64,000 bases of DNA from Rhodobiaceae bacterium (GTDB taxonomy: Bacteria; Pseudomonadota; Alphaproteobacteria; Rhizobiales; Aestuariivirgaceae), in the NCBI GenBank assembly GCA_009885825.1, contig VFJY01000050.1:1-64000 (forward strand), given 5' to 3'. The number at the start of each line of letters is the position of its first letter. Position 1 is the stretch's first letter. The position numbers were made by a program, and so were the translations under genes. Below, piece after piece: positions 1 to 64,000 of this stretch. Below the pieces are notes generated by a model, which saw nothing but the letters and a program-made list of their open reading frames with translations, had not been told where the DNA came from and searched no databases.

Positions 1-621
1 CGTCGCGGCAAGGTTGTCTCGCAAGCGGAAGTGACCGATGCTCCCATTGTGGCCGTCGGTTCGGGATTGCCGGATAAATCAACCGGTTACGTATTTGATA
101 CGGACGACGAATTCCAGGGCTGGGCCAGGGAGATCGGTATGGAGGAAGTGGCAAGTCGGCTCGATGAAGCGACTGAGAAGGGACGAGAACAAGAATCCCG
201 AGCCGATCTTGCGTGGCTAGAGGCTTGGCACAAGAAAAAGACGGAACGGATTATCAATGATCTAAATGAGCTAGCGCAACTTTATGACTTGCCTGTTAAC
301 TCTCCGAAGTTGTTCCGCAAAGTGACAATAGAAGCCGACCCACTCATTGGATCAGTGTTTGATCCGTACATCCTCTTCGATAGCAACGGTTGTGGTGGGA
401 GTTGGCGCCCACTTACGGGGCCAATGCCGAGATTTGGTTGGATAGGATTCAACAATAGGGCATCGTCCGTAAATGGACTTGGCGGCGGCATACTATTCAG
501 TCAATATTGGTTTAAGGCAAAGAAAGCGTATCTATTCAACATAGGCAATCAATTGGGCGATTGCCTAGACCTTGCTGATATCAATTTCAGTAATGTAGCT
601 TCGTCCGCTATCTTAATATGA
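1..621 (+). CDS. Hypothetical protein, 5'-partial
   Basis: The frame is open from the first base of the window, so this is probably the C-terminal part of a longer protein; a GTG at 31 is the first internal start and would give 196 residues. The N-terminal half is acidic and helical in character (charged stretch around residues 30-80 from that GTG). The C-terminal half is rich in Gly, Phe and Trp, with a GCGGSWRP stretch. I recognise no domain. It sits next to a broken recombinase gene, so it may be cargo of a lost mobile element; that link is inferred from position only. Confidence 0.5.
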   Translation, partial: RRGKVVSQAEVTDAPIVAVGSGLPDKSTGYVFDTDDEFQGWAREIGMEEVASRLDEATEKGREQESRADLAWLEAWHKKKTERIINDLNELAQLYDLPVNSPKLFRKVTIEADPLIGSVFDPYILFDSNGCGGSWRPLTGPMPRFGWIGFNNRASSVNGLGGGILFSQYWFKAKKAYLFNIGNQLGDCLDLADINFSNVASSAILI

Positions 622-775
622 TGCTCAACCGCGTCATACAACTGTTGGAAGTCGCCTGATAGGTTGATGACAGTGGCCCTCACATCGTACCTAAGGAGTT
701 TTTTTGAAGCTCAGGAGCTTGATATCAAACTTTTCAATGTACTCAATGCGCTGATCTTGCTCGCCGCGTTGGCGC

Positions 776-1123
776 TCATTGGCATTGCCGCCGCTGGTAT
801 CTCGTGCGGATCTTTGGCCGGCCGTGAATATGACGCACTTTTGGTACTGGAAAGCCATTCTTGGTGAGCGAAAGGGTCAGACGGTCAAGGCTTTCGGCAA
901 GAACAATGTCAAACTTGCCGGCCCGTGCATCAAGCAGCATTTGTTGGTATCGGGGCCGAAAGCTCGTCGAGCCACTCTGCGCCATGTCGCTATAGCACTC
1001 GCCGAGAAGCCAGCCCTCAGCTGCAGCCCGCTCGCGGCAGAGCCGCACCTGATCTTCAATGGATTCCTCGCGCTGCAGGTCTGACGAGTATCTGGCGTAG
1101 ATGACGGCACGAAGCTGGGTCAT
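776..1123 (-). pseudogene. Truncated serine recombinase (resolvase N-terminal domain)
   Basis: The first ~86 residues match the start of large serine recombinases: an opening AVIYARYSSD strand with the catalytic Ser, an IEDQVRLCRERAA helix, and a YSDMAQSGS stretch followed by an IVLAESLDRL segment. After about position 865 the reading loses all resemblance, and the rest of the catalytic domain, the recombinase domain and the zinc ribbon are missing. The start ATG overlaps the kdgK stop by four bases, an odd place for a recombinase, which suggests a deletion or insertion junction here. Positions 622-775 hold no convincing gene; a weak 67-residue reading at 664-867 on the other strand overlaps this remnant. 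Confidence 0.7.
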
Positions 1124-2118
1124 GGTGAAGGCTTCCGTTTGATCGAATGTTGGTGTCGTAGTTTTGTGATCATCTCCGCATAAGAACGCGATGCTTCGAC
1201 GGACTTTGCCTGCTGATTGCGATCTTCGACGGCCACGAGTGCTCCATATTCGGCGATGACTTTGGCCGCGAGATCATTCGCTCGCTGAACAGAAATGCTA
1301 GGAGTGGCCCCCATCATTTTACTGGCAATATAGCCTGCGTTAAAGCTGTCGCCTGCACCGGTGGTGTCCACCACAACTACAGATTCATGGGGCAGAACCA
1401 AACCAGACGCATTCGCAGTTTGGAAATAGCACGCATCGCCTCCGTTCTTTACGACGATCTCGTCTGCGCCTGCCTCTCTGATCCTTTCTGCAGCTCCAAC
1501 GACATCAAGGTCTCCAAACATCTCTACTTCATCCGCGAAGGATGGCAATGCCACATTGGCAACAGCATAGGCGCGACTTATCCAGTGACAAGTTTCGTCG
1601 TCGTTATTCCACAGGCGTTTTCTGATATTGGGATCAAAGACCACGAGAACGCCGCTGCTGCGGAGTTGGGCCATTCGTTGCAGAAGCCTATCTCTGGCGT
1701 TTTCCGGTAAAATGGCCAGCGTTATGCCCGAGAAAAAAACGCAATCCAGATCTTGCGTAGCGTTGGCGAGCCTGATTGGGTCATCGGCAAGCGTGCGGGC
1801 AGCGGAAGTGCTGCGCCAATAACTGAAGCTGCGCTCACCCTTGTCCAAGGAAATGACATAAAGACCCGCGTTCATTCCCTTTAAAATTTTGACGTGGGTT
1901 GTATCAATTTCGCTTTGCTTCATGAAATTCAGCATGTCGACCGAGAGCTGATCATCACCGATGTTGGTGAAGTACTGGACGGTCCAATCGGTAGGCAAAA
2001 GATGCCGAAGGTACCACGCTGTGTTGAACGTATCCCCAGCGAAGCCGAGTTTGTAACCTCCATCCCCTTTCGGCGAGAACTCAACCATGCATTCGCCAAT
2101 GAGGAGAATACGTCCCAT
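1120..2118 (-). CDS. kdgK: 2-keto-3-deoxygluconate kinase, PfkB family
   Basis: This cytoplasmic sugar kinase would phosphorylate 2-keto-3-deoxygluconate (KDG) to KDPG, the last step before the Entner-Doudoroff aldolase. The 332-residue protein opens with LLIGECMVEF and has the PfkB signature DTTGAGDSFNAGY with the catalytic Asp in GAGDSF. I chose the ATG at 2118 because a GAGG ribosome site lies just upstream; a TTG seven codons earlier is less likely. It follows the GntR gene by ten bases, so the two are probably co-transcribed and divergent from the hexuronate operon that makes KDG. The C-terminal tail abuts a recombinase remnant and may have been altered by that junction. Related PfkB kinases with other substrates cannot be excluded. 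Confidence 0.85.
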   Translation of the reverse strand: MGRILLIGECMVEFSPKGDGGYKLGFAGDTFNTAWYLRHLLPTDWTVQYFTNIGDDQLSVDMLNFMKQSEIDTTHVKILKGMNAGLYVISLDKGERSFSYWRSTSAARTLADDPIRLANATQDLDCVFFSGITLAILPENARDRLLQRMAQLRSSGVLVVFDPNIRKRLWNNDDETCHWISRAYAVANVALPSFADEVEMFGDLDVVGAAERIREAGADEIVVKNGGDACYFQTANASGLVLPHESVVVVDTTGAGDSFNAGYIASKMMGATPSISVQRANDLAAKVIAEYGALVAVEDRNQQAKSVEASRSYAEMITKLRHQHSIKRKPSP

Positions 2119-2128
2119 TGCTACCTCG

Positions 2129-2869
2129 CTATTCAACAAAATCCGCAGAATGTAGGGACTTCAACCGCGCTATTGTCGTATGGAGTGAGTCAAGGTGTCG
2201 TCGCATGGCCTCTATCGCACCCTTCGCATTTCCACTATCGAGATGCTGAACAACCGCCTTATGCTCGTCGATGACTTTGTCCATGTGGCCTTTGACGGGA
2301 TTCGCTAAGTGACGGACACGGTCAAGATGAGTCTTGACGCTCAAAATCGTGTCCCAGATGCCTTCAAGTTTTGCAGTGTCAGCAAAATTGCGATGGAACA
2401 GTTCGTCAGCCGTATGAAAACTCCAAAGATCGCCGCTTTTTGAAAACTGCTGCTGTAGCTTTATGGCTTTCTTTGCTTCGGAAGATGCCTTTTCCGTCCA
2501 ATGCTTGGCGGCCTCTGATAGCACTGCAAGTTCCAGGGCCACACGGGCAAAATGTCCCTCTTGCACTTTCTGAAGAATGATGGGTGAAACAAAACTGCCA
2601 CGTTGCGGGAAAATATCGATCAGCTTGTCTTCAGCCAATCGTGTGAGCGCGATGCGAACTGGGGAGCGTGATACATTAAACATGCCGCAGACGCGGTTTT
2701 CGCTTATAGCTTCGTTTGGACGGAAGTTTCCTGAAATGATGGCCTCTCTCAGACCCTGATAGATCTGATCGGCTGCGGGCAGTTTTCGGTCAACGTGACG
2801 CGAGAAATCAATCTCGGCATCAGCTTGTTGTTCGCCAGGTGCTTTTCCCGTGTTTTTTTTAAGATTCAT
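2129..2869 (-). CDS. GntR family regulator, FCD (FadR) subfamily
   Basis: This 246-residue DNA-binding protein has a winged-helix domain at about residues 35-95 (YQGLREAIISG, then SENRVCGMFNVSRSPVR). An all-helical FCD effector domain follows, with the usual metal-ligand pattern: Asp/His in ADELFHRNFA, His in HMDKVIDEHKAVV, and His in MRRHLDSLH. FCD regulators often sense sugar acids and repress the adjacent catabolic operon. The gene lies upstream of kdgK on the same strand and faces the importer-uxuBA operon across a 95-base gap, so it is the likely local regulator of both. Its ligand is not visible from sequence; KDG, mannonate or fructuronate are reasonable guesses. Confidence 0.88.
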   Translation of the reverse strand: MNLKKNTGKAPGEQQADAEIDFSRHVDRKLPAADQIYQGLREAIISGNFRPNEAISENRVCGMFNVSRSPVRIALTRLAEDKLIDIFPQRGSFVSPIILQKVQEGHFARVALELAVLSEAAKHWTEKASSEAKKAIKLQQQFSKSGDLWSFHTADELFHRNFADTAKLEGIWDTILSVKTHLDRVRHLANPVKGHMDKVIDEHKAVVQHLDSGNAKGAIEAMRRHLDSLHTTIARLKSLHSADFVE

Positions 2870-2889
2870 TTTCCGCTTGCTCTTTTTAC

Positions 2890-2905
2890 CATGTATACTA
2901 GCATG
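2890..2905. promoter_or_regulatory. Candidate GntR operator in the divergent promoter region
   Basis: The gap between the GntR gene and the importer operon contains CATGTATACTAGCATG. Its GTATAC core is the centre of known operators for hexuronate-type GntR/FCD regulators, and CATG is repeated at both edges. The outer half-sites do not match well, so this is a candidate only. It sits about 60 bases upstream of the binding-protein start and about 20 bases upstream of the regulator start. Confidence 0.4.
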
Positions 2906-2964
2906 TTAATGTTCCACTGCACAGTCAATCAAATAGTGCGAACGTCAAATGGGAGAAAATAGTC

Positions 2965-3990
2965 ATGAAGACAATGAAACCAATTGCGGCGGCCATGCTG
3001 CTTGGCACCCTTGCAAGCGGCGCGGCAATGGCTGGCGCAGATACCAAGGTGGCGCTGGTTCCAGGTGGCCCGCATCCTTACTTCGCCGCTTGGGAACAGG
3101 CCGGCAAAGATGCCATGAAAGACTTCAACCTCGGTGCTGGCGACTATCGGGTTCCCGCCAAGTGGGAGCTTGCCCTCCAAAGCACTATGCTCGAAAGCCT
3201 GATTACTGAAGGTTACAATTCCTTTTTGATTTTCCCTGGCGATGCCGTCGGTACGAACAGCGTTGCAGCTGAAATTAAGGAAGCTGGCGGCATGTCGATT
3301 GCGACGGCTGGTTGCCTCAAGGATCCAACGCCTGCCATGTTCTGCATGGGCACAGATACCGGTAACTCCGCATACCTCGGCACCAAGGAATTGATCCGCG
3401 TCATGGGTGGCAAGGGCAAGATCGCCCACTTCACCGGCTTCCTGGTTGATCCGAACACGCAACTTCGCATTGACGCTGTACAAAAAGCAGCAGACGAAAC
3501 CAATGGGGCTGTAACAGTTGTACAGGTCATTGCTGATATCGACGCGCCAGAACCAGCGAATGAAAAGATCAATGCTTATCTTGCCGCCAATGCGGCAGGC
3601 GTTGATGGCATTGTGACAACTGCTTGGGTTCCAGCCGTTGTGGCGGCACAGGCCCTGACAAAAATCGGCGACAAGCGGATCAAGATGGTCGGCATCGACC
3701 ATGACGAAGTGGTGCTCAAGGCTGTGAAAGACGGCTTCGTTGATGGCACCATGCTGCAGAACCCCTACGGCCAAGGATATATCGGGTCCTACGTTCTCGA
3801 TAAGTTGCGCTCAGGCTGCACCTTGAAGGAAGATGCGCCATGGAAGTCAAATGCTTTGACCGCCAAGTTCGTAGACTCTGGCACAGTGTTCGTTGATGCC
3901 AAGCAGATCGACACCTATGTCGACGCCATGCGCGGCATAACGAAAACAGTGCTTGCTAACTTCGAAGGTAACTACCTGAACTGCAAATAA
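2965..3990 (+). CDS. Sugar ABC transporter periplasmic binding protein (RbsB type)
   Basis: The 341-residue protein starts with a classical signal peptide cleaved after about residue 23 (AMA then GADTK). The mature part has the periplasmic-binding-protein type 1 fold of ribose/galactose-type receptors, with opening strand VALVPGGPHPYFAAWEQAG and later VGIDHDEVVLKAVKDG. It would capture the substrate in the periplasm for the two permeases and ATPase that follow. A GGGAG ribosome site precedes the ATG at 2965. Downstream sugar-acid enzymes suggest the ligand is a hexonate or hexuronate. Cysteines occur at two places in the mature protein and at its C-terminus (NCK), which is uncommon but not diagnostic. 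Confidence 0.88.
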   Translation: MKTMKPIAAAMLLGTLASGAAMAGADTKVALVPGGPHPYFAAWEQAGKDAMKDFNLGAGDYRVPAKWELALQSTMLESLITEGYNSFLIFPGDAVGTNSVAAEIKEAGGMSIATAGCLKDPTPAMFCMGTDTGNSAYLGTKELIRVMGGKGKIAHFTGFLVDPNTQLRIDAVQKAADETNGAVTVVQVIADIDAPEPANEKINAYLAANAAGVDGIVTTAWVPAVVAAQALTKIGDKRIKMVGIDHDEVVLKAVKDGFVDGTMLQNPYGQGYIGSYVLDKLRSGCTLKEDAPWKSNALTAKFVDSGTVFVDAKQIDTYVDAMRGITKTVLANFEGNYLNCK

Positions 3991-4019
3991 GACTCTCACT
4001 TCCTCCCTGTTGTAGAGAG

Positions 4020-4045
4020 GGCGGCTGTCACTCGTGACAGCCGCC
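4020..4045 (+). promoter_or_regulatory. Intercistronic hairpin after the binding-protein gene
   Basis: A perfect inverted repeat (GGCGGCTGTCAC, then GTGACAGCCGCC, separated by two bases) lies 30 bases after the binding-protein stop and 34 before the permease start. There is no T-tract, so it is unlikely to be a full terminator. Such hairpins commonly protect the upstream mRNA end and raise binding protein over permease levels; that role is inferred. Confidence 0.7.
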
Positions 4046-4079
4046 ACTTCATCCGTCATGTTCGAAGTTGAAAAGAATC

Positions 4080-5120
4080 ATGAACCAGACCGTCGCCAAC
4101 CCGAGCATCGCCGCTGATGCGCCACAGTCGCCGCAGGGCCGGGCATCAGCGCTGACGAGGCTACTCTTGAGCAATGAGTTTGGCCTTGCTGTTCTGCTCT
4201 TACTCACATTCCTGATCTTTGCAAATACACTGCAAGGTTTTTCTTCGACATTCAGTCTTTTCACCATTGGCCGCCAGATTGGTATCAACACCATGATTGG
4301 CTTGGCCATGATGGCCGTTATCGTTACGGGGGGCCTTGACCTTTCTGTTGGTGCAATTGGGGCCTGCACTGCGATGTTTTTTGGCTACCTTGCGCAAGCA
4401 CTGGGCTTACCATTGGTTTTTGCGATCCCTCTCGCCATTGTATTTGGCGCAGGCTTGGGATTTATCAATGGCATTACCGTCGTCAAATCCGGCGTGCACA
4501 GTTTTATCATCACACTTGCCAGTATGAGCATTTTCTTTGGCCTGATGATTTTTCTGACCAAAGCCCAGTCCTTCAATCAACTTCCAGCTGAAGTGCCAAG
4601 TTTTGGAAAATGGAAAATTGGTGGCCTGGTATCACCACTCCTCGTCATTTCAATGTTGATGTGTGTTGTCTTGAGCTTATTCTATCGCTTTACGACGTTG
4701 GGGCGTTCCATGCTCGCGGCGGGTGCCAACCCCAAAGCCGCTGAATTATCCGGAATTCGCACAGGCCATGTCATTACAGCGTGCCATGTGCTGACGGGCG
4801 GGCTTGCGGCACTGGCAGGACTGATGCTGACGGCCCGTACCGGTGCTGCCATTCCATCGATGGCGGGGCAGCTGGGGCAAGATTGGTTGCTGCCCGCATT
4901 CCTTGCACCTGTGCTCGGAGGAACGCTTCTTGCAGGTGGTCGCGTCTCAGTGGTCGGCACGTTTCTCGGTGCAGCATTCGTGCAGACAATGACCAGTGGT
5001 TTGCTGTTGATGCGTATCGGCGAGTTTTGGATACTTGCGTGCCTGGGCGTCATGCTGTTGCTCGCCGTGTTAACTGACAAAGCCAGACAATCACTTCTGC
5101 GCAGCAAGGGAATGGTGTGA
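4080..5120 (+). CDS. Sugar ABC transporter permease (RbsC type)
   Basis: Inner-membrane permease of 346 residues with about eight to ten hydrophobic segments beginning at LAVLLLLTFLIFA. It has the characteristic family stretch GGLDLSVGA near residue 90 and the C-terminal GTLLAGGRVSVVGTFLGA loop that contacts the ATPase. I chose the ATG at 4080; a TTG four codons earlier is possible. Its stop overlaps the start of the second permease, so the two subunits are translationally coupled and likely pair as a heterodimer in one importer. Confidence 0.88.
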   Translation: MNQTVANPSIAADAPQSPQGRASALTRLLLSNEFGLAVLLLLTFLIFANTLQGFSSTFSLFTIGRQIGINTMIGLAMMAVIVTGGLDLSVGAIGACTAMFFGYLAQALGLPLVFAIPLAIVFGAGLGFINGITVVKSGVHSFIITLASMSIFFGLMIFLTKAQSFNQLPAEVPSFGKWKIGGLVSPLLVISMLMCVVLSLFYRFTTLGRSMLAAGANPKAAELSGIRTGHVITACHVLTGGLAALAGLMLTARTGAAIPSMAGQLGQDWLLPAFLAPVLGGTLLAGGRVSVVGTFLGAAFVQTMTSGLLLMRIGEFWILACLGVMLLLAVLTDKARQSLLRSKGMV

Positions 5121-6097
5121 TGGCAATCGGAGTTTTCACGCGCGCCTTTGACAATGATTGGATTGGGCCCGGTATCGTCAGCCTTGCAGCCGTCGTCGGC
5201 ATTTCAATTCTGCAGCCAAGTTTTTTGTCGCCATTCAACATTTTTGTTTTGCTTTCTGCCATATCGGTCAACGTGGTGATTGCACTCGGGCAATTGGTGA
5301 TCATCGCCATTGGTCAAATGAACCTCGCACTCGGGGCCATCGGCGGTCTCGTCGCCATTTGCTTCGTCGGAATTATCGAGCTCTATGGCGTTCCGCCTGT
5401 TCCCGCCTTACTCATCGGACTCGCCATCGGCATTCTTACTGGCATGGTGAGCGGCTATACGATCGCGCGCACCGGAATCACCGCCTTTATTATCACGCTT
5501 GCAGGGCTGCAGATTTTCAAGGGCATCAATCTTGGCATTACCGAAGCCCAACCCTTCTATGCTGTTCCGCAAAGCGTCAAGGACTTCGGCAATCTTTCGA
5601 TGATTGGACCCGTACCGTGGTTGATCGTGCCGATGGTTTTGGCCAGTGTTGGCATGTGGTATCTTCTCAACCACTTGCGTATTGGTCGCTACATCCTTGC
5701 AATTGGCAATAACCCGCACGCCGCGGAATTGTCTGGCATCAATCAACGGGCGACGACCACATGGGCTCACGCGATATCTGGATTGCTCGCGGCCGTCGCT
5801 GGCATTATGCTGGTTGCCAAGTTGCAGATTGGCCAACCAACCATTGGCGATGATTGGTTGATTTCATCTTTCGCAGCACCCGTCATCGGTGGTGCTGTTC
5901 TGTCAGGCGGTCATGTCAGTGTCGCCGGCACATTTTTTGGCGTGGTGATCATCGCCATCATCACTCAGGCTTTAGTGCTCTTCAATATTGACCCCTACAT
6001 TGTGCAAGTTGTGTTGGGCGGGCTTATTCTGTGGGCCGTTGGCATCAATCGCTGGCGTGAATTGCGTGTGGCCAGGCTTCAGGAACAGGGCAGGTAA
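5120..6097 (+). CDS. Second sugar ABC transporter permease (RbsC type)
   Basis: A 325-residue inner-membrane protein of the same family as the preceding permease. It shows VIIAIGQMNLALGAIGG at the position where the first has GGLDLSVGAIG, and a GGAVLSGGHVSVAGTFFG loop near the C-terminus. The ATG at 5120 overlaps the upstream TGA (TGATG), and the ATPase gene begins one base after this stop. Two diverged permeases with one double ATPase point to a heteromeric channel, as in several rhizobial sugar and polyol importers. Confidence 0.87.
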   Translation: MAIGVFTRAFDNDWIGPGIVSLAAVVGISILQPSFLSPFNIFVLLSAISVNVVIALGQLVIIAIGQMNLALGAIGGLVAICFVGIIELYGVPPVPALLIGLAIGILTGMVSGYTIARTGITAFIITLAGLQIFKGINLGITEAQPFYAVPQSVKDFGNLSMIGPVPWLIVPMVLASVGMWYLLNHLRIGRYILAIGNNPHAAELSGINQRATTTWAHAISGLLAAVAGIMLVAKLQIGQPTIGDDWLISSFAAPVIGGAVLSGGHVSVAGTFFGVVIIAIITQALVLFNIDPYIVQVVLGGLILWAVGINRWRELRVARLQEQGR

Positions 6098-6098
6098 T

Positions 6099-7613
6099 AT
6101 GAGCGCAGCCCTTCAAGTCTCGCATGTCAGCAAGAGCTTCCCTGGTGTTAAAGCGCTGAGTGACGTCTCCATCACCTTTCAGGCAGGCTCCATTCACGCT
6201 CTGCTGGGTGAAAATGGTGCCGGAAAATCGACTTTGATCAAGATCGTGACTGGCATTCATCTTCAAGATGAAGGTGAAGTCATGATGGGCGGAATTCCCG
6301 TTCGCTTCGCCAATCCACGCAAAGCTGCTGCTGGCGGATTGGGGGTTGTGCATCAGGAGCGTAATCTCGTGAACCGCTTGCCCGTTGGCGAAAACATCAT
6401 GCTCGATCGGCTTGGTGCCCATTCGCTGTCACCTGTGGACTATCGCAGCGTTCACAAGGAAGCGGAACGCTGGTTGAAGCTTCTTGAACTCGACGTAGAC
6501 CCGCGCATGCAAGTGTCACGACTGAGCGTTGCTCAAATGCAGCTTGTCGAAATTGGCAAGGCGCTTTCATTGCAATCTCGCGTGCTGCTTCTCGATGAAC
6601 CGACGGCATCTCTGACGCCAAATGAAACAAAGGTCCTCTTCCGGATTCTGCGTAAATTGCGCGATGACGGAGTTGCCATCGGTTTTGTCAGCCACAAGCT
6701 GGAAGAAGTCTTCGAGATTTGCGACAAGGTGACCGTTTTACGGGATGGCCACAATGCCTGTGACAGCATTGATCTGAATAAGCTGAACCGTGCTGACGTT
6801 GTGCAGATGATGATCGGGCGTGCGGAACGCATCTCGAAGAAGGATGCCCGGCCAAAGCGCGACGTTCCTCCTTATATCGAACTCAAGTCTTATGCGTCAG
6901 CTGATGGCCACCGGGACATCAACCTGTCTGTACGCCCGGGAGAAATCGTAGGGCTTTATGGCCTGGTGGGTGCGGGACGAAGCGAATTAGCAAAAGCCTT
7001 GCTCGGCCTTTCGCCACAGACGGCTGGCCAGGTGCTGGTAAAAGGCCGGCCTGTTGCCATCCATTCTGTGGCCGAAGCCCTGCATAGCCACGGCATGGGA
7101 TATGTCAGCGAAGATCGGAAACAGGAGGGATTGATTCTCTTGCATTCGGTGCTGGCAAACAGCGGCATCACTGTATGGCGCAAGCTTGCGACACGGTTGG
7201 GATTCTTGCGCGACGCGACTGTTGCAGACCATGTTGGTCCTATCTTGCGCAAACTCGAACTGAAGACGCCTTCTTTGTACCAGACCATAGGCAACTTGTC
7301 GGGTGGAAATCAGCAGAAGGTTTCCGTCGCCAAGTGGCTGGCAGCGGGTGTCAAATTCCTGATCATTGACGAGCCTTCAGTTGGCATCGATATCAAAACC
7401 AAAGCCTATTTACATGACCTCATCCATGAATTGGCCAATGAGGGCACAGCTATTCTGCTGATCACGTCTGACATGCCAGAGATGGTCGACGTGGCGGATC
7501 GCATTCTGGTGATGGATGATTATCAGATTAAGGGCGAAGTCGAGAACGACCGCAACTACGAGCGGGTGAGCAAACAAATCATGGGCTTCATCCATGGGCG
7601 CGAGGCCGCCTGA
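6099..7613 (+). CDS. Sugar ABC transporter ATPase with two nucleotide-binding domains (RbsA type)
   Basis: This 504-residue cytoplasmic ATPase has two fused ATP-binding cassettes. The first has Walker A GENGAGKS at residues 38-45, a diverged signature LSVAQ and Walker B LLLDEPT. The second has the relaxed P-loop GAGRSELA and the signature LSGGNQQK with FLIIDEPS. This asymmetry is normal for the RbsA/MglA/XylG class. I chose the ATG at 6099, one base past the second permease stop, rather than in-frame starts inside the permease gene. The stop overlaps the next gene, so transport and catabolism are coupled in one operon. Confidence 0.92.
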   Translation: MSAALQVSHVSKSFPGVKALSDVSITFQAGSIHALLGENGAGKSTLIKIVTGIHLQDEGEVMMGGIPVRFANPRKAAAGGLGVVHQERNLVNRLPVGENIMLDRLGAHSLSPVDYRSVHKEAERWLKLLELDVDPRMQVSRLSVAQMQLVEIGKALSLQSRVLLLDEPTASLTPNETKVLFRILRKLRDDGVAIGFVSHKLEEVFEICDKVTVLRDGHNACDSIDLNKLNRADVVQMMIGRAERISKKDARPKRDVPPYIELKSYASADGHRDINLSVRPGEIVGLYGLVGAGRSELAKALLGLSPQTAGQVLVKGRPVAIHSVAEALHSHGMGYVSEDRKQEGLILLHSVLANSGITVWRKLATRLGFLRDATVADHVGPILRKLELKTPSLYQTIGNLSGGNQQKVSVAKWLAAGVKFLIIDEPSVGIDIKTKAYLHDLIHELANEGTAILLITSDMPEMVDVADRILVMDDYQIKGEVENDRNYERVSKQIMGFIHGREAA

Positions 7614-9088
7614 TGCAAGCTTTGTCGCGCGCAGCCCTGTCACAATTGCCGCAACACGTGCGAAAACCGGCGCACGACTCATCCCAACTCGAAACAGGCA
7701 TTGTGCATCTGGGTGTCGGCGCGTTTCATCGCGCACACCAAGCGGTGTATACAGACGATGTGATCCAGTCTGGCGATCTGCGCTGGGGTACAGTTGGCGC
7801 AAGTTTGCGCGCAGCCGACACGCGCGATGCATTGAAGCCACAGGACTGGCTCTACATGGTGGCTGAGGCCGACCAAGCGGGGGAGCGCCTGCGCGTTATT
7901 GCTTCGCTGAAAGACGTGCTTGTGGCACCGGAAAGTCCCGAAGCATTGATTGCTGCGATGTGTCAGCCCTCAGTGAAAATCATTTCGATGACAGTGACTG
8001 AAAAAGGTTACTGCCATGATCCGGCGACGGGCGAATTGAACGAAGCCCATCCGGATATTCTTCACGACCTGGCCAATCCCGCTTCACCGCGCTCGGCACC
8101 CGGATTCATTGCCCGTGCAATAGAGCTGCGCCGCAAAAACAATCTCGCACCCTTCACCGTTTTATGTTGCGATAATTTACCTGCCAACGGGCACACGGTT
8201 CACAAAGTTGTCTCACGCTTGGGCGCACTGCAAAGTGCTGATCTTGGTGCTTACATCGGAAACGAGATCGCCTTTCCGTCGACCATGGTTGACCGCATTG
8301 TGCCAACGACAACGGATCAAGATCGGCAAAGAATTGCAGCAACCTTGGGCGTGAAGGACAGTTGGCCTGTGATGACAGAAGCCTTCACGCAATGGGTTGT
8401 TGAAGACCGCTTTCCATCGGGCAGGCCGGAGTGGGCGGCGACATTCGTGTCTGATGTTGGCCCGTTCGAAACCATGAAGCTGCGTTTGCTCAATGGATCG
8501 CATTCCTGCATTGCCTATCTAGGTTATCTTGCGGGTCATGAAACTGTCGCGGCAGCCATGCAGAATGCTGACCTTGCGCGATTTGTCAGACGACTGATGG
8601 ATGAAGAATCTACACCTACTTTGAATGTGCCCAGTGGTACTGATGTTGAGGGATATAAGGCGGCACTGATCAACCGGTTTCAAAATTCGGCGCTTCGCCA
8701 CCGCACCTGGCAGATTGCCATGGATGGTTCGCAAAAGCTGCCGCAACGCTTGCTGGGCACGGCACGCGACAGGTTGAAGTCTGGCGCTTCGATTGATTGC
8801 CTGGCCCTCGGGGTTGCGGCCTGGATGCGATATGCGACGGGCGTGGACGAGAAGGGCCAGCCCATTGATGTGCGCGATCCGTTGCGTGATGAATTGCGCA
8901 GGCGTGCTGATGCGGCGGGACTGGTCGCATCACAACTTGCGCCAGCACTGCTCAGCATCGAAGAGATTTTCGGCAAGGACCTTGCAGAAAGCCAACGCTT
9001 TGTCAGTTCTGTTACATCAGCACTCGACAATCTGATCACGCAAGGGGCCAGCCCCACACTCAAAGCAATGAAGGGGCAAAAGTCGTGA
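7613..9088 (+). CDS. uxuB: Fructuronate reductase / mannitol dehydrogenase family oxidoreductase
   Basis: A 491-residue NAD(P)-dependent long-chain polyol dehydrogenase. The family opening GIVHLGVGAFHRAHQAVYTD forms the nucleotide site. The catalytic pattern Lys-x4-Asn-x2-His is seen as K289, N294 and H297 in MKLRLLNGSHS. UxuB interconverts D-fructuronate and D-mannonate. That function is favoured over mannitol dehydrogenase because the next, overlapping gene encodes mannonate dehydratase. Start and stop overlap both neighbours (TGATG and GTGA). Substrate choice within this family cannot be settled from sequence alone. Confidence 0.82.
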   Translation: MQALSRAALSQLPQHVRKPAHDSSQLETGIVHLGVGAFHRAHQAVYTDDVIQSGDLRWGTVGASLRAADTRDALKPQDWLYMVAEADQAGERLRVIASLKDVLVAPESPEALIAAMCQPSVKIISMTVTEKGYCHDPATGELNEAHPDILHDLANPASPRSAPGFIARAIELRRKNNLAPFTVLCCDNLPANGHTVHKVVSRLGALQSADLGAYIGNEIAFPSTMVDRIVPTTTDQDRQRIAATLGVKDSWPVMTEAFTQWVVEDRFPSGRPEWAATFVSDVGPFETMKLRLLNGSHSCIAYLGYLAGHETVAAAMQNADLARFVRRLMDEESTPTLNVPSGTDVEGYKAALINRFQNSALRHRTWQIAMDGSQKLPQRLLGTARDRLKSGASIDCLALGVAAWMRYATGVDEKGQPIDVRDPLRDELRRRADAAGLVASQLAPALLSIEEIFGKDLAESQRFVSSVTSALDNLITQGASPTLKAMKGQKS

Positions 9089-10278
9089 GACAGACTTGGC
9101 GTTGGTTTGGCCCGGATGATCTTGTGTTGCTGCCACATGTGCGACAGGCGGGTGCGGTTGGTATTGTTTCAGCGCTTCATCACATGAATCGCGGCCAGGC
9201 CTGGACTGATGACGAAGTGCAAAAGCGCAAAGCCCAGATTGACGCCCAGAGCCTGACATGGGATGTGGTTGAAAGCATTGCCGTGCCGGAAAACATCAAG
9301 ACCCGCTCAGGCAATTTCCGGGAATTGATCGACAACTACAAAGCCTCAATTCGCGCTATTGGCCGTGCGGGCATCAAAACCGCCTGCTACAATTTCATGG
9401 CGGTTACAGATTGGACGCGCACGGATCTTTTCTGGCCTTTGCCAAATGGCGGTTCGGCACTGCGTTTCGATATGGTGGATTTTTGCGCCTACGATGTTTT
9501 GATCCTCAAACGGCGCAATGCCGAAGCCGATCATCCAGCGGACAGAATTGCTGAGGCCAAAAAACGGTTGGCAATCTGGCCTGAAAGCAAGATTGCAGAA
9601 CTCGAACGCAACCTGATTGACTGGGTGCCAGCCCGCGAAACCGTTTATGACCGCGTCAGCTTCATAAAGCAGCTTGATGCCTATAAGGACATCAGCCTTG
9701 AAGGCATGCGCCAGAACCTTTTTGAATTTGTAGGAGAGATTGCACCTGTCGCCGAAGAGGCTGGCGTTCAACTCGCCATTCATCCGGATGATCCGCCATT
9801 TCCCCTGTTTGGCTTGCCGCGCGTCAATTCAAAAGCTGACGATACGCACAAGCTCCTCAAGGCGGTCGACATGCGCGCCAATGGTGTCACACTTTGCACG
9901 GGCTCCTATGGTGCCAATCCCAAGAACGATTTGGTCGCCATGGCCAAGGAATTCGCGCCTCGCACTCACTTCGCGCATTTGCGCAACACCACCCATGAGC
10001 TTGATGGCTCATTCTATGAGTCTGAACATCTCGATGGCGATACGGATATGGTGAGTGTGGTTGCGGCATTGCTGAGCGAGGAGGCACGGCGCATGGCTGA
10101 AGGGCGCGTGGACGCAGAGATCCCCATGCGGCCTGATCATGGTCATCTGATTGTCGATGACATTGGCAAGAAAGTGAATCCCGGATACTCTTGCATTGGT
10201 CGCCTCAAGGGTCTGGCGGAACTCCGCGGAGTAATGCGAACCGTTGCCCAATTCCGTGCCGGAAGTGTGAGAGTGTAA
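9085..10278 (+). CDS. uxuA: Mannonate dehydratase
   Basis: UxuA removes water from D-mannonate to give KDG, which KdgK (encoded divergently) phosphorylates. The 397-residue protein begins MRQTWRWFGPDDLV, a hallmark of the family, with the usual SALHHMNRGQAW stretch. A TIM-barrel metal site follows, in IHPDDPP and in a late RPDHGH motif. It uses a GTG start inside the uxuB stop (GTGA overlap). Length is typical. The pairing with UxuB makes the assignment firm. Confidence 0.93.
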   Translation: MRQTWRWFGPDDLVLLPHVRQAGAVGIVSALHHMNRGQAWTDDEVQKRKAQIDAQSLTWDVVESIAVPENIKTRSGNFRELIDNYKASIRAIGRAGIKTACYNFMAVTDWTRTDLFWPLPNGGSALRFDMVDFCAYDVLILKRRNAEADHPADRIAEAKKRLAIWPESKIAELERNLIDWVPARETVYDRVSFIKQLDAYKDISLEGMRQNLFEFVGEIAPVAEEAGVQLAIHPDDPPFPLFGLPRVNSKADDTHKLLKAVDMRANGVTLCTGSYGANPKNDLVAMAKEFAPRTHFAHLRNTTHELDGSFYESEHLDGDTDMVSVVAALLSEEARRMAEGRVDAEIPMRPDHGHLIVDDIGKKVNPGYSCIGRLKGLAELRGVMRTVAQFRAGSVRV

Positions 10279-10282
10279 ACTC

Positions 10283-11392
10283 ATGGCAAAGATCACACGC
10301 ATCGAAGCTTTGATGGTGGACTTGTTGCCGAAGGTGAAGCGCACGGATGCGATTCAGTCTTTCGTCAGCCAGGAAACACCCATCATCCGCATTTACGATG
10401 CCGATGGGGCAATTGGTACCGGTTACACCTACACGATTGGAACTGGTGGTCCGTCCATTATGATGCTGATCAAGCATACACTGGCACCGGCGTTGATCGG
10501 TCGTGAAGCGTCCGAGACTGAAAAGATCTGGCGTGACTTGCTGTTCCTCACCCATGCGACATCGGTGGGCGCCATGACGTCGCTCGCACTCGCCGCCATT
10601 GATACCGCCTTGTGGGATTTGAAATGCCGGAAGGCTGGCCAACCTTTGCACCTGATGGCAGGCGGCGCGCAGTCCCGCATCCCGCTTTACACCACCGAAG
10701 GCGGATGGCTTCACATCGAGACATCAGCCTTGGTGGATGACGCAGTGAAAGCAAAGGAACTGGGTTTCGGCGGTGCCAAGGTAAAAATCGGACGACCGCA
10801 TGTGTCAGAAGATGTGGCCCGTCTCGAAGCCGTGCGCAGGGCGGTTGGTCCGGCATTTGAAATCATGACAGACGCCAATCAGCGCTTCACCGTTGATGAA
10901 GCCATTCGCCGCGCACGCTGCCTGACGCCCATTGATATTGCCTGGCTTGAAGAACCGCTCACTGCCGATGATCTTTCCGGGCATGTTCGATTGTCGCAAA
11001 GTACGACATTGCCGGTCGCTGTTGGTGAAAGCCTCTACAGTCATTTGCATTTCCGCGAGTACTTGCAACAGGGTGCCTGCTCTATCGTTCAAGTTGATGT
11101 GGCGCGGATTGGCGGCATCACGCCTTGGCTGAAGGTGGCGCATCTGGCGGAATGCTTCAACGTTCCCGTTTGCCCTCACTTTCTGATGGAGCTTCATGTT
11201 TCATTGTGTACGTCCGTGCCGAATGCACGTTGGGTTGAATACATCCCTCAACTGGATTCTCTCACAGAAAAACCCATGCGGATTGAAAACGGCCACGCCA
11301 TCCCCTCGGATGACCCAGGCCTGGGTATCGCTTGGGACATCAACGCCGTTAAACGGGCAACCGTCGAAGGCTCGGCTTTCGTCACAGAATGA
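10283..11392 (+). CDS. Enolase-superfamily acid-sugar dehydratase (mandelate racemase subgroup)
   Basis: The 369-residue protein keeps the full mandelate-racemase catalytic set: K166-x-K168 (AKVKIG), metal ligands D197 (TDANQ), E223 (WLEEP) and E249 (VGES), and the Asp272-His299 dyad (VDVARIGG, CPHF). It should therefore abstract a proton next to a carboxylate and dehydrate an aldonate or aldarate. Known relatives act on galactarate, talarate, gluconate or fuconate; which applies here is not visible. Position between uxuA and an idonate-type dehydrogenase suggests a second sugar acid feeding the KDG pool, or an epimerisation step. The stop overlaps the next start. Confidence 0.82.
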   Translation: MAKITRIEALMVDLLPKVKRTDAIQSFVSQETPIIRIYDADGAIGTGYTYTIGTGGPSIMMLIKHTLAPALIGREASETEKIWRDLLFLTHATSVGAMTSLALAAIDTALWDLKCRKAGQPLHLMAGGAQSRIPLYTTEGGWLHIETSALVDDAVKAKELGFGGAKVKIGRPHVSEDVARLEAVRRAVGPAFEIMTDANQRFTVDEAIRRARCLTPIDIAWLEEPLTADDLSGHVRLSQSTTLPVAVGESLYSHLHFREYLQQGACSIVQVDVARIGGITPWLKVAHLAECFNVPVCPHFLMELHVSLCTSVPNARWVEYIPQLDSLTEKPMRIENGHAIPSDDPGLGIAWDINAVKRATVEGSAFVTE

Positions 11393-12459
11393 CAACTATG
11401 CACAAAATGGAATCCAAACCCAAAATGAAAGCATTCTTGCTTTATGGTGCGAAGGACTTGCGGGCTCACGACATGGATTTGCCTGTTGCATCGCCGGGAC
11501 ATATCATGCTCCGCGTGAAGCGCGCCGGAATCTGCGGGTCCGACATGCATTACTATTCCCATGGCAAGATTGGCAGCTTTGTTCCAAAGCGTCCCTTCGT
11601 GCTGGGTCATGAGTTTGCAGGCGAAATTGTCAGTGTTGGCGATGGGGTCAGCCCTTCAATGATCGGGCAACGAGCGACCGTTGATCCATCCATTCCCTGC
11701 GGGAAATGCAAGTTTTGCCGTGGTGGCCGCTATAATCTTTGCCGCGACATGCGATTCTATGGTTCCGCCAGTTGCGACCCTCATATTGACGGTGGTTTTG
11801 CTGAATATACGATTGCGCCCGCCAAGAATTGTTTCGTCATTCCGGATAGCATGGGTTGGGGCGAAGCTGCGATGATTGAACCGCTTTCCGTTGTTGTTCA
11901 TGCAGCGCGTCGCGCAGGTGATATTGCCAGCCGCCGCATACTCGTCACAGGCGGCGGAGCCATCGGCCAACTCATGGCACTGGTGGCCCGAGCCTTTGGC
12001 GCTTCGCAGATTGTGATGAGCGACATTGCCGAATACCCCCGTGAACTGGCTATTAAACTGGGAGCGGACGCCGCTCTCAACGCTTTAGACGTTGATTTCG
12101 AAGCACAAGCCTCGGCCCTGTCGCAAGGTGGTTTCGACTATGTGTTTGAGGCATCAGGCAGTGCGCTAGCTTTGTCACAAGCAATCGCGTCAGCCGAACG
12201 GGGCGCCACTATTGTTCAAGTTGGTACTTTGCCCACACCTGTCACCGCACCGCTCAATTCCATCATGGCCAAAGAGTTGAACTTCATTGGCTCCTTCCGC
12301 TTTGCCAATGTCTTCGCAACCGCACTGGACCTCGCCATTTCCCGGAGGATCAATCTTTCAGCATTGATCAGCGCCGTACTTCCATTGTCTGAGATGCAAA
12401 AAGCCATGGACCTCGCCGTTGGCAAAGACGAGGTGGTAAAGATTCAAATCGAACCCTGA
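11389..12459 (+). CDS. Zinc-dependent dehydrogenase, L-idonate/L-gulonate 5-dehydrogenase type
   Basis: A 356-residue medium-chain dehydrogenase with catalytic zinc residues in AGICGSDMHYY and GHEFAGE, and a structural zinc lobe CGKCKFCRGGRYNLC. The nucleotide-binding site is TGGGAIGQ. It resembles IdnD and RspB. IdnD oxidises L-idonate to 5-ketogluconate. RspB oxidises L-gulonate to D-fructuronate, which UxuB and UxuA could carry on to KDG. The latter fits this operon best, but that is inference. The ATG at 11389 overlaps the upstream stop; a later Met (MKAFLLYG) is an alternative start. It is the last gene of the operon. Confidence 0.8.
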   Translation: MTTMHKMESKPKMKAFLLYGAKDLRAHDMDLPVASPGHIMLRVKRAGICGSDMHYYSHGKIGSFVPKRPFVLGHEFAGEIVSVGDGVSPSMIGQRATVDPSIPCGKCKFCRGGRYNLCRDMRFYGSASCDPHIDGGFAEYTIAPAKNCFVIPDSMGWGEAAMIEPLSVVVHAARRAGDIASRRILVTGGGAIGQLMALVARAFGASQIVMSDIAEYPRELAIKLGADAALNALDVDFEAQASALSQGGFDYVFEASGSALALSQAIASAERGATIVQVGTLPTPVTAPLNSIMAKELNFIGSFRFANVFATALDLAISRRINLSALISAVLPLSEMQKAMDLAVGKDEVVKIQIEP

Positions 12460-12484
12460 GGCCGGTGGGGGCGCCAAACGCCAG

Positions 12485-12826
12485 CTACGGGCTGAAGAAA
12501 ATCCTCTCCATGACAGTCCAGCTCTTGTGGTTCTCGAGCGGCATTTGCGTGGCATCCGTCTGTTTCAGCCAAGCGATGTTTCTTGGTTCTTTGGCAAGCT
12601 TGGCCATGTCGGCTTCGTAGTCATTGCCGTGATATTCATGGTAGGCGAACTCGTAGAACTTCCCGTCTGGCATCTTCTGCAGGAAGATGTTGAAGTTGCG
12701 AATGTTGTAGGACTGCAAGAGATCGCGCACGCCGGGTCCGTCGTGCAATGCGCGATAAGCTTCTATACAGTCTTCCTTGATCCCAATCACCAAACCTATC
12801 CGACGAATGCCAAGGTCATTTTTCAT
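12485..12826 (-). CDS. L-rhamnose/L-fucose mutarotase family protein
   Basis: A 113-residue protein of the RhaM/DUF718 fold, with AYRALHDGPGV carrying the expected histidine, an I-x-NF-x-IFL strand, and a DADMAKLAKEP-like segment (EADMAKLAKEP) before W and TDATQMPL. Such enzymes interconvert alpha and beta anomers of 6-deoxyhexoses. It follows the lactonase gene by five bases on the same strand, so both probably serve L-fucose or a similar sugar. It converges on the dehydrogenase gene with only 25 bases between. Confidence 0.75.
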   Translation of the reverse strand: MKNDLGIRRIGLVIGIKEDCIEAYRALHDGPGVRDLLQSYNIRNFNIFLQKMPDGKFYEFAYHEYHGNDYEADMAKLAKEPRNIAWLKQTDATQMPLENHKSWTVMERIFFSP

Positions 12827-12831
12827 GTCTG

Positions 12832-13671
12832 TTACTCCTTGATCCCATAAAAGTGAGCACAGTTTCCGCCCATAAATGCCTCCTGCTCAGATTTGGAAAG
12901 CCTCTGGGACCACCGCTCGAACAGTCCCATGGTTGTCACATAATCTGCGGCACAGGTGGACACAGGCCAGTCCGAGCCGACCATAATGCGACTAGCCCCA
13001 AACGCTTCGAGCGCAACATTCAGAAAAGGTGTGATTTCAGCGTCCGTCCAGGCCTGCCAATCCGCCTGCGTGACGACTGACGACAGCTTGCAATACACAT
13101 TGGGGCGAAGTGCCAAATCCGCAATCAGACCGCGCCAGGGCTCCATCACATGATTTCGAATATCTGGCTTTGCGATGTGATCGACAACGAACATTTGGTT
13201 TGGCAAACGGTCTACGAGTTGAATGGCTGCCGGCAAATTGGGTGGCTTCAGCAAAAGGTCATAGGTCAACCCGAAATTTGCCAGCTTGGACACGCCATTG
13301 AGATGTGCACGTGACATCGCAAAGTCCGGGTCTGGTCGGTCATGGATGAGCATGCGCAAGCCTTTGAGATTGGCTCGATCGACGTAGTGCTCAAGATCGT
13401 GCTCAATGTCCGCAGCACAGAGATCAAGCCACCCGACGACGCCCTTGATTTCGGTATGCGCTGCTGCAAGGTCCAGGAGGTAGTCGGTTTCATTTCGCAT
13501 CTCCCGCGCTTGAACAGCAATCGTTCCGGAGAAACCCGCGCGTTTCAAATGTGGTCGCAAGGCATCAACGCCAAAGTCCCGACCGAGTACTGCGTACTCC
13601 CCCGTCATCCACACATAATCATTCTCATTGCCGGTGAATGTCCAAAAGTGCTGATGTGAGTCGATCCTCAT
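12832..13671 (-). CDS. Amidohydrolase-family lactonase, L-fuconolactonase-like
   Basis: The 279-residue protein belongs to the amidohydrolase-2 group (COG3618) that hydrolyses sugar lactones. It shows the metal motif DSHQHFW at the N-terminus, HIAKP in the middle and GSDWPV near the C-terminus. L-fucono-1,5-lactonase is the best-known relative; rhamnonolactonase is an alternative. I chose the ATG at 13671, which puts the HxH motif at residues 5-7 as in the family; the open frame continues 14 codons upstream. No fucose dehydrogenase, fuconate dehydratase of the long type, or aldolase lies in this unit. Confidence 0.8.
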   Translation of the reverse strand: MRIDSHQHFWTFTGNENDYVWMTGEYAVLGRDFGVDALRPHLKRAGFSGTIAVQAREMRNETDYLLDLAAAHTEIKGVVGWLDLCAADIEHDLEHYVDRANLKGLRMLIHDRPDPDFAMSRAHLNGVSKLANFGLTYDLLLKPPNLPAAIQLVDRLPNQMFVVDHIAKPDIRNHVMEPWRGLIADLALRPNVYCKLSSVVTQADWQAWTDAEITPFLNVALEAFGASRIMVGSDWPVSTCAADYVTTMGLFERWSQRLSKSEQEAFMGGNCAHFYGIKE

Positions 13672-13979
13672 TGCAACCAATTCTTTTTGCAGACGGAAAC
13701 TAAAATCTCCCAAACTAATTTGACCAATTGTCGGTCGAGTGGTTTTTCAAACCATTTTAAAGAGCGCTTGAGCGATTTGTGATTGGAAGTGCTGAACATT
13801 GTGGTGGGAATATTTGGGTTCTGACTCGAGTATTGGAAAGCGATACCAAGAGAAGGACACACTAGCGCAATATCCCGCGGACTTCATCGCCGCTTATGTC
13901 GTCGGGAAGCGCTTTATCATTCACCAGAATTCTATATCATGCGGTTCACCCTAAACCCATTCAGCCATATGCCTCGACC
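13672..13979. other. Intergenic region between lactonase and enolase-like gene
   Basis: This 308-base stretch is more AT-rich than its surroundings and holds no convincing gene. It is the promoter region for the lactonase-mutarotase unit and lies downstream of the enolase-like gene. An inverted repeat GACC-N7-GGTC at 13722-13736 is a possible operator about 50 bases upstream of the lactonase start. I see no clear terminator for the enolase-like gene. Confidence 0.5.
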
Positions 13980-15143
13980 TCACAACTCAAGATCGATAGT
14001 CCTCTCTGCTAAGCCGCGAAGCATTTCATCGTCAATTTCGACCCCAAGTCCAGGTGCTTTACTAAGCGTGGCCCGTCCGTTTTGCATTTCGGGTCCGCCA
14101 GTCACCAGCCCATTCGGCATGACTTGGTATTCGCCAGTGTCGACTGGGTATGGGTCATGCAGGGCGGCTGCCAGGTGAAAGAGCGCCGCCGCTCCAATTC
14201 CGGTATATGATGAAATGGCGGGGCTAATCCCGATCGCAGCGGCCTCGCAGATATCGGCAACTCGCATCGCACTGTTCAGGCCTCCAACACGTTCGAGGCT
14301 GAGACCGATACGATCTGCGGCGCCAAGACGTTCGATTTGCATCATGGCCTCGGCTGATACGACAGACTCGGTGAGAACAATGGGCACCGGCAGCTTCTCG
14401 CGCAGGGCGGCATGCCCCAAGAGATCGAATTTGTTGAGGGGTTGTTGGAGGGCAAGGTTTGCGTAGAAGCGTTTTGAGAGGACTTTCTCGAACAATCTAC
14501 TCACCAGAGCTGGATTTCCAAGTGACTGATTTGCGTCAGCGTCAATGGAAATCTCTGCTCCGACGGCTTCCAATGCTCCGAGCAGGCGCTGGCACTTCTC
14601 TTCCAACTGAGCGATGGACGGAGCAGGCGGAAGCACTTCGCTGCCAATCCCAATCTTGAGTCCCCGGTACCCCAGTTCAACTCGCTCGCGAGTGGCGAAA
14701 GCAATCTCTTTCGCCGTCGTGCCAGAAATTTGCGCCACGACCTCCATTTCCGTGCGATAGGCACCACCGAGAATTTCATGGACGGGGCAACCGCGTGCCT
14801 TACCGATGAGATCATGCACCGCCATATCGATGGCAGCCCTTGCCGCCTGACACCCAGGCGGATGCTGACCGTTCGCCCGGTCCATGATCTGATGCAGTGC
14901 ATTGATGTTCAAGGCATCCGCCCCGACGATGGCTGCCTCGTATGCTTTCAACCAGTTGAAGAGACCTGCAAGCGTACGGTTGTCTTGCGCTGGGATGGCC
15001 GCAGCCTCACCGAGGCCTGAGATCCCTGACGCTGTTCGGACGCGGACAATGATCGTCTTTATTGGCAAACCGTTCGCCTTGACGGACCCAGCATCGGCTC
15101 GGGGCAAGGAAATTGGAAAACGTTGGATGTCAACAATCTTCAT
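13980..15143 (-). CDS. Enolase-superfamily protein lacking canonical catalytic residues
   Basis: This 387-residue protein is clearly paralogous to the one at 16447-17661 (shared stretches such as PGCQAARAAIDMAVHDLIGKARGCPVHE in pattern, and late GLGVEID). Aligning the two shows the catalytic set has been lost. The KxK pair is K163-I-G165, the second metal ligand Glu is Q233 (ALQQP instead of IEQP), the third ligand Asp is T258 (TES instead of DES), and the second-side Lys is S282 (LSLERVGG instead of LKPNRVGG). Only the first ligand region DADAN (201-205) remains. The frame is intact and full-length, so it is not a decayed gene. It follows the LacI gene by 15 bases and is likely co-expressed with it. 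It may have other chemistry or a binding or regulatory role. Confidence 0.8.
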   Translation of the reverse strand: MKIVDIQRFPISLPRADAGSVKANGLPIKTIIVRVRTASGISGLGEAAAIPAQDNRTLAGLFNWLKAYEAAIVGADALNINALHQIMDRANGQHPPGCQAARAAIDMAVHDLIGKARGCPVHEILGGAYRTEMEVVAQISGTTAKEIAFATRERVELGYRGLKIGIGSEVLPPAPSIAQLEEKCQRLLGALEAVGAEISIDADANQSLGNPALVSRLFEKVLSKRFYANLALQQPLNKFDLLGHAALREKLPVPIVLTESVVSAEAMMQIERLGAADRIGLSLERVGGLNSAMRVADICEAAAIGISPAISSYTGIGAAALFHLAAALHDPYPVDTGEYQVMPNGLVTGGPEMQNGRATLSKAPGLGVEIDDEMLRGLAERTIDLEL

Positions 15144-15158
15144 GGTGATGATTGCCCC

Positions 15159-16253
15159 CTACCCTTCTGCGAATTGCTTGCGGTTTGTGACCGCATGCTT
15201 TCCGGACAGAGTGATCGCGACGCTTCGGCGTGGCTGCGCGCAGGATTCACGAACGATCAGCTCGGTGCGCAGTAGAATTTCAGGAAATTGGCGCAATGCC
15301 GCTAGCGGGCCATCGATGGCTGCAATTAGAGTGTCACTGGCCAGTCGACCCATGTAGAAGCGTTGCTCGCGGAGCGTTGTAACTGCGGGCGAAAAAAAAC
15401 TTGCCCAAGCTGGATCGTCAAAGCCAACGACACTCAGTTCCTCCGGAATGCTGACGCCATAGTCCTTGAGGCAACGCAATGCAGCGCCGGTCATCATTTC
15501 GCTGCTAACAAGAATGGCAGTCGGCGGCTTCGGCATCGTAATCAGCCGCTCAGTTGCCTCGTAGGCCAGTGCTGGAGCGTAGTTTCCATAGGCCACTAGA
15601 TCTTCATGGAAAGGCAACCCAACTTGTGCCAGGCCTGCTTTGTATCCGTTAAGCCGACTGCTCCCGGTCTCCAGTTCTTGCAGACCAGCAACGATGCCAA
15701 TGCGTTTATGGCCAAGGGACCCGAGATAGACCACAGCATCCAACGCAGCTTGTTGATCATCCGATCGGATGTTCGTGATGTCTGCATCGTCAATTCTGCA
15801 ATTGACGAGAACCATCGGAAAACCAGATTGTGCAACCTTGGCAATGACCGGAAAGTTTTCGGCGAGCGGCGATACGATAATGCCGTCAACACCACGCTCA
15901 CGCAGATCCTTCAAATACTCCCTTTCAAGCTGCGCATCATCAGCGGTGTTGCAGAGAATAACATGGTAGCCAGCTTGGCGCGCGGCTTCTTCCACGCCTT
16001 GCACAAAAACAGTCCAGTGGTAGCTGGCAATTTCGTTGATCATCACTCCAATCGCGCGAGTCCGCCTGAGCCGCAAGGAGCGAGCCACTCCATTGACGCG
16101 ATAATCGAGCGCCTTAGCAGCTTTCATAACTGACTTGCTCGTGTTCTCACTGTATGAGCCATAGCCCCCGAGCACACGGCTGGCCATTCCGACCGACACA
16201 TTGGCGGCTGCCGCGACATCCTTGAGCGTAATTGATTTCTTGTGCTTTGCCAT
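15159..16253 (-). CDS. LacI family transcriptional regulator
   Basis: The 364-residue protein has the LacI helix-turn-helix at residues 8-30 (TLKDVAAAANVSVGMASRVL) and a hinge with SLRLRRTRAIGVM. A periplasmic-binding-protein-like sensor domain follows, with SVVGFDDPAWASFFSPAVTTLR near residue 290. It is transcribed with the downstream enolase-like gene and is divergent from the enolase-importer operon, with a CG-centred palindrome in the gap. It is therefore the probable repressor of this second sugar-acid island, released by a substrate or intermediate that cannot be named from sequence. Confidence 0.9.
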   Translation of the reverse strand: MAKHKKSITLKDVAAAANVSVGMASRVLGGYGSYSENTSKSVMKAAKALDYRVNGVARSLRLRRTRAIGVMINEIASYHWTVFVQGVEEAARQAGYHVILCNTADDAQLEREYLKDLRERGVDGIIVSPLAENFPVIAKVAQSGFPMVLVNCRIDDADITNIRSDDQQAALDAVVYLGSLGHKRIGIVAGLQELETGSSRLNGYKAGLAQVGLPFHEDLVAYGNYAPALAYEATERLITMPKPPTAILVSSEMMTGAALRCLKDYGVSIPEELSVVGFDDPAWASFFSPAVTTLREQRFYMGRLASDTLIAAIDGPLAALRQFPEILLRTELIVRESCAQPRRSVAITLSGKHAVTNRKQFAEG

Positions 16254-16358
16254 TCGTGGCCAATCGGCTGGATTGATAGGATGCCCAGATTCTTCGGTTG
16301 GAAATAGGGCGCGTATTTGGGCCTGAAGACTTAATGTTTGAAATCAACGACGTCAACG

Positions 16359-16370
16359 TATATCGATATA
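16359..16370. promoter_or_regulatory. Candidate LacI-type operator
   Basis: TATATCGATATA is a perfect 12-base palindrome with the central CG typical of LacI-family operators. It lies in the 193-base gap between the divergent LacI gene and enolase operon, 76 bases upstream of the enolase start. Its half-site resembles the palindrome at 17765-17778, which supports one regulator for both. Confidence 0.6.
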
Positions 16371-16446
16371 TTTGTTTTTGGCGTATCGTCGGCTTGCTGT
16401 GGCGTTGCGGCGAACAGAACAGGATTGACGAAAGAAGGCAGAATAA

Positions 16447-17661
16447 ATGAAGATCACGGCTATCGAGTTTCTCCCTTTGCGGCTGACAATTGACCTGCCC
16501 AGCTCGCCTCTGGGAACTGACTCTTCAACCAGGGAGCAGAAGGATGCGACCGCCGAAGTCCTCGCGGCGCAACGATATGCTCCGCCTGAAACAGTGTTCG
16601 TCCGGATCAAAACCGACGCCGGTATTGAAGGTCTTGGTGACGGCGCCACCCTTCCTCACTACTTTGGCCACGGCATCGGGAGCATGCTAGATTGGCTCTC
16701 GCGGTTCCGCATGGTCTTGATCGGCTGCAATCCACTCAACATAGCAGGCATCCATCGCGAGATGGAAGCGGTGGCCAGCATTGGCGTTCCGGGTTGTCGA
16801 CCCGCCCAGGCGGCAATCGACATGGCCATTTACGATCTCGTCGGCAAAGTCCACGGGTGCCCGGTTTACGAGCTGCTCGGCGGCGCAATGCGAACTGAAC
16901 TCGAGTTGCAGACTCAGATGCATGGACACTCGGTCGAACAGCTTTTAGGTGTTTGCGAGCACTACATTGCCAAAGGCTTCACCGGTTTGAAACTGAAAAT
17001 TGGCGGAAAGATCCGGCGGGAAGGTTTTTCAAAAGCCGCAGTCGATGAGGAAACCGATAAAATCGTTGGTGTTGCTGGCCGTTTGCCAGGCACAATCCAG
17101 GTCGATGTCGACGCCAATCAGGCGCTCGGCAACCCCAAGATTGCTATTGGTATGTTTGAACGTGTTCTTCGCGAGGCGTTTCATCCTAACCTGTCAATTG
17201 AACAGCCGTTGCACCACCTTGATCTTGTCGGTCATGCGCTCATCCGCAAGATGCTGCCCTTCCCCATGATCCTCGACGAGTCTGTGACATCTCCAGTCGC
17301 GATGATGCAAATTGTCCGCATGAATGCTGCAGACCGGATTGTGCTCAAGCCAAACCGCGTTGGCGGGCTTTGGCCGGCGCGGAAGATCATCAGCATCTGC
17401 GAAGCCAATGGCATCGGCATCAGCCTGGACACCATGCCTTTCACGCTTCTGGGCGACACCATGCTCTGCCATCTCGGTGCAACCATCAAGACGCACTACC
17501 CGCTCGATGGTGAAGGCCACACGTTCTTTTCCAAGACGCCCTTTGTCGGCGGCATCAAGCTCCACCACGGCCGTGCCCAGCTTCCAAATGGACCCGGCTT
17601 TGCAGTCGAGGTGGATGAAGACCAGCTCTCAAAGATGATTGCGAGCAGCGAAGCTGCCTGA
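16447..17661 (+). CDS. Enolase-superfamily dehydratase/cycloisomerase (muconate lactonizing subgroup)
   Basis: A 404-residue protein with an intact muconate-lactonizing-type active site: K182-x-K184 (GLKLKIGG), metal ligands D222 (VDVDAN), E252 (IEQP) and D277 (LDES), and the opposite-face base K301 (LKPNRVGG). This should catalyse a proton-abstraction reaction on a carboxylate substrate, such as dehydration, cycloisomerisation or epimerisation of a sugar acid. It leads the operon that continues with an oligopeptide-type importer and a DapA-family enzyme, so it probably acts on the imported compound or a product. An insertion near residues 20-40 makes it longer than most relatives. The substrate is unknown. 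Confidence 0.83.
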   Translation: MKITAIEFLPLRLTIDLPSSPLGTDSSTREQKDATAEVLAAQRYAPPETVFVRIKTDAGIEGLGDGATLPHYFGHGIGSMLDWLSRFRMVLIGCNPLNIAGIHREMEAVASIGVPGCRPAQAAIDMAIYDLVGKVHGCPVYELLGGAMRTELELQTQMHGHSVEQLLGVCEHYIAKGFTGLKLKIGGKIRREGFSKAAVDEETDKIVGVAGRLPGTIQVDVDANQALGNPKIAIGMFERVLREAFHPNLSIEQPLHHLDLVGHALIRKMLPFPMILDESVTSPVAMMQIVRMNAADRIVLKPNRVGGLWPARKIISICEANGIGISLDTMPFTLLGDTMLCHLGATIKTHYPLDGEGHTFFSKTPFVGGIKLHHGRAQLPNGPGFAVEVDEDQLSKMIASSEAA

Positions 17662-17764
17662 TCTCTCGGCGACCGACAAGAACGCCTGATCTGCCACCAG
17701 ATACTGCGATCCGAAACCCCGCCCTTGCGCCGCCGCCGATATTTGGATAAAGGTTAATCACGAA

Positions 17765-17778
17765 GTATAACGTTACAC
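17765..17778. promoter_or_regulatory. Second candidate LacI-type operator
   Basis: GTATAACGTTACAC is a CG-centred palindrome with one mismatched pair (half-sites GTATAAC and GTTACAC), 18 bases upstream of the binding-protein start. It shares the GTATA half-site edge with the palindrome at 16359. It suggests that the importer genes have their own promoter under the same LacI regulator, or an internal control point. Confidence 0.55.
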
Positions 17779-17796
17779 ACAACAGGGAGGAAGAAT

Positions 17797-19395
17797 ATGA
17801 TCAGGCGTCGAACATTTCTGAGTAGCCTTCTGGGAAGCGCTGCGGCCTTGAGTATGCCCCCTATGCTGGGCGGCCTCACCCAAAACGCCTATGGCGCGAC
17901 CGAACCCGTCAAAGGCGGCACGTTGAATGTTGGCTTGCATATTCCGCTACCCACCCTCGACTGGCAGTCGACCGTGGGCCATCCCCTGCCGCATGTCATG
18001 GGGCATGTTTTCGAAGGCCTCACGGGGCAAGTTAAAGACCTAAATGTTGAACCTGAGCTGGCCGAAACCATAGAGGCTGCTGCCGATGGAAAGACCTGGA
18101 CCTTCAAACTGAGGTCCGGCGTCAAGTTCCACAATGGAAAGACGCTGGAAGCAGCTGACGTCAAGGCTTCGCTGGAACGGTGGCGCAAGGTTGGGCCAAA
18201 AGGTTCAGGGCTTGAAACCCTTTCAGCCATCGAAGTACCGTCCGCCGACACTGTAGTGATGAAATTCAACTCGGCAATGGGACGCTATCTCCTGCTGCTC
18301 CTGGGTTCGGATGAAAACAAAGCCGTCATCATGCCTCAGGAGATTGCCGATGCATCGACAACCCCGGGCAAGCTGACCGAGGTTGTAGGCACAGGTCCCT
18401 ATCGTTTTGTTGAGTACAAGGAAGATCAGTACGCCAAGCTGCAGCGCTTCGAGGAATACGTAGCGCGATCCGATGCGCCAAACTATCAGACAGGCAAGAA
18501 ACTGGCCCACCTCGACGAAATCATTTTCTGGATTGTACCGGAATCTTCGACCCGGATCGCCGGACTTGAAAGCGGTGAGTATGACGTCATTACAGAGGTC
18601 CCTGATTCCGAGGCGGCTCGGTTGGCTGGAAATGCAGAACTTGACGCCATCAAGAACGGCCCTGGCGTCTTGAACTACATGATGTTCAATCACAAGAAAG
18701 GCCCAACCAGCGATCTCAACATTCGCAAGGCCATCCAATCGATGATTGATCCGAAGGAGATCTCGTCAGTGGTGGTATCAGACCCGAGCTTTGCCTTGAC
18801 CAACCCGAGCATCTATGCGCCGGAAAGCGCCTACAATACCGATGCAGGTTCCGATCTCTACAAGCCGGGCGACGTTGCGAAGGCCAAAGAATATCTTGCG
18901 GCAGCTGGTTACAAGGGAGAGCCCATCTCAATCCAGGTGATCTCCACAAGCGACACACAAAAGCGCGTCGCAGTGGCACTGGTTGAGCAGGCAAAGCGCG
19001 CCGGACTCAATCTCGTCATCAACAGTTACGATCTCAACACGTGGGTTGCCAAGCGGCGAGATCCGAACGCCCTCAACATCTATACCTCAAGCGGCTACTG
19101 GGTCGATCCATCGCTGTGGAATGGGGAATTCAATGGCACATTCCCATCGCCTGAAGTGGGCTTCATCAGCCCCGAAACCCAAGAGATATTTGCCAAACTC
19201 GCTGCGGAAACTGAGTTTGCAAAACGCAAGGCGCTGGGTGAAGATCTGCAACGCTCGTTCTATCAGCAAGTTGCAATGGCAAATCTCGGCTACATTTATC
19301 GGCTTGTCGCCAAGCGCAAGAAGGTCATGGATCCAGATGGCAATCTGGCGCTCGGAAATCTCACGCTGCACGGCGTGTGGATCGAGAAGTCATAA
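17797..19395 (+). CDS. Oligopeptide-type ABC transporter binding protein, Tat-exported
   Basis: A 532-residue family-5 extracellular solute-binding protein (DppA/OppA-like). It begins with a twin-arginine signal (RRRTFLSSL at residues 3-11) and a hydrophobic stretch ending near ANAYGA-like QNAYGA, so it is probably folded before export. Family features include WTFKLRSGVKFHNG and GTGPYRF. Despite the name, family-5 receptors also bind nickel, opines, glycosides and sugar derivatives. Context with an enolase-type enzyme and a DapA-type enzyme suggests a sugar-acid or oligosaccharide ligand. It has a strong GGGAGG ribosome site. Confidence 0.88.
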   Translation: MIRRRTFLSSLLGSAAALSMPPMLGGLTQNAYGATEPVKGGTLNVGLHIPLPTLDWQSTVGHPLPHVMGHVFEGLTGQVKDLNVEPELAETIEAAADGKTWTFKLRSGVKFHNGKTLEAADVKASLERWRKVGPKGSGLETLSAIEVPSADTVVMKFNSAMGRYLLLLLGSDENKAVIMPQEIADASTTPGKLTEVVGTGPYRFVEYKEDQYAKLQRFEEYVARSDAPNYQTGKKLAHLDEIIFWIVPESSTRIAGLESGEYDVITEVPDSEAARLAGNAELDAIKNGPGVLNYMMFNHKKGPTSDLNIRKAIQSMIDPKEISSVVVSDPSFALTNPSIYAPESAYNTDAGSDLYKPGDVAKAKEYLAAAGYKGEPISIQVISTSDTQKRVAVALVEQAKRAGLNLVINSYDLNTWVAKRRDPNALNIYTSSGYWVDPSLWNGEFNGTFPSPEVGFISPETQEIFAKLAAETEFAKRKALGEDLQRSFYQQVAMANLGYIYRLVAKRKKVMDPDGNLALGNLTLHGVWIEKS

Positions 19396-19401
19396 TGTGT
19401 G

Positions 19402-19430
19402 CGGCCGCGGGTCCGATTGGAGCGCGGCCG
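19402..19430 (+). promoter_or_regulatory. Intercistronic hairpin after the second binding-protein gene
   Basis: CGGCCGCG and CGCGGCCG pair across a 13-base loop just after the binding-protein stop, without a T-tract. Like the hairpin at 4020-4045 it sits between binding protein and first permease. It probably stabilises or partly separates expression of the two. Confidence 0.55.
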
Positions 19431-19502
19431 TCACCACATCATTGGCTTAGACCGTTGCTGCCGCAAGTCATGGGACCTGCATTGCCTCGACGAGCGTGAA
19501 AG

Positions 19503-20453
19503 ATGTTGACCTACGCCATACGTCGCGTTTTGGCGTTTGTGCCGACCATCTTCATTACTCTCACGCTCATTTTCGTTGTGACCAGACTAGTGCCCGGCAG
19601 TCCGGTCTGGGCGTTGATTGGCAACCAGTCAGTCGACGCTGCCAGGATGGAAGAGATAACGCGGCAGCTCGGCCTCGACCGGCCGATCTTGGAACAGTAT
19701 CTTGAATGGCTTCCCCGCGTTGTGACAGGCGATTTTGGTCAATCTATTTTTTTTGGCCGGCCGGTGGCTGAAATCATTCTGGAACGAATGCCAATTACAT
19801 TCGCACTAACCCTACTTGCAATGATCGTTACCATAGCGGTAGGGATACCGCTTGGCATTCTGGCGGCCATCCGGCGGGGTGGATTTCTGGATTACATCGG
19901 CAATATTTTCTCCAGCCTCGGCATGGCGCTGCCATCATTCTGGTTGGGCTTCATGCTAATCCTCATCTTCGCAGTGGAACTGCAATGGCTCCCCGCTTCA
20001 GGCTATCGTCCCCTTGAATTTGGCTTCTGGCCTTGGCTCAGTCGAATGATATTGCCGGTTATCGCACTGAGTCTCGCTCAAATCGGCCTGATTGCACGCA
20101 TGACCCGTTCCACCATGATCGAAGTCTTGGGAATGGACTACGTAACGATGGCCCGCGCAAAGGGCCTGCGCGAGCACGTCGTCATTCTCAAGCATGCACT
20201 CAAGAACGCCATGATCCAGATCATCACGGTCATTGGATTGACGTTCGCTCTCGGTCTCGGTGGATCAGTCATCATCGAAAACGTCTTCGCCCTCCCGGGC
20301 CTCGGGCAATTGATCACCACCGCCGCAATCCGCCGTGACTATCCAACGCTTGAGGGCGGCATCTTTTACCTGACACTGGTTGCACTGGTCACAAATTTGA
20401 TCGTCGATCTCGCCTACGCCTATTTCAATCCCCGCGTCAGGTACGGCAAATGA
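19503..20453 (+). CDS. ABC transporter permease (DppB type)
   Basis: A 316-residue inner-membrane protein with six predicted segments, starting MLTYAIRRVLAFVPTIFITLTL as DppB-type permeases do. It carries the ATPase-contact loop DYVTMARAKGLREHVVILKHALKNA and a GGSVIIENVFALPGLG stretch near the end. The stop overlaps the next permease start (ATGA). It forms the heterodimeric channel with that gene product. Confidence 0.92.
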   Translation: MLTYAIRRVLAFVPTIFITLTLIFVVTRLVPGSPVWALIGNQSVDAARMEEITRQLGLDRPILEQYLEWLPRVVTGDFGQSIFFGRPVAEIILERMPITFALTLLAMIVTIAVGIPLGILAAIRRGGFLDYIGNIFSSLGMALPSFWLGFMLILIFAVELQWLPASGYRPLEFGFWPWLSRMILPVIALSLAQIGLIARMTRSTMIEVLGMDYVTMARAKGLREHVVILKHALKNAMIQIITVIGLTFALGLGGSVIIENVFALPGLGQLITTAAIRRDYPTLEGGIFYLTLVALVTNLIVDLAYAYFNPRVRYGK

Positions 20454-21304
20454 TCATTTCCATGCCATTCCTCTCGATATGGTTCAGAAGAACCAATGCC
20501 ATGCTGATCACCGGCTCTTTCATGTTGTTGCTGCTGCTTGCCGGATCCATCATTGCACCATTGCTCTTCGCGCTTGATCCCTTGGCAATCGATGCAACGC
20601 GAAAGCTTGAAGCACCGAGCGCGACCTATCTCCTTGGCACGGATGAGTTTGGCCGCGATACATTTGCCCGGATTGTCTACGGAGCACACGTGTCGTTGCG
20701 CGTTGCATTTGCCGCCACGGCGCTGACGGCGGTGGTCGGGATTATCCTCGGCACTGTCTCCGGCCAGTCCCGATTGGCAGACGCGATCATCGGCCGGATT
20801 TCGGACAGCTTGCTCGTCTTTCCTGGCTTCGTGCTTGCGATCATGATTCTTGCAGCCATCGGTCCGGCAGAGATCAATGTCGTCCTCGCGGTATTTCTTC
20901 TCTACGTGCCACGGGTCATCCGCACTGTTCGTGCCTCAGTCATCGAGTTCATCACAGCCGACTTCGTGCAGGCTGCCCGCTCGGTTGGCATCGGTAACTT
21001 CAGGCTCTTGGCCGTCCACGTCTTGCCCAATGCAACCGGCCCCGTCATGGTTCAGCTTTCTTTCGGCTTCGCATGGGCGATACTTGTCGAGGCAGGATTG
21101 AGTTTTCTTGGCCTCGGTCTACCACCTCCCAGCCCCAGCTGGGGAAACATGATCAGTGATGCACGCGAATTCATACGCACGGCGCCATGGCTGATGTTCG
21201 CTCCAGGCGCCATGATCTCATTGGCGGTTCTCAGCCTGAACTTGATTGGCGACGGACTTCGCGACATGCTTGACCCGCGACTTCAGAACAAGATCAACCT
21301 GTGA
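20450..21304 (+). CDS. ABC transporter permease (DppC type)
   Basis: A 284-residue inner-membrane protein with the DppC signature LGTDEFGRDTFARIVYGAHVSL near the N-terminus. The coupling loop FVQAARSVGIGNFRLLAVHVLPNA is present, as is GLSFLGLGLPPPSPSWGNMI later. It overlaps genes on both sides (ATGA and GTGA). The translation may begin at the first ATG or at the internal MPF five codons later. Confidence 0.92.
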   Translation: MIISMPFLSIWFRRTNAMLITGSFMLLLLLAGSIIAPLLFALDPLAIDATRKLEAPSATYLLGTDEFGRDTFARIVYGAHVSLRVAFAATALTAVVGIILGTVSGQSRLADAIIGRISDSLLVFPGFVLAIMILAAIGPAEINVVLAVFLLYVPRVIRTVRASVIEFITADFVQAARSVGIGNFRLLAVHVLPNATGPVMVQLSFGFAWAILVEAGLSFLGLGLPPPSPSWGNMISDAREFIRTAPWLMFAPGAMISLAVLSLNLIGDGLRDMLDPRLQNKINL

Positions 21305-22395
21305 AACACGTTGCGCCCATACCCGCAGAATCTCAGACTGGTACGTCTGGAAGCGGCACCACGGCCTTCCACGGAGCGGCAGAACCCGCTCTCGAAATAC
21401 GCGGCCTCCAGGTGCGCTTTCCGAGCGATCAAGGGCCGGTCTCCGTAATTGACGGTATTGACCTCTCGATCGCCAAGGGCGAGATTCTGGGGCTAGTCGG
21501 AGAATCCGGTTGCGGCAAGACAATGCTCGCGCGGTCAATTCTGCGCCTCATTCCGCCACCAGGCCGAGTCACCGGCGGGAAGATCATGTTTGATGGTGTG
21601 GATCTGCTTGGACTGAATCATGAGAGAATGCGGCCGATACGCGGAGACAAGATCGCAATTGTTCTGCAGGAGCCGATGACGAGCCTTAACCCGGCTCTGA
21701 GAATCGGGGATCAAATCACTGAAGTCTTGAAGGCCCATCGGCCACTTCTTAGCCAGGCGGAACGCAATGCACTTGCGTCGGATCTGCTGGAACAGGTTGG
21801 CATTCAAATGGCCTCTCAGAGGCTCACTCAATACCCCCATGAACTCTCGGGCGGCATTCGCCAACGAGTTGTGATTGCGATGGCGTTGGTATGCGGCGAC
21901 GTCCGGCTGCTCATTGCCGATGAGCCCACGACCGCCTTGGACGTTACCATTCAGGCACAGATACTGGAGCTGTTTACTCGTCTTCAGGCCGAGCGGCGCA
22001 TGGCAGTCCTCTTGATTACCCACGACTTGGGCGTCATCGCCCAAACGGCCCATCGGGTGGCTGTCATGTATGCTGGCCGTATCGTTGAGATTGCCGAAGT
22101 CAATCAGCTCTTTGATAGTCCAAGGCACCCATACACGCGTGGCCTGCTCCTGTCGCTTCCCAGAAGAGGTGTAGGCTTGCCAAAGTCGCAACTCCCCGCA
22201 ATCGCCGGCAGCGTTCCCAAGCTCTCTAATTTGCCAAGTGGCTGCAGTTTTTATGACCGATGCCCGCACCACTTGGAAGACCGATGCCAGGTGTCGGTTC
22301 CTGCGCTTGAGGAAACACGCCCTGGCAGTTGGGTAAGGTGCCATCGCTGGCGCGAATTGCCCGCATTTGAGTTGCCTGCGGACGTCAAGCCATGA
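21301..22395 (+). CDS. ABC transporter ATPase (DppD type)
   Basis: A 364-residue ATPase with Walker A GESGCGKT, signature LSGGIRQRV and Walker B LLIADEPTTALD. The C-terminal oligopeptide-transport extension is present, with the cysteine-rich CSFYDRCPHHLEDRC pattern that in homologues binds an iron-sulfur cluster. It has a GTG start within the upstream stop. The first ~30 residues are a low-complexity lead not usual in the family, so a later start cannot be ruled out. Confidence 0.9.
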   Translation: MKHVAPIPAESQTGTSGSGTTAFHGAAEPALEIRGLQVRFPSDQGPVSVIDGIDLSIAKGEILGLVGESGCGKTMLARSILRLIPPPGRVTGGKIMFDGVDLLGLNHERMRPIRGDKIAIVLQEPMTSLNPALRIGDQITEVLKAHRPLLSQAERNALASDLLEQVGIQMASQRLTQYPHELSGGIRQRVVIAMALVCGDVRLLIADEPTTALDVTIQAQILELFTRLQAERRMAVLLITHDLGVIAQTAHRVAVMYAGRIVEIAEVNQLFDSPRHPYTRGLLLSLPRRGVGLPKSQLPAIAGSVPKLSNLPSGCSFYDRCPHHLEDRCQVSVPALEETRPGSWVRCHRWRELPAFELPADVKP

Positions 22396-23429
22396 ACAGT
22401 TTCGCTACCGCAGATCCCGAACCAATTCTCGAGGTCAAGGACCTCGTCAAGCATTTTGCCAGCAGTGGGAGCTGGTCTTGGCAACAGCGTCGGAAAACTC
22501 GAGCGGTCGACGGAATCTCTTTCAAACTTCTACCAGGTTCGACCCTCGCGCTGGTTGGGGAGTCGGGCTGTGGAAAGTCGACGACAGCAAAACTCATCTT
22601 GCAACTTCTCGAACCAGACAGTGGAGACATCAGGCTCTGTGGTGAGTCTGTCACCAAGCCCAAAAAGAACGCTCTCAGGCGTCTCCGGCGGAATGTGCAA
22701 ATGGTGTTTCAGGACCCATACGCATCCCTGACGCCGCATCTGAAGATCGGCGCAATCTTACGCGAGCCGTTCCTGGTCAAGGGCGTTCGCCCGCGCTACG
22801 AGATAAACGAGCGTGTCAGGTTCGTGCTAACGGCTGTGGGGCTCGATCCCAATATCGCACAGCGCTTTCCGCACGAATTGTCCGGCGGACAGCGCCAACG
22901 CGTGGGGATCGCAAGAGCCATTGCAGGCGAGCCACGGCTCATTGTATGCGACGAGCCCGTCTCCGCTCTCGACGTCTCGATCCGTTCGCAGATAATCAAT
23001 CTTCTTCTGGACCTTCAGAAGTCCTGCGGCCTCTCATTCCTTTTCATTTCACATGACCTTGACCTTGTTGCACATGTCAGTGACGTCGTCGCCGTTATGT
23101 ATCTTGGCAAGATTGTTGAGCAAGCTCCTGCCGCCACTTTCTTCGCACAACCAAGACACCCTTATTCTCAAGCGCTTTTGGCATCTTCACCAATTCCAGA
23201 TCCAAGACGACGGACAAAACCCGCCATCAGGGGCGAAATCATGGCAGGAACCGAACTTGGCGCAGGTTGCCGTTTCAGAAATCGTTGCCCTTTGGCTGTC
23301 AGCCTCTGCGCTGCGGCTGAACCTGAACTGCAAACAATCACCGAGAGCCACGAAGTAGCCTGTCACCGAGCCGATGAAACGGCATACACGCATGAGGCTT
23401 CGCAATTCCAAACTCACGCCAACAAATGA
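22392..23429 (+). CDS. ABC transporter ATPase (DppF type)
   Basis: A 345-residue ATPase paired with the preceding one. It has Walker A GESGCGKS, signature LSGGQRQRVGIARA and Walker B LIVCDEPVSALD, plus a C-terminal cysteine pattern CRFRNRCPLAVSLC. It starts in the stop of the upstream gene (ATGA). The two ATPases energise the importer formed by the genes at 17797-21304. Confidence 0.92.
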   Translation: MNSFATADPEPILEVKDLVKHFASSGSWSWQQRRKTRAVDGISFKLLPGSTLALVGESGCGKSTTAKLILQLLEPDSGDIRLCGESVTKPKKNALRRLRRNVQMVFQDPYASLTPHLKIGAILREPFLVKGVRPRYEINERVRFVLTAVGLDPNIAQRFPHELSGGQRQRVGIARAIAGEPRLIVCDEPVSALDVSIRSQIINLLLDLQKSCGLSFLFISHDLDLVAHVSDVVAVMYLGKIVEQAPAATFFAQPRHPYSQALLASSPIPDPRRRTKPAIRGEIMAGTELGAGCRFRNRCPLAVSLCAAAEPELQTITESHEVACHRADETAYTHEASQFQTHANK

Positions 23430-23484
23430 GTACTGGACCGAGTTACAGAAAAACGTTCATGCACCAGCACGAGGAGACATCATC

Positions 23485-24426
23485 ATGGTATCAGATATCT
23501 TTCGGGGCTGCATTCCCGCGCTGATGACGCCATGCACGTCCGAGCGCTTGCCAGATTTCGATGCGCTGGTTCGCAAGGGCAAGGAATTAACTATGGCCGG
23601 CATGACGGCTGTCGTCTACTGCGGGTCCATGGGCGACTGGCCGCTTCTAACTGATGAACAACGTCAGGAAGGTGTCGAACAACTAGTAAATGCGGGAATT
23701 CCTGTGATTGTTGGCACAGGAGCACAGAATTCAGCGCGCGCCGCAATACTTGCAGCTCACGCCAAGAAGGCAGGGGCTAAAGGCCTCATGATCATTCCAA
23801 GAGTGCTGTCACGGGGCAGTTCTGCAGCTGCCCAGTCCGCCCATTTCTCGCACGTTCTGGAGGCAGCAGTGGACTTGCCGTCCGTCATCTACAATAGTCC
23901 TTACTATGGATATGAAACAAAGGCAGATCTGTTCTTTGAACTCAAGCGCCAGTATCCACACCTCGTCGGCTTCAAGGAATTTGGAGGGGCTGTAGCTCTG
24001 CGTTATGCGGCCGAGCATATAACTGGGCGCGATCTGTCGCTCGCGCTGGTTGTTGGCGTCGACACTCAAGTTTTCCATGGCTATGTCAATTGTGGCGCAG
24101 TCGGCACAATCACTGGCATAGGCAATGTGCTGCCCAAAGAGGTGCTTCATCTTGTGGCGTTGTGTGAACGCGCTGCAACCGGTGACCACAAGGCACGCCA
24201 GCAAGCACTTGAACTCGAAAAGGCGCTTTGGGTGTTATCGACCTTCGATGAAGGACCGGATCTCGTTCTCTACTACAAGCGGCTCATGGTGCTCGAAGGC
24301 AATCCTGAGTACGAAATTCATTTCAACCCTGCTGACGAGTTGAGTGCTAGCCAAAAGCACTACGCTGAAACTCAACTCGGGCTCTTCCGAAAATGGTATC
24401 GCGAGTGGTCATCTGCGCAATGCTGA
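23485..24426 (+). CDS. Dihydrodipicolinate synthase / N-acetylneuraminate lyase family protein
   Basis: The 313-residue TIM-barrel enzyme has the Schiff-base lysine K164 in GFKEFGG and the family tyrosine Y136 in IYNSPYYG. The usual GTTGE phosphate/carboxylate motif is changed to GSMGD (residues 47-51), so true DapA activity in lysine synthesis is unlikely. It is more likely a 2-keto-3-deoxy-acid aldolase, dehydratase or deaminase working on the product of the enolase-type enzyme in the same operon. I chose the ATG at 23485 because a GAGGAG site lies just upstream; the open frame begins 111 bases earlier inside the ATPase gene. Confidence 0.85.
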   Translation: MVSDIFRGCIPALMTPCTSERLPDFDALVRKGKELTMAGMTAVVYCGSMGDWPLLTDEQRQEGVEQLVNAGIPVIVGTGAQNSARAAILAAHAKKAGAKGLMIIPRVLSRGSSAAAQSAHFSHVLEAAVDLPSVIYNSPYYGYETKADLFFELKRQYPHLVGFKEFGGAVALRYAAEHITGRDLSLALVVGVDTQVFHGYVNCGAVGTITGIGNVLPKEVLHLVALCERAATGDHKARQQALELEKALWVLSTFDEGPDLVLYYKRLMVLEGNPEYEIHFNPADELSASQKHYAETQLGLFRKWYREWSSAQC

Positions 24427-24494
24427 GATACCGCCGGCCACTGTCCGGGTTCAGAGCCAATTGGACAATTTGCATGACTTAAGCAACGAAGGAT

Positions 24495-25046
24495 TTGGGC
24501 TGGCAAACCGACGTTCTTGGCGACGCTTCGCGTGTGGCTTTGCGTGAACGGATCATTCACGCCATTCGGCGGCTGAAACCGTATGGCATTGTGACATTTT
24601 ATTCAGATTCGCTTTTCCATGAGGATAGTCTGGATCATCGTGTTCTCGCACAGGCAGTAGACAAGGCCTGCTGGACGTCGCAGTTCGACAAACATCACCC
24701 TGAACACTTCACGGGAGGCCTGGAGCTTCATGGTGTCTATCAGCGATGGTACTTTGGCTGGTCCGTGGCTTCGGTGACGCACGTGTTCGATACGTCCAAT
24801 GTTCTTAACATTGAAAAGCGGGCCATCATGTGCCATCAGACCGTGCTCGCCAACATCGCCCGGCAATTGGCGTTGCAGGCAACGACGGCTGGGACTTTTT
24901 CTGAAGTAATCCGACGGGCGACAAATGGAGACTTTGCCGCACTGATTGATTTCCTGGCGGATGAAAATGCGCGGGCAAAGGGTGCACCATTTGGTCTTGC
25001 AGCAGCGGATTACATGCGTCTCAGTCGCCCACATTTGCCACAGTAG
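24495..25046 (+). pseudogene. N-terminally truncated PIG-L (LmbE) deacetylase
   Basis: The 183-residue reading matches the C-terminal two thirds of PIG-L-type N-deacetylases, with the HxxxxDH-like metal/catalytic segment FHEDSLDHRVLAQAVDKA and the later LHGVYQRWYFGW. The N-terminal Rossmann half with the PHPDDE zinc motif is missing, and the 68 bases upstream do not encode it in any frame. The only start near the beginning is TTG. Probably a deletion remnant at the end of the catabolic operon; without the zinc motif it should be inactive. An intact smaller protein of unknown role is a weaker possibility. Confidence 0.55.
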
Positions 25047-25365
25047 TTGGCATTGCAACTCTAACGCTTTGCTATTGAGGGCACATAGCGGCCAGCGCTA
25101 CTTGCGTTTTCCCGCCTTTTCCAATTAAGCCTGCACACGTTCCAGCGTTACTGAGGCCAACGGATACCAATACGCCACCTCCGGTGGCGCGAGGTAGAGT
25201 GTGGCCTGCCACTGAAGATTTCCTCCAGATAGATTTGGAGTCCGGCCTTGATAGAACCTGCCACCTCCGCAGAATGGTTTCATGTATCTTATTTGCCGTC
25301 GGAATCAGATTGGGCAACTGATTGAAAACTGTCTGTGGTTTCTGGCTCCCGCAACCAACTAAAAG
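25047..25365. other. Intergenic stretch, no gene recognised
   Basis: About 320 bases between the PIG-L remnant and the terminator hairpin. An 81-residue minus strand reading at 25072-25317 has no recognisable features. The segment may be scar sequence from the same event that truncated the deacetylase gene. Confidence 0.4.
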
Positions 25366-25400
25366 CCCGCTGATCCCCGTGATCGGCGGGTTTTTCCTTT
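25366..25400 (+). terminator. Rho-independent terminator
   Basis: CCCGCTGATC pairs with GATCGGCGGG (one G-T wobble) around a five-base loop and is followed by TTTTTCCTTTTT. The T-tract favours termination of + strand transcripts from the second catabolic island. It could also stop hemH transcripts from the other strand, though the T-run there is shorter. Confidence 0.8.
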
Positions 25401-25416
25401 TTCGCCGGTCCGCAAC

Positions 25417-26460
25417 TCAACCAACCCAGCCTTTAAGCTCCTGCCGCACCAGGGCTTCCAGCATATCAATCGACTCCGGGCTGTCATTTAGGCAAGGCAC
25501 CGCGTAGAAATTCTCTCCGCCTGCATGCTTGAAAGTTTCTTCCAAACCGATTGCCACTTCTTCCAGTGTCTCCACACAATCCGCCGAAAAGCCCGGCATC
25601 ATCATCACCAGGTTTTTAATCCCCTTCGCCGGCAGGCCTTCCACAGTTTCCTGCGCATAGGGCTGCAGCCATTCAGCTTTGCCAAAGCGTGATTGGAATA
25701 CAAGTTGCAGTTTGTCGGGGGCCAGCTTCATCTTCTCACGCAACAGCCGGGCCGTTTTCGCGCAATGGCAATGATAGGGATCGCCGCGATCAAGATAGGC
25801 TCTCGGCAGTCCGTGAAAGGAAGTCAGAATCAAATCCGGTTTCCACGCCAGTGCCTTCAAATGCCGCCTCAGGCTCTTTGCCAGGGCGTCGATATGGGCG
25901 GGATGATCAAAATAGGGTGGCACGCTGCGCACCGCCGGCTGCCAGCGCATGGTCTTGAGCGCGTCGAAACACTTGTCCAGAGCCGTGGCCGTGGTAGAGG
26001 CGCTATATTGCGGGTAGAGCGGAAACAGCAGTATCCGGTCGCATCCCCGCTCCTTGAGAGCTGCAATCCGCTCGCCCGCCGCTGGCAAACCATAACGCAT
26101 CCCCCAATCAACGATCATGTCGGGATTTGCCTCCAATGCCTTCTGCAGCTTTTGGCTTTGCCCACGCGTGATGGTTTTCAAGGGCGATTCATTGAGCTCC
26201 TTGTTCCAGATTTGCGCGTAGGCATGACCGCTTTTCTGCGGACGGAATCTCAAGATCACGCCGTTCAGGATAACCCACCAGAGAGCGCGGTTCAATTCAA
26301 TGACCCGGGGATCAGAAAGAAATTCCTTCAAGTATCGCCGCATCGGCCAATAGGATGTGGCCTCCGGGGTGCCTAAATTCATCAGCAAAACCCCTATTTT
26401 CCGGCGCTTCACCACAGGGTGCTGGGGTGGCAGGAAATCCTTGTTCTGGTCGTTGTTCAT
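25417..26460 (-). CDS. hemH: Ferrochelatase
   Basis: The final enzyme of haem synthesis inserts Fe(II) into protoporphyrin IX at the inner membrane face. The 347-residue protein has the opening GVLLMNLGTPEA, the catalytic histidine in TSFHGLP, and the conserved glutamate in GFSADCVETLEE. A DPYHCHCAKTARLL segment also matches the family. I chose the ATG at 26460; the open frame extends 13 codons further without a better ribosome site. It is transcribed alone and divergently from the sensor kinase gene. Confidence 0.95.
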   Translation of the reverse strand: MNNDQNKDFLPPQHPVVKRRKIGVLLMNLGTPEATSYWPMRRYLKEFLSDPRVIELNRALWWVILNGVILRFRPQKSGHAYAQIWNKELNESPLKTITRGQSQKLQKALEANPDMIVDWGMRYGLPAAGERIAALKERGCDRILLFPLYPQYSASTTATALDKCFDALKTMRWQPAVRSVPPYFDHPAHIDALAKSLRRHLKALAWKPDLILTSFHGLPRAYLDRGDPYHCHCAKTARLLREKMKLAPDKLQLVFQSRFGKAEWLQPYAQETVEGLPAKGIKNLVMMMPGFSADCVETLEEVAIGLEETFKHAGGENFYAVPCLNDSPESIDMLEALVRQELKGWVG

Positions 26461-26552
26461 GCGTGACACTCTATTGAGGGGACTGTTAACACTTCGCATA
26501 CTTCATTCGAATATGGTATTTGCGCGACACTGCTGCTGGGACGTTTTTCAAG

Positions 26553-28400
26553 ATGGACAGGTTGGACACGGGGCGGGGGTCTTACTTCGCCCAGCTCTAC
26601 AAGAATGGCCAGCGCAACACCAGCCTGGCCTTTACCGACCTTAGCAAAACAACGCACATCTCAAGCATTGATCCGGGACTGTTTCGGGGCTCGCAAATAG
26701 CAGTCCTTTGCAGCGCGCTGCCTCTGTTCGTTCTCTCGCATGTTATTGCCGCGTTAAGCCTCTCAAAAATCCTGTACGATTACCACCAAATGCCGCAAAG
26801 CCTGTGGTGGCTTGCCTCTTCGTTTGCTCCCCTTGCTTTGCTCGCTGTTGTTTGGGCTGGGCGCGACAAAGATAAGTCCCATCCCGGCATTGCAAAAATT
26901 CGCTGGGTTGAAATCTTGGCCATATTGTTCGGCGTCTCGTGGGGCCTTTGCCCAACAATATTTTTCGCATCCGCCGATCCAGGCCTTCGTGTTTTGATCA
27001 TCGGCGTGACGCTTGCCCTTGCCGCAGTCGGAACTTTTGCCCTTAGCAGCGTGCCATCCGCTGCCATACTCTACTCCGGGATCATCACCTTCTTGGTTGC
27101 TGTGTCATCAACCGCGTTGGGCGCCACAATAGGCATCACCTTTGCGGCCTTCACAATCATCCTTGGCATCGTTCTGGCCAGCATGATTCTCAACTTTCAT
27201 CGCAGCCAATTGCGGAAAGCCATCGACACACAGGAACTGAGACAGCAGAACGAAATTATCGGCCTCCTCCTGAATGATTTTGAGCAGGGCACAAGCGACT
27301 GGCTATGGGAATGCGATGCCAAGGGATTATTGACTTACGCCTCCCCAAAGCTGGGTGAAATTGTTGGAAAGTCTTTGCCAGAACTCAGAAACATGACGCT
27401 TGTGCAGGCCACCAACGCCAGTAATCTGCAGTCAGGCTGGCGCTTGCTGCAAGACAAAATGGAGTCCCGTCAGCCTGTTGTTGCCTGTGAACTCGAGGTT
27501 GTCAGCGCTGGAAAAACAACCCATTGGTCCATCAACGCAAAACCCCTGTTCGACAGTGAGGGGATGTTCAAGGGTTACCGTGGCGTGGGACGGGACATTT
27601 CGGAAGAATGGGAGGTTGACCGCAAACTCATCGAAGCCAAAGATATGGCCGAAGCAGCGAGTGCGGCCAAATCAACCTTCCTCGCCGTCATGAGCCATGA
27701 GCTGCGGACACCGCTGAACTCCATTGTCGGTTTTGCTGAAATTCTGGCCTCACGCGGTGAAGTTTCGCTGCAATCCGCCATCAGGCAGGACTATGCCCAG
27801 ACCATCCTCGAAAGCAGCAGGCACCTGCAAACCCTCATCACCGACATTCTCGACGCAACCCGGATCGAAAACAACAGCATTTCACTGGTTGAACAGGATA
27901 TTGACGCAGCCGAACTGCTTGAAATCGCAGTCAAGATGTGCCGCGATCAGGCCGAAAAAGCCGACGTGACCCTGGTGGCTAAACTTGTCGACGGCATAGA
28001 AATCACCGCCGACATCACCCGCGCCAAGCAAATAATCCTGAACTTGCTGGTCAACGCCATCAAGTTCTCGAGTCCGGGCGGCACGGTTGACATCGAGTTC
28101 CTGCGGTTGAAGAATGATGGTTTGGCGATATCCATTCGGGACGCCGGGGTGGGCATAAAGCCAAAAGATCTTGTGCGCGTTTTTGAACCCTTCGTGCAAG
28201 CCGAGGAAAGCATCTCGCGGCGCTTCTCCGGCATTGGCCTGGGCCTTTCCATCGCCCGCAAAATTGCGCGCTTGCATGGCGGCGATGTAACCCTTGAAAG
28301 CCGCTTTGGCGAAGGCACCACCGCCCGTTTTGAATTGCCGCCATCCAGGGTAGCTTGGCCGGCGAAGTCAAAAACTTCGCGCGAGGGTGTTGCAGCATGA
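26553..28400 (+). CDS. Membrane-bound PAS sensor histidine kinase
   Basis: About 615 residues: six hydrophobic segments in the N-terminal ~240, then a PAS domain (DWLWECDAKGLLTYASPKLGE, ending in GYRGVGRDISEE). A HisKA dimerisation helix follows, with the phospho-accepting His in MSHELRTPLN near residue 382, and an HATPase domain with N box NLLVNAIKFS, DAGVGI, and GIGLGLSIARKI. It should autophosphorylate in response to an unknown signal, but no response regulator gene is adjacent. The start is uncertain; ATG 26553 is chosen over a TTG at 26520. The following ureohydrolase gene starts 24 bases after its stop. Confidence 0.88.
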   Translation: MDRLDTGRGSYFAQLYKNGQRNTSLAFTDLSKTTHISSIDPGLFRGSQIAVLCSALPLFVLSHVIAALSLSKILYDYHQMPQSLWWLASSFAPLALLAVVWAGRDKDKSHPGIAKIRWVEILAILFGVSWGLCPTIFFASADPGLRVLIIGVTLALAAVGTFALSSVPSAAILYSGIITFLVAVSSTALGATIGITFAAFTIILGIVLASMILNFHRSQLRKAIDTQELRQQNEIIGLLLNDFEQGTSDWLWECDAKGLLTYASPKLGEIVGKSLPELRNMTLVQATNASNLQSGWRLLQDKMESRQPVVACELEVVSAGKTTHWSINAKPLFDSEGMFKGYRGVGRDISEEWEVDRKLIEAKDMAEAASAAKSTFLAVMSHELRTPLNSIVGFAEILASRGEVSLQSAIRQDYAQTILESSRHLQTLITDILDATRIENNSISLVEQDIDAAELLEIAVKMCRDQAEKADVTLVAKLVDGIEITADITRAKQIILNLLVNAIKFSSPGGTVDIEFLRLKNDGLAISIRDAGVGIKPKDLVRVFEPFVQAEESISRRFSGIGLGLSIARKIARLHGGDVTLESRFGEGTTARFELPPSRVAWPAKSKTSREGVAA

Positions 28401-28424
28401 CCTCGGACAGGCCAACCTAGCCCC

Positions 28425-29342
28425 ATGCAGAAGCTTTCTCGAAGTCCCGCTTTCATGGGTGCCCGGCGTAGCCGCTCGCCAGTCGGTTTTCAGGCCGCGA
28501 TATTTGGCGCGCCTCACGGCACGCCCTACCCGGGCATAGACAATCGCGTTCATGCCGCAGCGCCCAATGCATTCCGCCAGGCGCTGGCCGAGGATAGCGC
28601 TTGGCTTGAGCACTGGGATTTCGACTTGAACGGCCCGCTCCTGGGCGATGGCAAGTTGCGGCTTGCCGATCTTGGCAATCTGCCGACAAAACCCAAGGAT
28701 GGCGCCGGAAACCGAAAACGCATTGAAGCCCAGGCCCGCAAGATCCTCGAATCCGGCGCCGTGCCGATCATATTCGGCGGCGATGATTCCGTGCCCATTC
28801 CATTCATCACCGCGTTTTCAAAAAGCCCCCCCATAACAATCCTGCAGATTGACGCCCACATCGATTGGCGCGAGGAGCGCTATGGCGAGAGGTTCGGTTT
28901 TTCCAGCACCATGCGGCGGGCATCCGAGCAAGCCCACGTTTGGCGCATCGTGCAGGCGGGGGCCCGGGGTCTTGGCAGCGCGCGCGAAAGAGAGGTTGTG
29001 GCCGCCAAACAATGGGGCGCCCACATCTTCACCTCGCTCCACATGCACCGCAACGGCCTTGCCGAAATTCTGGAAAACATTCCGGAAGATTCAGACTGCC
29101 TCATCACCTTTGATTGCGATGCGATGGACACCGCCGAAATGCAGGCCGTCGCCCACCCCTCGCCCGGCGGGCTCACCTATTCACAAGTGACCGGCCTTAT
29201 CGCGGGTGTCGCTGCCAAAGCCCGCATCGCCGGATTTGCCATGGTGGAGTTTGTGCCCAAGAAAGACATCAACGGCGCTTTCGCTTACACCGCCGCTAGA
29301 GTTGCCGCCAACGTCATCGGACATATCGCCCGCCAGATTTGA
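28425..29342 (+). CDS. Arginase/agmatinase family ureohydrolase with substituted metal motif
   Basis: The 305-residue protein has the ureohydrolase core: GGDDS at 118-122, QIDAHID with D143, H145 and D147, and TFDCDAMD later. In arginases and agmatinases the first motif is GGDHS, whose His binds one Mn ion. Here that His is Asp (D121), and the last motif lacks its proline. The rest of the metal site is present. It may hydrolyse a guanidino compound other than agmatine or arginine. The ATG at 28425 gives a 20-residue basic lead; a later start at residue 11 is possible. It lies just downstream of the kinase gene and may share its transcript. Confidence 0.8.
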   Translation: MQKLSRSPAFMGARRSRSPVGFQAAIFGAPHGTPYPGIDNRVHAAAPNAFRQALAEDSAWLEHWDFDLNGPLLGDGKLRLADLGNLPTKPKDGAGNRKRIEAQARKILESGAVPIIFGGDDSVPIPFITAFSKSPPITILQIDAHIDWREERYGERFGFSSTMRRASEQAHVWRIVQAGARGLGSAREREVVAAKQWGAHIFTSLHMHRNGLAEILENIPEDSDCLITFDCDAMDTAEMQAVAHPSPGGLTYSQVTGLIAGVAAKARIAGFAMVEFVPKKDINGAFAYTAARVAANVIGHIARQI

Positions 29343-29446
29343 CTCCGGCGCTGCATCTGCTATTTATTGTCTCAGGGGATGGCGATCTCCCCTCAAGGCG
29401 TCAGGCTTAAGAATCGCGTCCCATCAACATTCAGAGGGCGCATGCC

Positions 29447-30265
29447 ATGGCCACACCAAATTCCATCAAAGCTGAAAAACTGTCACGTCTTGTCGGAACC
29501 CCTTCCGCGCCCATCATCATTGATGTCCGAACCGACGAAGATTTTGCCGCTGATCCCCGGCTAATCCCGGCAGCCCGCAAGCAAAACCACAAGACCGTCG
29601 CCGACTGGGGCAAAACATTGCGAGGGAAATCCATTGCTGTCGTTTGCCACCATGGCGCAAAGCTCAGCGAGGGCACTGCCGCATGGCTGCGCCAACTCGG
29701 CGCTGATGCAATTAACCTGGAAGGCGGATTCGTGGAATGGGAGCAAGCCAAGCTGCCGCTGGTGCCAGCGGCGAAAATTCCGCCGGCCAATGAAGACGGC
29801 AGCACAGTTTGGGTGACCCGCAGTCGGCCAAAAATTGACCGCATCGCCTGTCCCTGGCTGATCCGCCGCTTTATTGACCCCTCGGCAGTTTTCCTGTTCG
29901 TGGCGCCGCAGGAAGTCGCGGCCGTGGCCGACCGCTTCAACGCAACCCCTTTTGATATTGAGAATACGGAGTGGAGCCACCGGGGCGAGCTCTGCACCTT
30001 CGATGTCATGGTCGAAGAGTTCGGCTTGCGCTCAGAACCGCTTCTGCGGCTAGCCAAAATCGTTCGCGCCGCTGACACCGCAAGGCTTGATCTGGTTCCC
30101 GAAGCCGCCGGACTGCTTGCGGCATCGCTTGGGCTCTCGCGCATGTATGCCGATGATCTTGAACAGCTTGATGCCGGCATGGCTCTTTATGATGCGTTTT
30201 ACCGCTGGTGCCGGGATGCCACCGAAGAAACCCACAATTGGCCAACCAGCAAGGCGAAGCCATGA
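29447..30265 (+). CDS. Rhodanese-ChrB fusion protein (chromate resistance regulator type)
   Basis: A 272-residue two-domain protein. Residues ~10-115 form a rhodanese domain (IIIDVRTDEDFAADPRLIPAAR) with a candidate active-site C67 in VVCHHGAKLSEG. Residues ~135-265 are a ChrB C-terminal domain with WVTRSRPKIDRIACPWLIRRFIDP, a strongly conserved motif of that family. The stop overlaps the chrA start (ATGA), so the pair is one unit. ChrB-type proteins regulate or assist chromate efflux; the rhodanese half suggests a sulfur or redox role. It is preceded by a spaced promoter region of about 100 bases. Confidence 0.88.
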   Translation: MATPNSIKAEKLSRLVGTPSAPIIIDVRTDEDFAADPRLIPAARKQNHKTVADWGKTLRGKSIAVVCHHGAKLSEGTAAWLRQLGADAINLEGGFVEWEQAKLPLVPAAKIPPANEDGSTVWVTRSRPKIDRIACPWLIRRFIDPSAVFLFVAPQEVAAVADRFNATPFDIENTEWSHRGELCTFDVMVEEFGLRSEPLLRLAKIVRAADTARLDLVPEAAGLLAASLGLSRMYADDLEQLDAGMALYDAFYRWCRDATEETHNWPTSKAKP

Positions 30266-31527
30266 ACCCTGCGCCAGCTTTCGCCGAGTCGACGAAGGTC
30301 TGGGCCCGCATTGGCTGCCTGTCTTTCGGCGGACCCGCTGGCCAGATAGCACTCATGCACCAGGAAATTGTCGAGGAAAGGAAATGGCTCACCGAACAGC
30401 AATATCTCTCGGCGCTGAATTTCTGCATGTTGCTGCCCGGCCCTGAAGCCATGCAGCTCGCGACCTATGCCGGTTGGCGGTTGCATGGCGTAAAGGGTGG
30501 CCTGACAGCAGGGCTGCTTTTCGTGCTGCCTGGCGCTGTGGTGGTTTTGGCCCTGTCCATGCTCTATGGCGCCTTTGGAAACCTGCCGTGGATTGCCGCG
30601 ATATTTTACGGCGTGAAAGCGGCGGTCCTTGCCATCGTCATTGAGGCCCTGCTCCGTGTGGCGCGCCGCGCCCTCAAGGGCAATGCGGATTGGCTCATCG
30701 CCGCCTCCGCATTTCTGGCCCTCTATTGTTTTGATGTGCCATTTCCGTTGATCATCATTGCCGCCGGGCTCATCGGATTTTTCCAGAGCAGTGGTATCGC
30801 GCACGTGCCATCAACCAGCCGACCCACCTTGCGATCCCTGTTTTCAACGATGCTGGCCTGGGGGCTGATTTGGTTAATTCCCCTGGCGCTCCTGATCATC
30901 GCACTTGGCCCCGGCCATGTGCTGAGCAGGATTGGCGTCTTCTTTTCACAGCTTGCAGTGGTGACGTTCGGTGGCGCCTACGCGGTTCTCACCTACATGG
31001 CGCAAGCGGCAGTCGAGCAGCACGGCTGGCTCACGCCGCGTGAGATGATCGATGGCCTGGCGCTCGCTGAAACCACCCCCGGTCCCCTGATCCTCGTCAC
31101 CCAATTTGTGGGTTACCTCGCCGCATCGCGTGAAATGGGCTCGGTCTGGGGAGGACTGGCGGGTGCCATCATCACCCTGTGGATGACCTTTACCCCTTGT
31201 TTTTTATGGATTTTCGCGGGCGCTCCCTATATTGAGCATATCGGCAAACTGCCCCGCCTTTCCGGTGCCTTGGCGGCCATCACCGCCGCCGTCGTTGGCG
31301 TCATCCTCAATCTCTCCGTATGGTTTGGCCTGCATGTGCTCTTCAGCAAGGTTAATCGCCTTGACGGAACTTTCCAGCCCTGGCTGCCGGAATGGCAAAC
31401 CCTGGACGTGGCCTCACTGGTCATTAGCATCGTTGCAGCCCTTGCACTGCTCCGTTTCCATCTCAGCATTCCCAAAACATTAGGATTTTGTGCCATACTC
31501 GGCCTAATCTGGAAGCTAGGATTCTAA
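30262..31527 (+). CDS. chrA: Chromate transporter, two-domain (long) CHR family
   Basis: A 421-residue inner-membrane protein built from two homologous CHR halves. The N-terminal half has FGGPAGQIALMHQEIV and LLPGPEAMQLATYAGW, and the C-terminal half repeats this pattern as FGGAYAVLTYMAQAAV and TTPGPLILVTQFVGYL. About ten transmembrane segments can be seen. ChrA exports chromate using the proton-motive force. Start ATG 30262 overlaps the upstream stop. The following peptidase C26 gene is ten bases downstream and may be in the same transcript. Confidence 0.93.
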   Translation: MNPAPAFAESTKVWARIGCLSFGGPAGQIALMHQEIVEERKWLTEQQYLSALNFCMLLPGPEAMQLATYAGWRLHGVKGGLTAGLLFVLPGAVVVLALSMLYGAFGNLPWIAAIFYGVKAAVLAIVIEALLRVARRALKGNADWLIAASAFLALYCFDVPFPLIIIAAGLIGFFQSSGIAHVPSTSRPTLRSLFSTMLAWGLIWLIPLALLIIALGPGHVLSRIGVFFSQLAVVTFGGAYAVLTYMAQAAVEQHGWLTPREMIDGLALAETTPGPLILVTQFVGYLAASREMGSVWGGLAGAIITLWMTFTPCFLWIFAGAPYIEHIGKLPRLSGALAAITAAVVGVILNLSVWFGLHVLFSKVNRLDGTFQPWLPEWQTLDVASLVISIVAALALLRFHLSIPKTLGFCAILGLIWKLGF

Positions 31528-31537
31528 GGATTATTTG

Positions 31538-32326
31538 ATGACCGCCATATTCCCGCTCGTGGGCCTGCCCGCCGACACCTATGAAAACCACGGATTTTTG
31601 TTTCATTCGCTCGGCGACAAATATGTGCGCGCCGTCGCCGAAGTTTCAAGATGCACGCCCCTCATGATCCCCTCAATGATCGATGCGCTCCAGCTCGACC
31701 AATTGCTCGATCCCTTCGACGGCATCCTGATGACCGGCGCCGTATCCAACGTGCATCCACCTCACTATGGCGAAGACGCAACCACCGATCATGAGCCCTA
31801 TGATCATGCCAGGGATGCCATCACCCTGAAACTCATCCGCGCTGTGATTGACCGGGGCATTCCACTGTTCTGCATCTGCCGTGGCTTCCAGGAATTGAAC
31901 GTGGTTCTCGGCGGCACATTGGAAACCGAATTGCAAAAGGGCGAAGGCAGGCTTGATCACCGCGCTTCGCAATCACCTGACACCGATGTGCGCTATGCGC
32001 CGGCCCATTCCATTGCCATCGCGCAGGGCGGCATGCTGGAACGCATCCTTGGCAAAAGCGAGACCCGGATAAATTCAATCCATCGCCAAGGTGTTAAGAA
32101 ATTGGCTCCTGGTTTGAACGTTGAAGCAACGGCGCCCGATGGAGTCATCGAGGCCGTATCGGTCAAAAACGCCAAGGCCTTCGCCTTCGGCACCCAATGG
32201 CACCCGGAATACAAGGCGGCCAACAATCCGGATTCGGTGAAACTCTTCACCGCCTTCGGTGATGCAGTGCGCGTCCACAACCGGGACCGCGCCAGCACGA
32301 CCTTCAACAAGCAACGCTACGCCTGA
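31538..32326 (+). CDS. Class I glutamine-amidotransferase-like hydrolase (peptidase C26, PuuD-like)
   Basis: A 262-residue cytoplasmic hydrolase with nucleophile C114 in CICRGFQE, and the His-Glu pair in QWHPEY near residue 225. The family signature TGAVSNVHPPHYG surrounds the oxyanion region. Relatives cleave gamma-glutamyl-GABA in putrescine breakdown or other gamma-glutamyl amides. I chose the ATG at 31538 with AAGGA upstream, over an overlapping TTG. With the ureohydrolase upstream, a polyamine or guanidine link is conceivable but not shown. Confidence 0.85.
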   Translation: MTAIFPLVGLPADTYENHGFLFHSLGDKYVRAVAEVSRCTPLMIPSMIDALQLDQLLDPFDGILMTGAVSNVHPPHYGEDATTDHEPYDHARDAITLKLIRAVIDRGIPLFCICRGFQELNVVLGGTLETELQKGEGRLDHRASQSPDTDVRYAPAHSIAIAQGGMLERILGKSETRINSIHRQGVKKLAPGLNVEATAPDGVIEAVSVKNAKAFAFGTQWHPEYKAANNPDSVKLFTAFGDAVRVHNRDRASTTFNKQRYA

Positions 32327-32350
32327 TCGGTCCAGACACCGGCGAACCGA

Positions 32351-32491
32351 CCCTCACCCCAGCAGTTTTGCAAAAACTGCGGACCTGTCGGGCACCCTCT
32401 CCCATGCGAGCACGGGAGAGGGCGATAATGTTTGCGGTTTTCGCCTTCTCCCGCCGCAGGTGGGAGAAGGTGGCCGAAGGCCGGATGAGGG
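32351..32491. repeat. Palindromic intergenic repeat (rhizobial RIME-like)
   Basis: The 141-base element is bounded by CCCTCA and TGAGGG. It holds three nested hairpins: GCAGTTTT/AAAACTGC, CCCTCTCCC (32395-32403) with GGGAGAGGG (32414-32422), and CCTTCTCCC (32444-32452) with GGGAGAAGG (32462-32470), ending in GGCCGAAGGCCGG. This matches the style of multi-copy palindromic elements found between genes in Hyphomicrobiales. Only one full copy lies in this window; a partial echo follows to about 32570. Confidence 0.75.
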
Positions 32492-32616
32492 CCTCTTCAA
32501 TCACAGATTCACGTTTCAATCAGCATCGCCCACGGCTTCGCCGGTGGCGGGGGAGGGCGCCGAACCATATTAGTCCGTAAACGGACGGTTTCCGCTTTTT
32601 TTGCGTGGGAAGCGCT

Positions 32617-33299
32617 TCAGCTTGTGTCGGGCTTCATCGCGTCACAGGCGAGACCGTGGCATTCGATGAGCACCTCATCGACTTCGTGAACCGGCTTCCT
32701 GCGATAACCGGGCGGATGGCCCGGCCGGAGCGGCGACCTGAACTTTAGACTGGGCGCGGTCTCCCGCCTCACCCGCCAGCGCGCCAGTCGCCTGGCCTGG
32801 CGCGGCAGATCCTCGAGTGCCAGCTTGAGGGCGTGTAACCTCCGGCTGAGGCGCTGGGCATTGACGAGGCCATCAGGCGGCGGAGCGGGATCGGCTAAGG
32901 GCTCGGGCGCTGGCCACAGGGCCGCCACCCGGGGATCAGGCCCGAAGAAATGGATGCGCGGAGGATTCCGCGTGAATGTTCTGCGGCGCGGGCCTGCGAA
33001 GTTCTTCCGCGGATCAAAGAGCTGAAACGAGGGACGCCGGCTCCCGTCGCCCTTCCCGATGGGCCCGCCAGCATCGGACGCGAGGGAACCAGCTTCACCA
33101 CAAGGCCACGCGCCGCAATGACGACAAGGCGGCGCATAGCGGATTCGGCGGGCCGCAGCAGACGCAGCACGGCGCGGTGGAGGGGCTGCGGAATCCGCGA
33201 AACCGTGGCAGCTCCTGCAAGCCCCAGCATGGCGAAAAGTGCCGCAACTATCCCCACGAGCGCTTCGCTGTTGCGTTCGATGGCCATGGCCCAGTCCAT
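32617..33299 (-). pseudogene. Frameshifted conserved hypothetical gene under an SOS-type promoter
   Basis: Two overlapping minus strand frames together make one conserved Hyphomicrobiales hypothetical protein. The first frame gives MDWAMAIERN, a hydrophobic segment (IVAALFAMLGLAG) and an Arg-rich part up to SRPMLAGP. The second frame resumes near 33040-33075 with SFQLFDPRKNF, IHFFGPDPR and a conserved C-terminus HEVDEVLIECHGLA. The switch lies in a G/C-run region, so a single indel or a sequencing error is likely. The predicted product has one N-terminal membrane segment and a basic cytoplasmic tail of about 200 residues. The ATG at 33299 has a GAGGA ribosome site. Function is unknown, but the promoter ties it to DNA damage. 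Confidence 0.65.
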
Positions 33300-33322
33300 T
33301 ATGCTTCCTCGTCCAACAGTTA

Positions 33323-33366
33323 GAACATAATAGGAACACATAAACTCAATAGGAATAGATTGTCAA
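33323..33366 (-). promoter_or_regulatory. LexA-controlled promoter (SOS box with -35 and -10)
   Basis: On the minus strand a perfect -35 TTGACA (33361-33366) is followed after 17 bases by a -10-like TTATGT (33338-33343). Directly after it comes GTTC-N7-GTTC (33323-33337), the direct-repeat LexA box of Alphaproteobacteria. LexA bound there would block promoter clearance. The start codon of the frameshifted gene is 24 bases further. Confidence 0.75.
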
Positions 33367-33488
33367 GAGAATGAATGTGGAATTATTCGCATATTCTCCT
33401 TGGGGTAATGTCTCAATTTGAATTTCCGCTTTGGGCCAGAAGCAGTCATGAACGATAGTTCGTAGCTGGCATGGAAATGACGTTTCAT

Positions 33489-34031
33489 TCATTTCGGGAG
33501 TTCGGTTGCGGCAACGAAGCCTGCGAAGGCGTCTGTCGTCAGATACATCGGCTGAAACTGCGCCGGTTTGATGCCGACGACCGGGCCAAAAGGTTTAAAG
33601 CCTATGTGGTAATAGAGCTCCAACTGGCCGAGAAAGGCAGAAACCACTGCGAGGTCGTAACCATGTGTGGTGCAATGCTCGCCCATTAGGCGGGTTAGTC
33701 CCCGAAATACTTGTGGCGTGCGGTGCTCACGTTTAACGGCAAGCAGCCTGAGTTCGACCACGCGGTGATGAGGCGGCATAAGTTCATCCAGATTAGGTAG
33801 CTTTGCATCGAGCGAGAAGGGACGTTTGTCGCGGGTGCAGACCATGCCCACCAGTTCGTTGTCCCGCCAGCACTGGAAGTAGGTGTTTTCGCCATGAAAG
33901 CGGTCAACCAAACGTCGTTCGGGGTTTGGTTGATGTTGCGGAATCTCCTCGACGAAAATCTCGTAGTTAAGCAGATGGACCTGCTCGCGTTCGGCCTCAG
34001 TCGCGGCCGTGCAGAAGCGGTAGCTCACCAT
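33489..34031 (-). CDS. GNAT-fold N-acyl amino acid synthase-like acyltransferase
   Basis: The 180-residue protein resembles the autoinducer-synthase/FeeM group of GNAT-fold N-acyltransferases. It has LLNYEIFVEEIPQ near the N-terminus, RRLVDRFHGENTYFQ, a central VVELRLLAVKREHRTPQVFRGL strand-helix, and LELYYHIGFKPFG. These enzymes transfer long acyl chains to the amine of an amino acid or homoserine lactone. Its ATG lies inside the plsY stop (ATGGTGA), so the two are translationally coupled. A role in making an N-acyl amino acid or amino-lipid is inferred from fold and partner. Confidence 0.7.
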   Translation of the reverse strand: MVSYRFCTAATEAEREQVHLLNYEIFVEEIPQHQPNPERRLVDRFHGENTYFQCWRDNELVGMVCTRDKRPFSLDAKLPNLDELMPPHHRVVELRLLAVKREHRTPQVFRGLTRLMGEHCTTHGYDLAVVSAFLGQLELYYHIGFKPFGPVVGIKPAQFQPMYLTTDAFAGFVAATELPK

Positions 34032-34627
34032 GGTCCCGCTCCCCGGAATTTTGCCGCTATGGCCAAGCGGAGGTTGCTGCGATGTGCAAAGAGGACCAGC
34101 CCGCACGGGATCGCGAGCAGGAGAGCAAACCAGCCACCCACGCCAAGGATATAGGCAATGAGGGGTACGAGAGCGGTGGAAATCAACGAACCCAAGGTGG
34201 CCGAGCGGACCAGCAGCGAGAGACAGACGTTGACCGCGGCAGCCATTGCTGCAGTAGCAGGGCTGAGCCAAAGCAGGGCGCCGAAACCTGCAGCGAGACC
34301 CTTTCCTCCCCGAAATCCAAGCTGAACGGGCCAAATGTGGCCGATCACCACCGCAGCCATGATCAACGGCGAAATCGCCACATTGTTGGCGATGTGTGTG
34401 CCAATCCAGGCGGCCGCGAAGCCCTTGGTGATGTCGGCAACGGCAACAGCGATTCCGGCCTTGCGGCCAAGTAGCCGGCTCACATTCCTGGCACCAGCTG
34501 TGTTGGATCCCTCCTGCCTAATGTCGCTACCAACGACGAGACGGACATAATAGTAAGAAGTGGAGAAGCAGCCCAAGGCATAGGCAACTGCGACCGCTGA
34601 AAAAAAGAGCAAGATCTGGCCAGGCAT
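34025..34627 (-). CDS. plsY: Acyl-phosphate:glycerol-3-phosphate acyltransferase PlsY
   Basis: A 200-residue inner-membrane enzyme of the PlsY family, which moves an acyl chain from acyl-phosphate to glycerol-3-phosphate. The three active-site loops are visible: EGSNTAGARNVSRLLGRKAG, GHIWPVQLGFRGGKGLA and the late FAHRSNLR. About five to six membrane segments separate them. I chose the ATG at 34627, which begins a hydrophobic first helix. The usual PlsY motif is GSGNIGATN; GSNTAGARN is a clear variant, so this may be a paralogue working with the coupled N-acyltransferase and not the housekeeping enzyme. Confidence 0.85.
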   Translation of the reverse strand: MPGQILLFFSAVAVAYALGCFSTSYYYVRLVVGSDIRQEGSNTAGARNVSRLLGRKAGIAVAVADITKGFAAAWIGTHIANNVAISPLIMAAVVIGHIWPVQLGFRGGKGLAAGFGALLWLSPATAAMAAAVNVCLSLLVRSATLGSLISTALVPLIAYILGVGGWFALLLAIPCGLVLFAHRSNLRLAIAAKFRGAGPW

Positions 34628-34679
34628 TATAGCCGGAAGATTGTAGCAAATCGGCGCCATTCGCAAGATACTCAGGAAC

Positions 34680-35246
34680 ATGCATGCTGAGGCGATGGAT
34701 GGAGGTTCGGAAGTGGCCGTGTTGCAGACGATGAGGCTGACGCTCAGCCCTTGCCGCCCGGGTGACTGCGCTGACTTCATGGACCTTGAACGTGATCCGG
34801 AGGTCATGCGCTTTCTCAACGGCGGACACCCCATCGACCATGCGCAGAGCTACCCGGACGCGACGTTTCTCATGCCCAGAGGAACAGAGACCGACGTTTG
34901 GACGGCGCGCCGGACAGCTAACGGAGCGTTCGTCGGGTGGTTCTGCTTATCGCCGGAGAGTGAGAAGGTGGCCGAACTCGGATATCGCCTGCGCCGGTTG
35001 GATTGGGGTCAGGGCTTGGCCTCGGAAGGGGCTTCTGCCCTGATCAACTGGGGGTTCAGAAACTGTGGGTATGACAAGATCTTTGCCTGCACCATGGCGG
35101 TGAACCACGCATCACGCCGTGTACTCGAGAAGATCGGTCTGAACTACGCCCGCACGGTCTACGTCGACTGGCCCGATCGCTTTCCGGGCGTTGAGGAGGG
35201 CGAAGTTCAGTACGAGTTGATGCACTCGGGATGGGACGGCGGCTAA
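34680..35246 (+). CDS. GNAT family N-acetyltransferase (RimJ/RimL type)
   Basis: A 188-residue acetyltransferase with the pattern RLTLSPCRPGDCADFMDLERDPEVMRFL near the N-terminus, the acetyl-CoA loop LRRLDWGQGLASEG, and NHASRRVLEKIGLNY near the end. These features are typical of small-molecule or protein N-acetyltransferases. It is divergent from plsY with 52 bases between the starts. The substrate is unknown. Confidence 0.82.
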   Translation: MHAEAMDGGSEVAVLQTMRLTLSPCRPGDCADFMDLERDPEVMRFLNGGHPIDHAQSYPDATFLMPRGTETDVWTARRTANGAFVGWFCLSPESEKVAELGYRLRRLDWGQGLASEGASALINWGFRNCGYDKIFACTMAVNHASRRVLEKIGLNYARTVYVDWPDRFPGVEEGEVQYELMHSGWDGG

Positions 35247-35410
35247 CTGCCCTTCCAAGCCTTCACGGTAGCCGGGGATAATTCTTTCACATCGTGCACT
35301 ACCGAAATATTGTAAGCCTCGACAGCAAGATTTCCTCCATGCTCAGGAGCATAAGTTCCGCCTCACCGCCACGCATTAGAACGGAACGACTTTTGATTGA
35401 CCCAGAATCC

Positions 35411-35431
35411 CCCTCCCCCTTGTAGGGAGGG
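35411..35431. terminator. Possible terminator hairpin
   Basis: CCCTCCC and GGGAGGG are separated by seven bases, with ATTTT a few bases later. It lies in the 221-base gap between the converging acetyltransferase and dehalogenase genes. The poor T-tract leaves open that it is only a fragment of a repeat element. Confidence 0.4.
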
Positions 35432-35467
35432 AGAAATTTTGGTGATTCCATTTAGCGTCTTCGCACC

Positions 35468-36181
35468 CTAAACCAGCCCCGCCAATTCGCTCAGCGACTC
35501 AATCCGCGCCGCAGCCTTCCCCGGAAGCCGGTCGTCCTGCCCGCCGCTGCGCGCCAGCCTGACAACTTGAAACCCGAATTGCGCCGCCGCCTGTGCGTCC
35601 CAGCTGTTGGCAGAAACAAAACAAATGGAAGGCGCATCCTGGATTTGCATTTTCTGCATGGCGTGGCGGTAAACCCGGCGGCTTGGCTTGTAGATGCCAA
35701 CATCTTCAACTGATAAAACCATATCAATGGCCTTGTCCAATCCAGCCGCCCTCACCGCGCTGTCCAGCATGGAAGGACTGCCGTTTGAGAGAATAGCCGT
35801 GCGTTTGCTTCGGGCCTTCAAGGCAGTCAATGCATCAAGAACATCGGGATAGGCGTCAAGCTTCAGATACAAGGTCATCAACTCATCGCGCAGGCCCGAC
35901 TCATTTATCCCAAGAGCCTCCAGCGCAAAATCCAGGGCATCGCCCGTCACATGCCAGAAATCCGCATGGGTTCCCATCAGGCTGCGCAGCCAGGTATATT
36001 CCAATTGCTTCTGCCGCCAGAGCTTCGACAGGTCGGCGGCTTTGTCGCCCAACTCCGCCGCCAGCCTTGAAACTGGGGATCCCACATCAAACAGCGTGCC
36101 ATAGGCATCAAAAACACAGGCCCGCACGCCTTCAAGTTTTGCCACAGCCACTTCTCCAGTTCGTGTTTTGCCCCTATACAT
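35468..36181 (-). CDS. Haloacid dehalogenase type II
   Basis: A HAD-superfamily hydrolase of about 237 residues that would convert 2-haloalkanoates to hydroxy acids. Motif I is FDAYGTLFD with nucleophile D25 and motif II is SNGSP. The conserved lysine is in YKPSRRVY and the last motif is VSANSWDA, which all match L-2-haloacid dehalogenases closely. The start is unsure: ATG 36181 is chosen, and GTG codons further in are possible. The nitrile hydratase operon starts 24 bases away on the other strand, so promoters must overlap. Confidence 0.87.
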
Positions 36182-36205
36182 GGTCATAGCAAAAAGGAAA
36201 CCCAT

Positions 36206-36814
36206 ATGCCACACGACGGGCACGATCATGAACATGAGAATTCGGAGCTTTCGCCCATAGCTTTGCGCGTCAAAGCCCTTGAATCACTGCTGGTGGAAAA
36301 GGGCTACGTCGACCCGGCAGCGCTCGACGTTTTGATCGATACCTATGAAACAAAAATTGGCCCGCGCAATGGCGCAAAAGTCGTGGCCAAGGCCTGGACT
36401 GACCCAGCATTTGCGGACTGGCTCAAAAAAGACGCAACTGCCGCGATTGAAAGCGTGGGTTATTCGGGCCGCCAGGGCGAGCACATGGTGGCCGTGTTCA
36501 ACACACCTGAAATTCATAACATGGTGGTTTGCACCCTGTGCTCCTGCTACCCGTGGCCGGTGCTGGGCCTGCCGCCTGTGTGGTACAAATCCCCGCCCTA
36601 TCGCTCGCGCGCCGTGATTGACCCGCGCAGCGTGCTTGCCGAGTTTGGCATGACACTGGCTGAAACAACCAAAGTCAGCGTGTGGGATTCAACCGCCGAA
36701 ATCCGCTATCTTGTCATTCCCATGCGGCCCGCCAATACCGAAGGCATGAGCGAGGAACAGCTCGCAGCCATCGTCAACCGCGACTCGATGATTGGCACGA
36801 GGCTGGCTGGATGA
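36206..36814 (+). CDS. nthA: Nitrile hydratase alpha subunit, cobalt type
   Basis: The catalytic subunit of nitrile hydratase, which hydrates nitriles to amides. The metal-binding claw is C109-T-L-C112-S-C114; Thr at the second position marks the cobalt class, whereas iron enzymes have Ser. The 202-residue length is typical. The N-terminus is His-rich (HDGHDHEHE), which may help metal capture. The stop overlaps the first beta-subunit start (ATGA). The operon continues with a second beta gene and an accessory gene, all overlapping. Confidence 0.94.
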
Positions 36815-37431
36815 ACGGCCCCCAAGACCTTGGCGGCATGATGGGCTTTGGCGCAATTGCGCCAGAAGCGAATGAACCTTTATTCCATGCGCCTTGGGAA
36901 AAACGCGCCCTTGCGCTATCGCTCGCCATGGGCGCCACAAGGCAATGGAGCATCGACACATCCCGCCATGCCCGCGAAAAAATTCCCCACCACCAGTATT
37001 GGTCGCTGAGCTATTATGAAATCTGGATCGAAGGCCTGCTGCGGCTCATGAACGAACGCAACATGCTTGATGGCCCACCCAAAACTTTGCCGCGCCTTGA
37101 GGCGCAGAATGTGGCCCCGGTCCTGGCAAAAGGCAGCGCCTGCAATCGCGAAGTATCTTCTCCTCCGCTCTTCAATATCGGCGACCGCGTGAGGGTGCGA
37201 AACCTGCAGCCGATGGGCCACACCAGATTGCCGGGTTATCTCAGGGGCAAAACCGGGGAGATCGCTCTCCATCACAAGGCCCATGTATTCCCCGATAGCA
37301 ATGCCCATGGCAGCGGCGAAAATCCGCAGCATCTTTATACCGTCCGCTTTTTTGCGCGCCACGTGTTCGGTAAAAACGCCGATGATTTTCTGCAGGCCGA
37401 TCTCTTCGAACCCTATCTGGAGGCCCCATGA
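36811..37431 (+). CDS. nthB: Nitrile hydratase beta subunit, first copy
   Basis: A 206-residue beta subunit. The N-terminal arm [14 protein letters not shown] wraps the alpha subunit in known structures. The C-terminal SH3-like domain has [26 protein letters not shown] and [23 protein letters not shown]. It overlaps nthA upstream and the second beta copy downstream by ATGA. Both copies look complete, so either could pair with the single alpha subunit. Confidence 0.92.
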
Positions 37432-38030
37432 ACGGTGCCCATGATCTCGGCGGCCAGATGGGCTTCGGCCCCATTGATGCGCCCGCAACCGAGCCTGTGT
37501 TTCATGAAAATTGGGAAGCCCGCATGGCCGCCCTCTCAATGACGGTTGCCGGAGGCTGGACCATTGATGAAGACAGATCGGCTTGCGAATCCATGCACCC
37601 CGCGAAATATCTCAGGACGAGCTACTACGAGCATTGGCTGCACGGCATGGAATCCTTGCTGCAAAAATACACGCCGGATAGTTCCAGCCCAACGCGCCCG
37701 CAAGATGTCTGGGCGGCGGTAACTGCGCGCGGCAGTTACATCCGCCAAGTGCCGAATGCCGCAGCCTTCGCAATAGGTCAAAAAATTCGCGTAAAAATCA
37801 TGAACCCCGAAACCCACACGAGGGCACCCCGTTATGTTCGTGGGCACGTAGGTGAAGTAGCACGCATAAACGGCGCCCATGTATTTCCCGATTCAAATGT
37901 CCTGGGCCTCGGTGAAAATCCACAATGGCTCTACACCGTGCGCTTCACGGCAAATGAGCTTTGGGGCAACACTGCAAGCGATGCAATCCACGCCGACCTC
38001 TGGGAGCCCTATCTTGAACCCGCCAGCTGA
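37428..38030 (+). CDS. Nitrile hydratase beta subunit, second copy
   Basis: A second full-length beta subunit of 200 residues, beginning [14 protein letters not shown] and ending with the same SH3-like domain (FAIGQKIRVKIMNPETHTRAPRYVRG, HVFPDSNVLGLGENPQWLYTVRF). It is clearly homologous to, but diverged from, the preceding copy across its whole length. This is therefore an old duplication and not a split gene like the alpha/beta subunits of thiocyanate hydrolase. It may form an alternative heterodimer or an alpha-beta-beta' complex. Confidence 0.88.
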   Translation: MNGAHDLGGQMGFGPIDAPATEPVFHENWEARMAALSMTVAGGWTIDEDRSACESMHPAKYLRTSYYEHWLHGMESLLQKYTPDSSSPTRPQDVWAAVTARGSYIRQVPNAAAFAIGQKIRVKIMNPETHTRAPRYVRGHVGEVARINGAHVFPDSNVLGLGENPQWLYTVRFTANELWGNTASDAIHADLWEPYLEPAS

Positions 38031-38313
38031 AGAACCCGTCTTCAATGAACCGTGGGAAGCGCAAGCTTTTGCCATGGTCGTAAAGCTGCATGAGGGCGGC
38101 GCTTTCACTTGGAATGAATGGGCTGACATTCTGGGCGCTGAAATCAAATCCTCCGATGCGCCCTATTGTGAACACTGGCTCGCAGCGTTGGAAAAAATCG
38201 TCGAGGCTAAAGGCCTGATATCCCGGATGGAGAGGCTGTCACGCGTTGACGCCTGGGACCGTGCCGCCCAGGCAACGCCGCATGGCCAGCCCATCGAACT
38301 CACCCGATCGTAG
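38014..38313 (+). CDS. Nitrile hydratase accessory (activator) protein
   Basis: A protein of about 99 residues similar to the P14K/NHase activator family, which delivers cobalt and matures the alpha subunit. It matches the N-terminal half of beta subunits (EEPVFNEPWEAQAFAMVVKLHEGGAFTWNEWADILGAEI, in pattern). I chose TTG at 38014 because GGGAG lies seven bases upstream; an ATG at 37981 inside the second beta gene is the alternative. It overlaps the beta gene by 17 bases and converges on ccdA with a 14-base overlap. Confidence 0.82.
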   Translation: MNPPAEEPVFNEPWEAQAFAMVVKLHEGGAFTWNEWADILGAEIKSSDAPYCEHWLAALEKIVEAKGLISRMERLSRVDAWDRAAQATPHGQPIELTRS

Positions 38314-39040
38314 CCAGCCACGGAAACTGCTCAAGCAGCCAGTAGGACATTGTCTGCATGGAACCCGTGAGAAACGCCACGCCTGTAATCACCAGCAACA
38401 CGCCCATGACCCGTTCCACCTTGCCCAGATGAAGTCTGAAATGCCCCAGAAACTTCAGGAATGTTCCGATGCCAGCAGCCGCGAACAGAAATGGAATGCC
38501 AAGGCCGAACGAATAAACCGCAAGCAGTCCAGCACCTTTTGTCACATCCTGCTGGCTGGCTGCGATGGAAAGTATGGCAGCCAGAACGGGCCCGATGCAG
38601 GGTGTCCAGCCAAAGGCGAAGGCCAGTCCGATTCCATAGGCGCCTAACAAGCCGGCAGGTTCGGAATGATGGTGATACCGCGCTTCGCGGCCCAGGATGG
38701 CCAGCTTGAACACACCCAGAAAATTCAGGCCTGTCAAAATGATGAAGACGCCGGCGATCTGCGACAGCAGCATCAAATGGGTTTGCAACAGTCCAGCCAG
38801 CGCCGAAGCGGTTGCTCCCAATGCCACAAATATTGTCGAAAATCCCAGCACAAACATCAAGGCGACCAGCACCGCGCGTCTCTGCGTAATGCCGGATTCA
38901 ATTTCAGGATCAGACAGCTCGTCAAGCGATGCCCCCGTGATGAAGCACAGATAGGGCGGCACCAGCGGCAAAACGCAAGGGCTCAAAAAGCTGATGACAC
39001 CGGCAAGCAGTGCGGCCTGAACTGAAACAGTGATATCCAT
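38300..39040 (-). CDS. ccdA: Cytochrome c biogenesis protein CcdA
   Basis: A 246-residue inner-membrane thiol-disulfide carrier with six membrane segments. The two redox cysteines lie in SPCVLPLVPPYL and GWTPCIGPVL, as expected for the CcdA family. It passes electrons from thioredoxin to periplasmic partners for cytochrome c maturation. It is transcribed alone, tail to tail with the nitrile hydratase operon. Confidence 0.93.
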   Translation of the reverse strand: MDITVSVQAALLAGVISFLSPCVLPLVPPYLCFITGASLDELSDPEIESGITQRRAVLVALMFVLGFSTIFVALGATASALAGLLQTHLMLLSQIAGVFIILTGLNFLGVFKLAILGREARYHHHSEPAGLLGAYGIGLAFAFGWTPCIGPVLAAILSIAASQQDVTKGAGLLAVYSFGLGIPFLFAAAGIGTFLKFLGHFRLHLGKVERVMGVLLVITGVAFLTGSMQTMSYWLLEQFPWLATIG

Positions 39041-39076
39041 GAAGCTTACCTGACAGGATAGCGCGTAAAGTGCAAC

Positions 39077-39991
39077 TCACGCATTCTTGAACATTCCGAT
39101 TAACCGCCCGTCAATGGCCGCCAGACCCACCGCGATCAGCCCCATGCCCGCGAAGTGCTTCAATTCCAGATACTCGCCCAAAAACAGGAAGCCGAGAAGC
39201 ACGGCGCTCACCGGAATCAGGAAAGTGACCAGAAGCAGGTTGGTGGCGCCCGCTGTCGAAAGAATGCGAAAGAATATCAGATAGGCCAAAGCCGTGGCGA
39301 GCAACGCCAGCCCAAATATTGCGCCCCATGTGGCAAGGCCCGGCATCGGCAACGCCCACAGATGATCAATCAGCAGCGCAAACGGCATGATCATGATGGT
39401 CGAGGCCGTGAGTTGACCCGTGGCGGTGGCAAGCGGCGTCACGCCAAGTCTCTTGAAGCGCCGTCCAAAAACGCCGGAAAGCCCATAGAAAAGCGAAGCC
39501 GCGAGAATGGCCACCTGCGCCCACGCATGGGTTCCTAATCCGCCAAGCGCCGCAGGTCCGATCATCACCGCGGCCCCCACAAAACCGATCCCCACGCCAA
39601 TTAGTTTGTTGATCGTCATCCTTTCATCGCTGGTAAAGAAATGGGCTGCCAGCACGGCAAAAAGCGGTGTGGTCGCGTTGAGAATGGAAGCAAGCCCGCT
39701 TGGGATCTGTGTCTGTCCCCAAACAATGAGTGTTTGCGGTATGACATTGTTCATCAGGCCCATGCCAAAAAACGCCAACCAGATATTTCTGTCGAATGGC
39801 AGCGCCTGCCGCATCACCCGCAGCACGAAATTCAGGGCAAGTGCGGCAATGCCAACCCGCAGCAACATGATAGTGAGCGGCGGCAATTCCCTGACGGCAA
39901 CACCGATGAAAAAATATGAACCGCCCCACAGAATCGAAAGCCCCAGCAAGAGTCCCCATTCCGTCGGATTCATCGCCCTCTGCTGCGTCAT
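39077..39991 (-). CDS. EamA/DMT superfamily exporter
   Basis: A 304-residue inner-membrane protein with ten predicted segments in two EamA repeats (ILWGGSYFFIGVAVRELPPL begins the first; GVFGRRFKRLGVTPLATATG begins the second). Such proteins export metabolites or amino acids. I chose the ATG at 39991 because an AGGGAG site lies eight bases upstream; the frame extends nine codons more. No substrate can be inferred. Confidence 0.88.
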   Translation of the reverse strand: MTQQRAMNPTEWGLLLGLSILWGGSYFFIGVAVRELPPLTIMLLRVGIAALALNFVLRVMRQALPFDRNIWLAFFGMGLMNNVIPQTLIVWGQTQIPSGLASILNATTPLFAVLAAHFFTSDERMTINKLIGVGIGFVGAAVMIGPAALGGLGTHAWAQVAILAASLFYGLSGVFGRRFKRLGVTPLATATGQLTASTIMIMPFALLIDHLWALPMPGLATWGAIFGLALLATALAYLIFFRILSTAGATNLLLVTFLIPVSAVLLGFLFLGEYLELKHFAGMGLIAVGLAAIDGRLIGMFKNA

Positions 39992-40066
39992 GTCCGAATC
40001 TCCCTGAGTATCCGGCATGCTTACACTGGCCAGCGGTTCCTGCCACCCGATTTCAGATCGTGATGG

Positions 40067-40990
40067 TTATTGACCGAAGAATCGCCATTCGATGCGGTGG
40101 CGGTAAACCTCGCCGGGGCGGAGAACCGCACTCGGAAAGTTTGAATGATTTGGCGCATCGGGATAGTTCTGCGGCTCTATCGCGATGGAATTATGCTGTG
40201 CCAATGGGCCATATTTTCCCGGCATTGAACTATTGAAATGATCGGCCGTGTAAAACTGCATGCCCGGCTCAGTTGTATAGACAGTCATCTTCCGGCCTGA
40301 AACGGGATCCCGCATGGTAAGTCCATGGCGCAACTTACCGCGCTCTCCCCCAAGACAAAAACACGCATCATAGGCTTCGCCCACAACGCGAAGCTTGCGG
40401 AAATCAAAATGGGTGCCGGTAACATCCCTGATCTCGCCGGTTGGCAGCTTTGCGCCATGCAAAGGCAAATAGTGATCGGCTGGCATTTCAACTTCCTGCG
40501 CCAGTCCGGAACCACCGCCAGCCAAATTCCAATAGGCGTGATTGGTGAGGTTGATCACGGTGGGCCTGGTCGTCGCGGCCTCTAAATCCAGCGACAGGAC
40601 ATTGTCGGTCAATTGATAGGTAGCGCTTGCGTCCATGGCGCCCGGATAACCCTGGTCGCCGTCGGGTGAACTCAAAGTAAAGCGCACGCCATTTGGAATT
40701 TCGCTGGCATTCCAAACCGTATTGCAAAAATTCTGCAGGCCCCCATGCAGCTGATCCGGCCCCACGTTGGCCACGAGCCTGACCTCAGCTCCATCCAGCA
40801 TGAATTTTGCATCCGTGATGCGCCCCGCATAGCGTCCGGTAACCGACCCGGTATAGGCATCGCTTGCGAGCGCATCGGCATCGCTTCCCGGCCCCACCAC
40901 AACATCAACGTCACCCACAAACAACGCAACAATCTTCGCTCCCAGCGGAGAAAACCTCGCACGCAATGTTTTTGATTTGAGTTCCAGCAT
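40067..40990 (-). CDS. galM: Aldose 1-epimerase
   Basis: A 307-residue mutarotase with the GalM fold. Visible motifs are SVTGRYAGRI near residue 50, the catalytic histidine in NLTNHAYWNL, and the late IEPQNYPDAPNHSNFPSAVLRPGE with the base glutamate region. It interconverts sugar anomers in the cytoplasm. Its ATG overlaps the stop of the dehydratase gene (TGATG), so it serves the same pathway, probably pentose oxidation. Confidence 0.93.
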   Translation of the reverse strand: MLELKSKTLRARFSPLGAKIVALFVGDVDVVVGPGSDADALASDAYTGSVTGRYAGRITDAKFMLDGAEVRLVANVGPDQLHGGLQNFCNTVWNASEIPNGVRFTLSSPDGDQGYPGAMDASATYQLTDNVLSLDLEAATTRPTVINLTNHAYWNLAGGGSGLAQEVEMPADHYLPLHGAKLPTGEIRDVTGTHFDFRKLRVVGEAYDACFCLGGERGKLRHGLTMRDPVSGRKMTVYTTEPGMQFYTADHFNSSMPGKYGPLAQHNSIAIEPQNYPDAPNHSNFPSAVLRPGEVYRHRIEWRFFGQ

Positions 40991-42789
40991 CAGTGATTAT
41001 CGCGGGGAATGCCCTTGGTCTTGGCAATGCGTTGGAATTTCACAGCACCCTTCATCACCATGCCCTGCGCCAGCTGATCCGTATTGGCGCGGAATATTTC
41101 CTGCCACGGCGTCTGGCTTTCCGGGACTTTGTAGCCACCAGCCGCTGCCAAAGCCTCACGGCGCTTGGCCAATTCCGCTTCGGGCACCAGCATGTTCATC
41201 GCGCCCTTGGCCACATCGACACGAACCCGGTCACCATTTTTCAGTATGGCCAAGCCACCGCCCGCCGCAGCTTCAGGTGACGCGTTCAAGATCGACGGCG
41301 AGCCGGAAGTTCCCGATTGCCTGCCATCGCCAACACAGGGCAATGAACGAATGCCTCTCTCGAGCAGCTTCGTTGGCGCCCGCATGTTCACAACTTCCGC
41401 CGCACCCGGATAGCCCAAGGGGCCCGTGCCCCGCATGAACAGAATCGTATTCTCATCAATTGCAAGTTTGGGATCATCAATATGGGTGTGATAATCTTCC
41501 GGCCCGTCAAACACGATCGCCTTTGCTTCAAATGCGTTCGGGTCTTTGGGATTTGAAAGATAGCGCGTGCGGAACTCCTCGGAAATCACCGATGTCTTCA
41601 TGATGGCGCTGTCAAACAGATTGCCCGAAAACATCTTGAAGCCGGCGTTTGCCATCAAAGGCTTGGCATACTCCTTGATCACCGCGCGGTCCCAGGAGAA
41701 TTTGCCCTTGCAGTTTTCACCCATCGTCTTGCCATTGGCGGTTATCGCATCTTCGTGAATGCGCCCTGCTGCAATAAGCTCGGCGACAACGGCTGGAACA
41801 CCGCCGGCCCGGTGATAATCCTCGCCCAGATATTCGCCAGCTGGCTGCAAGTTCACCAACAATGGAACATCAAGCCCATGCGTTTCCCAATCCTTCACTT
41901 CGAGTTCAACTCCGATGTGGCGGGCGATTGCGTTCAAATGATTGGGACAGTTGGTCGATCCCCCGATTGCGGAGTTAACAGCAATGGCGTTTTCAAAGGC
42001 CCTGCGGGTCAAAATCTTTGACGGCGTCAAATCCTCATGCACCATTTCAACGATGCGAAGGCCCGTGGCGTAAGCCATTTGCCCCCGTTCACGGTAAGGC
42101 GCGGGGATTGCCGCATTGCCCGGAAGCGTCATGCCAAGCGCTTCGGCAAGCGAGTTCATGGAAGTGGCCGTTCCCATGGTATTGCAGAAGCCGGTGGAAG
42201 GGGCCGATGTTGCAACAAGCTCTACAAAGCCTTCATAGTCCAGTTCTCCCGTTGCCAGCTTTTCCCGCGCCATCCACACAATGGTGCCAGATCCCGTACG
42301 CTGACCCTGGTACCATCCGTTGAGCATCGGCCCCGATGACAGGGCAATCGCCGGAATATCAACAGTTGCTGCCGCCATCAAACAGGCAGGCGTGGTCTTG
42401 TCGCAGCCAATAGTCAGCACCACGCCATCGAGCGGATAGCCATAAAGCACTTCAACAAGCGAGAGATAGGCGAGGTTCCGGTCAAGCGAGGCAGTTGGCC
42501 GCTTTCCCGTTTCCTGAATGGGATGCACGGGAAATTCAAGCGGAATGCCGCCAGATGCAATAATCCCGTCCCGCACCCGTTTCACCAGATCAACATGCGC
42601 GCGGTTGCATGGACTGAGATCAGAGCCGGTTTGCGCGATGCCGATGATCGGCTTGCCGCCTTGCAGCTCTCCCCGCGTCAATCCGTAATTGAGATAGCGT
42701 TCAAGATAGAGCGCCGTCATGTCCGCGTTGTTTGGATTGTCAAACCAGTTCTGGGAGCGGTATTTCAGTTTCTTGGGTTCTTTGGACAT
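40990..42789 (-). CDS. IlvD/Edd family sugar-acid dehydratase (arabinonate/xylonate type)
   Basis: A 599-residue iron-sulfur dehydratase. Cluster cysteines are likely in [21 protein letters not shown] and [11 protein letters not shown]. Length and the [26 protein letters not shown] stretch (in pattern) resemble pentonate dehydratases such as those for L-arabinonate and D-xylonate, and differ from biosynthetic IlvD. It would turn a pentonate or hexonate into its 2-keto-3-deoxy acid. The coupled galM supports oxidative sugar breakdown. I chose the ATG at 42789 with GAGG upstream. Confidence 0.85.
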
Positions 42790-42807
42790 GGGAAGCCTCA
42801 TTGTGTT

Positions 42808-42818
42808 TTGTCATACAA
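42808..42818. promoter_or_regulatory. Candidate FadR/FCD-type operator
   Basis: TTGTCATACAA is a perfect palindrome (TTGT-N3-ACAA) matching the TNGTNNNACNA consensus of FadR-subfamily GntR regulators. It lies 18 bases upstream of the dehydratase start and about 95 bases from the divergent preT start. A GntR/FCD protein, encoded elsewhere or at 2129, may repress the dehydratase-galM unit. Confidence 0.55.
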
Positions 42819-42912
42819 TAGAGCGGTTACAGCCAAGCGTCTACACCAACACAAAATTTGACCATTTGAACAAATTCTGTCATCTTGCGCAAATCTTCAG
42901 GGAGGAAGTGCG

Positions 42913-44235
42913 ATGGCAGCGAAGGCTAATGGAATTGCCGCAAAGCGCTTGACGAACGCTGAGTATGCCCAAAACTTCACCGACCTTCATCCCCCGCTCA
43001 CTGACCATGAAGCGCTCGTCGAAGCAGATCGCTGCTATTTCTGCCACGACGCCCCTTGCATGGCCGCCTGTCCCACGTCCATTAATATCCCCATGTTCAT
43101 TCGGCAGATTTCGACGGGGCTGCCGAAGAATGCTGCCAAGACGATTTTCGATCAGAATATCCTGGGCGGCATGTGCGCCAGGGTCTGTCCCACTGAAACC
43201 CTGTGTGAAGAAGTCTGCGTGCGCGAAGTGGCCGAGGGAAAGCCCGTCAAAATCGGCATGCTGCAACGCTACGCCACCGATGAATTGATGGCGGAGAAGA
43301 AACATCCCTACAATCGCGCCAAACCAACCGGCAAAAAAGTTGCTGTGCTTGGCGGCGGTCCAGCGGGCCTGGCCTGTGCCCACAGGCTTTCCATGCGCGG
43401 CCATGATGTGACAATCTTTGAAGCCCGCAAAAAAGCTGGTGGCCTCAATGAATATGGCATTGCAGCTTACAAGACGGTCGATGATTTTGCCGCCCAGGAA
43501 GTTCAGTTTATCTTGTCCATTGGCGGCATCACCATAAAAACCGGAAAAGCTCCGAAACTTCCAGACTTGCAGAAGAACTTTGACTCCGTATTTCTGGGTT
43601 TCGGGCTGCAAGGCGTAAATGCCCTCGGCGCCAAGAATGAGGATGCTGATGGCGTTGAAGATGCGGTCCATTACATCGCCGAACTGCGCCAGGCCAAAGA
43701 TGTGAGCAAGCTTCCAGTGGGCCGCCGCGTTCTGGTCATCGGCGGCGGCATGACAGCCATAGACATAGCGATCCAGTCAAAGCTTCTAGGCGCTGAAGAT
43801 GTAACAGTTCTTTACCGCCGTGGCGCTGAACACATGAAGGCTTCCGCCTATGAGCAGGAGCTTGCCCAAACCAAGGGTGTAAAAATAAAGCACTGGGTGC
43901 AGCCACGGAAAGTTTTGACCAAAGGTAAAACGGCCATCGGCCTGAAATGCGACTATACGAAAATGGACAAGGGCAAGCTTGTGCCCACCGGTGAAACCCT
44001 TGAAATCCCCGCTGACATGATTTTCAAGGCTATCGGACAAACCGCTATCAATGTAACCGGCGGTGCGCTCGCCCTGATCGATGGCCGCATCAAGATCGAC
44101 GCCGAAAAGCGCACCAGCGTCAACGGCATCTGGGCTGGCGGCGATTGCGCCGCTGGTGGCAAGGACCTCACCGTTGCCGCCGTTGATGATGGCCGCAGAG
44201 CCGCCGAATCCATTCATGTCTATTTGATGAGCTGA
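42913..44235 (+). CDS. preT: NAD-dependent dihydropyrimidine dehydrogenase subunit PreT
   Basis: A 440-residue electron-transfer subunit that takes electrons from NADH through FAD and iron-sulfur clusters to PreA. The N-terminal part holds two cluster motifs (CYFCHDAPCMAACP and CARVCPTETLCEEVC). The FAD site is GGGPAGLACAHRL and the nucleotide site is GGGMTAIDIA. It has a GGGAGG ribosome site. Together with PreA it reduces uracil and thymine in the first step of reductive pyrimidine breakdown; hydantoinase and ureidopropionase genes are not in this window. Confidence 0.93.
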   Translation: MAAKANGIAAKRLTNAEYAQNFTDLHPPLTDHEALVEADRCYFCHDAPCMAACPTSINIPMFIRQISTGLPKNAAKTIFDQNILGGMCARVCPTETLCEEVCVREVAEGKPVKIGMLQRYATDELMAEKKHPYNRAKPTGKKVAVLGGGPAGLACAHRLSMRGHDVTIFEARKKAGGLNEYGIAAYKTVDDFAAQEVQFILSIGGITIKTGKAPKLPDLQKNFDSVFLGFGLQGVNALGAKNEDADGVEDAVHYIAELRQAKDVSKLPVGRRVLVIGGGMTAIDIAIQSKLLGAEDVTVLYRRGAEHMKASAYEQELAQTKGVKIKHWVQPRKVLTKGKTAIGLKCDYTKMDKGKLVPTGETLEIPADMIFKAIGQTAINVTGGALALIDGRIKIDAEKRTSVNGIWAGGDCAAGGKDLTVAAVDDGRRAAESIHVYLMS

Positions 44236-44245
44236 GGAGAACCCC

Positions 44246-45556
44246 ATGGCAGACCTTCGCACAAACTTCGTTGGCATAAAATCTCCCAATCCATTCTGGC
44301 TGGCGTCCGCCCCGCCAACCGACAAGGAATACAACGTCGTCCGCGCCTTCAAGGCAGGCTGGGGCGGGGTCGTCTGGAAAACCTTGGGTGAAGAGGGCCC
44401 GCCCATCGTCAACGTCAATGGCCCACGCTACGGTGCGATCCACGGCGCCGACCGGAGGCTCCTCGGCCTCAACAATATCGAACTCATCACTGATCGCCCG
44501 CTGCAGATCAATCTGCAGGAAATCAAGCGCGTCAAGAAGGATTGGCCAGATCGCGCCATGGTGGTCTCCCTCATGGTGCCGTGCGAGGAGGCCCCATGGA
44601 AAAAAATTCTGGCGGCCGTCGATGAAACCGAGGCGGATGGCGTTGAGCTGAATTTCGGCTGCCCCCATGGCATGTCCGAGCGCGGCATGGGCTCATCCGT
44701 GGGCCAGGTGCCTGAATATATTGAAATGGTGGCGCGCTGGTGCAAGCAGCACACGCGCATGCCGGTGATTGTAAAACTCACACCCAATATCACCGATATT
44801 CGTTACCCCGCCAGAGCCGCCCGCAAAGGTGGCGCGGATGCGGTATCCCTCATCAACACCGTAAGCTCGATCATTTCCATTGATCTTGATACGTTTTCGC
44901 CCACCCCTTCCATTGATGGCAAAGGCAGCCACGGCGGCTACTGTGGCCCGGCGGTGAAGCCCATAGCCCTCAACATGGTTGCCGAAATTGCCCGCGACAA
45001 GGAAACCAGGGGCTTGCCCATTTCTGGCATCGGCGGCATCACCAATTGGCGCGATGCGGCGGAATATATCGCTCTGTCCTGCGGTTCCGTTCAAGTCTGC
45101 ACCGCCGCCATGACCTATGGCTTCAACATCGTCGAGGAAATGACCACTGGCCTGTCGCGCTGGATGGATGAAAAAGGCTGCAAGACGATTGAGGATTTCC
45201 GTGGCCGTGCCGTCGGCAATGTCACCGACTGGCAGTATCTCAACCTCAACTACATCGCCAAAGCCATGATCGATCAAGACCTCTGCATCAAATGTGGCCG
45301 CTGCTATGCAGCCTGCGAAGACACGTCCCACCAGGCCATCTCGCAGACCAAAAACGGCAAGCGCCATTTCGAAGTGATCGATGCTGAATGCGTCGCCTGC
45401 AACCTCTGCGTCGAAGTCTGCCCCGTGCAAAACTGCATCACCATGGTCGAGCAAACCAGCGGCATCGACCCCCGCACTGGCCGTGCGATCAACCGGGACT
45501 ACGCCAACTGGACCACCCACCCCAACAACCCGATGGCCAAACAGGCAGCGGAATAA
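44246..45556 (+). CDS. preA: NAD-dependent dihydropyrimidine dehydrogenase subunit PreA
   Basis: The 436-residue catalytic subunit with an FMN TIM barrel and C-terminal ferredoxin domain. The active-site cysteine loop is NFGCPHGMSERGMGSSVGQ. The late cluster motifs are CIKCGRCYAACED and CVACNLCVEVCPVQNC. A GAGGAG ribosome site follows preT by few bases, so both are in one operon. Confidence 0.95.
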   Translation: MADLRTNFVGIKSPNPFWLASAPPTDKEYNVVRAFKAGWGGVVWKTLGEEGPPIVNVNGPRYGAIHGADRRLLGLNNIELITDRPLQINLQEIKRVKKDWPDRAMVVSLMVPCEEAPWKKILAAVDETEADGVELNFGCPHGMSERGMGSSVGQVPEYIEMVARWCKQHTRMPVIVKLTPNITDIRYPARAARKGGADAVSLINTVSSIISIDLDTFSPTPSIDGKGSHGGYCGPAVKPIALNMVAEIARDKETRGLPISGIGGITNWRDAAEYIALSCGSVQVCTAAMTYGFNIVEEMTTGLSRWMDEKGCKTIEDFRGRAVGNVTDWQYLNLNYIAKAMIDQDLCIKCGRCYAACEDTSHQAISQTKNGKRHFEVIDAECVACNLCVEVCPVQNCITMVEQTSGIDPRTGRAINRDYANWTTHPNNPMAKQAAE

Positions 45557-45622
45557 GGGGCCTTGCACTAACCTTCCGACACGGCTACCCATCGCGCCAA
45601 ATTCAAACGCATGGAATAGCAT

Positions 45623-46732
45623 ATGACAACGCACAACCTCTTCCTCCTGCCCGGCGATGGCATTGGCCCTGAAGTCATGGCCGAGGTTGAACACATCTTC
45701 AATTGGATGAGCGAGACAAAGGTCGCGAGCTTCAAGATTGATCGCGGCCTGGTTGGCGGCAGCGCCTATGACACCCATGGCAAGGCGATCTCTGAAGAGG
45801 ATATGGCAAAGGCGCAAAGCGCTGACGCCGTTTTGTTTGGTGCCGTTGGCGGGCCTCTGTGGGACAAGGTGCCCTACGCCCATCGCCCGGAAGCGGGCCT
45901 CCTGCGCCTGCGCAAAGACCTTGGCCTCTTCGCCAACCTGCGCCCTGCCATCTGCTATCCCGCCCTGGCCGAGGCTTCATCCCTCAAGCGTGAACTCGTC
46001 GATGGCCTTGATATCCTGATCGTGCGCGAGCTCACCGGCGGCGTTTATTTCGGTGAACCCAAGACCATCACCGATCTCGGCAATGGCCAGAAGCGCGCCA
46101 TCGATACCCAGATCTATGACACCTATGAAATTGAGCGCATTTCCCGCGTCGCCTTCGAGCTGGCCCGCACCCGCAAGAACCGCGTGGCCTCCGCCGAAAA
46201 ACGCAATGTGATGAAGACCGGCGTGTTGTGGCATGAGGTTGTCACCCGCGTGCAGGCCGAAAGCTATCCCGATGTGGGCCTCGAGCATGTGCTGGCCGAC
46301 AATTGCGCCATGCAACTCGTGCGCTGGCCCAAGCAATATGATGTGATCGTCACCGACAATCTCTTCGGTGATATCCTCTCCGATGTGGCCGCGATGCTCA
46401 CCGGCTCGCTCGGCATGTTGCCGTCCGCATCGCTCGGCGCGGAAGACCCCAAAACCAAACGCCGCAAGGCCCTTTATGAACCCGTCCACGGCTCAGCCCC
46501 CGATATCGCAGGAAAAGAACTGGCCAATCCCATCGCCATGATCGCCAGCTTCGGCATGTCGCTCCGCTATTCGTTCGGCATGGGTGATTGGGCAGATAAC
46601 ATAGACACCGCAATCGCCAATGTCCTGGCCAAGGGCCTCCGCACCAAAGACATCGCATCGCGGGACGAGAAGACCGTCACGACGAAAGCCATGGGTGCGG
46701 CGATTTTGGAAGAGCTTAAGGCGCTGGCTTAA
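45623..46732 (+). CDS. leuB: 3-isopropylmalate dehydrogenase
   Basis: Third enzyme of leucine synthesis, oxidising and decarboxylating 3-isopropylmalate. The 369-residue protein has [14 protein letters not shown] at the start, [12 protein letters not shown], the metal-binding [12 protein letters not shown] and the NAD-site [13 protein letters not shown]. It starts 66 bases after preA and ends tail to tail with argG, sharing four bases (TTAA). leuC and leuD are not in the window. Confidence 0.95.
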
Positions 46733-47952
46733 CTGTTGCGCTTCCTAGCCGCCAGCGTCCGCAGCCTCAATGCGTTGAGGCGGATAAAGCCCGCCGCGTC
46801 CTTCTGGTCATAGGCCCCGCGGTCATCTTCGAACGTCACCAGTGCATCCTTGTAAAGCGACTTCGGTGACTTGCGGCCAACCACGATGACATTGCCCTTA
46901 TAGAGCTTGAGGCGGACAACGCCTTCCACATGCTCCTGGGATTTATCCACCATGGCCTGCAGCATTTCGCGCTCCGGCGAATACCAGAAGCCATAATAAA
47001 CCAGCTCCGCATAGCGCGGCATGAAACTGTCCTTGAGATGGGCGGCTTCGCGGTCGAGCGTCAGGCTTTCCATGGCGCGGTGGGCCACGCTCAATATCGT
47101 GCCGCCTGGTGTTTCATAAACACCGCGCGACTTCATGCCAACGAAACGGTTCTCCACAAGATCAAGCCTTCCGATGCCATTGTCATGGCCCAGCTCATTG
47201 AGCTTGGTGAAAAGTGTTGCAGGCGACATGGCAACACCATCAATCGCAACCGGGTCACCCTTTTTGAATTCCATCTCGATATAGGTCGCCCTGTCCGGCG
47301 CGTCCTCCGGCGCGATGGTGCGCTGATAAACGTAGGGCGGCGCTTCCACCCACGGGTCTTCCAGAACTTTTCCCTCAGATGAAGAATGCAGCAGATTGGC
47401 ATCGACCGAAAATGGCGCCTCGCCGCGCTTGTCCTTTGAAACCGGAATCTGGTGCCTCTCGGCGAAATTGATCAAATCCGTGCGGCTCTTGAAGTCCCAT
47501 TCGCGCCACGGCGCTATGATCTTGATATCCGGGTTCAGCGCGTAGGCCGTGAGCTCAAACCGCACCTGGTCATTGCCCTTGCCGGTCGCCCCATGCGCAA
47601 TGGCATCGGCGCCCGTTTCTTTGGCAATCTCAATCAGACGTTTTGAAATCAACGGCCGGGCGATGGAGGTGCCGAGCAGATAGACGCCTTCATAAAGCGC
47701 ATTGGCCCGGAACATCGGGAAGACGAAATCCCGGATGAATTCTTCCCGCACATCTTCCACATAAATCTGCTTGATGCCCAGCATCTCGGCCTTCTTGCGG
47801 GCAGGCTCCAGCTCACCGCCCTGACCCAGATCAGCGGTGAAGGTCACAACTTCCGCGCCATACTCCGTCTGCAGCCATTTCAGGATGATCGACGTATCAA
47901 GCCCGCCCGAATAGGCGAGAACAACTTTTTTAACCTGGCCGCTCTTCGACAT
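46729..47952 (-). CDS. argG: Argininosuccinate synthase
   Basis: The 407-residue enzyme joins citrulline and aspartate with ATP in arginine synthesis. The pyrophosphate loop is [10 protein letters not shown] near the N-terminus. Further family stretches are [14 protein letters not shown] and [14 protein letters not shown] chose the ATG at 47952, since the frame upstream of it (eight codons) has no family match. It follows rlmN by 35 bases on the same strand. Confidence 0.96.
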
Positions 47953-47987
47953 GGAACTGCTTCTCTCTGCTTTCACTTATTGACGTG

Positions 47988-49175
47988 TCACGAATTGGCC
48001 GCCCGCGCCAAATCACTCGCCCTAACCTTCATGCTCTCGCTCTTCAGCTGCCCGCAGGCTGCCATGATATCGCGGCCCCGGGGCGTGCGCACCGGCGAGG
48101 CATAGCCCGCCTTGTTCAAAATCTCGGCGAACACTTCAATGACATCCCATTCCGAACACTCATACTGCGTGCCGGGCCACGGATTGAACGGAATGAGATT
48201 GACCTTGGCGGGCATGCCTTCCAGCAGTTTCACCAGCCTTTTCGCATCAGCCACGCTGTCGTTGACACCTTTGAGCATTACATATTCAAACGTGATGCGC
48301 TTGGCGTTGGAGGCGCCGGGATAGGCCCGGCACGCCGCCAGCAATTCGGCGATGGGATATTTCTTGTTGAGCGGCACCAGCTTGTTGCGGATTTCATCCG
48401 TGGTGCCGTGCAAAGATATGGCAAGCCCCGTCCCGATCTCTTCCCCGGCGCGGATAATTTCGGGCACCACGCCAGATGTGGACAAAGTGATGCGGCGCTT
48501 GGATATTGAAATGCCTTCGCCATCCGACACGATGTCCATGGCAGTCTTCACATTGTCAAAATTATACAACGGCTCGCCCATCCCCATCAGCACCACATTG
48601 GTGAGATAGCGCCCGCTTTCGGGAGCATCGGGATTGGCTTCCATCTGGTGCGGCCATTCCTCCAGCTTGTCGCGCGCCAGCATCACCTGGCCGACAATCT
48701 CATTGGCCGTCAGATTGCGCACAAGTTTCTGGGTTCCCGTATGGCAGAACGAGCACGTCAAGGTGCAGCCCACCTGGCTTGAGATGCAGAGCGTTCCCCG
48801 ATCCTCTTCCGGAATGTAAACCATCTCAATCTCATGCCGCGCGCCTTGCGCATCGGGCGCGAGCTTCAACAGCCACTTCCGCGTGCCGTCGCTGGATTTC
48901 TGCTCGGTCACCACGTCGGGCCGGCCAATGGAGAACGCCTCTTCCAGCTGCAAGCGCAAACCTTGCGAGATATCCGTCATCACATCGAAACGCAGGGTGC
49001 CCCGATGGTAAATCCAATGCCAGATCTGCCGCATGCGCATGCGGCGCTGCTTTTCCGGAACCCCAATGCGACCCAGAATTTCCGCCAATTCCGCCCGCGA
49101 CAGCCCCATGAGCGAGGGCCGCAAGTCATTGGGCAAATAGGGCGCGGATATTCTGGACTGTAAAATCGTAGCCAT
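47988..49175 (-). CDS. rlmN: 23S rRNA (adenine-2503-C2)-methyltransferase, dual-specificity RlmN
   Basis: A 395-residue radical SAM enzyme that methylates A2503 of 23S rRNA and A37 of some tRNAs. The cluster motif is C-x3-C-x2-C in [12 protein letters not shown]. The methyl-carrying cysteine is in [12 protein letters not shown] near the C-terminus. The stretch [15 protein letters not shown] is also typical. It lies nine bases after the secreted glycosidase-like gene on the same strand. Confidence 0.96.
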
Positions 49176-49184
49176 GGCGGCGTC

Positions 49185-49922
49185 TTAGCGCAATTCCACC
49201 GCGCCCACCATGGGGCCAAGCGGCAAAAACTGGTCATTCCGGCCAAGTTCGGGGCTGTAAAGGCTGGAAACCGAACCGTCAAGAAATAGCGCATTGGCGC
49301 AATTCAGCCCGTCCTTGAAAAGCATGGCGAAGTCATAAAAATTAACCGCGTTCTCGGAAATCGCGAACACCGCCGTGTGATCGTCCGCCATCCCCACACC
49401 ATTGCGCCGCTTGAACGAAGTCCCCGTTTCAGAAAATTTTGGATGTATTTCGCCTTCAATCACCAGCATGGGACCAGATTGCGTGGCGAAGTCCGGTCCC
49501 AAATTCATTTTTGCATAGGCTTCGGTGGCAACGACACCGAGCCTGTCGCCCTTCACGTAAAACACGCCATTGGGCTTCAAATGGAAGTTGCCAGAGCCGT
49601 CCCGGCGGTTCAGTTTTTTCTTCTGCTCGCCCTCCTCAACATAAAGTCCGATGGGCTTGAGGCTCTCGTCAAACATGCCCGCATTCATCGCAAAGCGCAG
49701 CTCTTTGCCATCGTCTTCGGCAAGTTTTGCCAGCGCTGAAAAATTGCGAAGCGGCTGGCCATCTCTATCAAGGTTGAAAACTTCAAGCTGAACCTCGCGC
49801 AAGTCCACCCGGCAGACGCTATAGAGATCGCCCTCATACTTGAGCTTTTCACAAAGGGGCTCTGCCGCGACGCCAATAGCCTGCGGCACCAGAAATATTA
49901 CGGCTGAACAGAGCCACCGCAT
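49185..49922 (-). CDS. Secreted phosphodiester glycosidase family (DUF2233) protein
   Basis: A 245-residue protein with a signal peptide (MRWLCSAVIFLVPQAIGVAA). The mature domain resembles the phosphodiester glycosidase family (NAGPA/DUF2233), with AMNAGMFDESLKPIGLYVE, NGVFYV, ATQSGPMLVIEGEI and CANALFLDGSVSSLYSPE. Members of this fold act on sugar phosphodiesters or peptidoglycan-related substrates; the substrate here is unknown. I chose the ATG at 49922 as the start of the signal peptide. Confidence 0.82.
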   Translation of the reverse strand: MRWLCSAVIFLVPQAIGVAAEPLCEKLKYEGDLYSVCRVDLREVQLEVFNLDRDGQPLRNFSALAKLAEDDGKELRFAMNAGMFDESLKPIGLYVEEGEQKKKLNRRDGSGNFHLKPNGVFYVKGDRLGVVATEAYAKMNLGPDFATQSGPMLVIEGEIHPKFSETGTSFKRRNGVGMADDHTAVFAISENAVNFYDFAMLFKDGLNCANALFLDGSVSSLYSPELGRNDQFLPLGPMVGAVELR

Positions 49923-49929
49923 GGAAAAC

Positions 49930-50448
49930 TTACTTGCAGGCAACGTCAATGGATTCCATGGCGGCAGAAAGGCCACTGAGGGAATAGGTGTCCGTTGTTT
50001 CGGTGCCTTTCCATGAGGTGCCCTTGACCAGCATGGTCTTGCCCGACTTCATCGCCGCCACAATTTTCTGTTCTTTTTCCTTGGTGTCAGCCCAGGCGCC
50101 ATCGCCATTGGTGAAAAGCTCAAATTCCGCTTCGTCAACTTTAAGCTGAACTGTCGCGGATTCCTTGAAGGGATAGCCAATGATGGTCGAGACTTCGCCG
50201 CTGATCTTGCGGCCCGGCATATGGGTCACGATAAAGAAAATCGGATCGCGCTTGACTTTCCTGGCCGCTTCGCTCTTCTTGGGCTGCGACACCACATAAC
50301 AGACCTTGGTGTCTGAAGCCTTGTAGGTGTGCGCCGTCCAGTCATTGAACGTGCCAAGCAATGTTGGCTCCGCGCTGCGGGCCACGCCCGCAAGGCAAAG
50401 TATGGAACTGAAAAACGCTATGGCTGCCATTCGCCGCAATGGAATCAT
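49930..50448 (-). CDS. Invasion-associated locus B (IalB) family protein
   Basis: A 172-residue exported protein with a signal peptide (LRRMAAIAFFSSILCLAGVARSA). The IalB domain shows DWTAHTYKASDTKVCYVVSQPKKSE and a C-terminal cysteine in DVACK that may pair with the first. IalB proteins are widespread in Hyphomicrobiales; despite the name most have no known role in invasion. A start four codons upstream at 50460 is an equal alternative. It precedes the DUF2233 gene by seven bases. Confidence 0.85.
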   Translation of the reverse strand: MIPLRRMAAIAFFSSILCLAGVARSAEPTLLGTFNDWTAHTYKASDTKVCYVVSQPKKSEAARKVKRDPIFFIVTHMPGRKISGEVSTIIGYPFKESATVQLKVDEAEFELFTNGDGAWADTKEKEQKIVAAMKSGKTMLVKGTSWKGTETTDTYSLSGLSAAMESIDVACK

Positions 50449-50595
50449 CCCTGAATACATAAACTCAACTCACTAAAAAATCTATCGCTGGCATTTGCGG
50501 GGAAAATCCGGCCCAATTGCGGCATCCCCGGCGGGCCATTGTTGCATCGCACAATAGGCTGCTATAGCCTGATAGGCCAGCAAGGAACAAGAATT

Positions 50596-52209
50596 GTGAT
50601 TGACGCCATAACCGAGGCCCGGGGCTCAGCTGAGCGGATATTTGAGAAGGCCAGGGCTGCTTTGCGGCTTCAGGCAGCGGAGGGTGATCTTGATACCCAT
50701 CAACATACGGCCCACGGTGTTGCCTGGCTCGCGACCTATGTGGAAACACTGAAAGCGCTCGCCACCTTCACAAGCGACCTGTCTTCCAAAGGCAAGCTTG
50801 GCGAGATGGAGCAACTGCTCATCAAAATAGCCGCCGGTGAATATCTCAATCAGATTGCCGGCGGAATTCCGATGAACCAGACGGAATTCTTCCGTGTGGG
50901 CAGTCTTGGCCTCGCCCACGCAGATCTGGCTCCCATAATGTCGTGCGCGTTGTTCAAAACTGGCAACACGCCGGAAAACCGCGCCCGCCTCGTGGACCTG
51001 ATGCAGCAGAACGATGGCGATATTGCCTTCGGCGACTGCGGCCTTGATGACACCTTGACCGAAATGCGTTCCACCATGCAGCGCTTCGTGGCGGCAAAGG
51101 TGGCGCCCCATGCCCATAAATGGCATCTCGAAAACGCCTACGTGCCCATGGAAATCATCCAGGAACTGGCTGCACTCGGCGTGTTCGCTCTCACCCTTCC
51201 TGAAGAGCATGGTGGCCTTGGCCTGCCCAAGGAAGCCATGTGCGTTGTGTCGGAAGAGCTTTCGCGCGGCTGGATTGCCGTGGGCTCCCTTGGCACCCGT
51301 GCCGAAATTGCCTGCGAGCTTATTCTGTGCGGCGGCACGGTCGAACAGAAATCCAAATGGCTGCCCAAAATCGCCAGCGGAGAAATCCTGCCCACCGCCG
51401 TTTTCACCGAGCCCAACACCGGATCGGACCTGGGAGCGCTTCGCACCCGGGCTGAAATATCCGGCGATATCTACAAAATAACCGGCAACAAAACCTGGAT
51501 CACCCATCCCGTAAGAGCCGATCTCATGACGCTGCTCGCCCGCACTGACCCGGATGAAAAAGGCTACAAGGGCCTGTCGATGTTCTTGGCCGAAAAACCG
51601 CGGGGCAGCGATGAGAACCCATTTCCCGCTGCCGGCATGAGTGGCAGCGAGATTGAGGTCCTAGGCTATCGCGGCATGAAGGAATACGAAATCCGTTTCG
51701 AAAATTTCGAGGTCAAAGCCGAAAATCTTCTGGGCGGCGTTGAAGGCCAGGGCTTCAAGCAATTGATGCAAACCTTTGAAAGTGCCCGCATCCAGACGGC
51801 GGCCCGCGCCATTGGCGTTGCCCAAAACGCCCTTGATCTAGGCCTTAAATACGCCAGCGACCGCCGTCAGTTCGGCAAGGCCATCATCAAGTTCCCCAGG
51901 GTGGCCGACAAGCTCGCCCTCATGGCTGCGGAAATCATGGCCGCCCGCCAGCTCTGCTACCGCGCTGCCCGGGCAAAGGACGCGGGCCGAAGATGTGATA
52001 TGGAAGCCGGCATGGCCAAATTATTAGCTGCCCGCGTTGCCTGGTCTGCCGCTGATAATGCCGTGCAAATCCATGGCGGCAATGGCTTTGCCCTTGAATT
52101 CCAGATCAGCCGCGTCCTCTGCGACGCCCGCATCCTTAATATCTTCGAAGGAGCCGCCGAAATTCAGGCGCAAGTCATTGCAAAAAGAATGCTGGACGGG
52201 AGCAACTGA
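50596..52209 (+). CDS. Acyl-CoA dehydrogenase family protein with N-terminal extension
   Basis: About 537 residues: an extra N-terminal helical region of ~150 residues, then the acyl-CoA dehydrogenase fold. Family parts are ALTLPEEHGGLGLPKEAMCVV, AVFTEPNTGSDLGALRTRA, KTWITHPVRADL and YASDRRQFGKAI, with a late NAVQIHGGNGFALEFQISR. It oxidises an acyl-CoA thioester with FAD; chain length is not visible. I chose the GTG at 50596 because AAGGA precedes it; an in-frame start at 50539 has no good ribosome site. The extended N-terminus sets it apart from standard fatty-acid beta-oxidation enzymes. Confidence 0.85.
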   Translation: MIDAITEARGSAERIFEKARAALRLQAAEGDLDTHQHTAHGVAWLATYVETLKALATFTSDLSSKGKLGEMEQLLIKIAAGEYLNQIAGGIPMNQTEFFRVGSLGLAHADLAPIMSCALFKTGNTPENRARLVDLMQQNDGDIAFGDCGLDDTLTEMRSTMQRFVAAKVAPHAHKWHLENAYVPMEIIQELAALGVFALTLPEEHGGLGLPKEAMCVVSEELSRGWIAVGSLGTRAEIACELILCGGTVEQKSKWLPKIASGEILPTAVFTEPNTGSDLGALRTRAEISGDIYKITGNKTWITHPVRADLMTLLARTDPDEKGYKGLSMFLAEKPRGSDENPFPAAGMSGSEIEVLGYRGMKEYEIRFENFEVKAENLLGGVEGQGFKQLMQTFESARIQTAARAIGVAQNALDLGLKYASDRRQFGKAIIKFPRVADKLALMAAEIMAARQLCYRAARAKDAGRRCDMEAGMAKLLAARVAWSAADNAVQIHGGNGFALEFQISRVLCDARILNIFEGAAEIQAQVIAKRMLDGSN

Positions 52210-52344
52210 TTTTGCCCCCTTGAAACGCCGCAAAAACACCCCATTTGACATAGAACGGTGCCGGGCCCCTCTGGCGGTGAAATCTCGTTTCATCGCGATG
52301 TCGGAGCCGTTTCGCAGCAGCAGCACGAAATTTGAGGTCCGGTG

Positions 52345-53334
52345 ATGGAGTTAATCCAGGCAGCCCTGTATAGTGATTTTCTCGGCACGCCGTCCTATTT
52401 CTGGTTGATTTTCATCGGCGTCGTCGTGGCGCTTCTGGTCCTTGACCTCGGTGTGCTTCACAACAGTGACCGCGAGATAGGCGCGCGGGAAAGTTTCATC
52501 CTTTATGGCGGCTACATGGCCATCGCATTCCTGTTCGGCGCCTGGGTCTGGTGGTCGCGCGGAAGCCAGTCGGGACTGGAATTCTTCACCGGCTATCTCA
52601 TCGAGCAATCGCTCTCGATGGACAATATCTTCGTCATCGCCACGATTTTTGGCACCCTCGCCATTCCGCGGAAATACCAGCACCGCGTGCTTTTCTGGGG
52701 CATCCTTGGGGTCATCGTCTTTCGCGCCATCCTGATCGGCTTTGGCGCGGCCCTGGTGATGTCTTTTTCCTGGATACTTTATGTCTTCGGCCTGTTCCTT
52801 GTCTTCACCGGAGTGAAGATGTTCATGAAGAGCGAACACGCGCCAGACATCGAAAACAATGTCGTGCTCAAATGGCTGCGGCGGCATTTCCGCATCACCA
52901 AGGAGCTGCACGGGCATGATTTCACCGTGAGGCTGCCCGATCCCAAAACCGGCAAGCTGGTGACCTGGCTCACGCCCCTGCTGGTGGCGCTGATTCTGGT
53001 TGAAATTGTGGACCTGATTTTCGCCGTTGATTCCGTGCCTGCCATTTTCGCGATCACGACGGATCCCTTCATTGTCTATACCTCCAACATCTTCGCCATT
53101 CTCGGGTTGCGCTCGCTCTACTTCGCGCTCGCCTCCGCCATCAACCGCTTCGCCTACCTGCCCTATTCGCTCGCCACCATCCTTGTGCTGGTCGGCATCA
53201 AGGTCTTCCTCGTGCCGATGGGCATCAAAATCCCCACCGCGCTTTCGCTCGGCGTGACCATCGCGGTATTGGCAGCGGGGATAATCTACTCCCTGTGGAA
53301 AACCCGGGGGCAGCCAGCTTCCAGCCAGACCTAA
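52345..53334 (+). CDS. TerC family integral membrane protein (Alx/manganese exporter type)
   Basis: A 329-residue inner-membrane protein with about nine segments. TerC family motifs are SLSMDNIFVIATIF and LILVEIVDLIFAVDSVPAIFAIT, whose acidic residues lie in the membrane and probably bind the metal. E. coli Alx and relatives export manganese. I looked for a manganese riboswitch in the 135 bases upstream and saw none. The next small membrane gene follows within 40 bases. Confidence 0.9.
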   Translation: MELIQAALYSDFLGTPSYFWLIFIGVVVALLVLDLGVLHNSDREIGARESFILYGGYMAIAFLFGAWVWWSRGSQSGLEFFTGYLIEQSLSMDNIFVIATIFGTLAIPRKYQHRVLFWGILGVIVFRAILIGFGAALVMSFSWILYVFGLFLVFTGVKMFMKSEHAPDIENNVVLKWLRRHFRITKELHGHDFTVRLPDPKTGKLVTWLTPLLVALILVEIVDLIFAVDSVPAIFAITTDPFIVYTSNIFAILGLRSLYFALASAINRFAYLPYSLATILVLVGIKVFLVPMGIKIPTALSLGVTIAVLAAGIIYSLWKTRGQPASSQT

Positions 53335-53373
53335 CTCATGCTAGGCAGCAGCGCTTCCTATGAAAGACACCCC

Positions 53374-53880
53374 ATGCGCTGGCTCGAAAAACTGATTGAA
53401 AACCTGATCCTCGCCAGCCGCTGGCTTCTGGTGGTCTTTTATCTGGGTCTCGCCGTAGCGCTTGCGATTTACGCCTTCGCCTTTACGCTCAAGCTTGGCG
53501 GCTTCTTCGGCTCAGTCATGGCGCTTGGTGAAACTGATTTGCTTCTCAAGATGCTGTCGCTGATTGATGCGGCCCTTGTCGCCAGCCTGATCGTCATGGT
53601 GATTATTTCCGGTTACGAAAATTTTGTCAGCAGCTTCGATGACAATGAGGCCCAGCTGTCATGGCTCGGCAAAATCGACGTGGGCTCCCTCAAGATCAAG
53701 GTTGCTTCGACAATTGTCGCGATCTCATCAATCCATCTCTTGCAGGTGTTTCTCAACTTGCCACAATATACCACCATGCAGCTGATGTGGTTTACCATCA
53801 TTCACATGGCTTTTGTTCTGTCCGCCCTGTTTCTGGGCCTGATTGACAAGATCATGAGTTCAACCAAGAAAGAGAAATAG
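53374..53880 (+). CDS. UPF0114 (YqhA) family membrane protein
   Basis: A 168-residue inner-membrane protein with four segments, beginning MRWLEKLIENLILASRWLLV as in YqhA proteins. It continues with a LIVMVIISGYENFVS segment and KIKVASTIVAISSIHLLQVF. The function of the family is not known. I chose the ATG at 53374 over the frame start at 53338 because it matches the family N-terminus. It is likely co-transcribed with the TerC gene. Confidence 0.85.
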   Translation: MRWLEKLIENLILASRWLLVVFYLGLAVALAIYAFAFTLKLGGFFGSVMALGETDLLLKMLSLIDAALVASLIVMVIISGYENFVSSFDDNEAQLSWLGKIDVGSLKIKVASTIVAISSIHLLQVFLNLPQYTTMQLMWFTIIHMAFVLSALFLGLIDKIMSSTKKEK

Positions 53881-53888
53881 GCGGGGAG

Positions 53889-54692
53889 CTACCGCGCGAT
53901 GATTTTCAAGCCCGTGATGGCCCCGGCTTGAAACAGCTTCGCGACCGTGCCGTAAAAATCGTCGAGACCGTCGACGATCGCCGCGCCGTGAACCCCGACA
54001 TTGCGCGCCCGCTGGCCGCGAAACATGGCAAGCCGCGACACAGTGAACGCTCTCCAGTGTTCCGTCACATCACTCATCGCAACGTCGGCAAAGCCCGCGT
54101 CGAGCAAATGGGATTCATATTCGCCAGGCTTCGGAACGAACGGGCATTGCACCTTGACCAGCAAGGCTTCGGCTTCTGCCACTGAAAATGCCCGGGGCTT
54201 TCCATAATCCTCGATGTACATCGTGCCGGCGGGCTTGAGCGCGGCCCGGCAAGCCGCGAGCAATTTCCTGCGGTCCTGAATGTGGAGAAAACACAGGAAG
54301 GAAATGATCGCATCGTAATTTTGTGCGCCTGCGCCGTCAAGGATATCGCCACAGACATGCTCAATCCGGGAGGAAAGCCCGCACCGCGCCGTCAAATCTC
54401 GCGCAACCTCATTGAGGTCAGGCTGGAGTTCAAGAGCTGTCACATGGGCGCCCGTCTTCGCAGCGATATAGCGCGCCGGCCCGCCAATGCCTGAACCAAT
54501 ATCCAGAACCCGCGATCCGGGCTGGAGATCAAGAGCTTCCAAAGCCTCATCTACCGCGTCAGTGCCAAAATAGTGATACTGGTCAAAAGGCGTGAGCTGG
54601 TCCACCCGCAGCGCCGCATCGGGCGAAATTCCAAGCGCCGCCAATTCATTGTGAATCCGGCGCACATTGTCATAAAGTTTCATGGATTTCAT
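53889..54692 (-). CDS. SAM-dependent methyltransferase
   Basis: A class I methyltransferase of about 267 residues with the SAM-binding motif RVLDIGSGIGGPARYIAA, followed by ALELQPDLNEVA and the post-motif CGDILD. The region DQYHYFGTDAVDEALEAL before it resembles sarcosine/dimethylglycine and UbiE-like enzymes. The substrate is unknown. Starts at 54692 and 54683 are both plausible. It converges on the YqhA gene and is divergent from the short-chain dehydrogenase gene. Confidence 0.83.
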   Translation of the reverse strand: MKSMKLYDNVRRIHNELAALGISPDAALRVDQLTPFDQYHYFGTDAVDEALEALDLQPGSRVLDIGSGIGGPARYIAAKTGAHVTALELQPDLNEVARDLTARCGLSSRIEHVCGDILDGAGAQNYDAIISFLCFLHIQDRRKLLAACRAALKPAGTMYIEDYGKPRAFSVAEAEALLVKVQCPFVPKPGEYESHLLDAGFADVAMSDVTEHWRAFTVSRLAMFRGQRARNVGVHGAAIVDGLDDFYGTVAKLFQAGAITGLKIIAR

Positions 54693-54759
54693 CTGGACAC
54701 GCGCTCCCAAACACTATTATCGCTACAACTCGCAACGAAGGGCAACTGGGTAATTGAGA

Positions 54760-55593
54760 ATGTCTGGTAAAACCATCTTGATAACCGGCTGCTCCTCCGG
54801 AATTGGCCACACCTGCGCATTGGGCTTGCGGGAAAGGGGCTGGCGCGTCTTTGCCACGGCGCGAAAAACAGATGACATCAACCGTCTGCGATCCCTGGGA
54901 CTCGAAGCCCTGTACCTCGACTACACTGATCGCGCCTCGATTGATGCCTGCGTCAGCGAGGTTTCAAAACGCACCAACGGCAAACTCCAAGCGCTCTTTA
55001 ACAACGGAGCCTACGGCCAACCCGGCGCGGTCGAGGACTTGACCCGCGACACTCTCGAGGCCCAGTTTCAAGCCAATGTTTTTGGCTGGCATCAGCTGGC
55101 CACCTCCTGCCTCCCTCTGATGCGGGCAAATGGTTCCGGCCGCATCGTGCAGAATTCATCCGTCCTCGGATTGGTCGCCATGAAATGGCGAGGCGCCTAC
55201 AACGCCAGCAAATTCGCCATCGAGGCCCTGAGCGACACCATGCGGCTGGAACTGCGGGACGCCAACATCAAAGTTGTCCTCATCGAGCCGGGCCCCATCG
55301 CCAGCCGCTTCACCGAACATGCCCTGGAAGCCTTTGACCGCAACATCAAGGTCGCCAATTCCCATTACCAGGGCGCCTACGAAGCGCAGCGCGCCAGGCT
55401 GGGCAAAGGCGGCAGCAACCGCTTCAAATTGCCCCCGGAAGCTGTGTTGAAAAAACTTATCCATGCCCTTGAGTCGCGGCGGCCCCGCGCCCGCTATTAT
55501 GTGACCACTCCGACTTACATAATGGCTATCGCAAAGCGATTGCTTCCCCAGTGCATTCTCGACTATGTTTTGAACAAGGCTTCGGATCAATAG
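54760..55593 (+). CDS. Short-chain dehydrogenase/reductase
   Basis: A 277-residue NAD(P)-dependent oxidoreductase. It has ITGCSSGIGHTCA for the nucleotide site, LFNNGAYGQPG, and the catalytic Ser-Tyr-Lys set as SSVLGLV and the downstream YNASKFAIEAL. The C-terminal part with PRARYYVTTPTYIMAI resembles SDRs acting on retinol- or steroid-like lipids. I chose the ATG at 54760 near GGG-type leader; the TTG six bases earlier is less likely. Confidence 0.87.
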   Translation: MSGKTILITGCSSGIGHTCALGLRERGWRVFATARKTDDINRLRSLGLEALYLDYTDRASIDACVSEVSKRTNGKLQALFNNGAYGQPGAVEDLTRDTLEAQFQANVFGWHQLATSCLPLMRANGSGRIVQNSSVLGLVAMKWRGAYNASKFAIEALSDTMRLELRDANIKVVLIEPGPIASRFTEHALEAFDRNIKVANSHYQGAYEAQRARLGKGGSNRFKLPPEAVLKKLIHALESRRPRARYYVTTPTYIMAIAKRLLPQCILDYVLNKASDQ

Positions 55594-55606
55594 CAGGCAG
55601 GTTACC

Positions 55607-56587
55607 ATGTGGGATTTTTCGATTGCGAGCACGCTTGCGATAATGGCTCAAACCCTGCCCTATGTCCTGCTGCGGGTTGTCATCTATTTCTCCATCACAT
55701 TCGCCTACATCATTGCCACGGGCGTGGGCGCGGGCATTGGTTACACGCTGGGGCTTGCCGGCAGTGACGAATTCCAGGGGCAGGCAACCTTTTTTGGCGG
55801 CATTCTGGGTTTTGGTCTGGTTGGAGGCGCTGTTTATTTCTTGCGCGAGTACCTGCTTTACATGGTCAAGGCGGGCCATATTGCCGTCATGACCGAATTG
55901 CTCTCGGGCCAGAGCATTCCAGGCGGACAGTCACAGATTTCCTATGGCACAAAAATCGTTAAGGAGCGCTTTGTCGAGGCCAACGCGCTGTTTGTGTTGG
56001 ACCAGCTCATCAAGGGCGTGGTGCGGGCGATCACCGGCATTCTCGGCACCATTTCGGCGATCCTGCCAATACCGGCGCTCCAGGGTTTTATGCGTTTTAT
56101 CTCAACCATCATCCGCATCTCTGTCACCTATGTTGACGAGGTGATTCTCGCCTATAACATGCGCCTGCGATCAACCAATCCATGGGTGACCTCTCGCGCC
56201 GGCCTCATTCTCTATGCGCAGAATGGCTGGGTTATGGTGCGCAACGCAATCTGGCTTGCCATCATCAGCTGGATTGTGACGATCATCATCTTCCTCTTCA
56301 TGATCGCTCCAGCGGGCGCCATATTGTATTATTTTCCGGGCGAGTGGGGTGGCTATGGTTTCGTCGCGGCAATCATTTTTGCCTGGGCTTTCCGTTCAGC
56401 TTTGCTTGAGCCGTTCGGCATCGCCTGTCTGATGCAAGTCTATTTCAAAACCATCGAAGGCCAAACTCCCGACCCCGAATGGGAATCGCGCCTCACCCAG
56501 GTCTCCGACAAGTTCCGCAAACTCACCGAGCGCGCCAAACCAGCCATGGGTATGGCTTCCTCGCACCCTACCGCCTCAGGAGCATGA
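55607..56587 (+). CDS. Conserved hypothetical membrane protein
   Basis: A 326-residue protein with about six membrane segments, among them VLLRVVIYFSITFAYIIATGV, FFGGILGFGLVGGAVYFL and WLAIISWIVTIIIFLFMIAP. A central soluble part reads FVEANALFVLDQLIKGVVRAITG. I recognise no named domain. It starts 13 bases after the short-chain dehydrogenase and ends directly against the HIG1-type gene, so the three may be one unit. Confidence 0.75.
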   Translation: MWDFSIASTLAIMAQTLPYVLLRVVIYFSITFAYIIATGVGAGIGYTLGLAGSDEFQGQATFFGGILGFGLVGGAVYFLREYLLYMVKAGHIAVMTELLSGQSIPGGQSQISYGTKIVKERFVEANALFVLDQLIKGVVRAITGILGTISAILPIPALQGFMRFISTIIRISVTYVDEVILAYNMRLRSTNPWVTSRAGLILYAQNGWVMVRNAIWLAIISWIVTIIIFLFMIAPAGAILYYFPGEWGGYGFVAAIIFAWAFRSALLEPFGIACLMQVYFKTIEGQTPDPEWESRLTQVSDKFRKLTERAKPAMGMASSHPTASGA

Positions 56588-56776
56588 ATGAATATCTTTC
56601 AATATCTCGTACCCCTGGCGGTGATTGCTGTGGCCATCGTGCTGCTCATGGGCCTGTGGAACATGATGCGCGGCGGCTCCGTAAATCGCTCGCAAACCCT
56701 GATGCGCTGGCGCGTCGGTCTGCAGTTCCTCGCCGTCATTGTCCTGATGGCCGCCCTGTGGTTTGCCAATAGATAG
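56588..56776 (+). CDS. HIG1 domain twin-transmembrane protein
   Basis: A 62-residue protein with two membrane helices linked by RGGSVNRSQTLMRWRV, the signature loop of the HIG1 (hypoxia-induced) domain. In mitochondria and Alphaproteobacteria such proteins associate with cytochrome c oxidase or respiratory supercomplexes. The ATG follows the stop of the previous gene with no gap. It is too small for some gene finders but the match is clear. Confidence 0.82.
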   Translation: MNIFQYLVPLAVIAVAIVLLMGLWNMMRGGSVNRSQTLMRWRVGLQFLAVIVLMAALWFANR

Positions 56777-56831
56777 CTATTGAAATCGCCAAGGTGACAA
56801 CCCATATCGCCTGATCGACAGGGGTTAAACC

Positions 56832-57164
56832 ATGGCAACCAATGAAACCAAAGTGTCCAGGGAATTTTGGCCAAAACTCAAAAATTCACTGGGCAAAGTT
56901 CCCTTCGCCGAAGATGTGGTGGCCGCCTTCTATTGCGCCTTTGATCCCGCGACACCGCTCCGCGTGAAGGGCATTCTGCTGGCGGCGCTGGCCTATTTCA
57001 TCATGCCTGTCGATGTCATCCCGGATTTCATCCTGGGTCTGGGCTTTACTGACGACATGGCCGTTCTCTATGCGGCCTTCACGGCAATTCGAAATCACTT
57101 GCGCCCGGAACACCGCGACAAGGCAAGGGCTGCTCTTGAGAAATTAAAGTCGGATACCCCTTAG
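56832..57164 (+). CDS. YkvA/DUF1232 family small membrane protein
   Basis: A 110-residue protein with the DUF1232 core YFIMPVDVIPDFILGLGFTDD and a preceding hydrophobic helix (VKGILLAALAY). The family is widespread and its role unknown. It ends four bases into the converging DMT exporter gene. Confidence 0.85.
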   Translation: MATNETKVSREFWPKLKNSLGKVPFAEDVVAAFYCAFDPATPLRVKGILLAALAYFIMPVDVIPDFILGLGFTDDMAVLYAAFTAIRNHLRPEHRDKARAALEKLKSDTP

Positions 57165-58048
57165 AGCGCCTTGCGGGTAACGATGAATACGGCCCCGGCG
57201 CAGACGGCCATGCCCAAAATCTGCAGCGGCACCAGTGTTTCGCCAAACACCAGAAAGGTGGAAAATGCCGCCACACCGGGAACGAGATAAATCAAACTGG
57301 AAACCCGCGACACCTCGCCATGGCGGATCAGGACCATCAGCAGCGTGATGGCCCCAAGCGACAACACGATCACCGACCAGCCCAGCGCCACCCAGGCGCT
57401 GACACTGCCATCGAAACCAAAGTCCTCAATCGCCACAGCGCCGATCAGCACAACAAGAGTAGCCCCCGCATATTGCCACGCCCCGCCGCTCGCCAAATCA
57501 AGTCCCGTGGCGAATTTCTTTTGATAGACCGTTCCCAGCGAAACACTGAAGGCTCCCAGGATGCAAATCCCAGTGGTCGGCGGTGTGATGCCTCCAAGAG
57601 TATCAAGTGTGAGTTTTGGAGACACCACCAGTCCAACTCCCAAAATGCCGACAGCCAGACCAAGCCAATGACGGCTGGTAATTTTCTCGCCCACCATCAG
57701 GCTCGCCAGAATTGTTGTTATCAGTGGTTGCAAGCCAACGATGAGAGCCGATACCCCCGCCGGCATCCCTTGCGCCACCGCCCAATAGACAGGCCCCAGG
57801 TAGCCAGCATGGAGCAGCGCGCCAGCGGCGCCAGCGTGAATGGCCAGTTTTGTCGTGGGCCAAACGGCTCGCTGACCGAGCGCAATAGCAGCAAAAATCA
57901 ACCCCGCGATGGGAAAACGTATTGCCAAGAAAGTGAGCGGTTCCACGTGGCCCGCCGAAAGCCCGGCCACCACAAAGCCTGTAGCCCACAACACCACAAA
58001 CACGGCGGGTGCGATCGCAATCCAACTTGGGGGCAGCCTGTTTTCCAT
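57161..58048 (-). CDS. EamA/DMT superfamily transporter
   Basis: A 295-residue inner-membrane protein with ten segments in two EamA halves (VFVVLWATGFVVAGLSAGHVEP begins the first; ILGAFSVSLGTVYQKKF begins the second). Such carriers export small metabolites. I chose the ATG at 58048 with an AAGGGG-like site upstream. It is divergent from the YihY-type gene and has no obvious pathway partner. Confidence 0.87.
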   Translation of the reverse strand: MENRLPPSWIAIAPAVFVVLWATGFVVAGLSAGHVEPLTFLAIRFPIAGLIFAAIALGQRAVWPTTKLAIHAGAAGALLHAGYLGPVYWAVAQGMPAGVSALIVGLQPLITTILASLMVGEKITSRHWLGLAVGILGVGLVVSPKLTLDTLGGITPPTTGICILGAFSVSLGTVYQKKFATGLDLASGGAWQYAGATLVVLIGAVAIEDFGFDGSVSAWVALGWSVIVLSLGAITLLMVLIRHGEVSRVSSLIYLVPGVAAFSTFLVFGETLVPLQILGMAVCAGAVFIVTRKAL

Positions 58049-58117
58049 GGTCAACCCCTTGCCCAAACTTCAAATGAATTGCGAGTGTTATCTTGAGTGG
58101 GGGCGAACATATCGGCT

Positions 58118-59002
58118 ATGCCTGAGTCCATGAGCAACGACAAGCCAGCCATCATGTCCCTCAGCTATGAGGCAATCTGCCGCCTCTTTGCCGATGAAGC
58201 CATTCCGCTGGCAGGAAACATCGCCTTCCGGACACTTTTTTCAGTGTTCCCGTTTCTGATTTTCCTGACAACGCTTGCGGGTTTTTTCGGCAACGAGAAC
58301 CTGGCCGAGCAGGCCGTGAATTTTCTGTTGAGCGTGGCGCCGGAGCAAATCGTGCGCCCGCTCGCATCGGAAATTCATTCAATCCTCACGGTGCCGCGAA
58401 CTGATCTGCTGAGCGTTTCGGCCTTGCTTACAATCTGGAGCGCCATGGCAGGCGTCGACAGCGTGCGCGTGGGCCTGAACCGCGCCTATGATCTGAAAGA
58501 ACATCGCAACATGTTCTGGCTCTATGGCCAAAGCATCATCTTCATCATCGGATCTGCGGCGGCCCTTCTCGTGGTCGCTGTCCTGATCGTGTTTGCGCCC
58601 GTCGCCATGGCCGCCATTGACCGCTTCGCGCCGGCCTTCAACGACAATATTTCAACGCTGAGTTATCTGCGATTTCCCATCGCCATCATTTTGTTGACTG
58701 GCGGCCTGCTCCTGAGTCACCGCATTTTGCCCGCCAAGCGCCTGCATACGAAAGAGATATTGCCAGGCGTATTGCTGACAGTCGCCGTATGGCTGGCGCT
58801 TGCCGGGCTGTTTTCCGTCTATCTTGTGAACTTCAATACCTTTGCTTCAACCTATGCCTCGCTTTCAGGCCTGTTTGCCGCGATGTTTTTTCTCTATCTC
58901 GCAGCTCTCGTGTTGATCTTGGGCGGCGAGGTGAACCGTGTGCTGCAGATTCACCGGACCTTCGACTTAACGCCCAAGATTCCTGATTTCGAGACGAAGT
59001 GA
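58118..59002 (+). CDS. YihY/BrkB family membrane protein
   Basis: A protein of about 294 residues with six membrane segments. Family marks are IPLAGNIAFRTLFSVFPFLIFLTTLAG, the AMAGVDSVRVGLNRAYDLKEHRN stretch, LPAKRLHTKEILPG and the final GGEVNRVLQIHR. Its function is not settled; it is not RNase BN. Starts at 58118 and 58130 are both possible. The end overlaps the converging TfoX-type gene by 36 bases. Confidence 0.87.
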   Translation: MPESMSNDKPAIMSLSYEAICRLFADEAIPLAGNIAFRTLFSVFPFLIFLTTLAGFFGNENLAEQAVNFLLSVAPEQIVRPLASEIHSILTVPRTDLLSVSALLTIWSAMAGVDSVRVGLNRAYDLKEHRNMFWLYGQSIIFIIGSAAALLVVAVLIVFAPVAMAAIDRFAPAFNDNISTLSYLRFPIAIILLTGGLLLSHRILPAKRLHTKEILPGVLLTVAVWLALAGLFSVYLVNFNTFASTYASLSGLFAAMFFLYLAALVLILGGEVNRVLQIHRTFDLTPKIPDFETK

Positions 59003-59254
59003 GGTTTTTTCTTCTGGCGTAATGTCGCGCCAGTCGCGATCTTCAAGACCGGCGGCCAAAGCCCACAACAAATTGAGCGATGCCCCCTTGGGGCGCAGAG
59101 CCTTCACCCGAAGATAGGCTTTGACAGCCCCCAACTCCCGCAGTTCATCCAGCGAACCGATACCGGCTTCAGCCAGCATCATGGCCGACTTCGGACCAAG
59201 ATTGCGCAGCGCCGAAACCGGCAGCCTATTTTGCTGCTTCCAGGACATCATCAA
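58967..59254 (-). CDS. TfoX C-terminal domain protein
   Basis: A 95-residue protein that is only the C-terminal domain of TfoX/Sxy competence regulators, with LRNLGPKSAMMLAEAGIGSLDELRELGAVKAYLRV (in pattern) forming a helix-hairpin-helix fold. Stand-alone versions are common and their role unknown. It starts inside the end of ccr on the same strand and ends inside the converging YihY gene, so it is nested between them. Confidence 0.8.
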   Translation of the reverse strand: MMMSWKQQNRLPVSALRNLGPKSAMMLAEAGIGSLDELRELGAVKAYLRVKALRPKGASLNLLWALAAGLEDRDWRDITPEEKTSLRLEIRNLGR

Positions 59255-60491
59255 ACGTCTTCAAGCCCGGGCGCGGAGCGGAAACCAGAACCGCCATGTT
59301 GCCAGGCCGATGTTCATTCTTCCACATTTTCATGTGGGCTTTTGGAATGTCGTGCCAGCCATAAACTTCCGACATGCAAGGGTCGATGCGCTGCGCCTGC
59401 ACCAGCCGGTTTGCGTTGGAGGCCTGCATGAGGTTGGCGAAATGCGAACCCTGCACCCGCTTCTGATGCATCCAGAGATAACGCGCATCAAGCGTGAGAT
59501 TATACCCCGTGGTGCCAGCGCAGATAACCACCATGCCGCCGCGCTTCACCACCAGAACTGAAACCGGAAAAGTCGACTCGCCCGGATGTTCAAATACGAT
59601 GTCGGGGCTCACACCCTTGCCGGTGAAATTCCAGATCGCCTTGCCAAATTCCCGCGCCGATTTGAGCCAGTCATTATAAGCTGGTGTTCCAACCTTGGGC
59701 ATTTGTCCCCAGCACTGGAAATTCTTGCGGTTAATCACGCCGCGGGCGCCCAATTGCATGACGAAATCGCGCTTGTCATCTTCTGAGATAACCCCAATCG
59801 CATTGCCGCCTGCCGTGGCAATGAGTTGCACCGCCATGGAACCCAAGCCGCCTGAAGCTCCCCACACCAATACATTCTGCCCGGGTTTCAACGTGTGCGG
59901 ACGATGCCCAAACAACATGCGGTAGGCGGTGGCCAGCGTCAGCGTGTAACAGGCCGATGCCTCCCACGTGAGGTGCTGGGGCCGGGGCAACAACTGGCGC
60001 GCCTGCACCCTGGCAAACTGGGCGAATGACCCATCGGGGGTCTCATAGCCCCAGATCCGCTGGGAACTGGAAAACATCGGATCGCCGCCATTGCATTCCT
60101 CGTCATCGCCATCATCCTGGTTGCAGTGAACCACAACCTCATCGCCAATTTTCCAGCGTTTGACCTTTTCACCCACCGCGTAAACCACGCCCGAAGCATC
60201 AGAGCCTGCGACGTGAAACGGGTTCTTATGGCCATCGATGGGGGAAATTGGCGTGCCGAGCGCCGCCCACACGCCATTATAGTTAACGCCTGCCGCCATC
60301 ACCAGAACCAGCACCTCGTCCTGGCCAATGCCCCAGGTGGGAACCACCTCAACCTGCATGGCGTTTTCCGGCGCTCCATGCCGCTCCTGCCGGATGCACC
60401 AGGCATGCATTTGTTTGGGCACGTGCCCCAAAGGCGGAATCTCCCCAATTTCATAGAGATCCCTATGGGGCAGTTTAACTGCGTCTGTCAT
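59226..60491 (-). CDS. ccr: Crotonyl-CoA carboxylase/reductase
   Basis: The key enzyme of the ethylmalonyl-CoA pathway, which reductively carboxylates crotonyl-CoA to ethylmalonyl-CoA with NADPH and CO2. The 421-residue medium-chain reductase has GVNYNGVWAALGTPIS, the long GDPMFSSSQRIWGYETPDGSFAQF region unique to Ccr, and WGASGGLGSMAVQL for NADPH. Start ATG 60491 has GGAG upstream. The mutase gene ecm lies 0.6 kb away on the other strand. Confidence 0.96.
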   Translation of the reverse strand: MTDAVKLPHRDLYEIGEIPPLGHVPKQMHAWCIRQERHGAPENAMQVEVVPTWGIGQDEVLVLVMAAGVNYNGVWAALGTPISPIDGHKNPFHVAGSDASGVVYAVGEKVKRWKIGDEVVVHCNQDDGDDEECNGGDPMFSSSQRIWGYETPDGSFAQFARVQARQLLPRPQHLTWEASACYTLTLATAYRMLFGHRPHTLKPGQNVLVWGASGGLGSMAVQLIATAGGNAIGVISEDDKRDFVMQLGARGVINRKNFQCWGQMPKVGTPAYNDWLKSAREFGKAIWNFTGKGVSPDIVFEHPGESTFPVSVLVVKRGGMVVICAGTTGYNLTLDARYLWMHQKRVQGSHFANLMQASNANRLVQAQRIDPCMSEVYGWHDIPKAHMKMWKNEHRPGNMAVLVSAPRPGLKTFDDVLEAAK

Positions 60492-60535
60492 TGTAAGGCT
60501 CCGGAACAATCCCCGTCCACCTTAAACATTTCGTT

Positions 60536-60546
60536 TTGCAGTGCAA
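60536..60546. promoter_or_regulatory. Palindrome upstream of ccr
   Basis: TTGCAGTGCAA is a perfect palindrome (TTGCA-G-TGCAA) 45 bases upstream of the ccr start in the divergent promoter region. TGC-containing palindromes bind the PHB-responsive regulator PhaR in several Alphaproteobacteria, and ccr is linked to PHB metabolism. The match is suggestive only. Confidence 0.4.
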
Positions 60547-60679
60547 CAATTACGCGATGCCCGGCGATTGGGTTAAATTATACACTTTGTGGAGATACGC
60601 GGTTTACTGAACTTTCATCCATTTGTTGGAATTCCAACCAGAATGCGTGATAGTGGGTTAACCTATTGGAGTAATGGCC

Positions 60680-61009
60680 ATGCTCGAAACGCTGCTTAAT
60701 ATTTCCATAGCAGATATGATCAATTCCCTGACCCATATCAGCATATCCGATGACGCATTGGCGGTCTGCCTGGTTTTCAGCGGTGTCGGCGCGGCTATCC
60801 TGGCTAAATTTACCGGGAAAATCGGCGAGATCACCATACCTTTGGGATTCGCAGTCCTGTTCATTGGCTCCTTCCTCGCAAATTGGCTCTTGGGCGGGAT
60901 CAACATTCCGGTAATGGTGCGCCAGCAGGAATTACTTGTTTATACCATCCTTGGAATGAGCTTTAGTTCATTTACCTTGCTGTGGTTTACTGGCCCCGAA
61001 AAAACCTGA
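60680..61009 (+). CDS. Small hypothetical membrane protein
   Basis: A 109-residue protein with three hydrophobic segments (ALAVCLVFSGVGAAILAKF, IPLGFAVLFIGSFLANWLL and LLVYTILGMSFSSFTLLWF). I recognise no family. Two start codons are close together; the second, at 60680, is favoured because GGAG lies eight bases upstream, whereas it would be only two bases from the first at 60674. It sits between ccr and ecm. A small hairpin (GCACGG/CCGTGC, 61028-61048) follows it. Confidence 0.65.
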   Translation: MLETLLNISIADMINSLTHISISDDALAVCLVFSGVGAAILAKFTGKIGEITIPLGFAVLFIGSFLANWLLGGINIPVMVRQQELLVYTILGMSFSSFTLLWFTGPEKT

Positions 61010-61060
61010 CGATCAATTCAGCAGGTTGCACGGCTGAAACAACCGTGCTTCCATGCTGCA

Positions 61061-63040
61061 ATGCAAAATGGAAAACCCGACAAGCCTTGGCTGATCCGGA
61101 CCTATGCCGGTCATTCAACCGCTGCTGAAAGCAACAAGCTTTTCCGTTCCAATCTTGAAAAAGGCCAAACCGGCCTCTCGGTGGCTTTCGACCTGCCAAC
61201 CCAAACCGGTTACGACCCCGATCACCTTTTGGCGCGCGGTGAAGTGGGCAAAGTCGGCGTTCCCGTCTCCCACATCGGCGACATGCGCGCGCTTTTCGAA
61301 GCCATCCCGCTTGGCGCCATGAACACATCGATGACCATCAATGCAACTGCCGCCTGGCTGCTGGCCCTTTATGTGGCTGTAGCCGACGAGCAGGGCATTC
61401 CCCGTGCCGAGCTGACGGGAACCACCCAGAACGACATCATCAAGGAATATCTCTCGCGCGGCACCCATGTGTTCCCGCCCAAGCCGTCGATGAAGCTCAC
61501 CACCGACACAATCGCTTTCTCGGCCCGCGAACTGCCCAAATGGAACCCCGTGAACATCTGTTCCTATCATTTGCAGGAAGCGGGAGCCACGCCCGTGCAG
61601 GAACTCAGTTTCGCGTTGGCAACGGCCATCGCCGTTCTTGATGCCGTGAAGGCATCGGGCGAAGTGAGTGACGGGGAATTTCCGCAGATCGTTGGAAGGA
61701 TCTCTTTTTTCGTCAATGCCGGAATAAAATTCGTGACAGAGATGTGCAAGATGCGCGCCTTCACCGACTTGTGGGACGCCACCTGCAAGGGCCGCTACGG
61801 TGTTGAAGACGAAAAACATCGCCGCTTCCGCTACGGCGTTCAGGTGAATTCCCTCGGCCTCACCGAGCAGCAGCCCGAAAACAATGTCTACCGCATTCTG
61901 CTGGAGATGCTGGCCGTGGTGCTGTCCAAGAACGCCCGCGCCCGCGCCGTGCAATTGCCAGCATGGAACGAAGCCCTGGGGCTGCCCCGCCCATGGGACC
62001 AGCAATGGTCGCTCCGCATGCAACAGATCGTGGCCTATGAAACCGACCTTCTGGACTATGCCGACATTTTCGATGGCTCCACCGAAATTGCAGCCAAGGT
62101 CGAGGTCCTCAAAGCGGAAGCCACGGCTGAACTGAAAAACATAATCAATCTTGGCGGCGCCACCTCAGTGCAGGCAATCGACTACATGAAGCGGTCACTG
62201 GTCGAATCAAACACCACGCGCCTCAAGGCAATTGAAGCTGGTGACACCAAAGTTGTCGGCGTGAACATTTTTACCTCAACTGAAACATCGCCCCTCTCGG
62301 CAAATGAAGGCGACAGTGTAACAATGGTTTCCGAAAACATTGAGTTCGACCAGATTGAAAAACTCAAAGCCTGGCGCGCCCAGAGAAACAAAGCCGCCGT
62401 CAACGAAGCACTGGCAGCTCTCAAACAAGCCGCCACCCAAGGCCACAACATCATGGAACCCTCCATCGCCTGCGCCAAGGCAGGTGTCACCACCGGCGAA
62501 TGGGCCGAAACCCTGCGCCAGGTTTACGGTGAATACCGCGGGCCCACCGGTGTGAGACTCCTCATGCGTGGCGAAAATCCAGCGGCACTTGTCAACCTTC
62601 GCGCCCGCGTCAAAATCTTGGGCCAGGCCTTGGGCCAAACTCCAAAATTGCTGATGGGTAAACCTGGCCTCGACGGTCACTCCAATGGTGCTGAACAACT
62701 GGCCACCCGCGCCGCCGACTGCGGATTGGAAGTCTTCTACGACGGCATCAGATCAACGCCAGAGCAACTCGTCCAAACAGCTAAAGAAAAAAAAGTCCAC
62801 ATCATCGGCCTCTCCATCCTCTCCGGCAGTCACGTGCCGCTCATCCGCGACATCATGAACCGCCTGCGCCAAGCAGGCCTCGAGAATATTCCCGTGGTCG
62901 TGGGTGGAATTATTCCAGCTGACGATACCCACATCCTCAAACAGCTCGGCGTCACCCGTGTCTACACGCCAAAGGATTTTGATCTGAACTCGATTGTGAG
63001 TGATCTAGTGGACTTGCTGGAAAAGACAGTCACCGCTTGA
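61061..63040 (+). CDS. ecm: Ethylmalonyl-CoA mutase (MeaA)
   Basis: A 659-residue B12-dependent mutase that turns ethylmalonyl-CoA into methylsuccinyl-CoA. The N-terminal barrel has TYAGHSTAAESNKLF and FDLPTQTGYDPDH. The C-terminal cobalamin domain has the DxHxxG motif in GKPGLDGHSNGAEQLA, with VVVGGIIP later. Length and sequence style fit MeaA and not methylmalonyl-CoA mutase, and the nearby ccr supports this. Confidence 0.94.
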   Translation: MQNGKPDKPWLIRTYAGHSTAAESNKLFRSNLEKGQTGLSVAFDLPTQTGYDPDHLLARGEVGKVGVPVSHIGDMRALFEAIPLGAMNTSMTINATAAWLLALYVAVADEQGIPRAELTGTTQNDIIKEYLSRGTHVFPPKPSMKLTTDTIAFSARELPKWNPVNICSYHLQEAGATPVQELSFALATAIAVLDAVKASGEVSDGEFPQIVGRISFFVNAGIKFVTEMCKMRAFTDLWDATCKGRYGVEDEKHRRFRYGVQVNSLGLTEQQPENNVYRILLEMLAVVLSKNARARAVQLPAWNEALGLPRPWDQQWSLRMQQIVAYETDLLDYADIFDGSTEIAAKVEVLKAEATAELKNIINLGGATSVQAIDYMKRSLVESNTTRLKAIEAGDTKVVGVNIFTSTETSPLSANEGDSVTMVSENIEFDQIEKLKAWRAQRNKAAVNEALAALKQAATQGHNIMEPSIACAKAGVTTGEWAETLRQVYGEYRGPTGVRLLMRGENPAALVNLRARVKILGQALGQTPKLLMGKPGLDGHSNGAEQLATRAADCGLEVFYDGIRSTPEQLVQTAKEKKVHIIGLSILSGSHVPLIRDIMNRLRQAGLENIPVVVGGIIPADDTHILKQLGVTRVYTPKDFDLNSIVSDLVDLLEKTVTA

Positions 63041-63050
63041 CCTCCCTTCC

Positions 63051-63079
63051 TTGACTTTCCCGCGCCCCTTGCCTAGAAC
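63051..63079 (+). promoter_or_regulatory. Sigma-70-type promoter for rplU-rpmA
   Basis: TTGACT (63051-63056), a 17-base spacer and TAGAAC (63074-63079) form a good housekeeping promoter just after the ecm stop. It leaves an untranslated leader of roughly 140 bases before rplU, with GC-rich hairpins that could be used for control. Confidence 0.65.
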
Positions 63080-63229
63080 CCCTCAATCGCGGCTGGCCGA
63101 AAGCTTGCTGGCGAGCCATGCGCTGCCTCCGGCAACTCGAAAAAGCCTGTAATATCAGGTGCTAAAGCCCGCTGTTTCATGAGTTTGACAGCGGCGCCAA
63201 AGGGCGCGAGGAATGAAAAAGGTCATGAA

Positions 63230-63664
63230 ATGTACGCAGTCATCAAGACTGGCGGCAAACAATATCGCGTTGCCGCCAATGATAAAATCCTCATCGAAAA
63301 GCTCGAGGGCGCCGCTGGCGACCGGGTGAGCTTCACCGATGTGCTCATGGTTTCCACTGGTGGAACCGTTGATATCGGGGCCCCCATGGTTGCCGGTGCC
63401 ACGGTGATCGGTGAAATCGAAAAACAGGCCCGCGGGCCCCACATCATCATTTTCAAGAAGCGCCGCCGCAAGCACTATCGCCGCAGGAACGGCCATCGTC
63501 AGGATTTGACGAGCGTCACCATCACCGAAATTCTGACCGGTGGCGGAAAGCCATCGGCCAAGGCGAAAGCCGAGGCAACACCTGTTGCCGCCGAAGCCAC
63601 GGCGGAGGCGAAGCCGAAGAAGGCTCCCGCCAAGCCGAAGAAACCCAAAGCGGAAAAGGAGTAA
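63230..63664 (+). CDS. rplU: 50S ribosomal protein L21 with extended C-terminus
   Basis: The first ~103 residues are standard L21, from [15 protein letters not shown] to [13 protein letters not shown], including [16 protein letters not shown] that binds 23S rRNA. A further ~40 residues rich in Ala, Lys and Pro follow ([17 protein letters not shown]). Such tails occur in some Alphaproteobacteria. I chose the ATG at 63230, which matches the family start. It is five bases from rpmA. Confidence 0.96.
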
Positions 63665-63669
63665 TCCCC

Positions 63670-63936
63670 ATGGCCCATAAAAAAGCAGGCGGATCGTCCC
63701 GCAACGGCCGCGACACCGCAGGCCGCCGGCTTGGCGTGAAATGTTTCGGTGGCGAAAACGTCATCGCCGGCAACATCATCATCCGCCAGCGCGGCACCAC
63801 CTGGCACCCCGGAACCGGCGTAGGCATCGGCAAGGATCACACGATTTTCGCCACCATCCCCGGCACCGTGAATTTCCGTGGCACCAAGAAGAACCGGCAA
63901 GTTGTGTCCGTTCTGCCCATGAAAGCCGCTGAATAG
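63670..63936 (+). CDS. rpmA: 50S ribosomal protein L27
   Basis: An 88-residue L27, whose N-terminal tail reaches the peptidyl-transferase centre. It begins [20 protein letters not shown] and has [22 protein letters not shown], the family hallmark. It is co-transcribed with rplU and followed by a strong terminator. Confidence 0.97.
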
Positions 63937-63955
63937 ATAATCGAACAGTCCCATT

Positions 63956-63988
63956 GAAAAAGGAGAGGCAATCCACCTCTCCTTTTTT
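63956..63988 (+). terminator. Rho-independent terminator after rpmA
   Basis: AGGAGAGG (63961-63968) pairs with CCTCTCCT (63976-63983) around a seven-base loop, preceded by an A-run and followed by TTTTTT. The A-run on the other side would also allow it to act on minus strand transcripts. Confidence 0.92.
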
Positions 63989-64000
63989 CGTTTACGCAGT

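Follow-up and report, generated by a model that had tools for sequence, protein, structure and literature searches.

The gene at positions 13,980–15,143 (minus strand) of the window, the whole 64,000-nucleotide stretch of DNA analyzed here, encodes a 387-aa, MLE-like protein (P) that is, judged from its sequence, an old, selected and presumably inactive pseudoenzyme of the enolase superfamily, apparently within the regulon of a LacI-family repressor. The pseudoenzyme reading, already put forward in the original prediction from the letters of the window alone, is supported by the sequence, by purifying selection, by synteny in eight of eight loci and by the predicted fold. We put at about even the prospect that P is an old functional pseudoenzyme acting, most likely, as a non-catalytic partner of its intact enolase-superfamily twin (I; 16,447–17,661, plus strand, 404 aa) under a shared repressor.

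Active-site residues of P

P and I share 39% identity, aligned over the length of P. In a joint alignment of eight P, eight I and six other homologues (numbered here by the residues of P, with codons checked), P has K163, G165, D203, Q233, T258 and S282 where I has the complete set K, K, D, E, D and K. G165 (codon 14,649–14,651, minus strand, as are the following) stands in place of the second Lys of the KxK motif, Q233 (14,445–14,447) in place of the second metal ligand Glu, T258 (14,370–14,372) in place of the third metal ligand Asp and S282 (14,298–14,300) in place of the sixth-strand Lys; the first metal ligand, D203 (14,535–14,537), is retained. The losses named in the original prediction (G165, Q233, T258 and S282) are therefore correct residue by residue, and its description of a full-length protein with a clean frame agrees with the 387 aa, the alignment with I along the whole length and the open reading frame found here. 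Alignments to PDB sequences (2p88, 3jva and 1muc) agree with the joint alignment on the catalytic columns; in muconate lactonizing enzyme, dipeptide epimerase and the 2p88 racemase, these columns fall on residues whose individual catalytic roles are well established for the enolase superfamily.

Both Pfam domains of the family, representing the capping domain and the barrel, are found in P above their cut-offs, MR_MLE_N (PF02746) at 62.2 bits (cut-off 22) and MR_MLE_C (PF13378) at 124 bits (cut-off 29.4), and by fold and descent P is a member of the enolase superfamily of the MR/MLE type. In active members the metal is bound by three acidic residues located at barrel-strand ends, of which P keeps only D203, and active MLE-type members carry KxK and a sixth-strand Lys, where P has K163-x-G165 and S282. 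Compared with the branch of muconate lactonizing enzyme and N-succinyl-Arg/Lys racemase (1muc, 2p88), P thus has the same fold over almost its full length but is without the second Lys of KxK, the Glu and Asp ligands and the sixth-strand Lys. The combination by which a pseudoenzyme is recognized, namely homology to an enzyme, absence of the catalytic motif and maintenance of the gene, is found in six of the eight P orthologues. Neither twin scores as a muconate cycloisomerase (TIGR02534; 109.5 bits for P and 122 for I, at least 334.95 being needed), and cis-3-hydroxy-L-proline dehydratase (NF043002), the second-best NCBIfam match of both, is placed out of reach by scores of 105.1 (P) and 102.5 (I) bits against a cut-off of 500.

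The frequency of such substitutions was gauged in 53 different enolase-superfamily proteins (loci L001–L049, with L050 and L051 outside the set), limited to proteins with E ≤ 1e-15 against the profile of the set. Glu occupies the 233 column in 52 of the 53, the sole exception being window P, so that loss of the Glu ligand is an exceptional mark. Since different residues serve in other subgroups, the remaining columns are more variable: 40 of the 53 have Lys at 165, 34 have Asp at 258 and 26 have Lys at 282, window P being among the 27 that lack this last Lys. Loss of K282 by itself would not indicate inactivity. Another enolase homologue of the window genome (L002; G000:C73:28814-29491) has Gly at the first metal-ligand column, which may be a misalignment. 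In the base-rate and column-conservation counts, the L056_P row of the alignment begins 7 residues late, and the G146_P row includes 33 residues upstream of the likely ATG.

The trio of genes and its putative operators

A gene for a LacI-family regulator (15,159–16,253, minus strand) lies 15 bp upstream of P on the same strand, and I is divergent from it. This trio, comprising an intact enolase I, a divergent lacI and P behind lacI, occurs in the window and in seven further genomes, and P stands beside lacI and I for eight of the eight I orthologues found, which is the arrangement that the original prediction proposed to look for among orthologues. A scan of the same order identified two adjacent close relatives in genome G146 as the I and P orthologues, flanking a lacI; a search of genome contigs with the I pair yielded five more I orthologues, all in metagenome-assembled genomes (titled Beijerinckiaceae, Rhizobiales, Devosia, Rhodospirillales and Hyphomicrobiales), and a family scan added genome G489. 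The sample is thus eight loci only, at least five of them from metagenome assemblies by title. The trio was counted in 1 of 69 genomes of the window's own family and 2 of 397 of its order, in 1 of 5 in the family of G146, 3 of 136 in that of G446, 1 of 48 in that of G448, 1 of 28 in that of G450 and 1 of 298 in that of G447, and in 1 of 317 in the order of G448 and 1 of 385 in the class. These counts span several sampled groups, include genomes already known to hold the trio, and are lower bounds, since scoring was in many cases restricted to a handful of top candidates per genome (four in the order scan). A single-query search of genome contigs with P alone found no relative. An assembly artefact is unlikely because the trio recurs on the single 5.3 Mb contig of G146 and on the 3.47 Mb contig of G489. 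Plasmid carriage was also set aside: among 72,556 plasmid records, query P0002 had no match at 1e-60, and query P0001 had two distant matches, neither of them with a trio around it. On pSymA of Sinorhizobium meliloti (L062, 6,001–6,871), a two-piece enolase-like match that is not part of a trio lies beside a proline racemase family gene.

The coding regions of P and lacI overlap in three of the eight loci (4 bp in L056 and G146, and 1 or 4 bp in G489 depending on the start codon), and elsewhere they are separated by 4 bp (L054), 13 bp (L053), 15 bp (window), 59 or 74 bp (L055, again depending on the start codon) and 214 bp (L052). An importer with a family-5 binding protein follows P in five of the eight loci (L053, L054, L055, G146 and G489), a sulfatase gene (L074, 10,688–12,148) intervening in G489. 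The window has its importer behind I instead, on the plus strand: a solute-binding protein of family 5 (SBP_bac_5; 17,797–19,395), two permeases (BPD_transp_1; 19,503–20,453 and 20,450–21,304) and an ATPase (ABC_tran, oligo_HPY; 21,301–22,395). L052 has a family-3 importer behind I on the opposite strand, and the L056 contig ends just past P. The binding protein was assigned to family 5 by Pfam in the window, L054, L055, G146 and G489, and by BLAST to the window protein in L053; unlike the other loci, the L052 importer near the second operator-like site (9,312–12,297) carries SBP_bac_3.

Operator-like sites are found at two places in the window, one between lacI and I (GTATATCGATATA, 16,358–16,370), with a counterpart in all eight trio loci, and one upstream of the importer (GTATAACGTTACA, 17,765–17,777). 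The site pattern, GTATAWCGWTRYA, was derived from the lacI–I intergenic stretches of the eight loci, so its presence there is partly by construction; in shuffled stretches it was met in 0.03 of 8 on average (single-base shuffles). It has a central CG, like LacI-family operators. The recurrence of a second copy with at most one mismatch in eight of eight loci is an independent result, one base of the pattern having been loosened after the second copy of the window was seen. This second site precedes the likely start of the binding-protein gene in seven loci, so that an importer lies behind it; in L053 and L054 it falls within the longest ORF, ahead of a later ATG, and in L056 it is behind P at the contig end. 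The paired sites are located at 7,921 and 12,388 in L052, 3,434 and 1,088 in L053, 7,957 and 5,619 in L054, 7,914 and 5,460 in L055, 2,619 and 157 in L056, 9,113 and 6,768 in L075 (G146) and 8,430 and 12,222 in L074 (G489). The window alone gives four matches at up to two mismatches (two places, both strands), a number reached or exceeded in 8 of 100 shuffles; weak in the window, the pattern draws its strength from turning up again in the other loci. Across the whole window genome there are three exact matches, namely the two trio sites and one on contig C194, and at one mismatch there are 10, against 17 for a reversed control. A scan for promoter and terminator consensus sequences gave about the same result as shuffled sequence.

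The regulon is taken as I, lacI–P and the importer, with the sites as putative operators. The original prediction had placed P in the operon of the LacI regulator and not with the enzymes. The first half agrees with the lacI gene 15 bp upstream on the same strand; the second half is misleading, as P appears to lie in the regulon of the intact enzyme and in five genomes directly precedes importer genes.

Descent, selection and predicted fold

A maximum-likelihood tree of 21 proteins groups the eight P in one clade (support 96/94) and the eight I in another (100/100). Within the P clade, six sequences (window, L052, G489, G146, L053 and L054) form an inner group with support of 99/99; G489_P and L052_P have long end branches, which leaves their exact places unsure. 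The two outer sequences are largely intact: L056_P (209–1,405 in L056) keeps all six catalytic residues, and in L055_P (5,534–6,703 in L055) only the sixth-strand Lys among the six is changed (to Arg), together with N205 to Cys, T310 to Gly and D335 to Asn in the residue naming of the intact protein. Both may still be enzymes. Loss of E233 and K282 is common to the six inner P, while the exact set of substitutions in window P is private to it. In the order window, L052, G489, G146, L053 and L054, the residues are Q, Q, V, V, L and I at 233, S, S, D, N, N and S at 282, and T, S, E, D, D and D at 258, with Asp kept at this last column in three of the six; D203 is kept in four. Alignment of the KxK columns is difficult in G146 and G489, and the aligned G146, L053 and L054 sequences show an eroded N terminus and eroded first barrel strands.

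The pattern is most simply read as Glu and Lys having been lost once, in the common ancestor of the six lineages, with separate erosion afterwards. Because the tree places the shared loss before the split of the six lineages, the loss is old and not a recent decay. Retention of the residues by orthologues had been named in advance as a sign of recent decay; they are retained fully in L056 and nearly so in L055, yet the loss in the six lineages predates their split. Recent decay of a local duplicate was rejected both by the tree and by an AU test in which window P and window I were forced together (p-AU 8.6e-60). A displaced metal ligand at E259 was considered as well, and since residue 259 differs among the inner P (Glu in the window and G489; T, A, R and G in the other four), it offers no common rescue. 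The P and I trees have four of five splits in common and the lacI and I trees five of five, with 28 of 20,000 random trees sharing at least four splits with I; the three genes have therefore travelled together. In the tree, the P clade has as its closest relatives intact homologues from two trio genomes, G450 (L076, 4,458–5,636) and G448 (L077, 8,047–9,204); the stretches read around these homologues gave no lacI or P match. Seven I and five other enzymes (L056_I, cut by the contig end at 270 codons, was left out) have 75 invariant columns in common. All six inner P preserve 25 of these, with none of the six catalytic columns among them; at p = 0.079 it is not clear that the catalytic columns have been hit harder than other invariant columns, and no special loss at these sites is claimed.

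P is constrained, though less so than I. One-ratio codon models gave omega values of 0.079–0.094 for the six inner P and 0.021–0.028 for the matching six I, and for G146, L053 and L054 alone 0.099–0.110 (P) versus 0.022–0.024 (I); each range is two values printed by the program, and with most pairs close to or at synonymous saturation (dS), the values are rough. The log-likelihood for the six P is −6484.2 with omega free versus −6764.6 with omega fixed at 1 and kappa at 2, a cost of 280 log units (140 for the three), and the comparison is close to fair since the fitted kappa for P is 1.7–1.8. For the pair L053/L054, dS is 1.71 (P) versus 1.72 (I) and dN 0.294 (P) versus 0.059 (I). The P frame is open in eight of eight orthologues; stop codons account for about 2.9% of single changes, and by a rough estimate an unselected frame would stay open over the tree with a probability of ~10^-35.

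An AlphaFold2 model of window P, built with 10 relatives, has a pLDDT of 86.7 and a pTM of 0.88, and its closest solved structure is 2p88 (Z 45.0, rmsd 2.2 over 360 residues, 28% identity), with 1muc at Z 44.7. The model of the much diverged L054_P (pLDDT 80.2, pTM 0.84) has a poor stretch at 129–137, where the counterpart of the 144–156 helix of P is absent, and still matches 1bkh and 1muc with Z 35.4 and rmsd 2.8 over 338–339 residues. The fold is thus predicted to be kept in P, even in L054_P. The fold core that the original prediction described as kept is borne out by the predicted structure, and dN/dS, which it named as a refuting sign if near one, is well below one (omega about 0.08–0.09).

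Conservation among the six inner P is highest in blocks 106–120 and 241–255 (mean pairwise identity 0.64 each) and 316–330 (0.62), and is poor at residues 1–30, 46–60 and 136–180 (0.04 to 0.18). N81, R117 and H122 are among the residues that all six P share and that I lacks; R117 is present in the outer P too, and R117 and H122 occur in some outgroup rows. By the secondary structure of the model, these three residues would sit in helices preceding the barrel, a placement that might suit an interface. One reading is that constraint may have shifted in P from the barrel mouth to surfaces.

Possible roles and substrate

A plausible course of events begins with an enolase-superfamily enzyme encoded behind lacI, which would have lost its Glu ligand and sixth-strand Lys in the ancestor of the six lineages. 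Further active-site residues would then have been lost separately, with the fold and the place beside lacI and I kept, and P would now act as a non-catalytic subunit or allosteric partner of I. The imported substrate could induce the importer, enzyme I and partner P together by way of one repressor. That P is such a subunit or partner, in a hetero-oligomer with I, we rate at slightly under an even chance, on the analogy with two known systems, the AdoMet decarboxylase prozyme and HisZ. Counted against our preferred explanation are the two P with all or nearly all of the catalytic residues, the p value of 0.079 and the small number of loci. Further points on that side are the 27 of 53 superfamily proteins without Lys at 282, the saturated dS, the eroded N termini of G146, L053 and L054, and the overlap of P with lacI in three of eight loci, which would also fit a role with LacI.

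The fold of AdoMet decarboxylase is unrelated to that of enolase; HisZ is an inactive relative of tRNA synthetase, and HisZ and its partner derive from different enzyme families. In trypanosomes, according to excerpts of PMC5201418, the AdoMet decarboxylase prozyme is a dead paralogue that activates the active one by forming a heterodimer. It resembles P in being a dead paralogue kept beside an active paralogue, and differs in belonging to another enzyme family and in that its complex is proven, whereas that of P and I is a proposal. HisZ, as portrayed in the excerpted text of PMC9734150 and PMC10795190, acts in bacteria as a regulatory protein, activating the short-form HisG that is its catalytic partner; unlike that pair, P and I are paralogues. 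The pseudoenzyme review PMC10211241 treats several pseudoenzyme–enzyme pairs, and its main text does not mention enolase; excerpts of PMC10415035 deal with the enolase superfamily and with pseudoenzymes and give no pseudoenzyme within that superfamily. Among the matches listed from the open-licence literature no described enolase-superfamily pseudoenzyme was found; pseudoenzyme–enzyme pairs are already known, and an example from this superfamily is, within those matches, apparently new. The enolase superfamily is a textbook family for enzyme evolution. Here one syntenic place holds a graded series, from the intact L056_P through the nearly intact L055_P to the heavily eroded L054_P, with an intact twin as a control in every trio genome, so that the step from enzyme to non-enzyme is directly testable.

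The main rival to a partner of I is a ligand-binding sensor working with LacI or the importer, in which the old pocket would bind an inducer or product and tune repression or uptake. We consider it unlikely on balance, as the gene order that speaks for it (P behind lacI in all eight loci, coding overlap in the three loci L056, G146 and G489, P between lacI and importer genes in five, and paired operator-like sites) is set against pocket residues that vary among the six P and the 214 bp gap of L052. LacI proteins also carry a sensor domain of their own, which Pfam finds in the window LacI. Somewhat less probable still is that P, once an enolase, now serves specifically as a co-sensor in the LacI circuit, made from the lacI transcript; P would then bind the compound on which I acts, or I itself, and pass the signal to the repressor or importer. 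If so, an enzyme, its dead twin, a repressor and a transporter would form a single regulatory unit.

The two remaining explanations both appear improbable. A gene decaying slowly since an ancient second enzyme step was lost, and kept by linkage to lacI only, would account for a dN of P five times that of I at equal dS (L053/L054), for the two P that retain catalytic residues and for the p value of 0.079 for special loss at catalytic sites; it is hard to reconcile with a frame open in eight of eight loci, omega below 0.1 for the six and a predicted fold kept even in L054_P, and we rate it quite unlikely. Least probable of all, and in our view very unlikely, is that P is catalytically active through a new mechanism, one that is metal-poor or metal-independent. 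The predicted fold, purifying selection, D203 in four and the 258 Asp in three of the six inner P would be in keeping with it, but such an enzyme should retain its own new catalytic residues, and the six have no common set of replacements at the 233, 258 and 282 columns; the metal-independent mechanism raised in the original prediction is therefore unsupported. The preferred reading thus remains that of an old functional pseudoenzyme, probably partnering I.

Two kinds of hints bear on the substrate of I. The neighboring genes are of a sugar-acid type (rhaM, a lactonase, UxuA and fructuronate-reductase-like genes), and a small rhaM-type mutarotase gene is located near three of the eight trios (window 12,485–12,826; L052 5,040–5,375; L075 831–1,244, in G146), which points to sugars. 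Amino-acid-like hints are provided by SBP_bac_5, by SBP_bac_3 in L052 and by the racemases and epimerases among the nearest solved structures; the swap of binding-protein family hints at a small, perhaps amino-acid-like or conjugated substrate. Right behind the importer genes of the window is a gene for a DHDPS-family lyase (23,374–24,426), a possible next step of the pathway.
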